DNA of 64,000 nucleotides. Source: Thioploca ingrica (GTDB lineage Bacteria > Pseudomonadota > Gammaproteobacteria > Beggiatoales > Beggiatoaceae). This document shows positions 1 through 64,000 of this stretch, piece by piece (the stretch's first letter is position 1; every line of letters starts with the position of its first letter). The notes beneath the pieces are model-generated. The model was not told the DNA's origin. It made no database searches and saw only the letters and a program-made list of their open reading frames with translations. The DNA is taken from positions 1,612,001-1,676,000 of the forward strand of contig AP014633.1 of NCBI GenBank assembly GCA_000828835.1. Direction: 5' to 3'. A program made the translations under genes and the position numbers.

Positions 1-1
1 C

Positions 2-2308
2 GCTAAAAATGGCGAAATCCGTTGGATACTCAATTATGGGCGTCCTCAATGGGATTCGCTTGCCAATCGGGTCGTGCGTATCATTGGTGCCGCACAAGAT
101 ATTACCTCTCGTCACCGGGAGGAGGAACGTCTGGCTAAGTTAAATCAATGTTTTACTAGCTTTGGCCCGAAATTCGGTGAAAATATTAACCGGTTGGTGG
201 CGTTGGGCGGAGAACTGATGGGCGCTCATTTCGCAGTTTATAGTCGCCTGGAACAAGGCTTACTGCATTCGTGTGGATCGTGGCAAACGCCCCCCGATTA
301 TCACTCGAGTTGCCCACCGGCCGGACGAATTTGTGCCGCTGTGATTGGTAACGAAGGCGATAATGTAGTGGTTATTCAGCACTTGCCCAATACACCTTAT
401 GCTCAAACTGATCCACGTGTAGAACAATATCAACTACAGACTTATATTGGTCAGGTGGTGAAATGTGAACAACAACGGCTCGGCGCACTCAGTTTATTTT
501 ATTATCAACCGGTTGAACTAAGCCAGTCAGATAAAAAGCTGATAGGAATTATCGCGGCTGCCATTGGTGTAGAAGAGGAACGCCAGCGAGCAGACGAAGC
601 GATTAAAGCCGAACGAGCCTTTTTACAAAACGTCATTGATGGTGTTCCTGATCCGATTATGGTCATTCAAGCAGACTATCAAATTATCCTCATGAACCGT
701 ATTGCTCGTGAAATGGCGATGGTACCCATTTCCGCTAATTCATACGGCTCGTGTTATCAATTTACTCGTGGTTTATCAGAGGGTTGTGGTATTGCCGATC
801 ATAGTTGTCCAATGGAAGAGGTGCGTAAATTGGGCAAGACCGTTACGATAGAACATGAATATCAAGACATTCAAGGCTATCATCGGGTGATTGAAATTTC
901 CGCCGCTCCATTATGGGATACTGAAGGTCACTTAGCGGGTATTATCGAATCATCACGAGATATTACCGAAAGAGAACGCGTTAGGAAAAAACTTTTAGAT
1001 AATCAGTCACATCTAGATTATCTCGCTCATCACGATCCCTTGACTGATTTACCGAATCGCTTGTTATTTCATGAACGTTTACATCAAGCGATTGTCAATG
1101 CACAAGCCAATCAAACCAAAGTAGCCTTACTTTTTCTCGATTTAGATCGCTTTAAAAAGGTGAATGATACCTTGGGGCATCAAATCGGTGACTATCTCTT
1201 GAAAGTGGTTGCCCAACGATTACAAACGAGTGTGGGACAAGCGGGCACGGTGGCTCGTTCCGGCGGCGATGAATTTACTATTTTTATAGAAGGGGTCGAA
1301 GATATTTATCCTATCGCTAAAATTGCGCAGCGAATTATCGCCGAACTGGCTCACCCGTTTGAAGTCAATCATTATGAATTTTATATTGGTACCAGTATTG
1401 GAATTAGTTTCTATCCGACTGACGGCAGAGACGTTGAAACTTTACTTAAACATGCTGATAGCGCAATGTATTTAGCTAAAGCACATGGTCGAGGTAATTA
1501 TCAATTTTTTACCGCAGAATTAAACCGTAAAGCCATGCGCCATCTCATGTTAGATACCCGGTTGCGTAAAGCTTTGGAACAGGAAGAATTACAAGTATTT
1601 TATCAACCCCAAGTGAATCCCAGTAATGGTCGCATTGTTGGGATGGAAGCTTTGGTTCGCTGGCCTTATTCCCCAACTGAGTTTATTTCGCCGGCCGAAT
1701 TTATTCCCGTTGCCGAAGAAATGGGTCTCATTGTGCCTTTAGGCGAATGGGTACTCCGAACGGCCTGTATTCAAACTAAAATTTGGCAAGATGCCGGCTT
1801 GAACCTGCGAGTTGCAGTTAATCTTTCCGCGCAACAATTTCGCCAACAAAATTTATTAGAGAAAATCATGATGATTCTCTCTGAAACTGGACTGAGCCCA
1901 GATTATTTAGAACTGGAACTCACCGAAAGTACTTTCTTAGAAGGTGCCGAAGCAGCTATCAGTTTAATGAATAAAATCAAAAAATTAGGTATCAACTTAT
2001 CGCTGGATGATTTTGGCACCGGTTATTCTTCTTTAAGTTATCTCAAACGCTTTCCTTTAGATAATCTTAAAATTGCTCAAGAATTTGTCCGTGATTTAAC
2101 CACGGATCCCTGTGATGTCGCCATTGCCGAAGCCATTATTTCACTTGCCAGGCGTTTAGGTTTAAAAATCATAGCTGAAGGTGTAGAAACTCAAGAACAT
2201 CTTACTTTTTTTCAAACTCACCATTGTGATTTGGTACAAGGTTATCTGTTTAGCCGTCCTTTACCAGCATTAGAATTTACTGAATTGCTTAAAAAGAATT
2301 CCTCTTGA
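2..2308 (+). CDS. PAS-GAF-PAS-GGDEF-EAL cyclic-di-GMP signalling protein (5' truncated by window)
   Basis: Probable soluble sensor that makes and/or degrades cyclic-di-GMP. The frame is open from base 2, so the true start lies upstream; the GTG at 74 is only internal. Visible residues, numbered from base 2: the end of a PAS/PAC domain (about 1-35), a GAF domain (about 45-195), a PAS domain with several cysteines (about 200-325), GGDEF (about 335-500) with an intact GGDEF motif at 421-425, and EAL (about 510-760) with the EAL motif at 549-551. EAL metal-site signatures VNLSA, ELTES, DDFGTG and EGVET are present, but the usual KID triplet reads KIA (in LKIAQEF). Both domains look largely intact, so the protein may be bifunctional. 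The next gene is also a PAS sensor but lies 398 bases downstream, so it is probably a separate unit. Confidence 0.9.
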   Translation, partial: AKNGEIRWILNYGRPQWDSLANRVVRIIGAAQDITSRHREEERLAKLNQCFTSFGPKFGENINRLVALGGELMGAHFAVYSRLEQGLLHSCGSWQTPPDYHSSCPPAGRICAAVIGNEGDNVVVIQHLPNTPYAQTDPRVEQYQLQTYIGQVVKCEQQRLGALSLFYYQPVELSQSDKKLIGIIAAAIGVEEERQRADEAIKAERAFLQNVIDGVPDPIMVIQADYQIILMNRIAREMAMVPISANSYGSCYQFTRGLSEGCGIADHSCPMEEVRKLGKTVTIEHEYQDIQGYHRVIEISAAPLWDTEGHLAGIIESSRDITERERVRKKLLDNQSHLDYLAHHDPLTDLPNRLLFHERLHQAIVNAQANQTKVALLFLDLDRFKKVNDTLGHQIGDYLLKVVAQRLQTSVGQAGTVARSGGDEFTIFIEGVEDIYPIAKIAQRIIAELAHPFEVNHYEFYIGTSIGISFYPTDGRDVETLLKHADSAMYLAKAHGRGNYQFFTAELNRKAMRHLMLDTRLRKALEQEELQVFYQPQVNPSNGRIVGMEALVRWPYSPTEFISPAEFIPVAEEMGLIVPLGEWVLRTACIQTKIWQDAGLNLRVAVNLSAQQFRQQNLLEKIMMILSETGLSPDYLELELTESTFLEGAEAAISLMNKIKKLGINLSLDDFGTGYSSLSYLKRFPLDNLKIAQEFVRDLTTDPCDVAIAEAIISLARRLGLKIIAEGVETQEHLTFFQTHHCDLVQGYLFSRPLPALEFTELLKKNSS

Positions 2309-2377
2309 GAAATCGTTCTCAGAAGAGAAATGGATATTGATTAGCGTTCAATATCTCTTTGATTGCAGGAATATTTT

Positions 2378-2606
2378 CTTCCCAATTGGACAAAGGGGAA
2401 TTGAGGGGGATTTTTAGATTTCAACCACCTAAATCCCCCCTAATCCCCAATGCCATTAAGTTAAGCTAGGGCGAACACGTCGGTTCGCCCCTACAGCCCA
2501 TAAATACGTGGGGTTTGTAGGGGCAGACCGGCGTGTCTGCCCTTAACTTAATGGCATTGCCCCTAACCCCCCTTTGAAAAAGGGGGGAAGTCTTAATTTA
2601 ATGGCA
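2378..2606. repeat. G/C-rich MITE-like repeat, interrupted by a second repeat
   Basis: This intergenic stretch matches, in reverse orientation, the repeat at 30429-30560: both carry the phrases gagggggattttta, atttcaacc and cctttgaaaaagggggg in the same order, and this copy ends with cttaatttaatggca (2592-2606). It is split by the 110-base element at 2449-2558. The left terminus seen in the other copy is not recognisable here. No gene is visible in 2309-2706. Confidence 0.7.
2449..2558. repeat. 110-bp MITE-like element with perfect 17-bp terminal inverted repeats
   Basis: The left end aatgccattaagttaag (2449-2465) is the exact reverse complement of the right end cttaacttaatggcatt (2542-2558). 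Inside, two further palindromic arms face each other (around gggcgaacacgtcggttcgcccc and its diverged partner gtaggggcagaccggcg), so the whole element could fold into a long cruciform. C-rich tracts of similar sequence (ccccctaatcccc and cccctaacccc) lie on either side, as a target-site duplication would. A second copy lies in opposite orientation at 28372-28478. Confidence 0.8.
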
Positions 2607-2681
2607 GCCGTGCGTAACCTGATAGTAATTAACCCAATGATTAAAAAAATTTTAATAAAATTAATTAATTATTTTATGGAA

Positions 2682-2687
2682 TATAAT
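2682..2687 (+). promoter_or_regulatory. Possible -10 box upstream of the hybrid kinase
   Basis: A perfect TATAAT lies 20 bases before the kinase ATG at 2707 within very AT-rich DNA. No convincing -35 box is seen at the right distance, so this is only a candidate. Confidence 0.25.
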
Positions 2688-2706
2688 TTGCCTACGTGCC
2701 CACCTT

Positions 2707-5700
2707 ATGCTGATGAAACAAACTAACTACCATAAAAAAATCATTATCTTATCTGCTTTAATTCTCATAATAGCTACTGGAATATTATCAACCATCGTTT
2801 TTGGAATACTGTATAAAGAAGCTTTTGAGGATAGAAGCCATCAATTAAGAGAAATAGCGCAAAGTCGAGCACGTATCATCGAAGCTATAGCACGCGCTGA
2901 GCTTAAACAGGTTAAGGAATTAGCATTTTCTTCGACCATGAGTCAAGTGATGGATGCTTATCATGATTACCATGGATTTGATGAAACCGGCGAACTGGTC
3001 ATAGCCAAACGCGAGGCGGGTCAAATTGTTTTTTTGCTTCGCCACCAACGTTCAATTTCAGAACCCCCTCAATCGGTTCCCTTGCAATCAAAGTTAGCAG
3101 AACCCATGCGCCGTGCGCTCAGTGAACAATCCGGTATCATGGTTGGTTTGGATTATCAGAATGTGATGGTACTAGCCGCCTATGAACCGGTATCCATACT
3201 CAACCTGGGTATTGTCGCTAAAATTAACTTAGCTGAAATTCGAGCACCCTTTATAAGAGCCATAAAACTGGTTTTACTCATGACCATTGTAGTTACCTCA
3301 ATAGGCGTTATCGCATTTTGGAGTTTTGTTAATCCACTCATTATCCGAATGCTAGAAAGTGAAACCCGCTTACGGTCAATCTTAGAACATGCGCCGATGA
3401 TGATTAGTGTAAAAGATATTCAGGGTCGTTATCTGCTTACTAATCGCCAACACCAAACTGTTTTTAAGTACGATCCAAATTGGATCATCGGTAAAACGGT
3501 TGACGAGCTTTTCCCAGAGAAGATTGCGCACCAATTTCAAGCAAACAATGATTTAGTCCAGGAAACTAAAGAACCGGTGGTAATAGAAGAACCCATATTT
3601 CACGATAACCGGTTGCATACTTATCTTTCCGTCAAGTTTCCTATTTTTGATTATCGAGAAGAATTACAAGCCGTTTGTAGTATTTCTACCGATATCACTC
3701 AGCAAAAGCACAACGAAGAAGAACTGACCATCTTTAAACAATTTGTAGAAACTTCTGGGGAGGGCATGGGAATAATAACGCTCGATCATCGAGTTGTTTA
3801 CTTGAATCAGGCTTTGGCGGCTTTCATTCAGGAAGAACCGAACAACCTGTTCGGTAAAGATTTTAGCGATTATTATCCACGTGAATTACGACAATATTTG
3901 CAGGAAGAAATCCTGCCACAACTCCTGCAAACCGGGCAATGGTCTGGAGAAATGCAGTTAATTTCCGGTCAAGGTAAGGTGACCCATACGCTGGAAAATT
4001 ACTTCTTGATATCCGGTTCAACTGAAAAACCCAGCTATGTAGCCTTGGTGGTCAATGATATTAGCAACCGCAAGCAGATGGAAGAAGCCTTAAGGCGAAG
4101 CCAGGAGAATTTAGAAAAGGCTCAACAAATTGCTCATTTAGGGAGTTGGGAATGGAATATTCAGACCGGCGAAGAGATCTGGTCTCGTGAACAATACCGC
4201 ATTTTTGGTTATGAACCGGGTGAAACTCAAGCTTCATACGATCTCTTTCTCAACGGCTTACATCCTCACGATAAAGATAAAGTGTTTGAAGCGATAGATA
4301 AAGTCCTGAAAGGCAAACAACCTTACCACCTTGAATTCAGAATCGGGTTGCCTAATCACGAGGAACGAACTGTGTTTGCTCAAGGTGAGGTTTATAGAGA
4401 TATTAACGGTAAACCCATCCGAATGTTAGGCACCGTGCTTGATATTACTGAACGTAAACAAGCTGAGCAACGACTACGTCATAGTGAAGAGCAGTTTCGC
4501 CGAATGTTTGAAGATGGACCCATTGGGATGGTAATCGGTGATATGCAACAGCGGTTTATCAAAGTAAACTTCGCTTTCTGCCAAATGTTAGGTTATACCG
4601 AATCGGAATTGCTCCAGTTGAAGATAGCTGATATCAGTTATCCAGAAGATATATCAAAAAATCAAGAGTTAATTACACTCGCCTTAACCGGTCAAATTCC
4701 CTTTTATCAAATGGAAAAACGTTATCTTAGCAAAGATGGCCAAATTATTTGGGGACATTTAGCCGCTTCAATTTTTTTTGATGAAACTGGGCAACCGACC
4801 CACTTTCTCGCTAAGATTGAGGACATTACCCGCCGTAAGCAAACTGAGGAGGCTTTACGCAAAAGTGAAGCGATGCTGGTACGTGCTCAAGAAATTGCAC
4901 ATCTGGGTATCTGGGAATGGAATTTGGCCGAAGATAAACAGATCTGGTCTGCTGAAAATTATCGTCTGTTAGGACATGAACCACACGCTATCGAACCCTC
5001 TTTAGAAAACTTTCTGAATCAAGTTTACCCAGAAGATAGAGACTTGATCATGAAGACCGCACAACAGTTTATCAGTGGCAGTGTGGTCACTGCACAAAAT
5101 CACGAATTTCGTATCATTCGACCTGACCACACCGAACGCATTATAGAATTAACCGCACAATGTGATTTCGACGAGCAAGGTCAACCGATTAGAATCTTAG
5201 GCACCATGCTGGATATCACTGAGCGTAACCAAATCGAAGCCGCATTAACACAAGCGAAAATAGCTGCGGATGTGGCCAACCAAGCTAAGAGTGAATTTTT
5301 AGCAAATATGAGTCATGAAATACGGACGCCATTGAATGCGGTTATTGGCTTTTCAGAACTGCTATCGACACATATAACGGATAGTAAATCGCAAAGTTAT
5401 CTGTCTTCGATTCAAACTGCCGGCAAAGCCTTGCTGACTTTAATTAATGATATCCTTGACTTATCAAAAATTGAAGCCGGACAACTGGAGATTCAGTTAG
5501 AACCCACTGATCTAACGCTCATTATCAATGAATTAAAACAATTATTTTCCCTCAAAATAACTGAAAAGGGGTTAGATTTTATCGTCGAAGTTGACCGCAC
5601 TTTACCCACAACATTAGTATTGGATGAAACTCGGCTCAGACAAGTTTTGCTTAATTTGATTGGTAATGCAGTGAAATTCACTGAACAAGGGTACGTCAAA

Positions 5701-6735
5701 TTAAGTGTGCACTGTAACAAAACGAGCGATTTCAACAAACTGGATTTAACTATCGCGGTGGCAGATACTGGCATTGGTATTCCTCAAGATCAGCAAGAAA
5801 AAATCTTTGCCGCCTTTCAGCAACAAGATGGCCAAAGTAATCGCCAATATGGGGGTACCGGGTTAGGGCTTGCCATCACCAAGCGACTCACTGAAATGAT
5901 GCAAGGGCAAATTTCAATCTATAGTCAAGAAAATCAGGGCAGTATCTTTGAAATTACGTTACGAGATGTTATACTAAAAAATATAGTCACTTCCAAAGGT
6001 GAGCAACCGACTTTCAACCTCGAAAATATCGCTTTTGAACCCGGACAAACGGTGTTGATAGTAGATGACATCGAATATAATCGTCAACTTATTCAAGAAA
6101 CGTTATCTCAAGTTCATTTAAAAGTAATCGAAGCAGTGGATGGACAACAAGGTTTGCTTTTTGCCGAAGAATATCAGCCGGATCTCATTTTAATGGATAT
6201 TAGAATGCCCATCCTGTCTGGCTATGAAGCTATCAAATATTTAAAGGCCAATCCCAACACTCAAACAATTCCGGTCATTGCCTTAACCGCTACCGCAGCC
6301 GATGAACATTCAAGAATCGAAGCACTCATGTTTGACCGGCTTTTACCTAAACCGATTCATATCTCAGACTTGTTGAGAGCAATATCCTACTATTTAAAGT
6401 ATACCACGTTATCTCATCTGCCTGAAACCGTTGACCAACCCGATAAATTGGCTCATATCGTGCCGGTTAATCAAATTAACGGGGTAGAATTAATAGCAGA
6501 ATTGGAAACGGGCTTACTCAAATGGGAAGCGATCCATGACGGACTCGATTTGGATAAGATCGGCGACTTTTCCGCACAGATTAAATTATTAGGTGAAAAA
6601 TATCACTTCTCCTACCTCACTTATTATGGGAAAAGTTTAAGCGAATATATTCAAGCATTTAATATAGAACAAATTGAAAAGACACTCAACCAATTTCCTG
6701 AATTAGTCAATGTACTAAAATCGAATGTGCAATGA
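2707..6735 (+). CDS. Membrane-bound hybrid sensor histidine kinase with five PAS domains
   Basis: Inner-membrane sensor of a phosphorelay. An N-terminal membrane segment (about residues 10-33) and a second (about 197-217) bracket a periplasmic sensing region of about 160 residues. Five PAS/PAC repeats follow (about 222-335, 345-455, 475-590, 600-715 and 735-845), most ending in a DIT-type PAC motif. The kinase core has HisKA with the acceptor His870 (NMSHEIRTPLN) and HATPase with N, G1 and G2 boxes (NLIGNAVKF, DTGIGIP, GTGLGLA). A C-terminal receiver has Asp1164 (LILMDIRMP) and a conserved K in LLPKP. About 130 residues after the receiver are unassigned. PAS 3 and PAS 5 resemble each other (AHLG-WEWN), suggesting duplication. 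A second ATG at 2713 could be the true start; neither has a strong ribosome site. The stop overlaps the next gene's ATG. The signal sensed is unknown. Confidence 0.93.
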   Translation: MLMKQTNYHKKIIILSALILIIATGILSTIVFGILYKEAFEDRSHQLREIAQSRARIIEAIARAELKQVKELAFSSTMSQVMDAYHDYHGFDETGELVIAKREAGQIVFLLRHQRSISEPPQSVPLQSKLAEPMRRALSEQSGIMVGLDYQNVMVLAAYEPVSILNLGIVAKINLAEIRAPFIRAIKLVLLMTIVVTSIGVIAFWSFVNPLIIRMLESETRLRSILEHAPMMISVKDIQGRYLLTNRQHQTVFKYDPNWIIGKTVDELFPEKIAHQFQANNDLVQETKEPVVIEEPIFHDNRLHTYLSVKFPIFDYREELQAVCSISTDITQQKHNEEELTIFKQFVETSGEGMGIITLDHRVVYLNQALAAFIQEEPNNLFGKDFSDYYPRELRQYLQEEILPQLLQTGQWSGEMQLISGQGKVTHTLENYFLISGSTEKPSYVALVVNDISNRKQMEEALRRSQENLEKAQQIAHLGSWEWNIQTGEEIWSREQYRIFGYEPGETQASYDLFLNGLHPHDKDKVFEAIDKVLKGKQPYHLEFRIGLPNHEERTVFAQGEVYRDINGKPIRMLGTVLDITERKQAEQRLRHSEEQFRRMFEDGPIGMVIGDMQQRFIKVNFAFCQMLGYTESELLQLKIADISYPEDISKNQELITLALTGQIPFYQMEKRYLSKDGQIIWGHLAASIFFDETGQPTHFLAKIEDITRRKQTEEALRKSEAMLVRAQEIAHLGIWEWNLAEDKQIWSAENYRLLGHEPHAIEPSLENFLNQVYPEDRDLIMKTAQQFISGSVVTAQNHEFRIIRPDHTERIIELTAQCDFDEQGQPIRILGTMLDITERNQIEAALTQAKIAADVANQAKSEFLANMSHEIRTPLNAVIGFSELLSTHITDSKSQSYLSSIQTAGKALLTLINDILDLSKIEAGQLEIQLEPTDLTLIINELKQLFSLKITEKGLDFIVEVDRTLPTTLVLDETRLRQVLLNLIGNAVKFTEQGYVKLSVHCNKTSDFNKLDLTIAVADTGIGIPQDQQEKIFAAFQQQDGQSNRQYGGTGLGLAITKRLTEMMQGQISIYSQENQGSIFEITLRDVILKNIVTSKGEQPTFNLENIAFEPGQTVLIVDDIEYNRQLIQETLSQVHLKVIEAVDGQQGLLFAEEYQPDLILMDIRMPILSGYEAIKYLKANPNTQTIPVIALTATAADEHSRIEALMFDRLLPKPIHISDLLRAISYYLKYTTLSHLPETVDQPDKLAHIVPVNQINGVELIAELETGLLKWEAIHDGLDLDKIGDFSAQIKLLGEKYHFSYLTYYGKSLSEYIQAFNIEQIEKTLNQFPELVNVLKSNVQ

Positions 6736-7877
6736 ACCAAACATTTCAGATATTAATCGTCGATGACAATCCTCACAATCTTCAGGTATTGGGAAATACA
6801 CTGAAATCAAATGGCTATTATCCTCTGTTTGCTAAAAGTGCTCATCAAGCCTTTAAAGTGCTCCAAGAGAAAAAACCCCAACTCATTCTATTAGACATTA
6901 TGATGCCAGAAATAGATGGATTTGAGGTCTGTCAGCGATTGAAAGCCGATGATAATACCAAAGATATTCCCATTATTTTTCTAACCGCCTATGCGGATAA
7001 AGAAACTATTATTCAGGGTTTCCAACTAGGTGCGGTGGATTATGTCACTAAACCTTTCAATACGGAAGAGTTAATCACTCGTATTCAAACTCACCTGAAA
7101 CTGAAGACGACTGAAGAACAGCTTAAACAAAAGATTAAAGAACTTGAGATAATCAGGCAAGAACTGATATCAACGGTGATCCAATTGAAAGAAGCCAATG
7201 CGACCAAAGACAAATTTTTCTCCATCATTGCACATGATTTAGGTAACTTATTTACGGGATTAATTGGATTATCTGATTTATTAATTGAAGGCAGCCCCGT
7301 TGAAAGCCATAACAACGATGATCTATGGATGCTCCACAATTTCTCGAACCGCGGATTTAATTTATTAAAAAATTTATTAGAATGGTCGCGGTTGCAAACG
7401 GGCAAAATCAAGGCACAACCTGAAATCATGAACCTAGAACTGGTGGTTAACACGGATATTGATCTGTTAACTCCTCAACTCGCTTCCAAAAATATTCGCT
7501 GCTCGGTTGCGCTTGAAACCAAAACGGTATGGGTAGATGGATACATGTTGAATACTGTGCTCAGGAATTTGCTGGCCAACGCCGTTAAGTTCACTCCCCG
7601 AAATGGAAAAATAGAAATCCGCTCTCATACTGAAGGTACTGAAGTCGAAATCTCAGTAAAGGACACTGGCGTGGGTATCGGCGCAGCAGAGCTTGATAAA
7701 CTATTCCGAATAGATGTACATCACACCACCAGGGGAACGGCTGGCGAATCTGGTACGGGTTTAGGATTAATTCTCTGCAAAGAGTTTGTTGAGAAAAATC
7801 ATGGGACGATAGGGGTAAAAAGCGAACTAGGCAAAGGCAGCCAATTTTATATTCGCCTGCCGGCAGTCTTATCTTAA
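6732..7877 (+). CDS. Receiver-histidine kinase (REC-HisKA-HATPase)
   Basis: Cytoplasmic two-component protein in which a receiver precedes the kinase. The receiver (about residues 5-120) has the acidic pair DD, phospho-acceptor Asp55 (LILLDIMMP) and the conserved K in VTKPF. A short coiled coil leads to HisKA with acceptor His168 in AHDLGNLF; the usual HDLRNPL-type proline is missing. HATPase boxes follow (NLLANAVKF, DTGVGIG, GTGLGL). There is no membrane segment or PAS domain, so its input is probably phosphotransfer from a partner. The ATG overlaps the stop of the preceding hybrid kinase by four bases (ATGA), implying translational coupling and a shared pathway. The same two-gene arrangement recurs at 38191-46307. 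Confidence 0.92.
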   Translation: MNQTFQILIVDDNPHNLQVLGNTLKSNGYYPLFAKSAHQAFKVLQEKKPQLILLDIMMPEIDGFEVCQRLKADDNTKDIPIIFLTAYADKETIIQGFQLGAVDYVTKPFNTEELITRIQTHLKLKTTEEQLKQKIKELEIIRQELISTVIQLKEANATKDKFFSIIAHDLGNLFTGLIGLSDLLIEGSPVESHNNDDLWMLHNFSNRGFNLLKNLLEWSRLQTGKIKAQPEIMNLELVVNTDIDLLTPQLASKNIRCSVALETKTVWVDGYMLNTVLRNLLANAVKFTPRNGKIEIRSHTEGTEVEISVKDTGVGIGAAELDKLFRIDVHHTTRGTAGESGTGLGLILCKEFVEKNHGTIGVKSELGKGSQFYIRLPAVLS

Positions 7878-7916
7878 TGCTGAGTCAAACCGATTTTGAT
7901 TTTGATGGATAACTTT

Positions 7917-7940
7917 GTCGGGGCAAACCGGCATGTCTAC
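7917..7940. repeat. Degenerate fragment of the intergenic palindromic repeat
   Basis: The phrase gtcggggcaaaccggc, followed by atgtctac, resembles the right arm of the 110-base element at 2449-2558 (gtaggggcagaccggcg then tgtctgcc), but no terminal inverted repeats remain. It lies between two convergent genes. Confidence 0.35.
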
Positions 7941-7963
7941 AAAATGTTTTAACAACCAAGCGG

Positions 7964-9097
7964 TTACAACCCTAAATCAGTCATTTTCCTGATTTCAAAT
8001 CGGACTCCTAATCCTTCGATATCACTTAACATTCGTTTTGGGTCCACCACATTGCTCTGATACCACAATCCTGATTTTGGCAAAGTACCCTCTAAATATT
8101 GTAACAAACAAGCCACCACCGGGGCAGCCGTTAATAAATAAGCATCCCAATGAAGTAATTGTAGCTGCATGGTTATGGGCTTATTGTCTTTCTGACCTTG
8201 AGCGATTAACATGAGAATAACACCGTAAGGTGGCTTACTAAAAGTATTCAATCCCCACTGGAACAGTGAACTAACCAGCGGCGTTACTGAAGGAGAAAAT
8301 TTCAATAAGGCTAAACTCAGTGGTAAGATAAGATAATCCGTTACCCAATTAAATCCAGCGATGAAAAATCCTAATTCTTTTAGCGAAGGAATGGTTTGAG
8401 GTAATTCTCTCAGTTCTTCCATAAATAAAGGTACACAGTGGCGTTGCCCAAACGTATTGCCAAAATGAAAAGGTTGATAAGAATTCCAATCGAGTTGAAT
8501 CCAGTCACCCTCTTTAAAAATCATGGGCTTAGCTTCGGTTATCTCTTGAACAAATTCCGTTAAAGTGGCCGGAGAAAAAGATAAAGTTTGCCAATTGGTT
8601 TGAATGAGACTCGCTAACTGAGCGGTTTCCAAGTGATCAAATTCTGGAGCCACATAACGGATTAGCGTCGACAGTAATCCCGGATGAAATCCACCCTCGG
8701 TGATAAAACAAAGACCCGCTTGTTCAATATCCTTTCTCAACGTTTCGAGAACCTGAATTTTATGAGCGCTAGACAACTGCAGATCTAAATAATCAATCCC
8801 GGTTATTAATGCCGCTTGAGCGATATTTTCAACATAATTACGGGTACTGGAAGCGACTACGACCAAATCGACTTGCGCAAAGGCTGCTTTGAGGCTAGCT
8901 AAATCAGCGGCATCTAAATAAACCCCAGCAACCCGGTGAGTGTTAAATTTTTGGTTAAGGAGTTGCGCTTGCCGTTGAGCTTGCTCGAGATTTCTGCCAG
9001 CCAATACTAACTGTACCGGAGTTTCTTGAAGTAATAATTCAGCAATTAGGCGACCCGCATTGCCGTAGCCACCTAAAATCAAAAAAGTTTTGTTCAT
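7964..9097 (-). CDS. Saccharopine dehydrogenase-like NAD(P)-binding protein
   Basis: Probable Rossmann-fold oxidoreductase; substrate unknown. The N-terminus LILGGYGNAGRL is a typical glycine-rich dinucleotide-binding loop, followed by a second strand ending LAGRN, as in saccharopine-dehydrogenase/trans-enoyl-reductase-like proteins. The middle contains a GGFHPG loop; hydrophobic stretches near residues 240-285 could contact membrane or lipid. I chose the ATG at 9097, two bases after the ispA stop, over an in-frame TTG at 9103; the former gives 377 residues. Its tight coupling to ispA suggests, as inference only, a role in reducing or modifying an isoprenoid or lipid. True saccharopine dehydrogenase (lysine pathway) is less likely because there are no lysine genes nearby. 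Confidence 0.75.
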   Translation of the reverse strand: MNKTFLILGGYGNAGRLIAELLLQETPVQLVLAGRNLEQAQRQAQLLNQKFNTHRVAGVYLDAADLASLKAAFAQVDLVVVASSTRNYVENIAQAALITGIDYLDLQLSSAHKIQVLETLRKDIEQAGLCFITEGGFHPGLLSTLIRYVAPEFDHLETAQLASLIQTNWQTLSFSPATLTEFVQEITEAKPMIFKEGDWIQLDWNSYQPFHFGNTFGQRHCVPLFMEELRELPQTIPSLKELGFFIAGFNWVTDYLILPLSLALLKFSPSVTPLVSSLFQWGLNTFSKPPYGVILMLIAQGQKDNKPITMQLQLLHWDAYLLTAAPVVACLLQYLEGTLPKSGLWYQSNVVDPKRMLSDIEGLGVRFEIRKMTDLGL

Positions 9098-9099
9098 TA

Positions 9100-9990
9100 T
9101 CAATAAGCTCGCGTGATAATATAATTAGCCATCCAACGGAGTGGATCAGCTTTATCATCAAAATCACTTAAACTAACCAGCGCTTGTTCAATTAGTTCGG
9201 TAGCCATTTGTTTGGCACCGCGCAATCCAAGCAAAGCGGGATAAGTCACTTTATTGTTAGCAATATCAGCGCCTTGCGATTTACCTAAAATTTCGGTATT
9301 CGCTTCAATATCTAAAATATCATCTTGGATTTGAAAGGCTAAACCAATACATTTGGCATAGTGATCGAGTTTAGCTAGCCAATCATTATCAATCGCTGGA
9401 TAAGCTAAAGCACCTAACTTGACACTGGCGCGGATGAGTGCACCGGTTTTATGGATGTGCATGTTTTCTAATTCGGCTACCGTTAAAGATTGACTAACTG
9501 ATTCCATATCAATCGCTTGTCCACCAACCATGCCACGTGAGCCACTGGCAAGGGCAAGCGTATTAATCATGGCTAAACGAGATTGAGCGGTGATTGGTAA
9601 AGCGGAATCATGGCTGAGTATATAAAAAGCTAAAGTTTGTAAGGCATCACCAACTAAAATAGCGGTTACTTCATCAAAGGCTTTGTGGCAAGTCGGTTTA
9701 CCACGCCGTAAATCGTCATTGTCCATCGCCGGCAAATCATCATGGACTAAAGAATAAGCATGAATCAATTCGACTGCACAAGCCGGTCCATCTAATGAAG
9801 TGGGGTTAACATTTAAAATATGACCGGTTAAATACACTAACAGGGGTCGTATTCGTTTACCGCCATTCAATACGACATAACGCATGGCTTCATGTAACCG
9901 GGTCGGTTGAATGGCTGCGGTTGGTAACCAAGTATCTAAAGCCGTGTTGACTCGTTGTTGGTAAATTGTTATTAAATTTTTCAAAGACAT
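9100..9990 (-). CDS. ispA: Farnesyl diphosphate synthase family polyprenyl synthetase
   Basis: Cytoplasmic prenyltransferase that condenses isopentenyl diphosphate with allylic diphosphates, giving C15 (possibly C20) precursors of quinones and undecaprenyl phosphate. Both aspartate-rich motifs are present: DDLPAMDND near residue 84 (first motif) and QDDILD near residue 222 (second). GGKRIRP near 43 is the isopentenyl-diphosphate-binding signature. The length of 296 residues is normal for the family. The usual neighbours xseB and dxs are absent; instead the gene is followed two bases later by the Rossmann-fold protein, implying an operon. Product chain length cannot be fixed by eye. Confidence 0.92.
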   Translation of the reverse strand: MSLKNLITIYQQRVNTALDTWLPTAAIQPTRLHEAMRYVVLNGGKRIRPLLVYLTGHILNVNPTSLDGPACAVELIHAYSLVHDDLPAMDNDDLRRGKPTCHKAFDEVTAILVGDALQTLAFYILSHDSALPITAQSRLAMINTLALASGSRGMVGGQAIDMESVSQSLTVAELENMHIHKTGALIRASVKLGALAYPAIDNDWLAKLDHYAKCIGLAFQIQDDILDIEANTEILGKSQGADIANNKVTYPALLGLRGAKQMATELIEQALVSLSDFDDKADPLRWMANYIITRAY

Positions 9991-10365
9991 ATATTAGATT
10001 ATTGAAATAAAAAAAGCTGGGTAAAGTATTTTATCAACAATTTAAGCACAAAACTAATCACACTTTTCCTTGGCTAAAACCACTTGAAAAAAGGATTTAG
10101 CGGACATAATAGACTCACTTCTCTAAACTCAAATAAGTTGGCTATTCAATCAAATTTGAATTATTTCCTCTTAGGATTTCTTGAAGCGCTATCGAATCAT
10201 TAGACATCAAGAGAACAAAGTATGTATTATAAAATAAACAGGTATAAAACCATCGTAACAAAATTCTGTTTTGGTCTATCTATGTTTAAAAGTAAGGCAA
10301 GTTTGGGCTGATTCGATTAGCCTCACTTTCCGAGTTAAAGTTGGTCTATATTTAAGGAGTGATTG
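9991..10365. other. Intergenic region between divergent genes
   Basis: This 375-base AT-rich stretch separates ispA (minus) from the hydrolase (plus). I see no open frame, repeat-family copy or clear promoter. A strong ribosome-binding site (aaggag) lies near 10354-10359, seven bases before the hydrolase ATG. Confidence 0.4.
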
Positions 10366-11013
10366 ATGGAATTAACTACCCCTGCTGGTGAGACGTTTAA
10401 TGCCTATATTGTTGGCCCAGAACAAGCAACTCGAGCGATACTCATTATCCATGATTGGTGGGGCATGCTAGATTATAATCGGGAATGGGCGGACCGATTT
10501 GCCAAAGCCGGTTATCGGGCTATGGTCATTGATTTATATAATGATTACCATCCAGCCGAAGTTAAAGAAGCCGGAGAATATATGCGCAGTCTGGATCAAG
10601 AAGTCAACCAACGTAAATTATATACGGCGCTGACTACGTTGCAAGCACCACGTCGTAAAATGGGTATCTTAGGTTGGTCTTTTGGGGGGGTACAAGCACA
10701 ACATGCTGTTTTGAATAATCCCGACTTAGTTGACGCTATTGCGATTTACTATTGTCGAATCATTTTAGATAAACATAATGCTAACCCTTTAAAATGCGCA
10801 GTGTTAGCTATTTTCGCTGAAACTGAACGAACTTGGCCGGATAAACAAGCCTCTCTTGAACATACCATGGCAGAAGCCAATAAAATTTTAGAATGTTACA
10901 GTTATGATGCTGATCACGGTTTTGTCAATCCAGATAGCCATCGCTATGACAGCGAGGTAACTGAGGAAGCTTGGCAAGTCACCAAAAAATTTTTTGACCA
11001 ATATCTTGCTTAA
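10366..11013 (+). CDS. Dienelactone hydrolase family protein with serine nucleophile
   Basis: Small cytoplasmic alpha/beta hydrolase of 215 residues. The N-terminal half has the HDWWG loop (residues 29-33) typical of dienelactone hydrolases. The nucleophile elbow reads GWSFGG with Ser105, whereas classical family members have cysteine (GxCxGG), as does the paralogue at 53107. The predicted catalytic histidine is His184 in DHGFVNP, and acidic residues in AETE (about 151-154) may supply the third triad member. I chose ATG 10366 because aaggag lies seven bases upstream; a TTG three bases earlier is less likely. The substrate is unknown; aromatic-compound degradation genes are not visible nearby. 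Confidence 0.85.
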   Translation: MELTTPAGETFNAYIVGPEQATRAILIIHDWWGMLDYNREWADRFAKAGYRAMVIDLYNDYHPAEVKEAGEYMRSLDQEVNQRKLYTALTTLQAPRRKMGILGWSFGGVQAQHAVLNNPDLVDAIAIYYCRIILDKHNANPLKCAVLAIFAETERTWPDKQASLEHTMAEANKILECYSYDADHGFVNPDSHRYDSEVTEEAWQVTKKFFDQYLA

Positions 11014-11089
11014 GATCTGCAAATAAAATGACAATAAATTGAATATAATATCTTATTACTAGTAAACAATCCTAGTACTAAAATAAGAG

Positions 11090-11123
11090 CGGTGACTCCG
11101 TTGCTGTTAAGGTCACCGTTTTT
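11090..11123 (+). terminator. Rho-independent terminator
   Basis: A cggtgac/gtcaccg stem (11090-11096 and 11112-11118) with a 15-base loop is followed immediately by a run of five T. It lies about 80 bases after the hydrolase stop and fits as its transcription terminator. Confidence 0.7.
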
Positions 11124-11197
11124 AGGAATCGTTAAAAATTTTGCGGTACCAACCAGAGTAAAGTCATTTTTAGAGGGCTGGTTGGAGAGATAACAAA

Positions 11198-12175
11198 ATG
11201 CAACTACTTATAAAACATATTATTATCAGTGGATTAAGTGAATTAATCTGTATTTCTTGTACGTTACCACCGACTCATTTTCCTCAATCCACTCCAGTAT
11301 CAGTAATTCAACCCCGAGCAGAAACCCAACTTTCGTCAACTTCTCCTTTATCAGCTCAAGCATCCGAAAAACGGTCATCACTGGCATCACCGGTGATCAA
11401 TGCCCAGTTACCCCCTTCGCTTCGATCACTGCGTGATATACCGGCCGTACCAGGTGGTATTGCTTGGATATCATTACCTATAATGAGTCCAACACCACCG
11501 CGTATTGAGTATCAACAACGACCGGTATTAGTATTACGTGATGAACAACAATGGGTTGCACTGGTTGGTATTCCATTAGATGCCCAACCGGGAGTGCACT
11601 ACCTAGTTGATTCAAACCAGAGCAATTATTCTTTTACAGTCTATAATAAACAATATCAAGTTCAACATGTTAAAATTAACCAGCGCCATTTTGTTAATCC
11701 CAATCAAGAAGAGTTACAACGAATCCAATCTGAATCAAAACGAATCGCAGCGGCTTTAGCAACGCCTTGGCGTGCAACCACTTATTCACCCTTGCCGCTC
11801 AAGCAACCCGTCCCAGGCAAACTAAGCAGTTCTTTTGGATTACGTCGTTACTTCAATGGACAACCTCGCAAACCGCATAGTGGTTTAGATATTGCTGCGC
11901 CTCTGGGTACACCGGTTCTGGCTCCTTCTCCCGGTCAAGTTGTTAATACCGGGGACTATTTTTTTACCGGGAAAACGATATTAATTGATCATGGTCAGGG
12001 AATTGTAACCCTCTATGGTCACCTCAATCAAATCAATGTGATTGAGGGACAAACCGTTGAAACTGGGCAACTCATTGGGATGGTTGGGAAAACCGGACGC
12101 GCCACCGGTCCTCACTTACATTGGGGAGTCAGTTTAAATCAGGCGATGATAAATCCGCGGTTAGTAATGCAGTAG
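11198..12175 (+). CDS. M23-family peptidoglycan metallopeptidase (LytM domain)
   Basis: Probable periplasmic murein DD-endopeptidase or regulator of cell-wall hydrolysis. The N-terminus is hydrophobic with cysteines near residues 17 and 20, so it may be a signal peptide or a non-canonical lipoprotein signal. A Ser/Pro/Gln-rich linker follows (about 25-70), then a middle domain (about 85-185), and a C-terminal LytM/peptidase M23 domain (about 205-320). Zinc and catalytic residues are present: H and D in HSGLD and the HLHWG motif near the end, so it is probably active. The protein is alone between the terminator at 11090-11123 and a small hypothetical gene. The start has only a weak upstream purine stretch (ggttggagaga) at a suitable distance. 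Confidence 0.88.
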   Translation: MQLLIKHIIISGLSELICISCTLPPTHFPQSTPVSVIQPRAETQLSSTSPLSAQASEKRSSLASPVINAQLPPSLRSLRDIPAVPGGIAWISLPIMSPTPPRIEYQQRPVLVLRDEQQWVALVGIPLDAQPGVHYLVDSNQSNYSFTVYNKQYQVQHVKINQRHFVNPNQEELQRIQSESKRIAAALATPWRATTYSPLPLKQPVPGKLSSSFGLRRYFNGQPRKPHSGLDIAAPLGTPVLAPSPGQVVNTGDYFFTGKTILIDHGQGIVTLYGHLNQINVIEGQTVETGQLIGMVGKTGRATGPHLHWGVSLNQAMINPRLVMQ

Positions 12176-12265
12176 ACTTATAGTGATAACTATTTAATCT
12201 CTATAATAAAAGAGATCTATCCTAACTCATTTCTAACGCGAGTGATTTTTTTAGAGGAGTTAGAG

Positions 12266-12478
12266 ATGAAACGACAACAAAGTTATTGGAATGATGTTGG
12301 GCAAATTAAACCACCCATTAATACCGCTGTATTATGTTTTAATGGGGTTATTTTTGTGGGAATGTGGAATGGTTCTCGTTGGTATAGCAACTATTTTGAA
12401 ATTGAACCGGATCCGCCACCCACTCATTGGCGGGCTTTATTGGTAAGCGAACGACCTAAATTAGGGTTAAATAAATAG
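12266..12478 (+). CDS. Small DUF551-like hypothetical protein
   Basis: A 70-residue protein of unknown function. The start at 12266 is supported by a gaggag ribosome-binding site six bases upstream; an in-frame start at 12242 would precede that site. The ending PPPTHWRALLVSE resembles the THWMPLPEPP-type ending of DUF551 proteins, and the pattern of W-N-D then VLCFNG, FVGMWNG and RWYSN fits a small beta-rich fold. DUF551 proteins are often phage- or plasmid-associated, but no phage gene is nearby. The assignment comes from remembered consensus and is weak. Confidence 0.6.
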   Translation: MKRQQSYWNDVGQIKPPINTAVLCFNGVIFVGMWNGSRWYSNYFEIEPDPPPTHWRALLVSERPKLGLNK

Positions 12479-12577
12479 TCCATTAATTGACAATCTTTTT
12501 TTTACGGGTGACGAAATATTGATTTGTAATCATTATCTTAAAAATGGGAACCAGTCAATTATTTCGTTTATTCCCTT

Positions 12578-13396
12578 TCAATCCATTTCAAGAAAGTGGG
12601 CATACTGGGTATTTTTCAAGAATGCCACTATTTCTTCATAGTTCTGCAGCAGTTCCTTGGTTTTACGGGGTGTTTTAATCATTTCCGTTTGAACCGGTGC
12701 AGAGGGAATACCTAAATAGTCACAAATCTTATCGACGGTTTTTTGGTGTTGTTCTGCTGTTGACAGATCCTTTTCAAAAACTATTTTTATATGAGGAAAT
12801 TGTGCCATCATTTTTTCTTCCCTCAAATAACGCGCTTCTCTCTCCTCCAACAATTGGATCATTTCAGTAGGACCAATATAGATATTTTTTAAGCGGATTG
12901 ATTCACAATCGGCTGCCGAGCGATAGTGCCACTGTCGGTGGCTAAATGCGAATCGAGCAGAAATGATTTGGTTGAAAAAATTTTCTCTTTTTAAGTGAAT
13001 GATTTTCCAACCCTGGTTATAGAAATAAGACAAAATCTCTTGATGCGCTATTTTTTGGAAATTTAAGTGCATGTCGTGGAACAATAAACCACATACTGTT
13101 GCTCTTTTAGAATATTTAGCCCATTTTCCTTGAAGATGTAACTTAGGAAATAACACCTTAATATGCCAACGTACAAAGGGGTCTCTAATACAGAAAATGT
13201 TTGGATGTGAATTGAGCAAACTTCTCAGTAAATTACTTCCCGTTCTACCTTGGGTAAAAATAACAAAATTGTTGCGAGACAACTGCGTTTTTCTGGTAAA
13301 CAAAGCACGAAGGTAAGAAGCAATTTCTTCACGTACCACTGCTTTTAAATCATTCTTGATATTTTTTCCAACTATTTTATAGTTCATAATTCTCAT
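12578..13396 (-). CDS. Sulfotransferase family protein (copy 1)
   Basis: Probable PAPS-dependent sulfotransferase that sulfates a sugar, lipid or other small acceptor. The N-terminal region contains FVIFTQGRTGSNLLRSLL, which fits the 5'-phosphosulfate-binding loop (a P-loop-like GRTGS) followed by LNSHP. A later segment near residues 200-220 could hold the 3'-phosphate-binding site. No signal peptide or membrane segment is seen, so a cytoplasmic location is likely. The protein is clearly paralogous to the one at 59345-60124: both share the GRTGSNL loop, a GWKIIHLKR/GWKIIYLKR strand and an ENYEEI-TQYA-FLE C-terminus. A second ATG lies at 13387. It stands alone on the minus strand; the acceptor is unknown. 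Confidence 0.75.
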   Translation of the reverse strand: MRIMNYKIVGKNIKNDLKAVVREEIASYLRALFTRKTQLSRNNFVIFTQGRTGSNLLRSLLNSHPNIFCIRDPFVRWHIKVLFPKLHLQGKWAKYSKRATVCGLLFHDMHLNFQKIAHQEILSYFYNQGWKIIHLKRENFFNQIISARFAFSHRQWHYRSAADCESIRLKNIYIGPTEMIQLLEEREARYLREEKMMAQFPHIKIVFEKDLSTAEQHQKTVDKICDYLGIPSAPVQTEMIKTPRKTKELLQNYEEIVAFLKNTQYAHFLEMD

Positions 13397-13549
13397 CTTT
13401 TTTCACTAAGTTTATGGTCATAAAGTGTAGTTAGATTAAAGTTAGATAATTAAGTGGTTATACCAGGTTCTACCTTAACGCCAAACCATGAGTAAATCAG
13501 AATACATTTGCCTAAATGATTACTGTTTTGCCTCCTACAAACGTTGAAC

Positions 13550-13696
13550 TTATTTTTCCGCTGCCGGTAGGGTAACGTGCAGACGAGTGTGTAAGTATTT
13601 AAGCACGCCTCGAGCAACTTCGATACGAGTTTCTTCTAAAGCTGGTAGATTATCATGGGTTAACCGAAATAAATAGCGTAGCAAAGCTCTATCCAT
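13550..13696 (-). pseudogene. Short coding-like fragment, possibly the 3' end of a disrupted gene
   Basis: A 48-residue frame on the minus strand reads as plausible protein (RALLRYLFRLTHDN, then an ETRIEVARGVLKYLHTRLH stretch) and ends in TAA. It begins 10 bases from the end of the inverted-repeat element at 13706-13846. The open frame runs a few codons further upstream into the repeat edge, as if the repeat had replaced the 5' part of a gene. The family is not recognised. It could also be a genuine small gene starting at the ATG at 13696, but no ribosome-binding site is evident. Confidence 0.35.
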
Positions 13697-13705
13697 CCTA
13701 CGCTT

Positions 13706-13846
13706 CACTGCCGTCAACTTAAGCGATTATTCTCTCACTTTACTTCCGGGGTAATCAGGAAGATTAGCTTGGTTATCTATCAACCGATTAAATTCCCTCT
13801 CACCCCCATTTTTCAAAGGGGGGAACTCCTTAAGTTGATGGCAGTG
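13706..13846. repeat. MITE-like element with 18-bp imperfect inverted ends
   Basis: The left end cactgccgtcaacttaag (13706-13723) pairs with the right end cttaagttgatggcagtg (13829-13846) with one mismatch. The ends resemble those of the elements at 2449, 28372 and 30429 (gccat-aa-ttaag type), and the interior has the same ttttcaaaggggggaa phrase. It appears to be a diverged member of that family. Confidence 0.65.
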
Positions 13847-13894
13847 GTCCTACGCTGGCTTTGCGCCTTCCGCTGGAACCGGTTGTTAGCTAAC

Positions 13895-14891
13895 ACTAGT
13901 ATGCGAATTAAGACCTGAAACTTGAAGCCAATCCATCCATCGCCTCAAGTAAAAAAGCAACCAAGCCAATTACCAAGGAGATTAAACGATGGACTGGCAG
14001 GATCAATTAATAACAATTTATCTCTACGTGTGCAAGCATTATCGTAAAAAGTTATGGATTTACTGTCAACGCTTCTCGAATTATGCCGATCTAAGCTGTA
14101 CTGATGAGGAAGTCATCACCCTATATCTATTTGGAATCATTGATGAAAGAACTAAAATTAACCAGATTTACACTGATGCCAACCGCCATTTACGTGCATG
14201 GTTTCCCAACTGGCCAAGCTATACGGCTTATGTCCAAAGGTTAAACCCAGTAGCGGATGTTTTTGCACCCCGGTTGGAAATAATATTGGCAGAACAAGAA
14301 GTTGAAGATAACGGCCGGGTTTGGCTAACGGATTCTTTCCCAGTCGTCTTAGCCAAACAAGGACACCGTTTCCAGGCGAAAGTAGCACCTAAACTCGCGA
14401 ATGCGGGTTATGGTGCGAGCAAAAAATTGTTTCTACTATGGTGTTCGGGTGCACGTGGTTGCAAGGCGTCAGGCTGGGACTTTACCACCTCCGGAGTAGG
14501 TTGGTCTTACCGGTGCAAGTGATCATGACAGTAAAGTTTTTGAGCAAATCCATCCATACTGGCATCATAACGAACTCTACGCCGATAAAGCTTATCAGTG
14601 GCCTGATGCCAAGGCCGTTGAGAATAAACAAGCTCTTCTTGTGCGAACCCCGGTAAAAAAACAGAAAGGACAACCTTATTTAGAAGCAGCTGACCAATGG
14701 TTATCAACGGCAGTATCGCAGGTGCGTCAGCCGATTGAGTCTTTATTTGCTTGGTTTGAATCCAAGTTAACTATTGAATGTGCCAGTCGAGTCCGATCTT
14801 ATCAGGGACTCCTGGTTCAGGTGTTTGGTAGATTAGCCGCTGCTATGTTTTTTTGGTATCATTTACGGGCTTGCTCTTAATTCACACTAGT
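13895..14891 (+). mobile_element. Decayed IS982-like insertion sequence (about 997 bp)
   Basis: The ends are imperfect inverted repeats: left ACTAGTATGCGAATTAAGA (from 13895) and right, read inward, ACTAGTGTGAATTAAGA (ending at 14891). The length and a single transposase of about 297 codons fit the IS982 family. The transposase is broken (see next entry), so the element is not autonomous. No clear target duplication is seen. Its right end directly abuts the catalase stop codon at 14892-14894. Confidence 0.7.
13989..14880 (+). pseudogene. IS982-like DDE transposase, frameshifted and with an in-frame stop
   Basis: The N-terminal part (13989 to about 14433) reads continuously up to GYGASKKLF. 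A one-base insertion near 14433 then shifts the frame; in the new frame the sequence continues YYGVRVHVVARRQAGTLPPPE, hits TAG at 14497-14499, and resumes VGLTGASDHDSKVFE through to CASRVRSYQGLLVQVFGRL and the stop at 14880. DDE-type residues are visible: D in LTDSFP, D in YADKAY and E in RQPIESL. An aaggag ribosome site precedes the ATG. The family call rests on the LTDSFP, YYG and VRS-GLL-VFGRLAAA signatures from memory. Confidence 0.8.
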
Positions 14892-16355
14892 CTATTTCGG
14901 AACTTCGCTCAGAGGGATACCTAGTGCCATAGCGACTCCTTTGCCATAGGCAGGATCAGCCTTTAAGCAGCTATGAATATGACGCTTCTGTACCTCAACA
15001 TCGGCTCCGCCCACGGAACGTGCAGTGTTTTCAAACAACAGTTGCTGCTGCTCCGGGGTCATCAGGCGGAACAAGTCGCCTGGCTGGGTGTAGTAATCAT
15101 CATCGTCTTCACGATGGTTCCAATGGTTGGCGGGGCCATAAAGATCCAATGGAGGTTCCTTGCTCTCAGGCTGTTCCTGCCATTCACCTAGGCTGTTTGG
15201 CTCATAGCCCTTGGTGCTGCCAAAGTTGCCGTCCACACGCATCGCGCCATCACGATGAAAGCTGTGTACCGGGCAACGCGGTTGGTTCACCTGAATTTGG
15301 CTGTGGTTTACACCTAGGCGGTAACGCTGGGCATCACCATAGGAGAACAAACGGCCTTGCAGCATCTTGTCAGGTGAAAAGCCAATGCCGGGCACCACAT
15401 TAGCTGGATTGAATGCCGCCTGTTCTACTTCGGCGTAATAATTGTCCGGATTACGGTTAAGTTCTAGCACACCCACATCGATGAGCGGATAGTCCTGGTG
15501 CGACCACACCTTGGTCAAGTCGAATGGGTGGAAGCGGTAGGTCTGGGCATCCTTTTCCGGCATGATTTGCACTTTGAAGTCCCAACGCGGGTAGTTACCC
15601 CTTTCGATGCTTTCGTATAAGTCCCGCTGGTGACTCTCGCGGTCTTTACCAATCAGTTCTTCTGCCGCTACATCAGTCAGGTTTTCGATACCCTGCCGAC
15701 TCTTGAAGTGGAATTTGACCCAAAAGCGTTCGTTCTTAGCATTGATGAAACTGAAGGTATGGCTGCCGAATCCGTGCATGTGGCGATACGTGCGTGGATT
15801 GCCACGGTCGCTCATGAGAATGGTGATCTGGTGTAGAGCCTCTGGTAACAGGGTCCAAAAATCCCAGTTGCTGTGCGCACTGCGCATGTTGGTGCGCGGG
15901 TCGCGCTTGACCGCGTGGTTGAGATCCGGGAACTTTAGCGGGTCGCGCAGAAAGAACACCGGCGTGTTATTGCCCACCAGATCCCAGTTGCCCTCTTCGG
16001 TATAGAATTTGATAGCAAAGCCGCGGATGTCGCGTTCCGCATCCGCCGCACCGCGCTCACCCGCTACGGTGGAGAAGCGGACGAATACATCGGTCTTTTT
16101 ACCCAATTTAGAAAACAGCTTAGCCTTGGTGTACTGAGTGATGTCGTGTGTCACGGTAAAGGTACCGTAGGCGCCGGATCCTTTGGCGTGCATACGACGC
16201 TCGGGAATAACTTCTCGGTCGAAGTGGGCAAGCTTTTCTAAAAACCAAATATCCTGCAGTAGCATCAGCCCACGCGGTCCAGCGGTCATGACGTTTTGGT
16301 TGTCGGGGACGGGAGCCCCGGCGTTGGTGGTTAATTTCTTCTTTTCGTCTTTCAT
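14892..16355 (-). CDS. katA: Monofunctional haem catalase (clade 3 type)
   Basis: Cytoplasmic catalase that disproportionates hydrogen peroxide. The length of 487 residues fits small-subunit clade 3 enzymes. The distal haem residues are His56 in ERRMHAKG and the Asn of VGNNTPVFF (129-130), and the proximal haem ligand is Tyr339 in [12 protein letters not shown]. The start ATG at 16355 follows aaggaaa. Base composition is unlike the neighbours: bases 16021-16080 have 44 of 60 G+C, whereas 16501-16560 in the next gene have 16 of 60. This suggests recent acquisition. An IS-like element touches its stop codon. Catalase would protect a microaerophile from oxidative stress. No regulator such as oxyR is adjacent. 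Confidence 0.95.
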
Positions 16356-16423
16356 GGTTATTTTCCTTTCGTTCGTTCAACTGATGGATTATCGGAGCAA
16401 TTACCACGTCGGTAAATGCTAGA

Positions 16424-16825
16424 TTAATTCATATTTTCATCAGTCACCGAATGGTTAGCTTGATTTAAGTACCAAGCCAATTGCCCAAACGCCCAAATAC
16501 CTAAATAATCAAATAATAAATCTTCCCAATCAAAGGTTCGGTAACTAAAAAATAATTGCGAAATTTCTTCTAACGTCACGAGAACAGCAACAATCACACT
16601 CCCTTTTAAAAAAGTATGCTGATTAACAGTCCATAGTGTACATTTGAAACTTAAATTAACGGTTAAGGATAACAATCCCATTAAAATCAAATGTCCTCCT
16701 TTATCTCCGTAAGGAATCATATCGACCCAATCTTTTAAAATAGCGATATAATCACCTTGATCGGCTAATACAATTATCATGAGGATAAATATAATGTAAC
16801 CAATTGTTATCTTTTTAATATTCAT
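16424..16825 (-). CDS. VanZ-like small membrane protein
   Basis: Predicted inner-membrane protein of 133 residues with about four hydrophobic segments (about 7-25, 43-60, 72-90 and 103-120). The signatures DKGGHLILMGLLS and LEEISQLFF, with FDWEDLLFDYLG, match the VanZ-like family pattern (DK-xH, E-x-QxF, R-x-D--D---N--G). VanZ confers low-level teicoplanin resistance in enterococci, but the wider family has no agreed function. It is not linked to resistance genes here. The gene lies upstream of the catalase on the same strand but is separated by 68 bases and differs strongly in base composition, so co-transcription is doubtful. Confidence 0.75.
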   Translation of the reverse strand: MNIKKITIGYIIFILMIIVLADQGDYIAILKDWVDMIPYGDKGGHLILMGLLSLTVNLSFKCTLWTVNQHTFLKGSVIVAVLVTLEEISQLFFSYRTFDWEDLLFDYLGIWAFGQLAWYLNQANHSVTDENMN

Positions 16826-17000
16826 TTTTAAGGTGGGTAAAAGCGTTGCCCGCCAACAGCGTAAATTGGCTATTTTTTGCTAACTCGTTAGTTACCAATT
16901 GGATGGGTTTTGCGCGAATACGCTCTACCCATCTTACTTTTGCCTGATTTCGGTTGAATGAATGAGTTAAATTTTAAAATAATTAAATTTAATCAGCGTA

Positions 17001-17534
17001 CTATCGCTGGGGGTTACTAAATAAAGCCTCTATCAGCAGCATAACCGCACCGATACTAATAGCACTATCCGCTAAGTTAAAAGCTGGCCAGTGCCATTGT
17101 TGATAGTAAATATCAATAAAGTCAATAACATGCCCATAGATGATTCGATCAATTAAATTACCGATCGCACCACCTAATATCAAAGCGAGGGCGCTGGCTG
17201 ACCACCCTTGTTGCCGGGTTAACCGTGATAGCCAGATAACGATTAATAGACTAATGACAATAGCTAAGCCGCTTAAAAACCAGCGTTGCCATCCCCCAGC
17301 GGTAGCGAGAATGCTCCAGGCTGCACCGGTATTGTAAAGTAATCTCAAATCAAACCAAGGTAACACGGCAACCGCTTGATTAAAGGGAAGATGAGTATTT
17401 ATCCACACTTTACTTAGTTGATCAAGAATCACCACGAGTAAAGATAACCATAGCCATATTAAGGCATTGGTTGGTTTCTGCTCAGCACGAGAAAAATTGT
17501 TTTCCGGGGTTCTTGATGGCGATAAATTAGGCAT
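17001..17534 (-). CDS. lspA: Lipoprotein signal peptidase II
   Basis: Inner-membrane aspartyl protease that removes signal peptides from diacylated prolipoproteins. Four membrane segments are visible, with the conserved NTGAAWS loop (usually NTGAAFS), GNLIDR with the first catalytic Asp, and FNLADSAI with the second. I chose the ATG at 17534, which overlaps the ileS stop by eight bases (atgcctaa), giving 177 residues; longer in-frame extensions lie inside ileS and are unlikely. The ileS-lspA pair is the classic gammaproteobacterial order. lspA is essential for processing the lipoproteins encoded elsewhere in this window (for example those at 31481 and 48598). Confidence 0.95.
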
Positions 17535-20343
17535 AGCGGCGTTGTTCACCCTGACCAATGACATTGTCGACACAACGTCCACATAATTGTGGATGTTCCG
17601 TGTGAGTTCCCACGTCTTCACGATGATGCCAACAACGAATACATTTAGGATGTTGCGAGGGAGTCACTTGTAACCAAAATTCATTTCCCGCTACTGCTGA
17701 TTCTGGCTTATTATTTATTGGGTGAATCCGGGCATAAGAGGTAATCAATACAAAGCGGAGTTCATCGTCCAATGCCGCTAATTGAGTATAAAGAGGATTG
17801 TCACAATAAATGTCGACTTCGGCATCTAAGGAGGAACCAATGGCTTCCGCTATGCGTAACTTTTCTAATTCTTTATTAACGATCTCACGGAGAGTAAAAA
17901 TTTTTTCCCAGGGTTCGGCGGCAGAATTAGCGAATAAGCCAGGGTACCAAGACATTTCCAGTAATACGGATTTCCCTCGTTGACCGGGTAGGTATTGCCA
18001 AATATCCTCGGCGGTAAAACTGAGAATAGGGGCTAACCAGCGAACTAAAGCTTCAGCAATATGATATAACGCCGTCTGCGCGGAACGACGCGCTAAGCTA
18101 TTCGTTTGGCAGGTATATTGGCGATCTTTAATAATATCGAGGTAAAGACTACCCATATCCACTGCACAGAAATGATGGATTTTTTGATAAACCACATGGA
18201 ATAAGTAGGCATCATAAGCGTTGATAAGCTGTTGTTGTAATTGCCAAGCGCGATCGACTGCCCAACGATCTAGGCTTAACATCTGTTCTGGTGCGATACA
18301 GTCAGTGGCTGGATTGAAACCATGCAGATTGGCTAATAAAAAGCGGGCGGTATTGCGTAAGCGCCGATAGGCTTCAGCAACTCGTTTGAGAATTTCTGCT
18401 GAGACCGTGATTTCACCTCGATAATCAGTAGCGGCTACCCAAAGACGTAAAATATCGGTTCCAAAAGTCTTAATCACTTCTTGGGGTGCGATAACATTAC
18501 CCAAGGATTTAGCCATCTTTCTACCTTGAGCGTCTACGGTAAAACCATGAGTCAAAACTGCTTTATAGGGTGCTGCCCCCGCTCGCATTGCAACTGAAGC
18601 CAGCAGTGAGGATTGAAACCAGCCGCGATGTTGGTCCGAACCTTCTAAATATAAGTCTGCGGGTACCTGTAATTGGGGATGAGTTTCTAAAATAGTGGCA
18701 TGGGTCACGCCAGAATCAAACCAAACATCCAAGGTATCAGTGATTTTTTCATAATCAGTGGCTTCTGCGCCCAATAATTCTTTTGCTGAGAGTTCAAACC
18801 AAGCATCAATGCCAGTTTGCTCTACTCGTTGCGCCACCGTTTCGATTAATTCGGGAGTACGGGGGTGTAAAGTACCGGTGGTTTTATGAATAAATAAAGG
18901 CATCGGCACACCCCAATTGCGTTGCCGGGAAATACACCAATCCGGGCGATTAGTAACCATGCCTTCAATTCGCTGTTCTCCCCACTCTGGAGTCCACGAG
19001 ACAGTTTTGATAGCGGCTAAGGCTTGTTGACGTAAGTTATGTTTATCCATGCTGATAAACCACTGTGGAGTTGCCCGAAAAATGATGGGAGTTTTGTGAC
19101 GCCAACAATGAGGATAGCTGTGACGAATTCGACGTTCATGAAGTAATTTGCCTTGAGCTTTCAGGATTTCTATAACGTGTTCATTGGCTTTGAAAACATT
19201 TTCGCCGGCAAAAAATTCCGTAGTGGGCAAAAAGCGACCATCACCATCGACCGGATTATCCACCGGTAACCCATAACGACTTCCAATCACATAGTCTTCT
19301 TGCCCATGTCCAGGCGCAGTATGAACCGCACCGGTGCCCGCTTCAGTCGTCACATGTTCACCGAGAATGAGAGGAACTTGGCGATGGTAGAAGGGATGTT
19401 GTAATTGTAATCCTTCGAGATCTTTACCTAGGCAATAAGCGACGACATGATAATGTTCGACACCATATCGAAATAGGGTATCTCTGAGTAAGGCTTCAGC
19501 AATAATAAGACGTTCAGTACCATATTGACCTTCTTGGCATTGCACCACGGAATACTCTAAATTAGGATGAAGTGCAACTGCTTGATTAGCGGGTAAAGTC
19601 CAAGGCGTTGTTGTCCAAATAACGATGGAGAGCGGACCAGAACCCACTCGATCCGGAGCATGATGGCAACGCGCTAGTAGAGCAGATTCATCCAGGACGG
19701 AAAAGCGAACATCGATAGCAATGGAATCTTTTTCCTCATATTCTACTTCGGCTTCGGCTAAAGCTGAACCACAATCGGTGCACCAATGAACGGGTTTAAA
19801 ACCTTTATCAACGTGTCCGGCAGCAATAATACGCCCTAATGCCCGAATGATGTTGGCTTCAGTGCGATAATCCATGGTTAAATAGGAATTATCCCAATCC
19901 CCAATAATACCTAATCTTTTAAAATCAATACGTTGTCTTTCTATTTGCCGCTGGGCATAATGACGACAGGCTTGACGAAAATCATGGGCATTGACTTCAT
20001 AACCCACTTTACCAAGCTTTTTTTCTACTTCTAATTCAATCGGTAACCCGTGGCAATCCCATCCTGGGACGTAAGGCGCATTAAAGCCACTGAGCGTTCG
20101 GGCTTTAACGATAATATCTTTAAGAATTTTATTAACCGCATGACCAATATGAATATCACCATTGGCATAGGGCGGACCATCATGCAAAATAAAAACGGGG
20201 TGTTTTTGCCCTTGTTGTCTTAACTGTTGATATAGATTGAGTTCTTCCCACCGCTGTAAGATTAACGGTTCGCGTTGAGGTAAATTGCCTCGCATTGGGA
20301 AATCAGTTTGAGGTAGATTTAAAGTATCTTTATATTCGCTCAC
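17527..20343 (-). CDS. ileS: Isoleucyl-tRNA synthetase
   Basis: Class I aminoacyl-tRNA synthetase that charges tRNA-Ile and edits valine. HIGH is at residues 65-68 ([10 protein letters not shown]); the KMSKS loop reads KMAKS near residue 610, a conservative variant. The editing (CP1) domain contains TTPWTLPAN, and a C-terminal zinc ribbon has CIRCW and CGRCVDN. The length of 938 residues matches the bacterial IleS1 type. The start is GTG at 20343, preceded by a purine-rich aagaga. lspA overlaps the 3' end. The usual upstream ribF is not present. Confidence 0.97.
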
Positions 20344-20842
20344 AGTATTCTCTTGAAATCAAGACTTAATGTTGTCCAAAATTGAATTCCTCCCTATTTT
20401 GCAAATATTGTGGTCTTTTTCAGAGGAAAACACTTCTGGATAACGATAGAGTTCTGGGATATTTAGTTAATGACTAGTGGTATTGTAAAACATGTGCTAA
20501 CACTTGCCTACCTTGTTAAATGAATATTAATTAAAATCAAGATTCTAATTCTAGTAGAACCCACAATAGCTTGAATAAAAAACGCAGCCGCACGTAAAAC
20601 CTCAAACAGTTGCTCAGGTACTTAACTTATCTTCAAGCGATTGTCGTGAACTCACCCACTTACCAGCCAGAATCTTGCAAAAAGAACTAGCCTGTGTTAA
20701 CGTTCGCCTTTTAATTTTTTACGGCATTGATTAATCTCAATTATTTCCGCCGAATTCTAACTTAATTATCATTAAAATAATCCGTAATGACATCGACATA
20801 ATTAATAATCGATAACTCACAACAGAATATATTATTTTTATC
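20344..20842. other. Divergent intergenic region between ileS and secA
   Basis: This 499-base AT-rich stretch must contain promoters for both ileS (minus) and secA (plus), but none can be placed with confidence. No member of the repeat family and no RNA gene is recognised. A short minus-strand frame around 20520-20640 looks faintly protein-like but lacks a start and any recognisable family. Confidence 0.4.
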
Positions 20843-23575
20843 ATGTTCAGTAACTTCCTTACTAAAATTTTTGGTAGTCGCAATGATCGGCTAATTAAAC
20901 GCATGTTTAAGAATGTTAATCAAATTAATGCGTTAGAACCGAGCTTTACAAATTTGACTGATCATGAATTGCGAAGCAAGACCGACGTGCTTCGCCAGCG
21001 GTTACAAGCCGGTGCTACGGTAGAAGAATTACTTCCGGAAGCCTTTGCTACCGTGAGAGAAACCGGGAAGCGCTTATTAAATATGCGCCATTTTGATGTA
21101 CAATTAATTGGAGGTATGGTACTGCATCAGGGTAAAATTGCCGAAATGCGTACTGGCGAAGGTAAAACACTGGTTGCCACCTTAGCGGCTTATCTCAATG
21201 CCCTTTCTGGAAAAGGGGTTCATATTATCACCGTCAATGATTACTTAGCTCGTCGCGATGCTGAATGGATGGGACGTATTTATGAATTCTTAGGAATGAC
21301 CACTGGCGTAGTGATTGCCAATATGAACTCTGAGCAAAAACGGGCCGCTTATGCCGCTGATATTACTTATGGGACTAATAATGAATTTGGCTTTGATTAC
21401 CTGCGTGACAACATGGCTTTTAGTAAAGAAGACCGTGTTCAGCGCCAGTTACATTTTGCGATTATCGATGAAGTCGATTCGATTCTTATTGACGAAGCCC
21501 GAACGCCACTGATCATTTCTGGACCCACGGATGATAATTCTGATTTATATCGCCGAATTAATGAGATTATTCCTCGACTTAAGCCACAAGCACGCGAAAC
21601 CGGCAAAGATGAGGAAATTGAAGTCCCCGGTGACTATTTTGTCGATGAAAAAAGTAAACAAGTCGTGTTAAGTGAAGAAGGACATCAACATGTGGAAGAA
21701 TTTCTGGTTAAAGAAGGAATTCTGAAACCCGGTGATAGTTTATATGATGTCATCAATATTAGCTTGATGCACCATGTTTATGCCGCGTTGCGTGCGCATA
21801 CTTTATTCCAACGGGATGTCGAATATATCGTTAAAGATAATCAAATTGTTATTGTCGATGAATTTACCGGACGACAAATGCCCGGACGGCGCTGGTCAGA
21901 AGGGCTACATCAAGCAGTAGAAGCCAAAGAAAATGTCGTGATTCAAAATGAAAATCAAACTTTAGCCTCGATTACTTTTCAGAACTTATTTCGGTTGTAT
22001 GGTAAATTAGCCGGCATGACCGGAACCGCCGATACGGAAGCTTATGAATTTCAACAAATTTATGGCTTAGAAGTCGTAGTGATTCCGACTCATAAAACCA
22101 TGATTCGTGACGATAAAGGGGATTTGGTTTATCTGACTAAACGGGAAAAACATAAAGCGATTCTTGATGATATCAAAGATTGTCAAGCGCGGGGTCAACC
22201 CGTGTTAGTGGGAACGACTTCGATTGAAAGTTCTGAATTTATTTCCTCATTATTACACCAAGACAAAATTAAACACCAAGTATTAAATGCCCGCTTTCAT
22301 GAACAAGAAGCACACATTATTGTACATGCCGGTCGTCCGGGTACCGTAACCATTGCAACGAATATGGCCGGTCGTGGTACCGATATCGTCCTGGGCGGTA
22401 ATGTAGAAGCGGAAATTAAAGCGTTAGGCGAAAATCTCGAGCCCACTGAATTAGCCAGATTACGTCAAGAATGGCAAGATCGGCATCAAGCGGTCATTGC
22501 CAGTGGTGGGTTACATATTATTGGGACGGAACGCCATGAATCCCGCCGCATTGATAATCAATTACGCGGTCGGTCTGGACGGCAAGGTGATCCCGGTTCC
22601 AGCCGCTTTTATTTATCTTTAGAAGATAATTTAATGCGCATTTTTGCTTCTGAGCGGGTATCGACTTTAATGCAAAAACTCGGGATGGAAGAAGGGGAAG
22701 CCATTGAACACCCGTGGGTAACCAAAGCCATTGAAAATGCGCAGCGTAAAGTTGAAGGACGCAACTTCGATATTCGCAAACAACTGTTAGAATATGACAA
22801 CATTGCGAATGATCAACGCAAAGTGATTTATGAACAACGCAATGAATTAATGGATACCGATTCCATTGCCGATACCATCCAAGCCATTCGTCATGATGTT
22901 CTCAATGAAGTGATCGATAGCTATATTCCACCGCAGAGTTTAGAAGAATTATGGAATGTACCCAGTTTAGAAGATGCGATTGAACAAGTTTTTGGTTTGC
23001 GCTTACCCATTGCTAAATGGTTAGCTCAAGACGACAATTTACATGAAGAACCGTTACGCCAGAAAATAGAAGAAACCATTGCCGCCGTGTATGCTGAGAA
23101 AGAGCAGCAAGTGGGTTTGGCGGTCATGCGTCATTTTGAAAAAGCGGTGATGTTACAGGTACTCGATAGCCATTGGAAAGAACATTTAGCCGCGATGGAT
23201 TATTTACGGCAGGGTATTCACCTGCGTGGCTACGCACAAAAAAATCCCAAACACGAATATAAACGGGAAGCGTTTGAAATGTTCTCGCAAATGTTGGAAC
23301 AAATTAAACGGGAAGTGGTCAGTATCATCTCTAAAGTCCAAATTCGGGCTGAAGCCGATGTAGCAGCGGTGGAAGCGCAGCGGCGACAACAACGGGCACC
23401 CATGCAGTATCGACATGCACAAGTAGAAGGGTTAACCAATGAATTAGCGGATGAAGAAGAAACGCCCGCACCGAAAGTACCCTTTGTTCGCCAAGGTCGC
23501 AAGATTGGTCGGAATGAACCTTGTCCGTGTGGTTCCGGGAAAAAGTATAAAAATTGTCATGGTCAATTAGAGTAA
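20843..23575 (+). CDS. secA: Preprotein translocase ATPase SecA
   Basis: Peripheral motor ATPase that drives preproteins through SecYEG. Walker A is in [13 protein letters not shown] near residue 102 and the DEAD-like Walker B is [14 protein letters not shown] near residue 210; the [18 protein letters not shown] and [12 protein letters not shown] motor motifs follow. The C-terminus carries a flexible Q/R-rich linker and a zinc-binding [14 protein letters not shown] tail that contacts SecB and lipids. The length of 910 residues is typical. The next gene argJ starts 12 bases after the stop, the order found in many gammaproteobacteria. No obvious secM-like arrest peptide gene precedes it. Confidence 0.98.
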
Positions 23576-23586
23576 GAATTGAAAAA

Positions 23587-24807
23587 ATGGCTGTTAATTT
23601 ACCCTCGCAATTATCTCCACTGCATCCGATTACTGGCATCAAGGTAGGTACCACCTGTGCCCAAATCAAACCAGTACAACGTGATGATTTAACTTTATTT
23701 GAACTCGCTCCAACCAGCAATTGTGCCGCAGTATTTACTCGCAATGCCTTTTGCGCCGCACCAGTGGTCTTGGCTCGACAACACTTAACGACGACCCCTC
23801 CCCGTTTTTTATTAATTAATTCCGGGAACGCCAATGCCGGTACCGGCGAACGTGGTTTACAGAATGCTTTAGCTTGTTGCCAACGGGTCTCGCAATTAAG
23901 CGGGTGTTTAGTGAAGGAAGTGTTACCTTTTTCGACGGGTGTCATTGGTGTACCTCTACCGGTAGACAAAATTCAAGCGGCTTTACCGTCAGCTTTAGCC
24001 AATTTGGATGCGCATCATTGGAACCAAGCCGCCCAGGCTATTATGACGACCGACACGGTACCGAAAGGCATATCAATCCAACGTACCCTTGCCGGAAAAA
24101 CCGTTCACCTGACGGCTATTGCTAAAGGGGCTGGAATGATAAAGCCGAATATGGCAACGCTGTTAGCTTTCATAGCAACTGATGCGGTGGTACCCCAGTC
24201 GATATTACAAACGGGTCTTAACCAAGCCGTTGAATGTAGCTTTAATCGCATTACTGTTGATGGTGATACTTCCACTAATGATGCTTGTGTACTGGTTGCC
24301 ACGGGACAAGGGCAACTGACCATCGATAACCTTGAACACCCCGCTTTTAAGCCATTCTGTCAAGCCCTCACTGAAGTTTGCTTATATTTGGCACAAGCGA
24401 TCATCCGAGATGGCGAAGGTGCTACTAAGTTTATTACCATCACGGTAGCACAAGGCGCTTCTACACAAGAATGTCTTGATGTCGCCTATGCGATTGCGCA
24501 TTCACCACTGGTGAAAACCGCTTTCTTTGCCAGTGATGCGAATTGGGGACGTATCTTAGCTGCGGTCGGTCGTGCTGGTCTAGCTGATTTAAATATCAAC
24601 ACGGTCCAAATTGATCTCAATCAAGTCGCTATTGTCCGCCAAGGTGGTGTAGCTCAGGATTATACTGAAGAACAAGGTCAACAAGTCATGGCACAACCCG
24701 AAATTCAAATTCGGATATTATTAGGTCGTGGTCATGACCAGGAAACGATTTTTACTTGCGATTTATCTCACGATTATGTGCGTATTAATGCTGAATATCG
24801 GACTTGA
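23587..24807 (+). CDS. argJ: Glutamate N-acetyltransferase / ornithine acetyltransferase
   Basis: Arginine-biosynthesis enzyme that transfers the acetyl group from N-acetylornithine to glutamate, and may also use acetyl-CoA. The precursor self-cleaves into two chains at the Ala-Thr bond in KPNMATLLAF; Thr191 becomes the nucleophile. Supporting motifs are the oxyanion-hole TGVIG near residue 118 and the substrate-binding KGAGMIKPN. I chose the ATG at 23587 over an upstream in-frame start that lies within secA. The position after secA and before the Nudix/ThiE fusion is conserved in gammaproteobacteria. Whether it is mono- or bifunctional cannot be read from the sequence. Confidence 0.95.
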   Translation: MAVNLPSQLSPLHPITGIKVGTTCAQIKPVQRDDLTLFELAPTSNCAAVFTRNAFCAAPVVLARQHLTTTPPRFLLINSGNANAGTGERGLQNALACCQRVSQLSGCLVKEVLPFSTGVIGVPLPVDKIQAALPSALANLDAHHWNQAAQAIMTTDTVPKGISIQRTLAGKTVHLTAIAKGAGMIKPNMATLLAFIATDAVVPQSILQTGLNQAVECSFNRITVDGDTSTNDACVLVATGQGQLTIDNLEHPAFKPFCQALTEVCLYLAQAIIRDGEGATKFITITVAQGASTQECLDVAYAIAHSPLVKTAFFASDANWGRILAAVGRAGLADLNINTVQIDLNQVAIVRQGGVAQDYTEEQGQQVMAQPEIQIRILLGRGHDQETIFTCDLSHDYVRINAEYRT

Positions 24808-24820
24808 TCTAACCATCAAA

Positions 24821-24841
24821 CCTCGGTTTGATAAACTGAGG
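24821..24841 (+). promoter_or_regulatory. Hairpin overlapping the ribosome-binding site of the Nudix/ThiE gene
   Basis: cctcggttt (24821-24829) pairs with aaactgagg (24833-24841), with one G-U pair and a three-base loop. The right arm contains part of the tgaggag Shine-Dalgarno sequence that precedes the ATG at 24853. The hairpin could make initiation depend on ribosomes finishing argJ; this is inference. Confidence 0.4.
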
Positions 24842-24852
24842 AGAGTGAGCTA

Positions 24853-25818
24853 ATGGATAATATTCAAGCAATGCAAGAAGAAGTGGTAGTGGGAGTAGTT
24901 CACAACCTAGTTGGTGAGGTATTAATTACCCGTCGTCCGAATCATGTTCATCAAGGTGGTTTATGGGAATTTCCCGGGGGCAAATGTGAACTCGGCGAAT
25001 CCATTGAAGAAGCCTTAAGACGAGAATTGAAAGAAGAATTAGATATTACCGTTCAACAAGCACGACCGTTGATTCGCATTACCCATACTTATCCGGATAA
25101 AAAAGTACTGTTAGATGTATGGCAAGTTGAACAATGGCGTGGTAAAGAATTGGGGCAAGAAGGGCAAGCGGTTCAATGGTGTGCACACCGTGATTTAACT
25201 CATTATCGCTTCCCGGTGGCGGATTCTCCGATTATAGCGGCTATCCGACTCCCCTCATTGTATTTAATCACCCCGGAACCCTCTTCTGCTCAAGATAATC
25301 ATTTTTTCTATCAATTAGAAGCTTGTTTGGATAAAGGTATCTCCTTGGTGCAATTGCGTGCGAGAAGTTTAGCTGAAGATGATTTTTGCCATTGTGCTGA
25401 AAAAGCTTTAACCGTTTGTAATCGTTATGCTGCTCCATTGCTGGTCAATGCTACCCCAGAAATCGCTTTATCGGTGGGTGCCAGCGGCGTTCATCTGAGT
25501 AGTGAACGGTTGTTAAATTGTATCCAACGCCCATTAAGTCATGAATTATGGGTAGCCGCTTCCTGTCACTCTTTAGAAGAAATTCTCCAAACCAATTTAA
25601 TCGGCGTTGATTTCATTGTGCTCAGTCCGGTACGAAATTCAGTTTCTCACCCCAGTACCCCACCGTTAGGATGGTTTGAATTTTTTCAACTGACCGAACA
25701 GGCTGATTGTCCAGTCTACGCTTTGGGTGGAATGAGAGTGGAAGATACTTTAATGGCTTGGTCACACGGTGCTCAAGGAATCGCGGCGATTCGCGGTTTG
25801 TGGGAGCAAGAAGTGTAA
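24853..25818 (+). CDS. Nudix hydrolase fused to ThiE/TenI-like domain
   Basis: Fusion seen in many gammaproteobacteria. The N-terminal Nudix domain (residues about 8-130) has a full Nudix box GGKCELGESIEEALRRELKEEL and resembles MutT, which removes oxidised nucleotides such as 8-oxo-dGTP. The C-terminal domain (about 135-320) has thiamine-phosphate-synthase-like features: LYLITPE, VQLRARS, GVHLSSE, LSPVRNSVSHP and YALGGM. The usual ThiE phosphate and metal residues cannot all be confirmed, so the second domain may instead be TenI-like or regulatory. The gene follows argJ by 45 bases and is probably in the secA operon. A hairpin covers its ribosome-binding site. Confidence 0.9.
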   Translation: MDNIQAMQEEVVVGVVHNLVGEVLITRRPNHVHQGGLWEFPGGKCELGESIEEALRRELKEELDITVQQARPLIRITHTYPDKKVLLDVWQVEQWRGKELGQEGQAVQWCAHRDLTHYRFPVADSPIIAAIRLPSLYLITPEPSSAQDNHFFYQLEACLDKGISLVQLRARSLAEDDFCHCAEKALTVCNRYAAPLLVNATPEIALSVGASGVHLSSERLLNCIQRPLSHELWVAASCHSLEEILQTNLIGVDFIVLSPVRNSVSHPSTPPLGWFEFFQLTEQADCPVYALGGMRVEDTLMAWSHGAQGIAAIRGLWEQEV

Positions 25819-25822
25819 CGGT

Positions 25823-26161
25823 TCATTCCGTAGAGATAACGCGATAATGTAAAGCTAACCATACCGTTGGTTGCGATGAATCAGTCCATTCGACACGGTG
25901 CCGCTGATGAGCTTTAATATGAATATAATCACCGGGATGTAGCACACGGATAATGTTCTCCTCTGCGAATAACAAACCGGCAGAACCGCTTAATAAAATG
26001 ACCCACTCATCCTGTTCCTGGTCATACCATTGACCTGCCGGGGTTGCTTGACCGGTCGAAACAATTCGCTCCAGCGTAAAATGAGTATGAGTGAGTAATT
26101 TTTCTATAATCTCTTGTTCTGATTGAATTAAACTAGCAAAAATAGAGTTGATTTTGAGCAC
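25823..26161 (-). CDS. Cupin-domain protein
   Basis: Single-domain cupin of 112 residues; function unknown. The central beta-barrel strands show WVILLSGSAGLLFAEE (cupin motif 1 without a strong HxH) and LHPGDYIHIKAHQRHRVEW (motif 2, with HIKAHQRHRV). Metal binding is plausible through the histidines of the second motif and a glutamate of the first. The start is GTG at 26161 with a weak purine run upstream. The gene converges on the Nudix/ThiE gene with only four bases between stops. Similar small cupins are often annotated as phosphoribosylaminoimidazole- or mannose-6-phosphate-isomerase-like; nothing here distinguishes these. Confidence 0.78.
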   Translation of the reverse strand: MLKINSIFASLIQSEQEIIEKLLTHTHFTLERIVSTGQATPAGQWYDQEQDEWVILLSGSAGLLFAEENIIRVLHPGDYIHIKAHQRHRVEWTDSSQPTVWLALHYRVISTE

Positions 26162-26299
26162 TTTCTAGTACCATTTCGTTACAAAAATTGATTTCGTATG
26201 AACTTATACACCCTACTTAGGCAGAGTTGGGAGTGGTTGTAAACCTTCCGTTTCTTTAGCTAGGTACATTCTCAACCATTTGTTTAACAGGCGCACCAG

Positions 26300-27307
26300 A
26301 TGAAAGTATCTTCAAGCATTACCTTATCCATCGTCACGCCGGTATATGCCGGGGCTCCCTATTTGGAAAAATTAGTTGCCCATTTAGCAAAGGTTCGTGA
26401 GCATTGGCTTGCCAAAAACGCGCCGATGGAGTTGTTAGAAGCCATTTTTGTAGATGACTTGGCGATTGACAACTCTCCCCAAATTTTAGATACGTTGGCA
26501 ACCCAATATTCTTGGGTTCGTGTGATTCATTTGTCCAGCAATTTTGGACAACATCCAGCGACGATTGCCGGTATCTTGCATTCATCGGGAGATTGGCTCG
26601 TGACACTAGACGAAGATTTGCAACATCCACCTGATCGCATCGAAGACATGTTGCGTAAAGTAGCCGAAACCCATTGCGACATTGTTTATGCCAACGCCAT
26701 TGGAGATGTGCATGAAAGTTGGTGGCGTGATTGGGGATCGCGGTTTTATAAGCAATTCGTCGCTATCCTTACTGGCAACCAAAATATTCGCTATTTTAAC
26801 AGTTTCCGCCTGCTCCGAGGCAATATTGGCAGGGCAGCAGCGAGTATTTGTAGCCATGAAACCTATTTCGATATTGCGTTGTCCTGGTTTACGCAGCGGA
26901 TTGAACCCTTGTTGATGCCACTCAAAGATCATCGATTCATTGGTAAGAGCAAGAGCGGTTACAATTTTCATAAACTGCTTTCTCACTCCCGGCGATTGTT
27001 GCTCACCACTCATACTAAAATCTTACGATTGGGTGCATTGATTGGTGGAGCGGCGGTCATTATAAGTGTTTTGTACAGCAGTTATGTATTGTTGAAAATG
27101 CTATTTTACCCGGAAACAATTTCGGTCAAAGGATGGACTTCTTTGGTTATGCTAATATCATTTTTTGGTGGATTGATAACTTTCCTGTTGGGTATTCTTT
27201 TGGAATATCTGGCGGTGGTATTATTGCACATTCAGGGCAAGCCAACTTTTTTTGTCGTTGATCGCAACCTGGACGCCATATTGATCGAATATTTTCGGGA
27301 GCATTGA
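26300..27307 (+). CDS. GT2-family glycosyltransferase with C-terminal membrane anchor
   Basis: Probable membrane glycosyltransferase of the GT2 group that acts on polyprenyl-phosphate (GtrB/DPM1/ArnC-like). The N-terminal domain (about residues 8-225) starts SIVTPVYAGAPYL and contains a nucleotide-sugar-binding IFVDDLAIDNS, where VDDGSxDNS is usual, and a DXD-like LDEDLQHPPD. Two membrane segments follow at about 240-262 and 280-310. The gene is directly followed by an SDR reductase at 27309, one base after the stop, so the two are probably co-expressed in modification of a surface glycan. Sugar donor and acceptor are unknown. Confidence 0.88.
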   Translation: MKVSSSITLSIVTPVYAGAPYLEKLVAHLAKVREHWLAKNAPMELLEAIFVDDLAIDNSPQILDTLATQYSWVRVIHLSSNFGQHPATIAGILHSSGDWLVTLDEDLQHPPDRIEDMLRKVAETHCDIVYANAIGDVHESWWRDWGSRFYKQFVAILTGNQNIRYFNSFRLLRGNIGRAAASICSHETYFDIALSWFTQRIEPLLMPLKDHRFIGKSKSGYNFHKLLSHSRRLLLTTHTKILRLGALIGGAAVIISVLYSSYVLLKMLFYPETISVKGWTSLVMLISFFGGLITFLLGILLEYLAVVLLHIQGKPTFFVVDRNLDAILIEYFREH

Positions 27308-27308
27308 C

Positions 27309-28310
27309 GTGGTAGTATTATCCAATTTTGCAGCTCAGAAGGAGCCAGTGGAACCCTGGCGCGTTGTCCTGCTATTTGGTATTGGTCTTATTGGTCAGGC
27401 CGTTTTGGGTGAATTGCTCCGCCGGTCACGGTTTGATATCCAGTTGTGGTTTTACTCCTGGTATGATCCTCAACAACAGCAAGCACAACTCAATAATTTA
27501 CTGACCCAATTACATAACCAAGTGACCTATTCCACCAATGGACGGATTAACCTGATCTGGAGCGCGGGAAAAGGTGGCTTTAGCTCATTGCGGGAAGAAC
27601 TGGCGCAAGAACTAGCAAGTTTCAATCGGGTACTGGAGTGTGCAAAAGAACTCACTAGAATATTTCCCCAAGCGACACATACTTTTCATCTGTTAAGTTC
27701 CGCTGGTGGCTTGTTTGAGGGACAAATCGGTATCGGCCTGAATTCCCTACCGGCTCCACTACGGCCCTACGCGGAACTGAAACTCCACCAGGAAGAGCGC
27801 TTACTTACCCTGCCAGCTCAATTAATTAAGCGAATTTATCGGCCTAGTTCGGTGTATGGCTTTGCTTATGGTGCTCGTAAAGGGCTAATCACTACCTTGA
27901 TCGAAAATGGTTTGGCACAACGGGTATCAAAAATCTTCGGACAGATGGAAACATTACGAGATTATGTGCTATGTGATGATATTGGTCGCTTTATAGCCAA
28001 GCAAATCATTGCTTCCTCCATTGCCTCTAGTACCCCAATTATGATATTGGCTTCGGGTAGGGCCGCAACGATTTCTGAAATTAAGTATCGGATCGAAAAT
28101 GTGCTTGGTCGACATATCTATGTTTATTATCAAGCTGAATCTATTGCTGCCCACAACAGTTACCGTCAGGAAATTTTCCCACCAGGTTGGCAAGCTACTG
28201 ATCTAACTATCGGTATTCGACAGGTTTATCATCAATTAATGAACTCTGCTTGTTCTTCATTATTGACAAAAACTTATTTTAAGTTGCTCTCATTAAAGAG
28301 TGTTAGCTAG
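27309..28310 (+). CDS. NAD-dependent epimerase/dehydratase-like (extended SDR) protein
   Basis: Probable nucleotide-sugar-modifying oxidoreductase. The N-terminal loop FGIGLIG is a Rossmann dinucleotide site (GxGxxG-like). Later motifs include LLSSAGGL (SDR strand 5), the catalytic YAELKLH pattern (YxxxK) and IYRPSSVYG, all typical of extended SDR sugar epimerases. The start is GTG, one base after the glycosyltransferase stop. The length of 333 residues is usual. It could supply or modify a sugar used by the neighbouring transferase; this is inference from spacing. The repeat element at 28372 begins 61 bases after its stop. Confidence 0.85.
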   Translation: MVVLSNFAAQKEPVEPWRVVLLFGIGLIGQAVLGELLRRSRFDIQLWFYSWYDPQQQQAQLNNLLTQLHNQVTYSTNGRINLIWSAGKGGFSSLREELAQELASFNRVLECAKELTRIFPQATHTFHLLSSAGGLFEGQIGIGLNSLPAPLRPYAELKLHQEERLLTLPAQLIKRIYRPSSVYGFAYGARKGLITTLIENGLAQRVSKIFGQMETLRDYVLCDDIGRFIAKQIIASSIASSTPIMILASGRAATISEIKYRIENVLGRHIYVYYQAESIAAHNSYRQEIFPPGWQATDLTIGIRQVYHQLMNSACSSLLTKTYFKLLSLKSVS

Positions 28311-28371
28311 CGTGGCTTGAACTCTGAGCAAGCGTCGGGTCACTACCATTAAACTAAGCCAGCGTAGGAGC

Positions 28372-28478
28372 AATGCCATTAAGTTAAGGGCAGACACGCC
28401 GGTCTGCCCCTATAAAATACCACGTCGGTAGGGGCGATGTGTTCGCCCTAACGCCCAATTGCTTAACTTAATGACATT
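28372..28478. repeat. 107-bp MITE-like element, inverted copy of the one at 2449
   Basis: The left end aatgccattaagttaag (28372-28388) is identical to that of the element at 2449. The right end cttaacttaatgacatt (28462-28478) pairs with it with one mismatch. The interior is in the opposite orientation to the copy at 2449: gggcagacacgccggtctgc first, then gtaggggcgatgtgttcgcc. It separates the SDR gene from the convergent ATPase and ends three bases before the ATPase stop codon. Confidence 0.8.
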
Positions 28479-28481
28479 GCT

Positions 28482-29681
28482 TCACTTAGGGTTATTAAAT
28501 CCTAAGTGATGCCAACATCGACTGGTTATTAAAGCTTCTTGGGCCTTCATTTTCCAATCATCATTCCCTTGATCGGCTTGCCAAGCTTCAAAACGACTAT
28601 TACATAAAATTTGTAATAAAGCGGGCCAACCTTGGCTTTGCTTTAACATCCAGACCTTATCCTCAGCAGTAAAAGGTTCGGGTACATTTAATATATGACG
28701 AATGGTTTCAGCATTATTATCAAGTAATTCATCCGCTTCTGCTTCATGCAAAGCAGATAATTCCAAAACTCTGCCAAATAAACCAATAAAAGTAGAAGGT
28801 TCACTCAGCGGTGATACCGGAACTTCGGGGGCAGTGAGTAAAAAAGCTAATTTTCCCTGACTTGCATCAAATCCTAAATAACGAAATCCACCCCAAAATG
28901 CCGGATCCAGGGTTTTCGATTGTAATCCAACCTCAATATCATCGAGCAAAATAAAAGTGGGGATATCATTTAAATGGGCAGTCACGGTTTCAATAAAATT
29001 AACCAAATCACAAGGGGTCGGTATCGGCATATCCAACTGAGCTAACACATTTTTAAACAGAAATACTTGATCATGATTAAGCGGATTAGCGAAATTGATT
29101 TGTGCGAAGCGATATTGAGGTAACAAAGTTAACCAATCACAGCGTTGCTTGGTACGCAATTCATAAGGTTTAGCTTTATTAATAGCTTGCAAATAGTAAA
29201 GTAATGAAGTTTTACCACTGCATTTGGGACCGATTAAGGCAATATGTAATAAAGGAAACCGAGTCCATAAATCAAAAATCATTTTTAATTCTTTGGTCCG
29301 ACCAAAGAACTGTTTGGGATTATAAACGGGTACTCCAACTACGCAGGGTGCGCTATCATTAATAGATTCCGGTTCAAACTTTTTAGCCTTGACAAATTGT
29401 TCTCGTTCAAGGTAACCTCGCTTAACAGCTTCGAGAAATTGATTACGCTGTGTTGGGGTCAAACCAAGTATTTTTGAAAGTCTTAAAACATATTCTCTTT
29501 CACTTGGCAAAGTTCCTTCACCAAGAGGACGGGGTGGTTTTCGCCAGTCATAAACCGCTTTCCGACTCAAAGTTTCGGTAGGACGATCAATTCGCGGGAT
29601 AGCGTTGGCTAATTCGGGTACACTGATACCCTTGTCGTGCATGTATTTTATAAGTAGTTCATCGAATCGGAGTATGTGCAT
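28482..29681 (-). CDS. HTH-domain P-loop ATPase (STAND/AAA-like)
   Basis: Predicted DNA-binding or sensing NTPase of 399 residues; function unknown. An N-terminal helix-turn-helix-like region (about 1-95; LLIKYMHDKGISVPELANAI then a conserved YDWRKPP) resembles Xre-type repressor folds. The ATPase domain (about 120-330) has FFGRTKEL before the Walker A GPKCSGKTS (151-159) and Walker B FILLDDIE (243-250). The domain order matches novel STAND NTPases used in signalling and phage defence, but no effector domain is obvious after residue 330. The gene is divergent from an unknown small gene at 29851. The repeat at 28372 ends three bases from its stop. Confidence 0.75.
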   Translation of the reverse strand: MHILRFDELLIKYMHDKGISVPELANAIPRIDRPTETLSRKAVYDWRKPPRPLGEGTLPSEREYVLRLSKILGLTPTQRNQFLEAVKRGYLEREQFVKAKKFEPESINDSAPCVVGVPVYNPKQFFGRTKELKMIFDLWTRFPLLHIALIGPKCSGKTSLLYYLQAINKAKPYELRTKQRCDWLTLLPQYRFAQINFANPLNHDQVFLFKNVLAQLDMPIPTPCDLVNFIETVTAHLNDIPTFILLDDIEVGLQSKTLDPAFWGGFRYLGFDASQGKLAFLLTAPEVPVSPLSEPSTFIGLFGRVLELSALHEAEADELLDNNAETIRHILNVPEPFTAEDKVWMLKQSQGWPALLQILCNSRFEAWQADQGNDDWKMKAQEALITSRCWHHLGFNNPK

Positions 29682-29850
29682 GGGTTAGTTTTGTTACTTG
29701 ATAATAACCTAATAATAACTTGAAGGTAACATCGCTTTCACCTAAAAATCGATATGAAGTGTTATTAAAGACAATAGTCAGTTACTTCAAGAAGTTTGAA
29801 AATGTGTTCCTAAGTTAATGGTGAAACTTTAATTTTTAAGGAGAGAATCT

Positions 29851-30171
29851 ATGAACACTTTAGACGCCCCTATTTCCAATTTTGTTGTTAACCATGATTA
29901 TCCAAACGCTATCTCCGCAAACCACTATCAAAAATTGGTAGATGAGTTGGAATATACCCGCTTAATGCAACAAATGTGGGTATTATTGTATCGCATTTTT
30001 CATCTGGCTTTCTTCAAACAACTCGCGAAGAAAGCACAACGGCGCATGACCAAAATTCAACCATTGTTAACGAAACACCCACAGCAGTTGCTAGTGTTTC
30101 CCAATAATTATACACCTTTAATAAGTTATTTAGCGCTTGATGCCATGAATTCGTTAGAAGAGCAAGAATAA
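29851..30171 (+). CDS. Hypothetical protein of 106 residues
   Basis: No family is recognised. A strong ribosome site (aaggagag) lies eight bases before the ATG, so the gene is probably real. The protein is soluble-looking, with an amphipathic, basic middle (FFKQLAKKAQRRMTKIQP) and a short hydrophobic stretch (MWVLLYRIFHLAF) that could be a membrane-peripheral helix. It is divergently placed 169 bases from the HTH-ATPase, which may regulate it or act with it; that is a guess from position. Confidence 0.65.
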   Translation: MNTLDAPISNFVVNHDYPNAISANHYQKLVDELEYTRLMQQMWVLLYRIFHLAFFKQLAKKAQRRMTKIQPLLTKHPQQLLVFPNNYTPLISYLALDAMNSLEEQE

Positions 30172-30695
30172 TTGTCAGTATTTTCATCCGTGAGGTGGGT
30201 AGTTTCACGGGTATGAGTTTACATCAGTTCTATTTTCGGTTGAATGACTTTCCGCAATTGAGGTTGGCTATAAAATATAGTCCAACCCATTCTTTTATCC
30301 AACCCTAATTTCTCCCTATTTATCATTTGAGGTTGAGTTTGGCAAACTGGAAGTTTTCAGGTAAATTAATAATATTAGAATATAATAAAATATTGATGAC
30401 AGCAGGTCATTATGGTAGTGCTAACCCCAATGCTATTAAGTTAAGGATTCCCCCCCTTTTTCAAAGGGGGGCGAGGGGGGATTTAAGGGGTTGAAATTTA
30501 AAAATCCCCCTCAATCCCCCTTTGTCAAAGAGGGAAGTAACCAGTCTTAACTTAATGGCAGTGAGTGTTAACCCGGTAGCAACTCGGGATTGTAACTGCA
30601 GTTACGCCAAAATCACTTCCGGTTCAGCGCTACCGTGACTATTGATTTAATATGACTTTGTTATCATTAACTTATAATTATTATTGAGGAAAATG
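30172..30695. other. Intergenic region containing a repeat element
   Basis: Apart from the element at 30429-30560, this 524-base stretch contains no recognised gene. It ends with the ribosome-binding site of the rhodanese gene (gagga at 30686-30690). Confidence 0.5.
30429..30560. repeat. 132-bp MITE-like element of the G/C-rich type
   Basis: The left end aatgctattaagttaag (30429-30445) and right end cttaacttaatggca (30546-30560) are imperfect inverted repeats. The interior has ccccccctttttcaaagggg, gcgaggggggattt and aaaatccccctcaatccccc, which can form long hairpins. Read in reverse it matches the outer repeat at 2378-2606 and shows what that element looked like before the 110-base element entered it. 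Confidence 0.75.
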
Positions 30696-31181
30696 ATGAA
30701 AACTTTTCAAGATTTAATTAATGATTGTTTACCGGCTATTGAGGAAATTTTTCCCTGGGATTTACAGAAAGTTATTGAAAATAATCATTCACCCCTATTG
30801 CTCGATATTCGTGAACCTTATGAATTTGAGGTATTACATATTCAAGGCTCAATCAATGTCCCCCGTGGTATTTTAGAAACGGCTTGTGATTATGGCTATG
30901 AAGAAACAGTACCAAAACTGGTCAAAGCACGAGATAAAGATATTATTGTTATTTGCCGCTCCGGTAATCGGAGTGTTCTAGCTGCCTATGTCATGCAATT
31001 GATGGGATATCAATCAGTTAAATCGTTAAAAACCGGGATTAAAGGTTGGAATGATTACGAATTACCTTTACAAAATAGTCATGGAGAAACGGTCGATATT
31101 GATGAAGCGGATATGATATTAATGCCTAAAATCCGACCGGAACAATTACCACCTCTAAAACCGCAAACCATTCTTGTCTAA
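30696..31181 (+). CDS. Rhodanese-domain sulfurtransferase
   Basis: Single-domain rhodanese that probably carries persulfide sulfur. The catalytic loop CRSGNRS begins at Cys87 (VICRSGNRS), so the active cysteine is present. LLDIREPYEF and the INVPRG strand are typical. After the domain (residues about 25-130) is a tail of about 30 residues (ETVDIDEADMILMPKIRPEQ) that is not part of the usual fold. I chose the ATG at 30696, five bases after gagga; an ATG at 30693 is also possible. A sulfurtransferase suits a sulfur-oxidising host, but the sulfur donor and acceptor are unknown. Cytoplasmic; no signal peptide. Confidence 0.9.
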   Translation: MKTFQDLINDCLPAIEEIFPWDLQKVIENNHSPLLLDIREPYEFEVLHIQGSINVPRGILETACDYGYEETVPKLVKARDKDIIVICRSGNRSVLAAYVMQLMGYQSVKSLKTGIKGWNDYELPLQNSHGETVDIDEADMILMPKIRPEQLPPLKPQTILV

Positions 31182-31194
31182 TAATAAGGAGTGG

Positions 31195-31327
31195 GAGAAC
31201 GAACACGTGGGTTCAGCCCTACAATTGATTGATCCACCACAGACCACAGCAGGCGAATTACGGCATAAAAAAAGGATACGCCTAACCCACCCTACGCGGT
31301 GATCGGTAAAAAATGACTGATCACCGC
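31195..31327. repeat. Degenerate repeat arms and a hairpin after the rhodanese gene
   Basis: The first part (31195-31222, gaacacgtgggttcagccc) resembles one arm of the MITE family. At 31296-31327 gcggtgatcgg pairs with ctgatcaccgc with one mismatch around a ten-base A-rich loop. No T-run follows, so it is not a convincing terminator. Confidence 0.45.
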
Positions 31328-31402
31328 TGCTGATTAATTTCTTAATCATAGCTATTTTTATTTTTTAATACTATAATTAATTCATGTATTTATTTAAATA
31401 AT

Positions 31403-31432
31403 TTGACATTAAAGTTTACTTTAAAGCAAGAT
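31403..31432 (+). promoter_or_regulatory. Possible sigma-70 promoter upstream of the lipoprotein gene
   Basis: A perfect TTGACA (31403-31408) is followed after 18 bases by caagat, a weak -10. It lies about 50 bases before the lipoprotein ATG at 31481. Plausible but unproven. Confidence 0.3.
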
Positions 31433-31480
31433 AAATAAAGTGTCATCTTTCTATGGCTTTGATACCTTCGAGGAACAGCT

Positions 31481-31795
31481 ATGTCAATTAATTTCAGTCA
31501 ATCCGTAATAGGGTTTATCATGATGGTGGTACTGCTAAGTAGTTGTGCAACTCCTGGTTTAACCTATACTAATTTTAATAGAGTTAAAGAGGGTATGACG
31601 GAAGAAGAAGTGATTCGTATTTTAGGAGAACCAACTAAAGTAACCAGCGTCAATGTGGACACTGGGATTGGTTCTCTATTTGGTCTCAATAACCTGTCTG
31701 GTACGAATATGATTTGGAGCACGAATGATGCTAAAGCCAACGTTATATTCTTTAAAGGAAAAGTTAAAAGTAATAATTTCACTAATCAATTTTAA
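31481..31795 (+). CDS. SmpA/BamE-like outer-membrane lipoprotein
   Basis: Small lipoprotein of 104 residues. A signal sequence ends in the lipobox LLSSC (Cys near residue 27), so the mature protein should be lipid-anchored. The mature part contains VKEGMTEEEVIRILGEPTKV, the helical motif shared by SmpA/OmlA/BamE-type proteins, which often act in outer-membrane assembly. The rest of the BamE fold is short or divergent, so a direct role in the BAM complex is uncertain. It precedes yejA by 24 bases and could be transcribed with that operon. Confidence 0.75.
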   Translation: MSINFSQSVIGFIMMVVLLSSCATPGLTYTNFNRVKEGMTEEEVIRILGEPTKVTSVNVDTGIGSLFGLNNLSGTNMIWSTNDAKANVIFFKGKVKSNNFTNQF

Positions 31796-31819
31796 CTGGT
31801 TTATAAATAAGGAATTTTT

Positions 31820-33631
31820 ATGGAAAGATGGATTTTCCTCGCGGGATGTCTATTATTCACCTGGAGTTTAGTCATTGAAGTACTAGCTGCTCCTTCTGCG
31901 GCTTTGGGTTATACACCCTACTATGAACCTGGTTTTAAAAATTTCAATTATGTCAATCCGGATGCGCCTAAAGGCGGTGAATTAATCTTGTCTGGAGTTG
32001 GTAATTTTGATAGTTTTAATCCGTACTTACTTAAAGGGATTGCCGCCACTGGACTGTCTTTAGTATTTGAAACGTTGATGGAAAAAAGCCAAGATGAACC
32101 CTTTAGCCTGTATGGATTATTGGCTGAAGATATTGAGTTAGCCAAGGACGAATTGTCAGTCACCTTCCGTCTTAATCCGCAAGCGCGTTTTGCCGATGGT
32201 TCGCCAGTGACGGCTGCCGATGTTAAATTTTCGTTTGATACCCTCAAAAGTGAGCAAGCTCACCCCCAATATCGAATTTATTGGAATGATATTCAAGCCG
32301 CTGAGATTATCGATAACCGCAGTATACGATTTCGATTCGCTAAAAAAAATCCGGAACTACATTTGATTGCGGCTGAAATCCCCGTTTTTGCGCAAGCCAG
32401 TGCGGCTGGTAAAGCCTTTGATACGATTGTCACTAAACCCTTACTCGCGAGTGGTCCTTATGTCATCGACCAATATCAAATGGGTAAATACATCACTTAT
32501 AAACGTAATCCCAATTATTGGGCTAAGGATTTAAATACCCGTCGAGGCATGTATAATTTTGATCGGATTACCTTCAAATATTATCAAGATCGAGAAGTTT
32601 CTCTAGAAGCCTTGAAATCAGGCGAATTTGACTTCATGGCGGTTTATGAATCCAAAGCTTGGGCACGAGATTATGTCGGGCCAAAGTTTGATTCCGGCGA
32701 GATCAAAAAAACTGAATTACCGCATAGTAATAATGCGGGAATGCAAGGCTTTGTTTTTAATCTCCGCCGACCGATTTTCCAAGATATTCGAGTACGCCAA
32801 GCCATTAATTTAGCCTTTGATTTTGAGTGGGCTAACAAAAATTTATTTTTTGATCAATATGAACGGTGCGATAGTTATTTCAGCAATAGTGATCTCGCTG
32901 CCCGAGGGTTACCCAGTGAAGCCGAATTGGCGTTACTTAAACCGCTTAGTGAACAATTTCCTCAACAATTTCCTCAAACGAGTTTAACTCAAGTTTGGCA
33001 ACCGGTGAGTACTAAACCACCGCATTCATTACGCGCTAATCTGCGTCAAGCCCAAAAATTATTGACTGAAGCGGGTTGGCATTTGCAAAATGGGGTATTA
33101 CAAAATGAAGCGGGGATTAAGTTAGAGTTTGAAGCTTTGTTAGCACAAAAAGGATTTGAACGCATTTTAGCCCCTTTTGATCGTAATTTGGAGAAATTGG
33201 GCATTAAACTGAATTATCGTACTGTTGATGTTGCTTTATACCAACGCCGGCAAGATACTTTTGATTTTGATTTAGTAGTGACTATTTTTGGGCAATCACA
33301 ATCACCGGGTAATGAATTGCGGACCATGTGGCATTCTTCTTCTGCGGCTCAAGAAGGTAGTAATAACTTGATTGGCTTAAAAAATCCTTTGATAGATGCC
33401 TTAATTGAAAAAGTGATTTATGCACCAAATCGCCAAGCCTTAGTAACTGCAGTACATGCTCTTGATCGAGTGATGTTAGCGGGTGAATATGTTATACCAA
33501 ATTGGTATACGGGACGTCATCGAATAGCGTATTGGAATAAATTTGGTCAACCATCCAAACAACCTTTATATTATCAAGCAGAAGACTGGGTGACGAGAAC
33601 ATGGTGGCAAAAAAATGAGCACCCCAGATGA
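31820..33631 (+). CDS. yejA: YejA-like peptide ABC transporter substrate-binding protein
   Basis: Periplasmic binding protein of the family-5 (oligopeptide/nickel) type, 603 residues. An N-terminal signal peptide (about 1-24, ending VLAA) directs export. The mature sequence has ALGYTPYYEPGFKNFNYVNP and the ADGSPVTAADVKFSFDTL motif characteristic of this group; the order and the following permeases match the E. coli yejABEF system, implicated in uptake of the translation inhibitor microcin C. The stop lies within the first codons of the next gene (17-base overlap). The ligand here is unknown. Confidence 0.9.
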   Translation: MERWIFLAGCLLFTWSLVIEVLAAPSAALGYTPYYEPGFKNFNYVNPDAPKGGELILSGVGNFDSFNPYLLKGIAATGLSLVFETLMEKSQDEPFSLYGLLAEDIELAKDELSVTFRLNPQARFADGSPVTAADVKFSFDTLKSEQAHPQYRIYWNDIQAAEIIDNRSIRFRFAKKNPELHLIAAEIPVFAQASAAGKAFDTIVTKPLLASGPYVIDQYQMGKYITYKRNPNYWAKDLNTRRGMYNFDRITFKYYQDREVSLEALKSGEFDFMAVYESKAWARDYVGPKFDSGEIKKTELPHSNNAGMQGFVFNLRRPIFQDIRVRQAINLAFDFEWANKNLFFDQYERCDSYFSNSDLAARGLPSEAELALLKPLSEQFPQQFPQTSLTQVWQPVSTKPPHSLRANLRQAQKLLTEAGWHLQNGVLQNEAGIKLEFEALLAQKGFERILAPFDRNLEKLGIKLNYRTVDVALYQRRQDTFDFDLVVTIFGQSQSPGNELRTMWHSSSAAQEGSNNLIGLKNPLIDALIEKVIYAPNRQALVTAVHALDRVMLAGEYVIPNWYTGRHRIAYWNKFGQPSKQPLYYQAEDWVTRTWWQKNEHPR

Positions 33632-34265
33632 AGAATACGAACAATCCAATTTAACCCGCCGAGGTTTTTTAACCTTATCGGCAGCAACGAGTTTATTGGG
33701 TTTGATACCGGGGGTGAGTTATGCCAATATTATCCATGAAATGAAAGGGAAAGTTTGGATCAATAATATCACAGCCACTTCAACCACGATGATTAAACCC
33801 GGTGATACTGTCAAAACCGGAGAAAATAGTCGAATTATCTTTGTCATGGGTGAAGATGTCTATCAATTGGGTTCATGGTCTACATTACGGCTTCGTGGCG
33901 ATGAAGAGAATTCTTTGGTGAGCACGATGCGGTTACTGAATGGAACACTGATGAGTGTCTTTAGTAAAGGTGAACGGATTATTCAACCCCCAACCGCCGC
34001 AATTGGTATCCGTGGCACGGGAATATTTATTCAAGTCAATCCTAAAGGAACTTATTTTTGTACTTGTTATGGTACCACTGAAATTACTTTGCGAAACAAC
34101 CAATGGGTCCAACCGGTGAGTTCAACTCATCATCAAGCTTATTTTATTACTCATAACTTAGATGAACCGCAGATTTCTACTGATACCCTCAGAGGACATC
34201 AAGACCAGGAATTGTTCTATTTAGAATCTTTAGTCGGACGTAAACCACCTAACAATTTTAAGTAA
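33615..34265 (+). CDS. Tat-exported FecR-domain protein embedded in the yej operon
   Basis: Periplasmic protein of 216 residues. The N-terminus has a twin-arginine signal (NLTRRGFLTLSAATSLLG; RR at 15-16) and a hydrophobic segment, so it is probably exported folded through Tat. Residues about 40-150 fit a FecR-type domain: GKVWINN, IKPGDTVKTGENSRIIFVMG, YQLGSWSTLRL and IGIRGTGIFI. The rest (150-216) is unassigned, with a CTC pair in YFCTCYG. It starts inside the end of yejA and ends 15 bases before yejB, so the operon makes it with the transporter. FecR domains elsewhere sense or regulate at the envelope; here it may sense or gate the importer, but that is speculation. Confidence 0.85.
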   Translation: MSTPDEEYEQSNLTRRGFLTLSAATSLLGLIPGVSYANIIHEMKGKVWINNITATSTTMIKPGDTVKTGENSRIIFVMGEDVYQLGSWSTLRLRGDEENSLVSTMRLLNGTLMSVFSKGERIIQPPTAAIGIRGTGIFIQVNPKGTYFCTCYGTTEITLRNNQWVQPVSSTHHQAYFITHNLDEPQISTDTLRGHQDQELFYLESLVGRKPPNNFK

Positions 34266-34280
34266 TCGCCTTGAATTAAT

Positions 34281-35333
34281 ATGACAGCTTACGTCATTAA
34301 ACGTCTTTTCTTAATGATCCCAACTTTGTTTGGGGTGATGTTAATTACTTTTATAGTGACTCAATTTGTACCCGGCGGACCGGTTGAACAATTAATTAAT
34401 GAATTAAAACAACGGCATCAAACCGGTGAGGTGGCTACTGGTCTCCAAGGGTTGTATCGTGGTGCCACCGGTTTAGATGAGGAACGGCTCAAGGAAATCA
34501 AGGCGTTTTACGGTTTTGATCAACCGGCTTATAAACGATTTATGACGATGATGGGAAAATATTTGACCTTGGATTTTGGTGACAGTTATTTTCACCACCA
34601 ATCGGTACTGGATCTAGTCCTCTCTAAACTGCCGGTTTCGATTAGTTTAGGATTATGGACCTTTTTTCTGACCTACTTGACTTGTATTCCCTTAGGTGTT
34701 GCCAAAGCAGTACGCGAAGGTAGTCCTTTTGATGTGGTGACAAGTACTTTAATTTTAATTGGCTATGCTATTCCCGGATTTATGTTAGGCTTAACCTTAT
34801 TAGTGCTTTTGGGTGGCGGTAGTTTTTGGGATATTTTTCCGTTGCGCGGTTTGGTTTCGGATAACTGGAGCGAATTAGGCTGGTTTGACCGAATTCTTGA
34901 TTATCTATGGCATATGGTTTTACCGATTACCTCCATGATGATTGGTAGTTTTGCTACCATGACCTTGTTAACCAAAAATAGTTTTCTGGAAGAAATTCGG
35001 AAACAATATGTCTTAGCTGCCCGAGCCAAAGGGTTGACCGAAAATACCGTACTTTATAAACATATTTTTCGTAATGCGATTATTCCGCTGGTCACCGGTT
35101 TTCCAGGCGCCTTTATTGGTGCTTTTTTCACTGGCAGTTTATTAATTGAAACCATTTTTTCTTTAGATGGTTTGGGATTACTTTCCTATGAATCGATTTT
35201 AAAACGAGATTATCCCGTGGTGTTAGGAACACTTTACATATTTACCTTGCTCGGCTTAATCGCTAAATTGCTAACGGATATCAGTTATGTTTTAATCGAT
35301 CCACGTATTCAATTTGATTCAGTTGACCAATGA
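34281..35333 (+). CDS. yejB: YejB-like peptide ABC transporter permease
   Basis: Inner-membrane permease of the binding-protein-dependent (OppB/DppB) family, 350 residues. About six hydrophobic segments are visible. The N-terminal segment IKRLFLMIPTLFGVMLITF and the EAA-type loop LAARAKGLTENTVLYKHIFRNA are typical. A long loop between the first two segments (about 40-115) is shared with E. coli YejB. The stop overlaps the start of yejE by four bases. Together with YejE it should form the membrane pore for peptides brought by YejA. Confidence 0.92.
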   Translation: MTAYVIKRLFLMIPTLFGVMLITFIVTQFVPGGPVEQLINELKQRHQTGEVATGLQGLYRGATGLDEERLKEIKAFYGFDQPAYKRFMTMMGKYLTLDFGDSYFHHQSVLDLVLSKLPVSISLGLWTFFLTYLTCIPLGVAKAVREGSPFDVVTSTLILIGYAIPGFMLGLTLLVLLGGGSFWDIFPLRGLVSDNWSELGWFDRILDYLWHMVLPITSMMIGSFATMTLLTKNSFLEEIRKQYVLAARAKGLTENTVLYKHIFRNAIIPLVTGFPGAFIGAFFTGSLLIETIFSLDGLGLLSYESILKRDYPVVLGTLYIFTLLGLIAKLLTDISYVLIDPRIQFDSVDQ

Positions 35334-36361
35334 CTCTATCAGTTTTAACCCCTGCTCAACGCCGCTGGCAACGTTTTCAAACGAACCGACGTGGTTATTA
35401 CAGCTTATGGCTATTTAGTATTTTATTTATTCTCAGTTTATTTGCGGAAGTATTAAGCAATGACAAACCTTTAGTCATTTACTTTGAAGGTAGTTATTAT
35501 TTTCCCTTACTCACGATCTATCCGGAAACCATTTTTGGTGGTGATTTTGAAACAGAAGCCAATTATAAAGACGCTTATCTCCAACAACTGTTGACAGCTA
35601 ATCCGGCTAACTGGGTATTATTTCCGCCTAATCCTTATTCCTACAACACCATTAATTACGATAATGCCGAACCGAATCCCGCCGCACCTTCTCCAGAAAA
35701 TTTACTGGGCACCGATGATCGAGGACGAGATGTATTGGCACGACTCATTTATGGGTTTCGCTTATCCGTTATATTTGGGTTAGTTTTAACGGTAATTGGT
35801 ACTGTAATCGGAATTATGGCTGGTGCCATCCAAGGGTATTTTGGTGGACGCATCGACCTGTTGTTTCAACGGTTTATTGAAGTCTGGGGGAGTATGCCGG
35901 AACTGTATTTATTAATCATTTTTGCCTCCATTTTTGAACCCAGCGTATCATTACTGGTTATTTTATTATCTTTATTTGGTTGGATGGGATTAGCCGATTA
36001 CATTCGGGCGGAATTTCTACGCGGGCGTAACCTGGATTATGTTAAAGCGGCTCAGGCGTTGGGTGTACCTAATTTTACTATCATGTGGCGTCACCTCCTT
36101 CCCAATGCCATGACTCCCGTCGTTACTTTTTTGCCTTTTCGGATCAGTGGTTCGATTTTAGCCTTAACGAGTTTGGATTTTCTCGGTTTAGGACTCCCGC
36201 CCTCTTATCCTAGTCTTGGTGAGCTACTGGCTCAAGGCAAAGCCAATATCACGGCTTGGTGGCTTTCTATAACTACTTTTGTAGTACTCGTTGGAACATT
36301 GATATTATTGATTTTTATTGGAGAAGCTTTGCGAGAAGCAATCGATACGCGACGTGGGTAA
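35330..36361 (+). CDS. yejE: YejE-like peptide ABC transporter permease
   Basis: Second permease subunit (OppC-like), 343 residues. The N-terminus has a basic WQRFQTNRRG stretch before the first membrane segment, followed by a periplasmic region containing SYYFPLLTIYPETIFGGDF, as in YejE proteins. The signature GTDDRGRDVLARL precedes five membrane segments; the EAA loop is VKAAQALGVPNFTIMWRHLLPNA. No ATPase (yejF) follows: the next 290 bases are non-coding and the next gene is fhcB. The transporter must borrow an ATPase encoded elsewhere or rely on a split locus. Confidence 0.93.
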   Translation: MTLSVLTPAQRRWQRFQTNRRGYYSLWLFSILFILSLFAEVLSNDKPLVIYFEGSYYFPLLTIYPETIFGGDFETEANYKDAYLQQLLTANPANWVLFPPNPYSYNTINYDNAEPNPAAPSPENLLGTDDRGRDVLARLIYGFRLSVIFGLVLTVIGTVIGIMAGAIQGYFGGRIDLLFQRFIEVWGSMPELYLLIIFASIFEPSVSLLVILLSLFGWMGLADYIRAEFLRGRNLDYVKAAQALGVPNFTIMWRHLLPNAMTPVVTFLPFRISGSILALTSLDFLGLGLPPSYPSLGELLAQGKANITAWWLSITTFVVLVGTLILLIFIGEALREAIDTRRG

Positions 36362-36652
36362 CTATTTGAATATCAGATAATTAATCCACTCTAAAGTAGA
36401 AATGATATTTCACTCCAACCGGAATTTGATCTAACTGACTTATAACCATTGGTTTTGATAGCAACAGCAGCTATTTATTTCTACCCCCCTTTGGTTCAAC
36501 TGAAATCTAAATCTATTACACTTAAATAGAGGCCGATTTTTCATATTACAACCGTAAGAATGTTGGTGTTTGAACTGATATTTCAGTAGCTTTATTCCTA
36601 TTCATCCAAGTAGAATAAATACGAATTCCAATTAGCATTAGAGATACTCAGA

Positions 36653-37867
36653 ATGCAATCTAACCTGACCATTACCTGTCCTTTTTGTTCATTACTTTGT
36701 GAGGATTTAAATGGAAGTGAGATCAATGGCAGATTATATGTACAAACGCATGGTTGTGATAAGGCATCGACTTGTTTTGCTAAACCACCCCCTTCTCCAT
36801 TAGCACGTGTCTTTGATAAAATCGTTAGTCGGGAAGAGGCGATTGCTGAAGCCGCTCAATTACTGCGTCGTGCCCACTTACCCGTGTACGCCAATTTAGA
36901 TACCGACGTGGATGGAGTGCGAGCAGTGATTTCTCTTGCTAAACGAACCGGGGGGGTGATTGACCAAATTAGGACACCTTGCGCCTCAGTCTTGGCATTG
37001 CAAAGTAGTGGTTGTATTACGACCACCTTAACAGAAATACGTAACCGAGCGGATTTAATTATTTTAATCGGGGCTCAAGTAGAAACTCATTTTCCACGAT
37101 TGATAGAACGCTGTTTACAACGCACCGAAACCCTCTTTGAAAAAGAAGCTACTCAGCCGGACATAGTCGTTATTGGTGAAACCTCTCATATTTCTCAGGC
37201 AACGACGATTCCTTTAGCAGAACATTTTTTACCCGAATTTATTGCGATGTTAAAGGCTTTACTAGTTGATGTCCCCTTACAAGCGCAACAGGTGGGAGAA
37301 GTTCCGGTAGCAGAATTAGCCGATTTGGTTGAGCGAATGCAACAAACTCATTATGGTGTCATTGCTTGGCATACAGAAAGTCTTAATACCGGACATATTG
37401 ATTTAGTTGTCCAAGCGCTGTGTGAACTAGTCAAAGCGTTTAATAAAATAACTCGGTTTGCGGCTTTACCTTTAGAAGATGGGATTACGGCGCGACAAGT
37501 TTGTATTTGGCAAACCGGGTTTCCACTGCGGATCAATTTTTCACGTCATTTTCCAGAATATAATCCCTGGCAATTTTCCAGTCAGCGTTTATTAAGCACG
37601 AAAGAAGCCGATACCTTGGTGTGGATTTCTAGTTTTGCTCAGACTCAATTACCCGATTATGATATACCCACTATTGTATTAGCTAATCAATTACCGGAGA
37701 GTTCTCGACCACCCGATATTTTTATCCCCGTAGGAACACCAGGGCTGGATCATAGTGGCTATCTGTTTCGCGTTGATCAGGCGGTCGTGTTACCCTTACA
37801 ACAATACCGAGAAGTCGGATTACCACGAGTTTCAGAGATATTGAGAAAAATTGAAGCCAGTTTATAG
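36653..37867 (+). CDS. fhcB: Formylmethanofuran dehydrogenase subunit B homologue (FhcB)
   Basis: Subunit of the formyltransferase/hydrolase or formylmethanofuran dehydrogenase complex of the tetrahydromethanopterin C1 pathway. The N-terminus TCPFCSLLCEDL (Cys9, 12, 16) with HGC (Cys35) fits an iron-sulfur motif of the molybdopterin-oxidoreductase fold. TPCASVLALQSSG (Cys110) aligns, as recalled, with the metal-ligand loop (VCHGP) of FwdB; later LTEIRNRADL is also shared. At 404 residues it is the usual length of bacterial FhcB. Partners fhcA, fhcC and fhcD are not in this window, so the gene may be remote from them or a remnant. No clear promoter is seen in the 291 bases upstream. Confidence 0.82.
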   Translation: MQSNLTITCPFCSLLCEDLNGSEINGRLYVQTHGCDKASTCFAKPPPSPLARVFDKIVSREEAIAEAAQLLRRAHLPVYANLDTDVDGVRAVISLAKRTGGVIDQIRTPCASVLALQSSGCITTTLTEIRNRADLIILIGAQVETHFPRLIERCLQRTETLFEKEATQPDIVVIGETSHISQATTIPLAEHFLPEFIAMLKALLVDVPLQAQQVGEVPVAELADLVERMQQTHYGVIAWHTESLNTGHIDLVVQALCELVKAFNKITRFAALPLEDGITARQVCIWQTGFPLRINFSRHFPEYNPWQFSSQRLLSTKEADTLVWISSFAQTQLPDYDIPTIVLANQLPESSRPPDIFIPVGTPGLDHSGYLFRVDQAVVLPLQQYREVGLPRVSEILRKIEASL

Positions 37868-37967
37868 TCATAGTCAATTATCATTAAAAGCGACCGAGAA
37901 CGGTCCGAAGTATTGTTAATTATCAATAAACATTTAGCTGTTATCGACTATTAGGAACTTGTTATCA

Positions 37968-38180
37968 ATTAATGTCTATCAACTATTAATAATTAGGTTA
38001 AGTTATCAATGATTAATGTTTCCTAATAAAAGATTAATTTTCCATGACAAAAGATTAATGTTTTTTTACAAAATATTAATGTTAACTGATAAATGATTAA
38101 TGTTATCTGACAACAGATTAATGTTAACTTATAAATTATTAATGTTAACTGATAAATTATTAATGACAACTGATAACTAA
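37968..38180. repeat. 21-bp tandem repeat array, eight in-phase copies or more
   Basis: From 38012 to 38179, units beginning ATTAAT recur every 21 bases exactly (38012, 38033, 38054, 38075, 38096, 38117, 38138 and 38159). The best unit is ATTAATGTTAACTGATAAATG with base changes between copies. Diverged copies may extend back to 37968, while the array degrades into the 10 bases before the kinase ATG at 38191. The forward strand has stops in all three frames, so it is not coding in that direction. This fills most of the 323-base gap between fhcB and the kinase. Confidence 0.9.
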
Positions 38181-38190
38181 TAACTGACAC

Positions 38191-41100
38191 ATGCGATATA
38201 AATATAAAATGACTGTCCTATTGTTAGTAATAGGTAGCATTTTCTCTATTACTGGATTTATTACTGTTCGCCAGTTAGAACAGCAAAAAATCTATTTTGA
38301 AATGACTAAATTGGCACCAAAACAAATTTGGTCATTACAAAATGCTCTTCAAAATATGGTCGAAATGTTGCACACACTGGCTAATTTCTATGCGATTAAC
38401 CCAGATGGTTTGGATAGACAACAATTTAATACCGTTACTACCCCTATCTTATTGCGTCATCCTTACCTATTTACGCTAATTTGGGCTCCTCGAGTACCCC
38501 ATAACCAACGCAGCCATTATGAAAGCATGGCTCAAGCAAACTATCCCCAGTTTCGCTTTACCGAACATTCATCGCAAGAAGAATTTATAACGGCTTCACT
38601 CCGTAATGAGTATTTTCCTATTTATTATGCCACTTCTTTAAATTCCATTGAGCATATTTATGGTTTTGATCTGCAATCCAATTATTTGTTTGCACAACTA
38701 TTATCTCAAGCCAAGGAGAAAGAGATTTTACAAGCTACTTCGCGGGTCAAATGGATTGTCGATAACTCAGTTGATCAAGACACTATTTTAGTGTTTTACC
38801 CTATTTATCAAAAGAAAATGGCTATCAATACCGGTGCACAACAACAAAAATATTTACGCGGTTTCTTAGTCACGGTTATTCGACTCAAGTCCCTGGTACA
38901 ACAAGTATTAGAGAAATCTCCTCACCGCGATGATTTTAATTTACAGATTGAGGATGAATCAGCGTCCCCTAATGAACGGCTGTTATATGCAGATAGCAGT
39001 TCAGAAAAAACTCTGCCTGCCTACCAAGAACCATTTGAATTCGCGGGACGAGTTTGGTTAATAACCGCTTTTCCTAAAGTGAATGACTCTCTCCTTACCC
39101 AGAATTGGTTGTCTTTCAGTATCCTCATTGGCGGCTTAGCTATCACTGTGTTGATGAGTCGTTACCTCTACACTATCACTCAACAAACTCAGCAACTGCA
39201 AATTGAAATCGCACAACGTCGACGTGCAGAAATCGCACTACAACAAGCAGAAGAGAGCTTAATTGAATACAATCTCACTTTAGAACAACAAGTTTCTGAA
39301 AGAATACAAGAATTAGCAGAAAAAAATAGCTTATTACAGCAAAAAATTCAAGAACGTCAACAAGCCGAACAAACTTTACATGACAGTACCCGACATTTTA
39401 ATACGATTTTAGACAATTTACCGGCTTTTATTTGCCTCTATGCTAGCGATCGGCGGATTCAATTTGCTAACCGCTATTTCTATGAAAAAATTCAACCCAT
39501 CCTAACGAATTTTGAACAGCAGTTAACCGCACCAGCACAAGCGAGTGTTGAAGAATTAGCGGCGGCTGACGTATTTGAAAAAGGTTTACTCTCCAAAGTT
39601 TGGGAACAGCCGTTGGCTAACAATCGTACCTATCAAATTTATGAATATCCTTTTGTCGATAGCGATGGCAGTGTATTAATTTTGAAAATGGGGATTGATA
39701 TTACGCAGCATAAACAACTTGAAAAAGCGTTACGTGCGAGTGAGGAACGGTTTGAACTGGCTATGCGGGGAGCGAATGATGGTTTATGGGATTGGAATTT
39801 AGAAACTAACGAATTGTATTTATCACCCCGTTGGAAAAGTATGCTGGGTTATCAAGATCAGGAATTGGTCAATCACTTTGATGAATGGAGTAAGCGAATT
39901 CATCCTGACGATTTGACTCATGCGATAGGAGATATCGAAGCTTATCTGGATAGGAAAAAACCGACCTATGAAAACACACAACGCATATGCCACAAAAATG
40001 GACATTATGTTTGGATTTTAGACCGCGGCATTGCCGTGTGGAATAAAGAAGGTAAACCGACCCGATTTATTGGTATTCGTACTGATATCACCGCTCAAAA
40101 GCAGGCAGAAGCCGCTTTGCGTAACAGCCAGGAAAGAATCAACCGCTTTTTTGAATTGCCGCTGATCGGTATGGCTATCACTTCACCAACCAAGGGATGG
40201 TTAGAAGTTAACGATAAATTATGTGAAATGTTGGGTTATAGTCGAGAAGAATTAAAGCAACAAACTTGGTCTGCTCTCACTCATCCAGATGATCTGGCGG
40301 CTGATTCAGAACAATTTAATCGACTACTTTCCCATCAGATAGAAGGCTATTCCAGGGATAAACGCTATATTCACAAAAATGGTAACCTTGTTTACACCAC
40401 TTTATCATTACGCTGTGTTCGTTCAACTCAAGGAGAAGTCGACTATTTGGTCGTACTCATTCAAGATATTACTGAACGTAAGCAAGCTGAAAAGAAGTTG
40501 CGTGAACAAGAAGAATTTTTACGCTTACTGATTGACAATATTCCCCAATATGTCTTCTGGAAAGATATCCATTCGGTATTTCTAGGATGTAACCGGCGTT
40601 TTGCCTACCTCATTCAAGTTAACAATCCAGCCGAGATTATTGGCAAAACCGAGTTTGAATTACTCCGTGAACCTTTAGCGCAATGGCTTCACGAAAATGA
40701 TAGCTATGTGATGAGCACCAATCGAGCACTATACCATCATTTAGAAGAAGTGATTTGGTCAGATGGTCAATCACGTTGGTTTGAAACGAATAAAATTCCT
40801 TTACATGATGCTCAAGGGAAAGTCATCGGCATTTTAGGCACCAGTGAAGATATTACTGAACGTCGTCGAGTCGAACTAGTATTACGGGAATATAATCAAA
40901 CTTTGGAACGAGAAGTTGCTGAAAGAACTCAAGCCTTACGCAAACAGGATACTTTTTTACGGTTAGTCTTAGACAATATTCCGCAATTGATTTCCTGGAA
41001 AGATATTAATCTCGTATTTCTAGGCTGTAATCAACGTGTTGCTCAATTTGCCAACCTCAATAGCACCGATGACATCATCGGCAAAACGGACTTTGATTTA

Positions 41101-44100
41101 ATCTGGCGAGACTATGCCGAACATTTTCAACATCAAGATCGACAGGTCATCGAAACCAATACCCCAATTTATCATGCCATTGATCAAGTCTTACGTTCGG
41201 ATGGGCGTTTATTTTGGTGGGAAGTCAACAAAATTCCCTTGTATGATGATAGTGGTAAAGTGGTTGGTGTCTTAGGCACGGTTGAAGATATTACGGCACA
41301 TAAACAAGCCGAAGATGCCTTAAAACAAGCCCATGAACGTTTTAAAATTGTGTTAAATAGTTTGAATTCAGCCGTTTATGTGAGTGATATGCAAACCAAT
41401 GAAATTTTATTCGTCAATCACTCTATTCAAAAACTGTTTGCTCAAGAATTAGTCGGGACGATTTGTTGGCAAACTTTGCAACCCGTTGGACAATCAGCCG
41501 TTTGTGATTTTTGTACCAATTCGCGATTAATTTCAACCACCGGACAACCCACCGGCGTTTGTACCTGGGAGTATCACAATAAGCGCTTGAATAAGTGGTT
41601 TTATGTTCAAGACTGCGCCATTCCATGGGATGATGGTCATTTAGTCCGCTTATCCGTCGCGACGGATATTACTGAACGCAAACAAACTGAAGATAAACTC
41701 CGCGAAAGAGAAGCTCGATTAAAAGCCATTTTTGACAATGCCGCCACCGGAATTGTGCTCATTAATATGAAAGGGCAAATTATTCAATGTAATACCAAAT
41801 GGTTAGAAATGACTGGTTATACGCCAGCCGCGATCGGTTCGTTAAGTTATTTCAGTTTAATCCACCTGGATGACATCAAATATCAGCAAAACTATTATAA
41901 ACAACTCATTAATAAGGAAATTAAAAGCTATCAGGTTGAACAACGGTTATTGAAAAACAATGGCGAGTTATTTTGGGTGAATGTGTCGGTTACGGCTATC
42001 TACGATTCAACCGAAATGTTAGAAGCGTTGGTTGGGATTATGGTGGATATCACTGAACGTAAACAAGTTGAATCGGCCTTACGTCAAAGTGAAGAACGTT
42101 TTGACTTAGCTATGCAAGGTAGCAATGACGGCTTATGGGATTGGAATCTCGATACCGATAGCGTTTATTTTTCACCCCGGTGGAAACAAATGATCGGCTT
42201 CCAGGAACAAGAAATGAGCAACCGTTTTGAAGAGCTCATTAACCGAATTCATCCGGATGATTCTTCCTTAGTTTTAGCCAAAATAGAAGACTATCTCAGT
42301 AAAAAAACACCCGTTTATGAAGTTCAATTCCGACTGCAACATAAAGAAGGCCATTTTATCTGGATATTAAGTCGTGGTATCGCGGTATGGAATAAACAAG
42401 GGATAGCTTATCGTTTTATTGGTACCCACATGGATTTGACCGCGCAAAAACAAGCAGAACAAGCTTTACGTGAGAGTGAAATCTATTGGCGAAATTTAAT
42501 TGAAGGCGCATTAATTGGTCTACTTTTGGTTGATACTCAAGGCAAAATTATTGAAGCCAATCCCGCTTATGCCCATATTGTTGGCTATCCATTAGAAGAA
42601 TTATATCAATTAACCATTTGGGACATTACCCCCAAAAAGTACTTCAGTCTAGAACAAAAACAATTGCATTTGCTCAAAACCACCGGTCGCTTTGGGCCAA
42701 TCGAAAAAGAATATATTCATAAACACAACTACTTAGTTCCAGTCAGATTATCGGGATTATTGGTGACTAGAAAAGGTAAGCATTTGATTTGGTGTAATGT
42801 CGAAGACATTACTGATCAAAAACAAGCCAAAGCCAAATTACAAAACGCTTATCGTGAGCTCGCTCGGTTCAAAACGATACTCGATATTACCCTCGATAGT
42901 CTCTTTATGTTTGATGACGAAACTTATCGATTTTTATATGTTAATCAAGGTGCTATCCAGCAGTTTGGTTATTCTGCTGAGGAATTATTACAAAAAACGC
43001 TGTTGGACTTACGAACCGAGTTAGCGACGGAACGTTTTGAAACGGTAGTGAACACTTTGCGGAATCATTCACAACCCACGACTACCTTTGAAACCACCTT
43101 ACAGTATAAAGAAGGTAACCAAATTCCAGTAGAAATCTTTTTACAATATATCCAGATTCCCGGACAAGTTAAATGCTTTGTCGCTATTATGCGCAATATT
43201 AGTGAGCGTAAGCAAATGGAACAAGCGTTACGTCAGAGCAAAGCCGAGTTAGAAATTACCGTAGCGCAACGCACTCAGGAATTACAAGAGAAACAAAAAT
43301 TACTCGAAGAACAACAGAAATTTACGGCGCTAGTCGAAAATAGTAATGATGTTATTGGCATATCAACCTTGGAAGGACAAGTTTCATACTTAAATAAAGC
43401 CGGTCGTCGCTTAGTCGGTTTAGAACAAAATCAACGCCCGTTAGAAAAAACTCAACTCACTGATTATCTAGCTGAATCCCTCAGACCATTGTGGCAGCAA
43501 GCGATTTTTCCCAAAGTATTGCAACAAGAACATTGGGAAGGTGAAGTTCAATTACGCCATTTTCAAACCGGTCAACTCATCGAAACCCACAGTAATGTGT
43601 TTATCGTTAGACATCCGCATACGGGGATCCCTCTCTGTCTAGCCACCGTGACTCGCGATATTACTGAACAAAAACGGGCGAGTATTCAATTACAACAAGC
43701 TAAAGAAGCAGCCGAAGCGGCTAATCGAGCTAAAAGTACTTTTTTAGCCAATATGAGTCATGAATTACGTACCCCTCTCAACGGAATTTTAGGATACACT
43801 CAGATTCTCAGTCGCGATCGGACTTTAAGTAATAAACATAAACAAGGGATTCATATTATCGAACGCAGTGGTCATTATTTATTGACGTTAATTAACGATA
43901 TTTTAGATTTGTCCAAAATTGAAGCCGGAAAACTCGAACTTTATCCCGTTGATTTTAACTTTATACACTTTATTCAAAGTATTACTGAAATATTTCAAGT
44001 CCGTGCTCAACAAAAGGGAATCACTTTTATTTATGAACCCTTATCGTCGCTACCAATGGGTATACATGCAGATGACAAACGCTTACGCCAAATTCTGCTA

Positions 44101-45132
44101 AATTTATTAGGTAATGCCATTAAATTTACTCATCAAGGTCAAGTTAAACTCCAAGTGGGTTATGATAAAAATAAGGTGCGGTTTCAAGTCGAAGATACCG
44201 GGATTGGCATTGCTGCGGCAGAAATCGATAAAATATTTTTACCTTTTCAACAAGTGGGTGATCCAACTTATCGAATTCAAGGCACTGGGTTAGGACTAGC
44301 CATTACCAAAAAATTGGTTGAACTGATGGGGAGTGAACTCCAAGTCGACAGTGTTTTAGGTCAAGGCAGTCTGTTTAGAATTGAATTAGAATTACCAGCG
44401 GTGGTGGGCTTAGAAACCACTGAACCGCTTGAAAGTCAAGCACTCATCACCGGTTATCGTGGTCGAGACGAACTCGCCAAGCGTTATAAAATTTTAGTGA
44501 TTGATGATCAACTAGAAAACCGTTTAGTTATCGTCAATTTATTAACCCCTCTCGGCTTTGAAGTTATCGAAGCACCTCATGGTCAAGAGGGCTTAGACAA
44601 AGTACAAACTGAGTCACCCAATTTAATTATACTGGATTTAATTATGCCAGTGATGAATGGTTTTGAATTTGTTCAACAATTGAGACAAATTTCCAAATAT
44701 AAAGAAATGGTCGTCATTGCCACCTCGGCAAGTGTTTTTAATCAGTATAAAGAAGAAAGTTTATCCGCTGGTTGTAACGAATTTATCGCTAAGCCCATTC
44801 GTGCAGAGATATTATTCAATTATTTACAACGCTATTTGCCGCTAGAATGGATTTACGAATCCGTACCCAAAAATAACTTGATAGCTGAACACAATGATAA
44901 TAAAGCGTTATTCTCCTCAATCGCTTTACCGAGCCAAGTCGCAACTCAGCTCTTTGAATTAACGCAAATGGGCGATATCAATGGGATTATTGAACAAGCT
45001 CAACAATTACAACAACTCGATGAACGCTTCGCACCATTAGCGGCTCGGATTATTCGACTCGCACAACAATTTGAGGACGAAAAAATTAGTGAATTAGTGA
45101 AACCCTATTTAGCGAGTAAAGTAGAACACTAA
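38191..45132 (+). CDS. Giant hybrid sensor kinase: CHASE-like sensor, eleven PAS domains, HisKA, HATPase, receiver
   Basis: Membrane-anchored phosphorelay sensor of 2313 residues. An N-terminal membrane segment (about 7-25) and a second (about 305-327) flank a CHASE-like periplasmic domain (TLANFYAINPDGLDRQQF). A coiled coil (about 330-395) leads to eleven PAS/PAC repeats, roughly at 400, 520, 650, 776, 923, 1050, 1176, 1303, 1431, 1559 and 1710. HisKA carries His1857 (NMSHELRTPLN); HATPase boxes are NLLGNAIKF, DTGIGIA and GTGLGLA; the receiver has Asp2149 (LIILDLIMP). PAS 2/8 and PAS 4/5 are similar pairs. The start is immediately after a 21-bp repeat array. The next gene, a receiver-kinase, follows after 38 bases, mirroring 2707-7877. 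Confidence 0.95.
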   Translation: MRYKYKMTVLLLVIGSIFSITGFITVRQLEQQKIYFEMTKLAPKQIWSLQNALQNMVEMLHTLANFYAINPDGLDRQQFNTVTTPILLRHPYLFTLIWAPRVPHNQRSHYESMAQANYPQFRFTEHSSQEEFITASLRNEYFPIYYATSLNSIEHIYGFDLQSNYLFAQLLSQAKEKEILQATSRVKWIVDNSVDQDTILVFYPIYQKKMAINTGAQQQKYLRGFLVTVIRLKSLVQQVLEKSPHRDDFNLQIEDESASPNERLLYADSSSEKTLPAYQEPFEFAGRVWLITAFPKVNDSLLTQNWLSFSILIGGLAITVLMSRYLYTITQQTQQLQIEIAQRRRAEIALQQAEESLIEYNLTLEQQVSERIQELAEKNSLLQQKIQERQQAEQTLHDSTRHFNTILDNLPAFICLYASDRRIQFANRYFYEKIQPILTNFEQQLTAPAQASVEELAAADVFEKGLLSKVWEQPLANNRTYQIYEYPFVDSDGSVLILKMGIDITQHKQLEKALRASEERFELAMRGANDGLWDWNLETNELYLSPRWKSMLGYQDQELVNHFDEWSKRIHPDDLTHAIGDIEAYLDRKKPTYENTQRICHKNGHYVWILDRGIAVWNKEGKPTRFIGIRTDITAQKQAEAALRNSQERINRFFELPLIGMAITSPTKGWLEVNDKLCEMLGYSREELKQQTWSALTHPDDLAADSEQFNRLLSHQIEGYSRDKRYIHKNGNLVYTTLSLRCVRSTQGEVDYLVVLIQDITERKQAEKKLREQEEFLRLLIDNIPQYVFWKDIHSVFLGCNRRFAYLIQVNNPAEIIGKTEFELLREPLAQWLHENDSYVMSTNRALYHHLEEVIWSDGQSRWFETNKIPLHDAQGKVIGILGTSEDITERRRVELVLREYNQTLEREVAERTQALRKQDTFLRLVLDNIPQLISWKDINLVFLGCNQRVAQFANLNSTDDIIGKTDFDLIWRDYAEHFQHQDRQVIETNTPIYHAIDQVLRSDGRLFWWEVNKIPLYDDSGKVVGVLGTVEDITAHKQAEDALKQAHERFKIVLNSLNSAVYVSDMQTNEILFVNHSIQKLFAQELVGTICWQTLQPVGQSAVCDFCTNSRLISTTGQPTGVCTWEYHNKRLNKWFYVQDCAIPWDDGHLVRLSVATDITERKQTEDKLREREARLKAIFDNAATGIVLINMKGQIIQCNTKWLEMTGYTPAAIGSLSYFSLIHLDDIKYQQNYYKQLINKEIKSYQVEQRLLKNNGELFWVNVSVTAIYDSTEMLEALVGIMVDITERKQVESALRQSEERFDLAMQGSNDGLWDWNLDTDSVYFSPRWKQMIGFQEQEMSNRFEELINRIHPDDSSLVLAKIEDYLSKKTPVYEVQFRLQHKEGHFIWILSRGIAVWNKQGIAYRFIGTHMDLTAQKQAEQALRESEIYWRNLIEGALIGLLLVDTQGKIIEANPAYAHIVGYPLEELYQLTIWDITPKKYFSLEQKQLHLLKTTGRFGPIEKEYIHKHNYLVPVRLSGLLVTRKGKHLIWCNVEDITDQKQAKAKLQNAYRELARFKTILDITLDSLFMFDDETYRFLYVNQGAIQQFGYSAEELLQKTLLDLRTELATERFETVVNTLRNHSQPTTTFETTLQYKEGNQIPVEIFLQYIQIPGQVKCFVAIMRNISERKQMEQALRQSKAELEITVAQRTQELQEKQKLLEEQQKFTALVENSNDVIGISTLEGQVSYLNKAGRRLVGLEQNQRPLEKTQLTDYLAESLRPLWQQAIFPKVLQQEHWEGEVQLRHFQTGQLIETHSNVFIVRHPHTGIPLCLATVTRDITEQKRASIQLQQAKEAAEAANRAKSTFLANMSHELRTPLNGILGYTQILSRDRTLSNKHKQGIHIIERSGHYLLTLINDILDLSKIEAGKLELYPVDFNFIHFIQSITEIFQVRAQQKGITFIYEPLSSLPMGIHADDKRLRQILLNLLGNAIKFTHQGQVKLQVGYDKNKVRFQVEDTGIGIAAAEIDKIFLPFQQVGDPTYRIQGTGLGLAITKKLVELMGSELQVDSVLGQGSLFRIELELPAVVGLETTEPLESQALITGYRGRDELAKRYKILVIDDQLENRLVIVNLLTPLGFEVIEAPHGQEGLDKVQTESPNLIILDLIMPVMNGFEFVQQLRQISKYKEMVVIATSASVFNQYKEESLSAGCNEFIAKPIRAEILFNYLQRYLPLEWIYESVPKNNLIAEHNDNKALFSSIALPSQVATQLFELTQMGDINGIIEQAQQLQQLDERFAPLAARIIRLAQQFEDEKISELVKPYLASKVEH

Positions 45133-45170
45133 AACGAATTATTGTCCAAATAAACGGTGAGTCATTTTGC

Positions 45171-46307
45171 ATGAAGGTAACCACTCCGGTACTGAAAACA
45201 TTATTAATTGTTGATGATATACCAGATAATATCAATATGTTATTAGAATTTCTAACGCAATCTGGTTTTAAAGTACTCGTTGCCAAGGAAGGGCAAGCTG
45301 CGATTAGAAAAGCCGAATATGCTCAACCCGATCTGATTATGTTAGATGTGATGATGCCAGGAATGGATGGATTTGAAGTCTGTAAAATATTAAAACGTAA
45401 ACCAGAAACTCAAAAAATTCCCATTATTTTTATGACAGCTTTATCAGATACGGTTGATAAACTTAAAGGATTTTCATTAGGCGCGGTTGACTACATTACC
45501 AAACCCATTCAACAAGAAGAAGTCTTAGCCCGTATTAGCACGCATTTAAAACTTCGTCAATTACAACAACAGTTAGAAACCGAATTAAAAATTCGGCAAG
45601 AATATGCCATTGAACTTGAAAAACGGAATACCGAATTAAATACTTTTGCCCGTACCGTGGCTCACGATCTCAAAAATCCTTTGCATGGGATTGTTAATCT
45701 TAGTGGTTTATTATTAGAACGATGTGCAAGTGACCCGGTATTAGAAGAAGATGGTCTTAATTACTTACAATTAATTGAACAAGCCGGGCAAGAGATGTTT
45801 AATACGATTGAAGCCTTACTGTTATTAGCGGGCTTATCCAATCAAAATACCATTGAAACCCAACCATTAGATATGGCAGAAATTATTAATCGCGTGGTCG
45901 AAAAACGTTTATTTTACATGCTAAGAGATTTTCAAGCCCAAATTAGCCTAACCGAAACTTGGCCGGTAGCTAAAGGATATGCGCCTTGGGTCGAAGAAGT
46001 TTGGGCTAATTATCTGAGTAATGCCTTAAAATATGGTGGTCAACCACCGCAGTTAGAATTAGGTGCCAATGTCCAAGCAAATAGAATGATTCGATTTTGG
46101 ATCCATGATAATGGTCCTGGGTTAAGTTCAGAGGCGCAAGCTAAATTATTTACTCCGTTTACTCGATTACACCAAACTCGTGCCGAAGGACATGGTTTAG
46201 GTCTCTCCATCGTCCAACAAATCATAGAGAAATTAGGCGGACAAGTTGGTGTAGAAAGTGTGGAGGGTCAAGGTAGTACTTTTTATTTTATGCTGCCAGC
46301 CGCTTAA
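45171..46307 (+). CDS. Receiver-histidine kinase (REC-HisKA-HATPase)
   Basis: Probable phosphorelay partner of the giant kinase. The receiver (about 10-125) has DD at 15-16, LIMLDVMMPGMDGFEV with the acceptor Asp, and VDYITKPI with the conserved Lys. After a coiled-coil linker, the HisKA motif ARTVAHDLKNPLHGIV contains the acceptor His. HATPase boxes are NYLSNALKY, DNGPGLS and GHGLGLS. It has no membrane segment, like its paralogue at 6732. The ATG is 38 bases after the giant kinase stop. Its output is likely to be phosphorylation of another regulator; none is encoded next to it. Confidence 0.93.
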   Translation: MKVTTPVLKTLLIVDDIPDNINMLLEFLTQSGFKVLVAKEGQAAIRKAEYAQPDLIMLDVMMPGMDGFEVCKILKRKPETQKIPIIFMTALSDTVDKLKGFSLGAVDYITKPIQQEEVLARISTHLKLRQLQQQLETELKIRQEYAIELEKRNTELNTFARTVAHDLKNPLHGIVNLSGLLLERCASDPVLEEDGLNYLQLIEQAGQEMFNTIEALLLLAGLSNQNTIETQPLDMAEIINRVVEKRLFYMLRDFQAQISLTETWPVAKGYAPWVEEVWANYLSNALKYGGQPPQLELGANVQANRMIRFWIHDNGPGLSSEAQAKLFTPFTRLHQTRAEGHGLGLSIVQQIIEKLGGQVGVESVEGQGSTFYFMLPAA

Positions 46308-46697
46308 AACTGGCTATCGTTTTTATCATTCCGTCATCGTTAAAATCGCTTCGCTGATAAGGCTCAATTAATGCAGTCTCTTCTTAAGCACTGTGCTTAA
46401 ATTCAGTAAAATCGTGTTAGTATTTTTATGGGTGGTTGTCTCTTTATCTTACTCCAGCCGCCCTTTGTTTATACTCCCCCTTAATTCTTTTTGCCTGATA
46501 TTTTGGTGAGGGGTCCTCTTCTAATCACCACCCGCGCTCAGGCTATTAAACATGTTGCGGAACCCATTGAAATCGTTAAAATGGGAGTTGAAAAAAATAC
46601 TGATTTTCTATTACGTCGTGCCGGTCTAAATTTATTCGTGTACTCAAAAATATCTATAGTAAATATCTTAGCTTAAAATAATGCTTAGCTTATATGC

Positions 46698-46812
46698 TTT
46701 TGCTCGCTACCAAGCCCCGCTGGCTGCTTTCGAGCTCTGCTTCGTCTACCTACCTCGCCAAGCAGAGCTTAGCACATCGGCATTACCAAGTAGAATTTGG
46801 TAACGAGCCAAA
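46698..46812. repeat. Composite inverted repeat
   Basis: ttttgctcgctaccaa (46698-46713) pairs with ttggtaacgagccaaa (46797-46812) allowing one or two mismatches, and inside it agctctgctt (46733-46742) pairs perfectly with aagcagagct (46760-46769). The nested symmetry implies a cruciform or a small mobile repeat unrelated to the gccattaagtt family. Confidence 0.6.
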
Positions 46813-46891
46813 CTTAATAACATTGGCCCTACGTGAGTTCTATTTACTGGAATTTAATCATATCACCCTTAAGAGTTCTATGCTAAAATCT

Positions 46892-46923
46892 TTGACAAAA
46901 TTTATCTGCTGTTTTCCTACATT
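46892..46923 (+). promoter_or_regulatory. Possible promoter upstream of ndk
   Basis: TTGACA at 46892-46897 is a perfect -35 box; the best -10 match (tacatt) sits 20 bases downstream, wider than ideal. It lies about 95 bases before the ndk ATG. Confidence 0.25.
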
Positions 46924-47017
46924 CTAAATGGTTACCCAGAAAGATTGTTTTTACAATTTTTGCCGCCACGTATAATTCTTATTTTCCAACTTTAACTTAA
47001 CGGAGTTAGTCATTCGA

Positions 47018-47449
47018 ATGGCCATTGAACGTACTTTATCGATTATTAAACCGGATGCCGTCGCTAAAAATGTTATTGGTGAAATTTACGCTCGCTTTGA
47101 AAAAGCCGGGTTACGCATTATCGCTGCGAAAATGTTACATCTCTCTCGTGAACAAGCCGAAGGTTTTTATGCAGTACACCAACAACGCCCGTTTTTTAAA
47201 GATTTGGTTGATTTCATGATTTCTGGACCGGTTATGGTGCAAGTTTTGGAAGGTGAAAATGCTATCCAAGTTAATCGAGATTTAATGGGTGCTACTGATC
47301 CACGGAAAGCCGCGCTGGGAACGATACGCGCTGATTTTGCTAACACCGTTGATGAAAATGCAGTTCATGGTTCTGATGGTCTAGAGACGGCAAAAACCGA
47401 AGTGGATTATTTTTTCAGTACCCAAGAAATTTGTAATCGAACCCGGTAA
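47018..47449 (+). CDS. ndk: Nucleoside diphosphate kinase
   Basis: Cytoplasmic enzyme that transfers the gamma phosphate from ATP to nucleoside diphosphates via a phosphohistidine. The active-site His117 lies in NAVHGSDG, the classical NDK signature. [10 protein letters not shown] at the N-terminus and [15 protein letters not shown] are also canonical. The length of 143 residues is standard. A ggag ribosome site precedes the ATG. The following order rlmN-pilW-rodZ-ispG is the conserved gammaproteobacterial cluster. Confidence 0.98.
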
Positions 47450-47488
47450 TGAGTATAGAATCTTTCAATAAGAGATAAAACGCTCAAG

Positions 47489-48574
47489 ATGAGCACAATG
47501 ATTAATCTGCTCAATTTAGATCGACAAGATTTGGAGGCATTTTTTCTTAGCTTGGGTGAAAAACCATTCCGCGCTGGACAAGTGATGAAATGGATTCATC
47601 AACAAGGCATTGTCGATTTTGAGGCGATGACTAATTTGAGTAAAGCATTGCGGCAACGTCTACAAGAAAGTGCTTATGTATCCTTACCTCAAGTTCGGTT
47701 GACGCAAACTTCACGAGATGGTACCCGCAAATGGTTATTACAAATAGATGATGATAATTGTATTGAAACCGTGTTTATTCCTGAGCTTGATCGAAGTACT
47801 TTGTGTGTTTCTTCACAGGTGGGTTGTGCGCTTGATTGCCGCTTTTGTGCCACTGCCCGACAAGGATTTAATCGCAATCTCAGTGTTGCCGAAATCGTCG
47901 CGCAACTCTGGTTAGCAGAACACAGTCTGCGGGCTGAAGGATATCTTTCTCAAGAACATGGACGTGTTATCACCAATGTGGTTATGATGGGAATGGGAGA
48001 ACCTTTAACCAATTTTAATAATGTTGTCAAAGCGATACGTTTGATGATGGACGATTTTAGTTATGGATTATCATGGCGACGTATTACGCTGAGCACAGCG
48101 GGAATTGTCCCCGCATTAGCTCGCTTACAAGAACAATGTCCGGTTAATTTAGCTATTTCCTTACATGCACCGACAGATAGTTTACGTGATCAACTGGTTC
48201 CGATTAATAAAAAATATCCATTGGCCAAATTAATGGCAGCTTGTCGTGATTATGTGAAAGTAGATCCGCGGTGTAGAATCACGTTTGAATATGTCATGCT
48301 CAAAGATATCAATGATCATCCTGATCAGGCTAAAGCTTTAGTTAAGTTATTAAGTCATCTTCCAGCCAAGGTTAATCTCATTCCATTTAATCCCTTTCCA
48401 GATACTGACTATCAATGTTCATTACCTAACCGGATAGAAGCGTTTCGTGATATTCTTATGCAGGCACGGTTTGTAACCGTAACCCGAAAGACTCGAGGTG
48501 ATGATATTGACGCTGCTTGTGGACAATTGGCAGGAAAAGTGCTAGATAGGCGGCGCCGACAGCTTAAATTTTAA
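47489..48574 (+). CDS. rlmN: Dual-specificity 23S rRNA/tRNA adenine-C2 methyltransferase
   Basis: Radical-SAM enzyme that methylates A2503 of 23S rRNA and A37 of some tRNAs. The CxxxCxxC cluster motif is present as CALDCRFC (Cys113, 117, 120) and the downstream methyl-carrier cysteine is in DAACGQLAG near residue 346. MMGMGEPL and the [13 protein letters not shown] segment are typical. The length of 361 residues is normal. The ATG at 47489 follows a weak ribosome site; another in-frame ATG lies at 47498. pilW follows by 23 bases. Confidence 0.97.
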
Positions 48575-48597
48575 TTAAGCCGGGAGCCTAAAGAAAT

Positions 48598-49353
48598 ATG
48601 AGACAAAAATGGTTAGGTATGGGGTGTTTGTTAGGGTTAATGCTATTAAGCGCCTGTAGTCGAAATATTGAGGAAAACAATCATCCCCCTGGTGAAGAAG
48701 CCGCCGAAATTAATCTCCAATTGGGAGTAGAATATATGCGGCGCGGTCGAAATGATATTGCACTCAATCGACTCACTAAGGCATTAAAACTGGATGATAA
48801 TTATGCCGATGCGCATAATGCCATCGCCGTATTATATGAGCGTTTGGGATTAAATGCAGATGCCGAGCAACACTATCAAAGGGCCACTGCGCTCAAACCC
48901 AACGACTCCGATATTTATAATAATTATGGTCAATTCTTGTGTAAACAAAAACATTGGGAAGAGGCCAACCAAGCTTTTCTTAAAGCTTTAGAGAATCCGG
49001 TGTATCAAACCCCAGAAATTCCTTATACTAATGCTGGGTTGTGTGCTTTACATAATAATAATATTAGCCAAGCTGAAACTTATTTTCGGCAAGCTTTACA
49101 GTCAAATTCTAAATTTGCCAGCGCACTTTATCAAATGGCTCAATTGAACTACGAACAAAAACATTATCAGACTGCTCGTGATTATTTGACACGTTATGAA
49201 TCAGTGGCACAAGACACGCCAGAAACATTGTGGTTAGGTATTCGCATTGCGCGAGAACTGAATAAACCAGAGGTGGAAGCCAACTATGTCCATCGGTTAC
49301 GTCGAAATTTTCCCGATGCGGTGCAAACCCAGTTACTTAATCGATCAGAATAG
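48598..49353 (+). CDS. pilW: Type IV pilus biogenesis lipoprotein PilW (TPR protein)
   Basis: Outer-membrane lipoprotein that helps assemble or stabilise the PilQ secretin. The signal sequence ends in the lipobox MLLSAC (Cys20). At least five tetratricopeptide repeats follow (about 40-240), for example INLQLGVEYMRRGRNDIALN, DAHNAIAVLYERLGLNADAEQ and FASALYQMAQLNYEQKHY. The family is also called PilF. The gene sits between rlmN and rodZ as in most gammaproteobacteria. Other pilus genes are not in this window; the gene predicts twitching or gliding motility. Confidence 0.93.
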   Translation: MRQKWLGMGCLLGLMLLSACSRNIEENNHPPGEEAAEINLQLGVEYMRRGRNDIALNRLTKALKLDDNYADAHNAIAVLYERLGLNADAEQHYQRATALKPNDSDIYNNYGQFLCKQKHWEEANQAFLKALENPVYQTPEIPYTNAGLCALHNNNISQAETYFRQALQSNSKFASALYQMAQLNYEQKHYQTARDYLTRYESVAQDTPETLWLGIRIARELNKPEVEANYVHRLRRNFPDAVQTQLLNRSE

Positions 49354-49454
49354 CTATGAAGTACAATTATTTGCAACAAATTGAAAGTTCAGCCAACTTT
49401 TTAAGTACTGAAATCTTCCGCATTTATTATTCTCGTATTCCCAAAGAGGTTGAT

Positions 49455-51128
49455 ATGAACGCAACAAGTATTCACGGTTCTCAGTTTTATTTAGATAATC
49501 AGCATAATCCTGATAACCAGAATGAAACTCAAGAATCGGCTCTTACTCAAAAGCCACTGCATTTGGTAGAACCACCGCTTGACCAAAACCCTAAAGATAA
49601 TAAAGATCGGACGAATTTGTCAGCAGAGAATCTTAACCAAGACCCAGTTGATACCATGCTTACTTCTAGACAAGAACATAACATTTATTCTATCGATAAC
49701 CCAGAAAATGAGGTTACTGCTTATTATGATCCAGCCGTAGGAGAGTCGGTCAATTTATCTCACCCACAAGCAACTAACAACTCAGAAATAGCTTACAATA
49801 CAGTTAGTTCTGCTACCAAACCCGATCATGACCAGCCGGTGTCAGAGTCGGATAGTAAGGTACCAGAAGAAGAAACCGCTGAACTAGTGAGGATAGATAA
49901 TGATAAAATTGAGGTAGAATATGCTTCGGTTAATTCAATGGGAATAGATGATAACCCAATCAGAGTGAAATTTGATTCTGTAATGGAACAAGTAGCAGTA
50001 GAAGAAAAAGATGTAGATATAGATAGAGCCACTTTGGTTGAACCTGTGGGGATAGCAGATGACCAAACTGAGATAAAGGTTGATTCTTTAGCCCATATTG
50101 AAGAACAACGTCAGTTGGAAAAAGAAGCTTTATATGAAAATACCTTTAGTTTATTTCATAAGCTAGCTACACCGGAAAAAGATCTGACTTTAACAACTGA
50201 AGAAACTGCTTCTGCAACGGCAGCTAAAGAACCAAAAGTAGAATCCTTAGATACTGCTACGATGAAGGCCGGGGCTTATTTGTCTTCAGAACGGGAAAAA
50301 AACAAATTATCAGTTCAACAAGTGGCTGATAAACTTTATTTAGATGTCAATCTCATTAAAGCATTGGAAGCGGATAATTATGAGCAACTACCTCCACCGA
50401 TTTTTATCCGGGGATATATTCGTAATTACGCAAAATTATTAGAAATTCCGGCAGAGCCCATTTTAACCGCTTATGAACGCAGTGGACAAGCAGCGATTTC
50501 AACCCCGGTTATCACCCCACAATTAACGCCGAAAAAACAAACCAATAGTAGTGATTGGCGGTTTAAAGCGGTTACTTATACCATTATTATTACTTTAATG
50601 ATGTTAATGGCGTTATGGCAATATTATCCGACTTCAATTTCTGAGTCTCAAGAAGCGGTTAATGCACCAGATGCTCCCGCTTGGGAAAATTTTCAGCCTT
50701 TGGAAACACAACCAACCTATCCACCAGCCGTCGTTGAAACTAATCCGGCTGGCTCGTTAAATGCGCCAAAACCGTCTGAGGAAACTCAACCGGCTGTTGT
50801 TGCAACGACTCCCACAGAGGGAGTGTCTGAAACTCAGCCAGCCACCACCGAACCACCAGCAGCACCTGAGCCAAAATCTCAAAGTTTGCAGATCCATTTT
50901 AAACAATCGGTTTGGACACGACTGACTGATAGTAAAGGTAAAGTTCTTTACAATCAGACGGGTAAGAGTGGGGAAGTTTTCTCTATTCAAGAGGGAACCC
51001 CACCCTTTTATTTAAGTGTGGGTAACGAAGGGTTACAAGTTGAATATCAAGGAACTGTTAAAAATATCACCGCTTATCCTAAACAAAAAAATAAAAGCAA
51101 AACCTTTATTATTGGTGGTAATGAATAA
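49455..51128 (+). CDS. rodZ: RodZ-like cell-shape protein with a long N-terminal extension
   Basis: Membrane protein linking MreB to the cell wall. The conserved RodZ part begins near residue 270: an HTH domain (GAYLSSEREKNKLSVQQVAD, then YIRNYAKLLEI), a single membrane segment (TYTIIITLMMLMALWQYY), a Pro/Thr-rich periplasmic linker and the DUF4115 domain (residues about 475-550). The first ~270 residues are acidic, low-complexity and absent from typical RodZ, where the HTH is at the N-terminus. I chose the ATG at 49455 because agagg lies five bases upstream; an earlier ATG at 49356 is less supported. ispG begins directly after the stop. Confidence 0.85.
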   Translation: MNATSIHGSQFYLDNQHNPDNQNETQESALTQKPLHLVEPPLDQNPKDNKDRTNLSAENLNQDPVDTMLTSRQEHNIYSIDNPENEVTAYYDPAVGESVNLSHPQATNNSEIAYNTVSSATKPDHDQPVSESDSKVPEEETAELVRIDNDKIEVEYASVNSMGIDDNPIRVKFDSVMEQVAVEEKDVDIDRATLVEPVGIADDQTEIKVDSLAHIEEQRQLEKEALYENTFSLFHKLATPEKDLTLTTEETASATAAKEPKVESLDTATMKAGAYLSSEREKNKLSVQQVADKLYLDVNLIKALEADNYEQLPPPIFIRGYIRNYAKLLEIPAEPILTAYERSGQAAISTPVITPQLTPKKQTNSSDWRFKAVTYTIIITLMMLMALWQYYPTSISESQEAVNAPDAPAWENFQPLETQPTYPPAVVETNPAGSLNAPKPSEETQPAVVATTPTEGVSETQPATTEPPAAPEPKSQSLQIHFKQSVWTRLTDSKGKVLYNQTGKSGEVFSIQEGTPPFYLSVGNEGLQVEYQGTVKNITAYPKQKNKSKTFIIGGNE

Positions 51129-52223
51129 ATGTTCTCTCCGCTCAACCTGACTCGTCGTCAGTCTCGAAAGATTTATGTGGGTCAAGTCGCTGTTGGGGGA
51201 GATGCACCGATAACGGTACAAAGCATGACCAATACTAATACCCATCAGGTAGAAGAAACCGTGGCTCAAATTCGTGCTTTGCAACAGGTTGGCGCTGATA
51301 TTGTGCGGGTTTCGGTGCCGACTTTAGAAGCAGCAGACGCTTTTGGGAAAATCAAAGCGGCGGTTAATGTTCCCTTAGTGGCAGATATTCATTTCGATCA
51401 CCATATTGCCCTAAAAGTACTGGAATTAGGCGTAGATTGTTTGCGGATCAATCCTGGCAATATTGGGCGTCAAAACCGTGTCCAAGCGGTTATCAGTAGC
51501 GCCAAAGATAAGGGTGTCCCCATTCGAATTGGGGTCAATGCGGGTTCTCTCGAAAAAGATTTACAAAAAAAATATGGCGAACCGACCGCTGAAGCTTTAG
51601 TGGAATCGGCGTTACGTCATATTGACATTTTGGATAAACTCAATTTTTTTGATTTTAAAGTCAGCTTAAAAGCTTCGGAAATATTTATGACCGTAGCCGC
51701 TTATAGGCAATTAGCGACTCAAATTGAACAACCCTTACATTTAGGTATTACCGAAGCCGGCGGGTTTCGTTCTGGTGCCGTGAAGTCAGCGATTGGTCTA
51801 GGAATGCTGTTAGCAGAAGGGATTGGTGATACGATTCGCGTCTCTTTAGCGGCTGATCCGGTGGAAGAGATTAAAGTCGGATTTGATATCTTAAAAAGTT
51901 TACACTTACGGCAAAAAGGGATCAATTTAATTGCTTGTCCTTCTTGTTCAAGACAAAACTTTGATGTGATCAAAATCGTGAATGAATTAGAAAACCGTCT
52001 TGAAGATATTGTGCAACCCTTGGATGTTGCTGTCATGGGATGTGTTGTTAATGGTCCAGGGGAAGCGCGCGCTGCCCAGATTGGTATAACCGGTGGAACA
52101 CCTCATCATCTGTTATACCTGAATGGTAAGCCGGTGGGTAAAACCAACAGTGAAGAGTTAGTCGATGAATTAGAAAGAATGATACGAACTCAAATTCACC
52201 CGCAAGCGAGTATCAATAACTAA
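51129..52223 (+). CDS. ispG: 4-hydroxy-3-methylbut-2-enyl diphosphate synthase
   Basis: Penultimate enzyme of the MEP isoprenoid pathway, also called GcpE; it reductively opens MEcPP using a 4Fe-4S cluster. Cluster ligands appear in [10 protein letters not shown] and [10 protein letters not shown]. The TIM-barrel start is [23 protein letters not shown], with [10 protein letters not shown]. The length of 364 residues is normal. The ATG directly follows the rodZ stop. Together with ispA it supplies isoprenoids for quinones and cell wall. The expected next gene, hisS, is missing here. Confidence 0.97.
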
Positions 52224-52243
52224 ACTGTGGTGGGAATCAACGG

Positions 52244-52927
52244 GTGCAAAATTGGAAGTTAGCTAGAAGCCGATCTTACTGGTATTTAGGTCTCGTAAGT
52301 GCGATTGCGGTACTGGGAGTGACTATAGCATTCAGTGTCTTATCACCGCAGCTATTTTATTCCCCGAATCTAATTCACCTGACTTATGAAACAATAGCTC
52401 AGACTCAAAGTAATCCAATAAAAGAAGTTTTACAAAATTTACAACTACCGTGGCAAAATCCAATAACTTCCACCCAAAAATTTGAAACCACACCCACTAC
52501 TTCACCGGCTGCTCAAGCCTTTGCTGCTGGGCTATGGAGCGGACAACAAATTTTACTGGGAAATGATAACCCGATTTTACCGCAATTACTCTCACCTCCC
52601 TTAAAGGAACTGAGTTGGCTACAAACCAGATGGAAGGGTGATTTCGAGTTAGGACAATGGATTTTATTGTTATGGACAGTAACCCAAGTTTCACCTCCAT
52701 TAACAGATACTTTTTGGGATAAACAAAAACAAATTTTTATTCATTTTCAAGCTGACTTCTCTACTACTAATCAATCTTCTGCTGTAGAAACGCAACGGGT
52801 CACCTCTGCGCTGAAATTCATTAAGCCATTTATTGAAAAAGTACCTTTACCCGCTAAACAAGAACCGCAATTATATGACCAATTAGGTAGAGAATTAGCT
52901 TTTATGATGGACAATTTGTCTCCTTAA
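52244..52927 (+). CDS. Hypothetical membrane-anchored protein
   Basis: A 227-residue protein of unrecognised family. The start is GTG at 52244, with gtggtggg nearby as a weak ribosome site. A single hydrophobic segment (about 11-32, YWYLGLVSAIAVLGVTIAFSVL) near the N-terminus suggests an inner-membrane anchor with the rest in the periplasm; the exterior part is rich in Gln, Thr and Pro with repeated W (WLQTRW, WILLLW). It occupies the position usually held by hisS or yfgM in this cluster, and may be a divergent YfgM-like protein, but no TPR pattern is evident. Confidence 0.6.
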   Translation: MQNWKLARSRSYWYLGLVSAIAVLGVTIAFSVLSPQLFYSPNLIHLTYETIAQTQSNPIKEVLQNLQLPWQNPITSTQKFETTPTTSPAAQAFAAGLWSGQQILLGNDNPILPQLLSPPLKELSWLQTRWKGDFELGQWILLLWTVTQVSPPLTDTFWDKQKQIFIHFQADFSTTNQSSAVETQRVTSALKFIKPFIEKVPLPAKQEPQLYDQLGRELAFMMDNLSP

Positions 52928-53106
52928 AACTAATTGCTTTATCAACCCATTGGAGTAGGGTACGTTTTCTCGTAAATTAGTGTCCTGTACAAAGGCTTTA
53001 AACTGAGAAATGATTAGCAAAAATCATCGACATTGCTAATCAATTCTGTTAACTTCATTTTACCTCATATCGAATTCACATTAACCCAATTTTCAGGAGA
53101 ATGTCT

Positions 53107-53922
53107 ATGAGATTAATTGTATTGAGTCATTTTGTTTGGTTACTATTTTTCAATGCCACTGTTTTTGCAGAAATTAAAGGTGAAGGCATAGACTATACCG
53201 CCAATGGAACGACCTTAAAGGGATATTTAGCCTATGATGATGCGATTAAAGGCCAACGACCCGGTATATTAGTTGTTCATGAATGGTGGGGACACAATGA
53301 ATATGCACGTAAACGGGCACGAATGCTAGCAGAATTGGGCTACGTTGCACTCGCAGTAGATATGTACGGTGACGGTAAAACCGCTGCTCATCCGAAGCAA
53401 GCTGGAGAATTTGCTCAAGCATTACTCAATAATATGGAAACGGCTCAAAATCGTTTTATAGCTGCACTCGAATTGATTAAAAAACAACAATCAGTCGATG
53501 CGACTAAAATAGCGGCGATTGGCTATTGTTTAGGTGGCGGTATTGTATTAACTATGGCTCGGAATGGAGTTGACTTAGCTGGGGTTGCTAGTTTTCATGG
53601 CAGTTTAACGACCAAGGAACCCGCTAAGCCTGGAAAAGTAAAAGCGAAAGTATTGGTATTTCATGGTGAAGCGGATGAATTTGTTACGGCTGAACAGGTT
53701 AAGGCTTTTCAAGCCGAAATGAAAAATGCTCAAGTTGATTTAGAATTAGTAACTTATCCGGGTGTTAAACACAGTTTTACTAATCCCGAAGCGGATAACT
53801 TGGCGAAGAAATTTGATTTACCTTTGGCTTATAATGAAGCAGCCGATAAAGATTCCTGGGCAAAATTACAGGTATTTTTCAAGCAGATCTTTGCAAATTT
53901 CTCCGCATCAAAAAATAAATAA
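53107..53922 (+). CDS. Exported dienelactone hydrolase family protein
   Basis: Periplasmic alpha/beta hydrolase of 271 residues. The signal peptide (1-21, ending VFA) directs export, unlike the cytoplasmic paralogue at 10366. The nucleophile is Cys141 in GYCLGGG, the classical DLH elbow; His222 in KHSFTNP and Asp190 (HGEADEF) are likely triad members. HEWWG is at 58-62. I chose the ATG at 53107, six bases after aggaga; an ATG at 53101 directly abuts that site. The gene precedes moaC by 15 bases. The substrate is unknown. Confidence 0.88.
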   Translation: MRLIVLSHFVWLLFFNATVFAEIKGEGIDYTANGTTLKGYLAYDDAIKGQRPGILVVHEWWGHNEYARKRARMLAELGYVALAVDMYGDGKTAAHPKQAGEFAQALLNNMETAQNRFIAALELIKKQQSVDATKIAAIGYCLGGGIVLTMARNGVDLAGVASFHGSLTTKEPAKPGKVKAKVLVFHGEADEFVTAEQVKAFQAEMKNAQVDLELVTYPGVKHSFTNPEADNLAKKFDLPLAYNEAADKDSWAKLQVFFKQIFANFSASKNK

Positions 53923-53937
53923 CCGAAAAAATACCTA

Positions 53938-54414
53938 ATGAACCAACTTACCCACTTTAATCAAGCCGGTGAAGCCCATATGGTAAATGTCGGGGACAAA
54001 GTGAGTACTGACCGTATTGCGGTTGCTGAAGGTAAAATTACCATGCAGCCTGAAACTTTGAGCCTAATCATGGCCGGTGGACACAAAAAAGGTGATGTGT
54101 TAGGTATTGCTCGAATTGCGGGCATTATGGCTGCTAAGAAAACCAGTGATTTGATTCCCCTTTGTCACCCCCTGATGTTAACTCAGGTCAGCGTTGATTT
54201 AATGCCTTTACCAGAACATAATGCCGTCTACTGTCAAGCGACAGTTAAAACCACGGGCACCACCGGCGTGGAAATGGAAGCATTGATGAGCGTGCAAATG
54301 GCTTTACTTACCATTTACGATATGTGTAAAGCCGTTGACCGTGGTATGACCCTGGAACAAATTCGCTTGCAAAAGAAGTCTGGTGGTAAATCAGGTACTT
54401 GGGAAAGAAAATAA
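53938..54414 (+). CDS. moaC: Cyclic pyranopterin monophosphate synthase
   Basis: Second enzyme in molybdenum-cofactor biosynthesis; with MoaA it makes cyclic pyranopterin monophosphate. Conserved motifs include [18 protein letters not shown], the [18 protein letters not shown] stretch, PLCHPL and [11 protein letters not shown] with [11 protein letters not shown]. The length of 158 residues is typical. Here moaC is alone rather than with moaA, moaB, moaD or moaE. Moco may serve molybdoenzymes such as nitrate reductases, or the FhcB-type fold in this window, but the latter link is speculative. Confidence 0.97.
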
Positions 54415-54459
54415 CATTTTATTCAACTTAACTTAATTGGCTTTAAAAGGAGACAATTT

Positions 54460-54696
54460 ATGTCAGAACCTGTTTGTGCTCAAAAATCCCCTTATGTTCT
54501 TGAAGTAAAACCGGGTACCTACTATTGGTGCGCTTGTGGTAAATCCGCTGACCAGCCTTTTTGCGATGGTTCTCATGCCGGCACGGGTTTTTCACCGGTG
54601 GAGTTAGATCTCACTGAAAAAACGACAGTAAAATTTTGTGGCTGTAAGCGGACTAAAGATGCCCCCCGTTGTGATGGTTCACACAAAAATCTATAA
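54460..54696 (+). CDS. Two-CDGSH iron-sulfur domain protein
   Basis: Small protein of 78 residues carrying two CDGSH motifs: CACGKSADQPFCDGSH and CGCKRTKDAPRCDGSH, each with the three Cys and one His that bind a 2Fe-2S cluster in mitoNEET-type proteins. A strong aaaagga ribosome site precedes the ATG. Two clusters in one chain is the layout of MiNT-like proteins, with proposed roles in iron or redox homeostasis. No signal peptide is seen. It follows moaC by 45 bases and may be co-transcribed. Confidence 0.9.
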   Translation: MSEPVCAQKSPYVLEVKPGTYYWCACGKSADQPFCDGSHAGTGFSPVELDLTEKTTVKFCGCKRTKDAPRCDGSHKNL

Positions 54697-54733
54697 AAAT
54701 TATTGTTGAACCAGCGATAATTTTTTATTGGTG

Positions 54734-54770
54734 CTGTTTCGGGAAATACTGACTTTTAGTCCCGAAACAG
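54734..54770. terminator. Hairpin between convergent genes
   Basis: ctgtttcggg (54734-54743) pairs perfectly with cccgaaacag (54761-54770). Read on the minus strand it is followed by caccaataaaaaattatc, A-rich rather than T-rich, and on the plus strand by ttcaagc, so it is not a classic rho-independent terminator but could mark the end of both units. Confidence 0.5.
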
Positions 54771-54814
54771 TTCAAGCTAAACCAGAATCGATGCGGTTAA
54801 ACCAACAGAAACAA

Positions 54815-56125
54815 TTAGGTTATTGCCTTTTTGGTCATGTTTCTTCTTTGTTGTTGGTGATGAGGTAGCGGTTGATTACGGTGGCTATTGCTCTTCCGTT
54901 TAGAAGCCTCTTGAAAGTAACTATGGCGAGATGCCTCATAATGATAGGGTTTACGTTTGGGTTTTTTAGCAAACCGGTGCAGCGAACGGGTCGGTTCTAG
55001 ACCAGGAATAATATAGCGTGGAACTGACTGACCAGTATAACGTTCAATCCGCTCGAGATGAAGAACATCATCCGGTAATGCAAAAGAAATAGCCGTACCC
55101 AGAGCACCAGCCCGTCCGGTGCGACCAATACGGTGAACATAATCTTCGGCAAAACGCGGTAAATCAAAATTAATCACATGACTGATACTCGTAACGTCAA
55201 TTCCCCGTGCGGCGACATCCGTTGCTACCAATAAGCGCAACTTCCCACGACGTAAATTCGTTAACGTCCGATTCCGGGCAGATTGTTTCATATCACCATG
55301 GAGTGCAGCCGCTGCATGTCCTTGTGCAATCAGCTTCTGAGCGAGGGCATGTGCACCTTGTTTAGTTGCCGAAAAAATAATCGCTTGTTTAACCGCCTTA
55401 TCACCGACGAGATGTTCCAACAATCGATTTTTATGATCGAGATCATCAGCAATATGTAAACGTTGTTCAATGTTTTGTTGAGTGGGTTGAGTTTCGATTT
55501 GAATCCGTTCGGGATTTTTAAGTAAACTGTTGGCTAATTTAGCGAGTTCATTATCCCAGGTTGCTGTAAATAAGAGAGTTTGCCGTTCAATGGGTGTCAG
55601 GGCAGCAATTTTATTCACTTCACTAACAAATCCCATATCTAACATCCGATCCGCTTCGTCAAGTATCAGCATATTAACTGCTGACAAATCAATACTTCTA
55701 CGTTCCAAATGATCAATTAATCGACCGGGGGTGGCGATGACAATATCAACTCGTCGAGATAACCCTTTTAATTGGGGTTCGTAAGGCATCCCACCAACGA
55801 GGCTCACACTATAAAAACGGAGATTTTTGCCATAATTACGAACAGATTGACTCACTTGATTAGCTAATTCCCGGGTCGGAGTTAAAACTAGTATAAATGG
55901 TTTACCATACTGTTTTTTTGAGAACGGGTGAATACAAAGACGTTGTAATGCCGGTAACACAAAAGAAGCCGTTTTGCCAGTGCCGGTGTGGGCAGACGCG
56001 ATCAGATCATGACCGGCTAGTATTGTGGGTATGGCTTGTGATTGAATGGGTGTTGGGGTGATATAACCACATTGTTGTATCGCTTTAAGAATAGCAGGAT
56101 TTAACTGAAATACTTCAAAAGACAC
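54815..56125 (-). CDS. rhlE: DEAD-box ATP-dependent RNA helicase (RhlE type)
   Basis: Cytoplasmic RNA helicase for ribosome assembly or RNA decay. Motifs: Q motif (GYITPTPIQSQ), Walker A HTGTGKT, DEAD in LILDEADRMLDMG, motif III as TAT (LLFTATW; SAT is usual), motif IV IFSATKQG and motif VI HRIGRTGRAG. A basic, His/Arg-rich tail (about 395-436) is typical of RhlE. I chose GTG at 56125, with agaggaaa upstream, over an in-frame ATG at 56182; this gives 436 residues. Confidence 0.92.
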   Translation of the reverse strand: MSFEVFQLNPAILKAIQQCGYITPTPIQSQAIPTILAGHDLIASAHTGTGKTASFVLPALQRLCIHPFSKKQYGKPFILVLTPTRELANQVSQSVRNYGKNLRFYSVSLVGGMPYEPQLKGLSRRVDIVIATPGRLIDHLERRSIDLSAVNMLILDEADRMLDMGFVSEVNKIAALTPIERQTLLFTATWDNELAKLANSLLKNPERIQIETQPTQQNIEQRLHIADDLDHKNRLLEHLVGDKAVKQAIIFSATKQGAHALAQKLIAQGHAAAALHGDMKQSARNRTLTNLRRGKLRLLVATDVAARGIDVTSISHVINFDLPRFAEDYVHRIGRTGRAGALGTAISFALPDDVLHLERIERYTGQSVPRYIIPGLEPTRSLHRFAKKPKRKPYHYEASRHSYFQEASKRKSNSHRNQPLPHHQQQRRNMTKKAIT

Positions 56126-56671
56126 AGAATTTCCTCTTGTTAGGAACAAAGAAATTGATTGCTTGCTTTGTCCATTGCGCATGAAATTGAAACTGGTTGC
56201 ATCAAAAATAGCTCGATGATACGCAGGAAATTAAAAGCACTGTATTCAAATTATGAACAATTAGTAAGAAAGAATAGCTTCAACTTTCCTTGTTACACAG
56301 TTGAATTTATCTCTCAATAATGAGAGTAAAAAAATTTATTGGTAAAATAATTTCATATTCTATATGAAATAGTGTTATATCTCAAATAACTTATCTTTAA
56401 ATCAATTTAAAGCAGAAAGGAATAAAGGGTCATTTTCTTAAGAATGGAATTAATTTGGAGATACTCATTAATTAGCCGGTAGCCTGGATGAAACGAAGTG
56501 AAATCCAGGAGAGAGAGTGCTGCCTCACTGGATTCCGCTTGTTCCATCCAATCTATGTTTGCTCTACCTAGTTAATCTCAATTTGTGCTTGATTACTAAA
56601 AATTTAATGGTTATGCTTTATTCTAACTAGGTTACCTAACTTAGGAGTCTTATTAGGTTATTTACCTTATT
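56126..56671. other. Intergenic region between divergent genes
   Basis: The DNA is very AT-rich and includes the inverted repeat at 56485-56550. No further gene is recognised. It must contain the promoters for rhlE and the DUF262 gene. Confidence 0.45.
56485..56550. repeat. 66-bp imperfect inverted repeat (cctggat...atccagg type)
   Basis: tggatgaaacgaagtgaaat, extended by ccag (56485-56508), pairs imperfectly with the reverse complement of ctggattccgcttgttccat, extended by cca (56528-56550). Phrases of this kind are common dispersed intergenic repeats in bacteria. Confidence 0.6.
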
Positions 56672-58345
56672 ATGGGGTTTAATAATATGAAAGCCGGTGA
56701 AAAAAACATTGAATCAATTATTGAAGGAAAAAAACAATATATTATTCCTTTATTTCAACGTTCTTATGTATGGGAAAAAGAACATTGGCAAATGCTTTGG
56801 GATGATTTAATAGAATTATACTACAGTAAAGGAAATCATTTCTTAGGTTCTTTTGTAACAACTCCGGTGGTAGAAAATACTGAAAAAGGTCCAAGAAAAT
56901 TTCTATTAATTGATGGTCAACAACGCTTAACTACTATCTTTATTCTATTAGTCATATTACGTGATAAAGCCAAAGAGAAAAATAATAAAATCAAAGAAGA
57001 AATTGATCAAACCTATCTATTTAATCCATTTTTAGAAGATGAAGATCGCTACAAATTACTTCTCACTGATTTACAAGGTGATAAAGAGTGTTTTATGCAT
57101 CTTCTAGAAAACCAAGAGATAAAATATAAAAATAATCTTCTTTTTAAAGCATTTAACTTCTTTAAAAAAAGATTTTCAGAAGAAGATTATGATGTTAGGC
57201 CATTTGAAAAGATTATCACTAATAATTTACAAATAGTTCATGTTGAATTGAATGATGATGAGGATCCTTATAAGATTTTTGAAAGCCTAAATGCTAAAGG
57301 TGAGGAACTTTCACAAGCAGATTTAATTCGTAATTATTTTTTTATGAAAATTAATATGGAAAAAAATAAAAAAAATGAATTCTATCAACAACGTTGGAAA
57401 CCGATGCAATTAAAACTAGAAGGTAATTTGAGTGAATATTTCCGCCATTTTTTAATGAGAACGGGAAAAGTAGTAAAAAAGAACGAAGTGTATTCAACTT
57501 TAAAAAAATTAAATGATAGATCAACCCCTCAAGAAATTAGAAATTATTTAGAAGAGTCAATTAAATTTTCAAATTATTATGAAGAGTTGCTTTTTCCCAC
57601 TAAAAGAAAAAATAGAAAAAAAGATATTACTGATCGTATTACTGGTTTAAATGAAATTGAATGTACAGCAGCTTATCCTTTTCTATTAAATGTTTATCAT
57701 GACTACGAAGAAAAGCATATTACTGAGAAAGAATTTATTGAGATACTTAATTTACTCGAAAATTTTTTAATTCGCCGCTCAGTTTGCGATAAAACAACTC
57801 GATATCTAGGCGCCTTTTTTCCATCAGTTTATGACAGAGCCCAAAAAGAGCATGATTTTATTAGTGGTGTTACCAAACAATTTTTGCAACAACAAGAATA
57901 TCCTAATGACCATGAATTTAAAGAAAGTTTTGTTAATAAACAATTATATAATAACACGGCAATAAAAAAAGTAAGATTTATACTAAAAAAGTTAGAATTA
58001 TTTGAAAATAAAGAACCGGTTGATTTAGAAAATAGTAAAGCTATAACAATTGAGCATGTTATGCCACAAAAATTAACAGATGGGTGGGAAAAACATTTAG
58101 GAAAAAAATGCCATGATATCCATGAAAAATGGGGTAACACGATTGGTAATTTAACTCTTTCAGGTAATAACTCCAAACTTTCTCAATCAGAGTTTTATCA
58201 AAAACAAAAAATATTAGCGGATAGTCCTTTAAAGCTAAATAAATATTTTATTAATCTGAATAAATGGGATGAAGACATGATTATTCAACGGGGACGTTCT
58301 CTAGCAGAAATAGCTTTAAAAATTTGGCCTGATTTTAGAATTTAG
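56672..58345 (+). CDS. DUF262-DUF1524 (GmrSD-like) nuclease, candidate defence protein
   Basis: Single-chain protein of 557 residues resembling GmrSD/type IV modification-dependent restriction proteins. The N-terminal DUF262 part has IPLFQRSYVWEKEHW, FLGSFV, and LLIDGQQRLTT (the ParB/Srx-like nucleotide pocket), then FESLNAKGEELSQADLIRNY. The C-terminal DUF1524 part has IEHVMPQKL and GNTIGNLTLSGNNSKLS, a HNH-type nuclease signature with the catalytic His. Such proteins cut modified phage DNA, though some stand-alone copies lack a known target. AT-rich coding DNA suggests transfer. ATGs at 56672 and 56687 are both possible starts. Confidence 0.85.
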   Translation: MGFNNMKAGEKNIESIIEGKKQYIIPLFQRSYVWEKEHWQMLWDDLIELYYSKGNHFLGSFVTTPVVENTEKGPRKFLLIDGQQRLTTIFILLVILRDKAKEKNNKIKEEIDQTYLFNPFLEDEDRYKLLLTDLQGDKECFMHLLENQEIKYKNNLLFKAFNFFKKRFSEEDYDVRPFEKIITNNLQIVHVELNDDEDPYKIFESLNAKGEELSQADLIRNYFFMKINMEKNKKNEFYQQRWKPMQLKLEGNLSEYFRHFLMRTGKVVKKNEVYSTLKKLNDRSTPQEIRNYLEESIKFSNYYEELLFPTKRKNRKKDITDRITGLNEIECTAAYPFLLNVYHDYEEKHITEKEFIEILNLLENFLIRRSVCDKTTRYLGAFFPSVYDRAQKEHDFISGVTKQFLQQQEYPNDHEFKESFVNKQLYNNTAIKKVRFILKKLELFENKEPVDLENSKAITIEHVMPQKLTDGWEKHLGKKCHDIHEKWGNTIGNLTLSGNNSKLSQSEFYQKQKILADSPLKLNKYFINLNKWDEDMIIQRGRSLAEIALKIWPDFRI

Positions 58346-58350
58346 CTAAT

Positions 58351-58382
58351 GTAGGGTGGGTAGAGCGTAGCGAAACCCGCCA
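58351..58382. repeat. Short dispersed intergenic repeat fragment
   Basis: tgtagggtgggtagagcgta followed by gcgaaacccgcc resembles phrases at 31280-31297 (cctaacccaccctacgcg) and 16895-16935 (gggttttgcgcgaatacgctctaccc). It lies after the DUF262 gene stop. Confidence 0.35.
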
Positions 58383-58431
58383 TAATCAAAAATATCTACC
58401 CCTGAACAGGTGGAGTTCATTACGTTCTTCA

Positions 58432-58905
58432 TTAATCAATTCTCTCCGGAAAGCCATGAGCTAACCCCGATTGTTCCAGTTCGCCGGTTTGATTCCAAAA
58501 AGAAAGTTTACCTTGTTCATCACAAGTCCATACTTCTTCAGCACCCGCAGCAAAATATAACCGTTTTTTGGTATTAATTTCTACCTTTGAATTACTAGGT
58601 GACAAAATTTCTACACAGATTTCTGGAGCAATCGGGCTTTCATATTGGGCTTTAACTTGTTCCCAACGTTGGGAAGAAAACCAAGCAACATCAGCTACTT
58701 TAGTCCCTTTGGGGGTATTGATAGCACATTCGGTAATACATTCCCCAGATGGCAGTATTTTGGCAAGTATTCTTACTATCCTAGCTTGGTAAGCACCATG
58801 AATTAATCGAGCCGGTGTCATAATTAATTGCCCAGTTTCATTCAGTTCAATTTTATAAGGTAAATTTCTTAATTGCGGATCTTCACAAATTTGTTGCCAA
58901 TTCAT
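58432..58905 (-). CDS. Uma2-family (DUF820) endonuclease-like protein
   Basis: PD-(D/E)XK-fold protein of 157 residues. The nuclease-like core has the conserved pattern ADVAW then PEICVEILSPSN, INTKKRLYFAAGAEEVW, which includes the acidic and Lys residues. Uma2 proteins are abundant in cyanobacteria and large sulfur bacteria and are thought to be nucleases of unknown role. I chose the ATG at 58905, six bases after ggag; an in-frame TTG at 58917 is less likely. It converges on the DUF262 gene. Confidence 0.8.
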   Translation of the reverse strand: MNWQQICEDPQLRNLPYKIELNETGQLIMTPARLIHGAYQARIVRILAKILPSGECITECAINTPKGTKVADVAWFSSQRWEQVKAQYESPIAPEICVEILSPSNSKVEINTKKRLYFAAGAEEVWTCDEQGKLSFWNQTGELEQSGLAHGFPERID

Positions 58906-58962
58906 ATTCAACTCCAATGAGTATACTTCTCATTTCATCAAACCCACGTTAAAATAATTATC

Positions 58963-59334
58963 ATGAAAAAACCTCAACAAGTTGTGGTGCTTGGCGCCTC
59001 ACCTAAACCCGAACGTTACGCTAACCAAGCCGTAAGAGAACTGATTAATCACGGTCATTATGTGTACCCCATACATCCGCGCTGTACGGAAATCTATGGA
59101 CAAAAGTGTTATCCACATTTAAAGGAAATTGTAGAAAAAATTGATACGCTCACCCTGTATGTCGGTGAAGCGAGGTCAAGTCAATTAATTAAAGATATTC
59201 TGTTGATGAAACCGCAACGAATTATAATGAATCCTGGTGCGGAAAATGATCTTTTAGAAACTCAAGCTACAACCAATAACATTGAAGTTATTCGTGCTTG
59301 TACCTTAGTCATGTTGCGGATGAATCTATTTTAA
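58963..59334 (+). CDS. CoA-binding domain protein (YccU-like)
   Basis: Small Rossmann-like protein of 123 residues. VVVLGASPKPERYANQAV at the N-terminus and HGHYVYPIHPRCTEIYGQKC, then LTLYVGEA and IIMNPGAEN are signature stretches of CoA_binding_2 proteins such as E. coli YccU. Function is unknown; it may bind CoA or a nucleotide. It is divergent from the Uma2 gene and converges with the sulfotransferase at 59345, the stops being ten bases apart. Confidence 0.85.
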   Translation: MKKPQQVVVLGASPKPERYANQAVRELINHGHYVYPIHPRCTEIYGQKCYPHLKEIVEKIDTLTLYVGEARSSQLIKDILLMKPQRIIMNPGAENDLLETQATTNNIEVIRACTLVMLRMNLF

Positions 59335-59344
59335 TCCCGTAAAA

Positions 59345-60124
59345 TTATTCTTCCAAAAATTGGGCATATTGAGTTTTACCGAGTAAATTGGCTATTTCTT
59401 CGTAATTTTCAATTACCTCACTAATTTTATAAGGTGTTTTTTGTAGACTCGTTTTAACGAATGCCGAAGAAAGATTTAAGTAGGCAAAAATTTTATCGGC
59501 GGTGGGTTGATGTTGTGCCGCTGTTAACAAATCATCCTCATAAATTATTTCTAGATAAGGTAATGAGTCTAACATTTCCTTATCTTTAGTATAGTCTAAA
59601 CCTTTTTTCTCTAGTTCTTTAATGATCTCATTACCATTAAGATGAATTTTAGGAGACTTATCGGTTTTGGCCTCACTGGCTCGATAATGCCATTTATTTT
59701 TACGAATCGCAATCAAAGCTGAAATTTTTTGGTGAAGCCAATTTCTTCTTTTTAAATAAATTATTTTCCAACCCTGGTTATGGAGATGTGACAAAAATGC
59801 TTTACCGTCTACTTGATGAAAACTGAGGTGAAAGGGTTGCAGTTGAAAACCATAGACTTTATTTGAAGGATATTTTGCTAATTGACCTTGCAGAAAAAAT
59901 TTGGGCATGAATACTTTCAAGTAATAACGCATAAAAACTTCGCCTTGACAAATGATTTGAGGATGAGACTGCAATAAAGTCCTCACTAAATTACTGCCGG
60001 TTCTGCCTTGGCCAAATATGACAAATTTATTATTAAGAAGATCTTTTTTCAGTAGAAGCCGCAGGTAAGAGCGTATTTCGTGACCCATACTTCTTATATC
60101 ATGTTTAATCAGATTAAGCTTCAT
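59345..60124 (-). CDS. Sulfotransferase family protein (copy 2)
   Basis: Paralogue of the protein at 12578-13396, 259 residues. The PAPS-loop region reads FVIFGQGRTGSNLVRTLL, followed by LQSHPQI. The strands GWKIIYLKRRN and the C-terminus VIENYEEIANLLGKTQYAQFLE match the other copy. The start ATG at 60124 lies 42 bases upstream of the alaS stop on the same strand reading leftward, so alaS-sulfotransferase co-transcription is possible. The acceptor is unknown. Confidence 0.75.
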   Translation of the reverse strand: MKLNLIKHDIRSMGHEIRSYLRLLLKKDLLNNKFVIFGQGRTGSNLVRTLLQSHPQIICQGEVFMRYYLKVFMPKFFLQGQLAKYPSNKVYGFQLQPFHLSFHQVDGKAFLSHLHNQGWKIIYLKRRNWLHQKISALIAIRKNKWHYRASEAKTDKSPKIHLNGNEIIKELEKKGLDYTKDKEMLDSLPYLEIIYEDDLLTAAQHQPTADKIFAYLNLSSAFVKTSLQKTPYKISEVIENYEEIANLLGKTQYAQFLEE

Positions 60125-60165
60125 TGATAGTTCCTTGCTGGTACAAATTATTTTTAATTGATTTT

Positions 60166-62772
60166 TTAATGAGGTAATTTAACCCAATCAATAACACTTT
60201 GTAGGGCTGTTTCCAAGTGAGTTGGGTCGTTACCACCGGCTTGCGCCATATCGGGTCGTCCGCCCCCTTTCCCCCCCACTTGTTCGGCAACGTAATTGAT
60301 CAATTCCCCCGCTTTGAATTGGTGAGTGAGATTTGAAGTGATGCCAGCCAGCAATGTGACTTTACCGGCTTTAACCGTTGCTAAAACAATCACAGCTGTC
60401 GTTAATTTATTTTTTAATTGGTCTAAAGTATGACGCAGTTGTTTGATATCCACATTTTCTAATTGCGCTGCTAATATTTTAATGCCATTGATTTCTATCG
60501 CTTGATTCGCTAAATCACTTCCTTGCGAACTAGCCAGTTTTGCTTGTAACCGCGCTAATTCTTTTTCAGCGCTACGACTTTGTTCCAGTAACTGCCCAAC
60601 CCGCTCGTTGACTGAATCCCGATTAGTTTTTAATAGTTCCATGATCTGACTCAAAGTCTTTTCAGTGGTTGTTATCCACGCAAAAGCATAAGTGCCGGTA
60701 AGCGCTTCAATTCTTCTTACGCCAGCAGCAATGCCCGTTTCGGCGGTGATTTTAAATAATCCAATTTCACCGGTTTGCCGAACATGGGTGCCCCCACATA
60801 ATTCAGTGGAGAAATTACCCATTGATAAGACACGCACTTGTTCATCGTATTTTTCGCCAAATAAGGCCATCGCGCCACTGGTTAAGGCTTCTTCTAGTGC
60901 CATGAGCCGTGTTTGTACTGGATTATTGGCTAAAATATGCTGATTAACTAATTGTTCAATTTGGAGAAGTTGTTCCGGGGTCAGGGGTTCAAAGTGAGCA
61001 AAGTCAAAACGCAAGCGTTCGGGTTCAACTAAAGAACCTTTTTGTTTGACATGTTCTCCTAAAATTTGTCGTAAAGCGGCATGTAATAAGTGCGTGGCGG
61101 AATGATTGCGGGCGGTGGCTTGGCGGGCGGTAAAATCAATTTTAGCTTGTAACTGCTCACCGACTTGAAGAGTACCAGCGGTGAGTTTGCCCAGATGAAC
61201 ATGCGCTTTGCCCATTTTTTTAGTGTCTGCCACTTCAAAAATAGTATTGCCATGGCTCAAAATGCCCTTATCACCCACTTGCCCACCGGATTCGGCATAG
61301 AAAGGGGTTTGTGCTAAGATAACCCGACCGGGTTGGTTAACCGTTAGAGTTTTAACCGCTTGCTCACCCTCAAACAGTGCCATCACCACGCTGTCATTTT
61401 CGAGTTGCTCATAACCGGTGAATAAACTTTGCCAGGTCGTTTTATCGGCTGAAGCGGCGCTTAAATCAATTGCAAATTGCCCGGTATCACGACTGAGTTG
61501 ACGTTGTACTGCCATCCGTTGTTCAAAACCAGCCATATCCAGTTTAAGCTGATGTTCTCTGGCAATATCGGCAGTCAAATCGGTTGGAAACCCATAGGTA
61601 TCATACAGTTTAAAAACAACTTCGCCAGGAATGACTCGACCCGATAACTCAGCAATTGCTTGATCAAGCAACCGCATACCGCGATCGACCGTTTCATTAA
61701 ACCGTTCTTCTTCTTGAATTAAGATGCGTTCTACCAGTTCCTGGTGACGCGGTAATTCTGGATAAGCATCTCCCATTTGTTTACTGAGTACTTTAACTAA
61801 GCGGTAAAAAAAAGGTTCGTGGGCACCCAATTTGTGACCGTGGCGAATCGCGCGGCGAATGATACGTCTTAGCACATATCCCCGCCCTTCATTACTTGGC
61901 ACAATCCCGTCGACAATTAAAAAAGCGCTCGCACGAATATGGTCAGCAATCACGCGCAGTGAGCTTTGCTGTAAATCTTGACAATGCGTTAACTGAGCGG
62001 CGGCTTTAATTAGATTTTGAAATATATCAATTTCATAATTACTGTGAACGCCCTGTAAAATGGCAGCGAGTCGTTCCAAACCCATCCCGGTATCAACTGA
62101 GGGTTTCGGTAGCGGGGTTAATTGTCCCTGGGCATCACGGTTATATTGCATGAAAACTAAATTCCAAATTTCAATATAACGGTCACCGTCTTCCTCAGGA
62201 CTGCCTGGTGGTCCGCCAGCAACTTCAGGTCCGTGGTCATAAAAAATCTCTGAGCAGGGTCCACACGGTCCGGTGTCTCCCATTGACCAAAAATTGTCTT
62301 TTTCGGCACAACGGGAAAATCGATGGGGTGCGACTTTAATTTCTCGTAACCAAATGTCCGCTGCCTCATCATCTTGTTGATAGACTGTCACCCAGAGTTT
62401 TTCTGGTGGTAATTGTAAAATTTGGGTTAAAAATTCCCAAGCTAAATAAATCGCTTCGCGTTTAAAATAATCACCAAAACTAAAATTACCCAACATTTCA
62501 AAAAAGGTATGGTGACGAGCCGTATAACCGACGTTTTCTAAATCATTATGTTTACCACCGGCACGAACACAACGTTGACAACTGATGGCTTTGGCATAAC
62601 GAGGTTGTTCTAACCCTAGAAAAATATCTTTGAATTGTACCATCCCGGCGTTGGTGAATAACAAAGTCGGATCATTGGCTGGGATCAAAGGACTACTCGG
62701 AATCACAGTGTGTCCTTTCGCTTGAAAATAATCTAAAAATGCTTGACGCAATTGAGAAACTGTATTATTCAT
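60166..62772 (-). CDS. alaS: Alanyl-tRNA synthetase
   Basis: Class II synthetase of 868 residues, with catalytic, editing and C-terminal oligomerisation domains. The N-terminal class II core has the [22 protein letters not shown] signature, [14 protein letters not shown] and [11 protein letters not shown]. The editing domain zinc residues are [11 protein letters not shown] and CGGTHV, and the C-terminal DHHA1 domain ends [16 protein letters not shown]. The usual gammaproteobacterial order recA-recX-alaS is retained. Confidence 0.97.
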
Positions 62773-62836
62773 CGTCCGTTATTGAATAGCTAAAAAAAAT
62801 AAGTTTAGCAGTAAGTTATTGCTGCGATAATAGCCA

Positions 62837-63301
62837 TTAACTTTCTTCATTCATCGAATTAGAAAGTACTGCTTTAATTTGAGTATTGGTAAAACCGCGA
62901 TATTGTAAAAAACGAATTTGCTTGGCTTGTTCACGCCGATCGGGAGATAAATTTTGACCAAAACGTTTTTGCCAAGCTTGTTGGGCGCGAGTTAGCCATT
63001 GTGGATCATGGCAATTTAATGCTTGGCTCAACAAGGTGCTGGCAATACCCCGTTCCCGTAATTCTTGCTCAATCCGCAGTGGTCCATAACCTTTACTTAT
63101 TCTAACCCGTAGATAATTTTCTACAAACCGTTCATCACTGAGTAAATTATCTGTTTGCAATTGCGTTAATACCGTGGCAATGACGGTTGAGTCAAAACCT
63201 TTTTTAATCAGCTTGTGGTGTAATTCCAACCGTGAGTGTTCACGTTGAGCGAGATAAGCTTTCGCACAGGCTTGAGCTTGTTGAGATAACTGGCTAGTCA
63301 C
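62837..63301 (-). CDS. recX: Regulatory protein RecX
   Basis: Negative modulator of RecA filaments and recombinase activity, 154 residues. Three-helix repeat features typical of RecX are seen: CAKAYLAQREHSRLELHHKL, SDERFVENYLRVRISKGYGPLRI and the KQIRFLQYRGFTNTQI C-terminal repeat. The start is GTG at 63301. The gene lies downstream of recA on the same strand, separated by 144 bases; the two are probably co-expressed. Confidence 0.95.
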   Translation of the reverse strand: MTSQLSQQAQACAKAYLAQREHSRLELHHKLIKKGFDSTVIATVLTQLQTDNLLSDERFVENYLRVRISKGYGPLRIEQELRERGIASTLLSQALNCHDPQWLTRAQQAWQKRFGQNLSPDRREQAKQIRFLQYRGFTNTQIKAVLSNSMNEES

Positions 63302-63445
63302 AGCGGCTATTTTATGATTTTATCATGTTATTTTCACTCTGATTCAATCCGGTGGACAATTTTTTGTTAGACCCGTGACAATCCGTTAAAAATTATCCAC
63401 ACCATTGATTTAATCAGAGTTTAATTATTAATGATGGGGTATTAA

Positions 63446-64000
63446 TTATTTGCTTTTATCGGGGGTTTCCTCAATTGCTACGGCGACTTTTGGCGGTAAC
63501 AATTGACTCCGAATTTGTTCTTCAATGGTTTGAGCCAGTTCGGGATGTTCTTTGAGATAAAGGCGAGTATTTTCTTTACCTTGTCCGAGATTATTGCCTT
63601 GATAACTATACCAAGCACCGGATTTGTCAATGACATTACATTGCGCTCCCAATTCGATCAATTCACTTTCATGGGAAACACCCTCGCCATAAAGAATATC
63701 AAATACAGCTTCTTTAAAGGGGGGAGCAACTTTATTTTTAGCGACTTTAACCCGCGTTTCGTTACCAATCACTTCTTCCCCGCGTTTGACACCACCGATG
63801 CGGCGAATTTCTAAACGTATCGAGGCATAGAATTTAAGTGCATTACCACCGGTGGTGGTTTCCGGTGAGTTATGAACAATAACGCCATCGACCACGTAGT
63901 TATGATAACCTTCAATTTCTAAGTCAAAACGATGTTCTGGTTGTAGTAAAGCTTGTTTTTGAATATCAATAATAGAACCGGGTATCGCTCGCCAGACTTT
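63446..64000 (-). CDS. recA: RecA recombinase, C-terminal part preceded by an intein (5' part beyond the window)
   Basis: DNA recombinase and SOS co-protease, seen from its C-terminus to the window edge. The RecA portion (from Ser at 63868 to the stop) starts [23 protein letters not shown] and ends [14 protein letters not shown], covering the end of the core and the C-terminal domain. Upstream of that Ser the frame stays open to the edge, but the sequence is not RecA: it is the C-terminal splicing region of an intein (63869-64000). The N-terminal RecA part and most of the intein lie outside. recX follows 144 bases downstream. Confidence 0.96.
63869..64000 (-). other. Intein C-terminal splicing domain inside recA
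   Basis: The 44 codons show [20 protein letters not shown] then HN, directly followed by Ser of RecA. This matches intein block F (V/RFDLEVEG-HNF/Y) and block G (V-VHN with +1 Ser), in which Asn cyclises and Ser receives the ester. The junction lies at the SPETTTGG site; some mycobacterial RecA proteins carry an intein at this position (as recalled). Whether it includes a homing endonuclease cannot be seen. Splicing is needed for active RecA. Confidence 0.92.

Follow-up and report, generated by a model that had tools for sequence, protein, structure and literature searches.

A very probable IS4-type miniature element inserted into an older relative in the genome of Thioploca ingrica

What is the short hairpin-forming repeat near the start of the window (the 64,000-nt stretch of the Thioploca ingrica genome analysed here), how did it come to lie within another repeat, and what kind of enzyme could have moved it? 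An earlier note on this DNA had described a 110-bp element with perfect 17-bp termini. Inspection of the sequence bears this out, the exact inverted ends being 2449–2465 and 2542–2558, and one further base pair outside each of them extends the element to 2448–2559, with perfect 18-bp ends (CAATGCCATTAAGTTAAG). The C-rich tracts beside it, taken in the same note for a target duplication, form an imperfect 11-bp duplication with a single difference. The features concerned are these:

2448–2559, no strand assigned: element of 112 bp with perfect 18-bp terminal inverted repeats CAATGCCATTAAGTTAAG and a hairpin interior
2437–2447, no strand assigned: target duplication, left copy, 11 bp, CCCCTAATCCC
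2560–2570, no strand assigned: target duplication, right copy, 11 bp, CCCCTAACCCC, 10/11 identical to CCCCTAATCCC
2469–2494, minus strand: GTAG-tagged hairpin GTAGGGGCGAACCGACGTGTTCGCCC, GTAG inward, from the sequence and the GTAG test described below
2517–2542, plus strand: GTAG-tagged hairpin GTAGGGGCAGACCGGCGTGTCTGCCC, GTAG inward, from the same evidence

Short, non-coding and bounded by terminal inverted repeats, the element has the attributes of a MITE, and at 112 bp it is too short to encode a transposase. Its two GTAG-tagged hairpins form a tail-to-tail pair. Folded as RNA, the whole element gives a single long hairpin (–76.8 kcal/mol, z –11.8), and a search of 2300–2700 against Rfam returned six matches, all far under their gathering scores. 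We consider it very probable that 2448–2559 is a non-autonomous miniature element of IS4 type.

The end pattern occurs 10 times in the window at up to three mismatches, against 0.36 expected, and none of 100 shuffles reached 10. In the whole genome, a single contig of 4.81 Mb, the 14-bp core of the end with at most one mismatch has 114 and 113 matches on the two strands (227 in all), the reversed-pattern control having 2 and 0. The family thus has the many dispersed copies of a MITE, and the search for further copies that the earlier note had recommended yielded, beyond these ends, a catalogue of 62 end-bounded elements from genome loci and the window, with a maximum length of approximately 170 bp set by the script. 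The listing behind it covers 100 exact ends of the 227, which biases the catalogue towards well-kept ends, and a few of its entries are false pairings (e.g. L001:1587 and L006:1455). The number of elements in the genome is put at roughly a hundred.

When the flanks of the 62 elements were compared at lengths of 6–14 bp, 11 bp alone stood out, with a mean match of 0.61 versus 0.33 for mismatched pairs. A duplication of this length matching at 9/11 or better is present in 25 of the 62 and absent at that threshold from 37, a few of the 62 being false pairings. A target duplication of fixed length, another mark of a MITE, is therefore found here and also in the foreign elements described below. 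The 25 duplicated sites share a weak preference for about RNSCKWMGSNY with orientations pooled (4.50 bits; random sites handled likewise gave 0.45 ± 0.16, with a maximum of 1.14 over 500 random sets). Pooling both orientations itself makes this pattern palindromic; individual sites are hardly so, with 1.56 of 5 pairs matching versus 1.31 in the control.

The element at 2448–2559 lies inside a further repeat, of which two parts were delimited by an alignment of joined flanks:

2375–2447, no strand assigned: interrupted older element, left part, with no recognisable left end
2571–2608, no strand assigned: interrupted older element, right part, with a degraded right end at 2592–2608 (3 mismatches)

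In this test both flanks of 2448–2559 were fused and one 11-bp copy was removed. Two alignments of the fused sequence were obtained, each spanning 110 columns at 85%: the first, with a genomic copy (L078), is gap-free, and the second, with window positions 30431–30540, has a single gap that lies clear of the junction. The uninterrupted form of the host repeat had been placed at 30429–30560 in the earlier note, which agrees with the second alignment; the host is of the same kind, in the opposite orientation. Judged by these alignments, the interrupted repeat too belongs to this end family, because its fused flanks match copies L078 and 30431–30540. The nesting that the note had proposed is thus shown directly by the gap-free alignment, its host being a relative of the inserted element and no separate kind of repeat, and the duplication, the clean-ended copies and the fused flanks all agree with the insertion that the note had claimed. 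Among the four nested cases examined, the joined flanks gave 15 spanning matches for 2448–2559 and 20 for L095, and none for L005 or L100.

Three further members lie in the window:

28371–28479, no strand assigned: a second copy whose interior falls in the class of 2448–2559, with no clear duplication (3/11)
30428–30563, no strand assigned: uninterrupted member with a C-rich interior and a 10/11 duplication, AGTGCTAACCC / AGTGTTAACCC
13706–13846, no strand assigned: member with a variant end type, ends CACTGCCGTCAACTTAAG / CACTGCCATCAACTTAAG

The variant ends of 13706–13846, which resemble those of an ISPa1635-type element (L319), may perhaps represent a second end subfamily. The earlier note had tied its reading to two things, further copies with clean boundaries and empty-site alleles in related strains. 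The former were found. As to the latter, the congener G001 lacks the 30428–30563 copy at the orthologous spot, where the flanks have diverged, and at the 2448–2559 locus, downstream of the upstream gene, it has no element and a different neighbour gene; this comparison gave no empty allele that is clean to the base.

It might be supposed that such repeats are old copies, spread by recombination or gene conversion and kept as terminators or hairpin signals. The strong folding noted above would suit this, as would the position of the elements: as far as a crude ORF prediction shows, none of the 62 lies within an ORF of at least 150 aa, and 19 of the 60 with genes on both sides (32%) lie between convergent genes, compared with 8/45 spaces in the window, where such spaces make up 21% of the spacer bases. 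Precise ends, 11-bp duplications and nested insertions point instead to transposition, and a terminator role could arise later; indeed, this half of the proposal is compatible with the MITE explanation. We regard spread by recombination as unlikely.

Transposition by an IS4-type enzyme, the reading we prefer, calls for an autonomous element whose ends are of the same type, and the earlier note had advised looking for a transposase with such ends. With the E. coli IS4 transposase as query, eight matches were obtained in 5 of 57 genomes, and six of them are flanked by inverted ends 1.2–1.8 kb apart (total length 1211–1826 bp). These ends differ from AATGCCATTAAGTTAAG at 0 positions per end (L238, L239), 1 (L240, L242, L244) or 2 (L241); L240 and L244 are located in the congener G001. 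L240 has 1360 bp, a 423-aa frame and an 11-bp duplication (10/11); no duplication was seen in the other five (L238, L239, L241, L242, L244). A nearly full-length open frame is kept only in L238 and L240, those of the other four being shorter or broken. All three of the six transposases that were tested pass the NCBIfam model NF033592 (IS4_1), at 142.6, 163.1 and 122.6 bits (cut-off 115), and the same three exceed the cut-off of PF01609. The IS4 N-terminal domain PF13006 was found above cut-off in none of the 57 genomes, our own included, L238 reaching 15 bits against a cut-off of 25; this domain is not known to define the whole IS4 family. The Y-(2)-R-(3)-E-(6)-K motif of the family can be recognised by eye in L240 as YYLRWGIETFYGFLK. 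The seventh match (L237, 1432–2909, in G032) is also IS4-type and has different ends, AATGGCACTTACTTAAG, with an apparent 12-bp duplication AAGCTTTGGACT, which makes it a useful contrast of such a transposase with other ends. The eighth (L243) has one exact end in the available stretch.

Autonomous elements with the ends of the family are thus found at six loci in relatives, and one further example is carried by a plasmid. The transposase matched 204 plasmid records, and the ends were inspected in four: one has such ends together with a duplication, two (a Desulfosarcina and an ISPa1635-type relative of the element) have related ends with no recognisable duplication, and one (Saccharobesus) has a single end only. 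The best match is an insertion sequence of pSulSP from Sulfurospirillum sp. 'SP' (L316, WP_316723176.1), with CACTACCATTAAGTTAAGC on both sides and a perfect (11/11) 11-bp duplication AGCCTCCCCCT. It shares the end type and the duplication length with the family of 2448–2559 and differs in being 1511 bp long, in carrying a transposase gene and in coming from another phylum; its transposase is 38% identical to that of the congener over 91% of the latter. These elements and relatives accord with the suggestion of a transposase with matching ends. Plasmid DNA searched with the 2448–2559 element gave no match, and a phage search with the transposase gave two distant matches only, of which one is the IS4 copy of a lambda derivative.

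Comparison with E. coli IS4 itself (insG, K-12 record) shows both likeness and distance. Its ends, TAATGCCAGTCAGTTAAG and TAATGCCGATCAGTTAAG, agree at 15/17 and 14/17 positions with the 17-bp end of 2448–2559, and its transposase falls under the same NCBIfam model as the partner transposases; however, its duplication ATCTTGGTTCTG, seen on both sides, is 12 bp rather than 11 bp, and the partner transposases are only 23–29% identical to it where aligned and give no match over cut-off to the Pfam model Nterm_IS4.

In the T. ingrica genome itself no intact partner of IS4 type was found, only fragments. A profile of the six autonomous transposases, which matches 26 of the 57 genomes (some of the counts per genome being lower bounds), has three matches here at only two places (537 bp at 70.6% identity and 128 bp at 78.9%); both of these remnants reach such an end or stop within 3 bp of one. 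Other candidates were tried and rejected. The ISAs1 family (PF13808) has two loci in this genome, neither with a pair of family ends, and PF01609 has seven, none bounded by an end pair at up to three mismatches; one of these (L114) has one end and was recognised as the remnant of an IS. At named loci, the ORFs enclosed by widely spaced pairs of ends were ordinary-looking genes, judged by eye from 60 residues each. Because only fragments of an autonomous copy are found, the family is probably now immobile in this genome unless a new partner arrives. The view of the earlier note, that a transposase acts or acted in trans, gains an IS4-type candidate from elsewhere, and its past tense is to be preferred, movement here being probably over. 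As a separate observation, loci L108–L116 of this genome carry DDE transposase genes from two Pfam models, mostly short or broken in appearance, which suggests a loss of active insertion sequences.

The ends are spread widely, if unevenly. Across 36 genomes of the bacterial family, T. ingrica included, the end count ranges from 0 to 918, and the element family accounts for a large class of repeats in these organisms; among 21 genomes of other families one reaches 19 and the rest have 0–7. End counts and transposase matches are modestly correlated (Spearman 0.43): no transposase match is present in 4 of the 18 family genomes that have at least 60 ends, and a match, often a weak one, is present in 7 of the 12 that have fewer than 10. 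When named genomes were scanned for elements of 88–118 bp between exact 14-bp cores, at least 119 stretches were obtained, in which 47 of the 121 foreign elements with sufficient flanks have a duplication at 9/11 or better (control 0.8%). Carriers among the matches listed include Thiotrichaceae, Methylococcales, Legionella/Legionellales, Desulfonema, Desulfococcaceae, Sulfurovum and others. Many of these are metagenome bins, in which contigs may be misplaced, although Desulfonema magnum is a complete chromosome. The same ends therefore occur in gammaproteobacterial, desulfobacterial and campylobacterial records.

One member of the family has already been seen in print. Flood et al. 2016 (PMC4853749) describe a MITE in hupL of Candidatus Thiomargarita nelsonii at 1357–1561, with 10-bp direct repeats and 19-bp inverted repeats that share one base. 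The hupL contig was located in the T. nelsonii genome by the primer given in that paper, and the element there, at 1368–1550 (183 bp, compared with 112 bp for 2448–2559), has the ends of the family and a perfect 11-bp duplication ACTGTTTGGAT; with 11 bp added on each side it corresponds exactly to the published 1357–1561, and the published 10-bp repeat plus the shared base fits 11. On its sequence, the hupL MITE is a member of the family of 2448–2559. In PMC4853749 it was published with no parent in ISfinder, and descent from a PD-(D/E)XK (Yhg-A) endonuclease element was proposed, a copy lying within such a gene. That copy may reflect mere insertion there, the hupL element shares its ends and the length of its duplication, 11 bp, with the IS4-type family, and such ends are present on IS4-family elements, so that we see hardly any chance of a Yhg-A origin.

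An IS4-type parent can instead be supplied for a family that was published as an orphan. Such a parent was not found by title and abstract in the open-access literature, nor is it named in the passages of PMC4853749 on the hupL MITE; a term search in the available text of a 2024 review of prokaryotic MITEs gave no mention of IS4, Thiomargarita or hupL, and the passages about MITE-like repeats in papers on Thiohalocapsa (PMC10907252) and Coxiella (PMC5896051) do not mention the family ends. The MITE kind and one member were known before; within the open-access literature, what appears to be new is the IS4-type parent, together with the spread of the family and the interchangeability of its interiors.

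Between like ends, the interiors are unrelated and mostly hairpins. Those of the 62 elements fall into nine clusters without cross-match at E 1e-4 (39, 10 and 7 members and six singletons), 2448–2559 belonging to the cluster of 10. Compared with the bodies of the six autonomous elements they gave six weak matches of 17–29 bp; since nothing convincing is shared, the interiors look captured and not like remnants of internal deletion. Folding exceeds that of shuffles (z ≤ –2) in 48/62 own and 99/121 foreign interiors. GTAG beside a 7-bp stem, with one mismatch allowed, was found in 14/62 own interiors (shuffled mean 1.9, highest 6) and in 60/121 foreign ones (mean 3.3, highest 8), related copies being counted singly and the events not independent. 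The interior of 2448–2559 itself has GTAG adjoining a short palindrome, which is the mark of GTAG REPs. GTAG-tagged REPs and their pairs are described by Di Nocera et al. 2013 (PMC3733652), in whose terminology the two GTAG-tagged hairpins of 2448–2559 stand “tail to tail”; unlike those described there, the pair of 2448–2559 sits within IS4-type ends and a target duplication.

These hairpins raise the question of whether a tyrosine (RAYT/HUH) transposase has spread the repeats as REP-type palindromes, their common ends being no more than hairpin feet. The excess of GTAG hairpins over shuffles would favour this, as would a free pair of GTAG-tagged palindromes, GTAG outward and without inverted ends, at L016 1503–1570 (near G000:4399872). 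HUH transposases are not known to make a target duplication, and the clear 11-bp duplication largely refutes this reading. Moreover, IS4-family elements have these same ends, and by the GTAG test 48/62 own and 61/121 foreign interiors have no GTAG hairpin. The probability we would give to spread by RAYT is very small.

We infer from the sequences that elements of the 2448–2559 family have moved, and the IS4-type explanation would account for this as follows. A DDE transposase from an insertion sequence of this type would bind the 18-bp ends, excise the element and insert it at a staggered cut of 11 bp, with a weak preference for targets of about RNSCKWMGSNY. The ends alone seem to be required, so that any segment flanked by two of them could travel; those captured are mostly hairpins, often GTAG-tagged palindrome pairs, perhaps since hairpins are tolerated in the spaces between genes. 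A wider proposal, which we offer tentatively and think somewhat more apt to fail than to hold, is that the 18-bp end is an interchangeable capsule across several phyla that has repeatedly enclosed unrelated hairpins, chiefly REP palindrome pairs, giving REPs a second route by way of DDE transposases, with the ends served by whichever IS4-type element arrives. The family offers a test case both for the exchange of MITE interiors and for the movement of REPs by a second class of transposase. Elsewhere in the genome, palindromes that appear to be GTAG-tagged (GTAGGGTGCGTTA...TAACGCACC) lie beside an IS remnant at approximately 800–890 of L081 (near G000:3151400).
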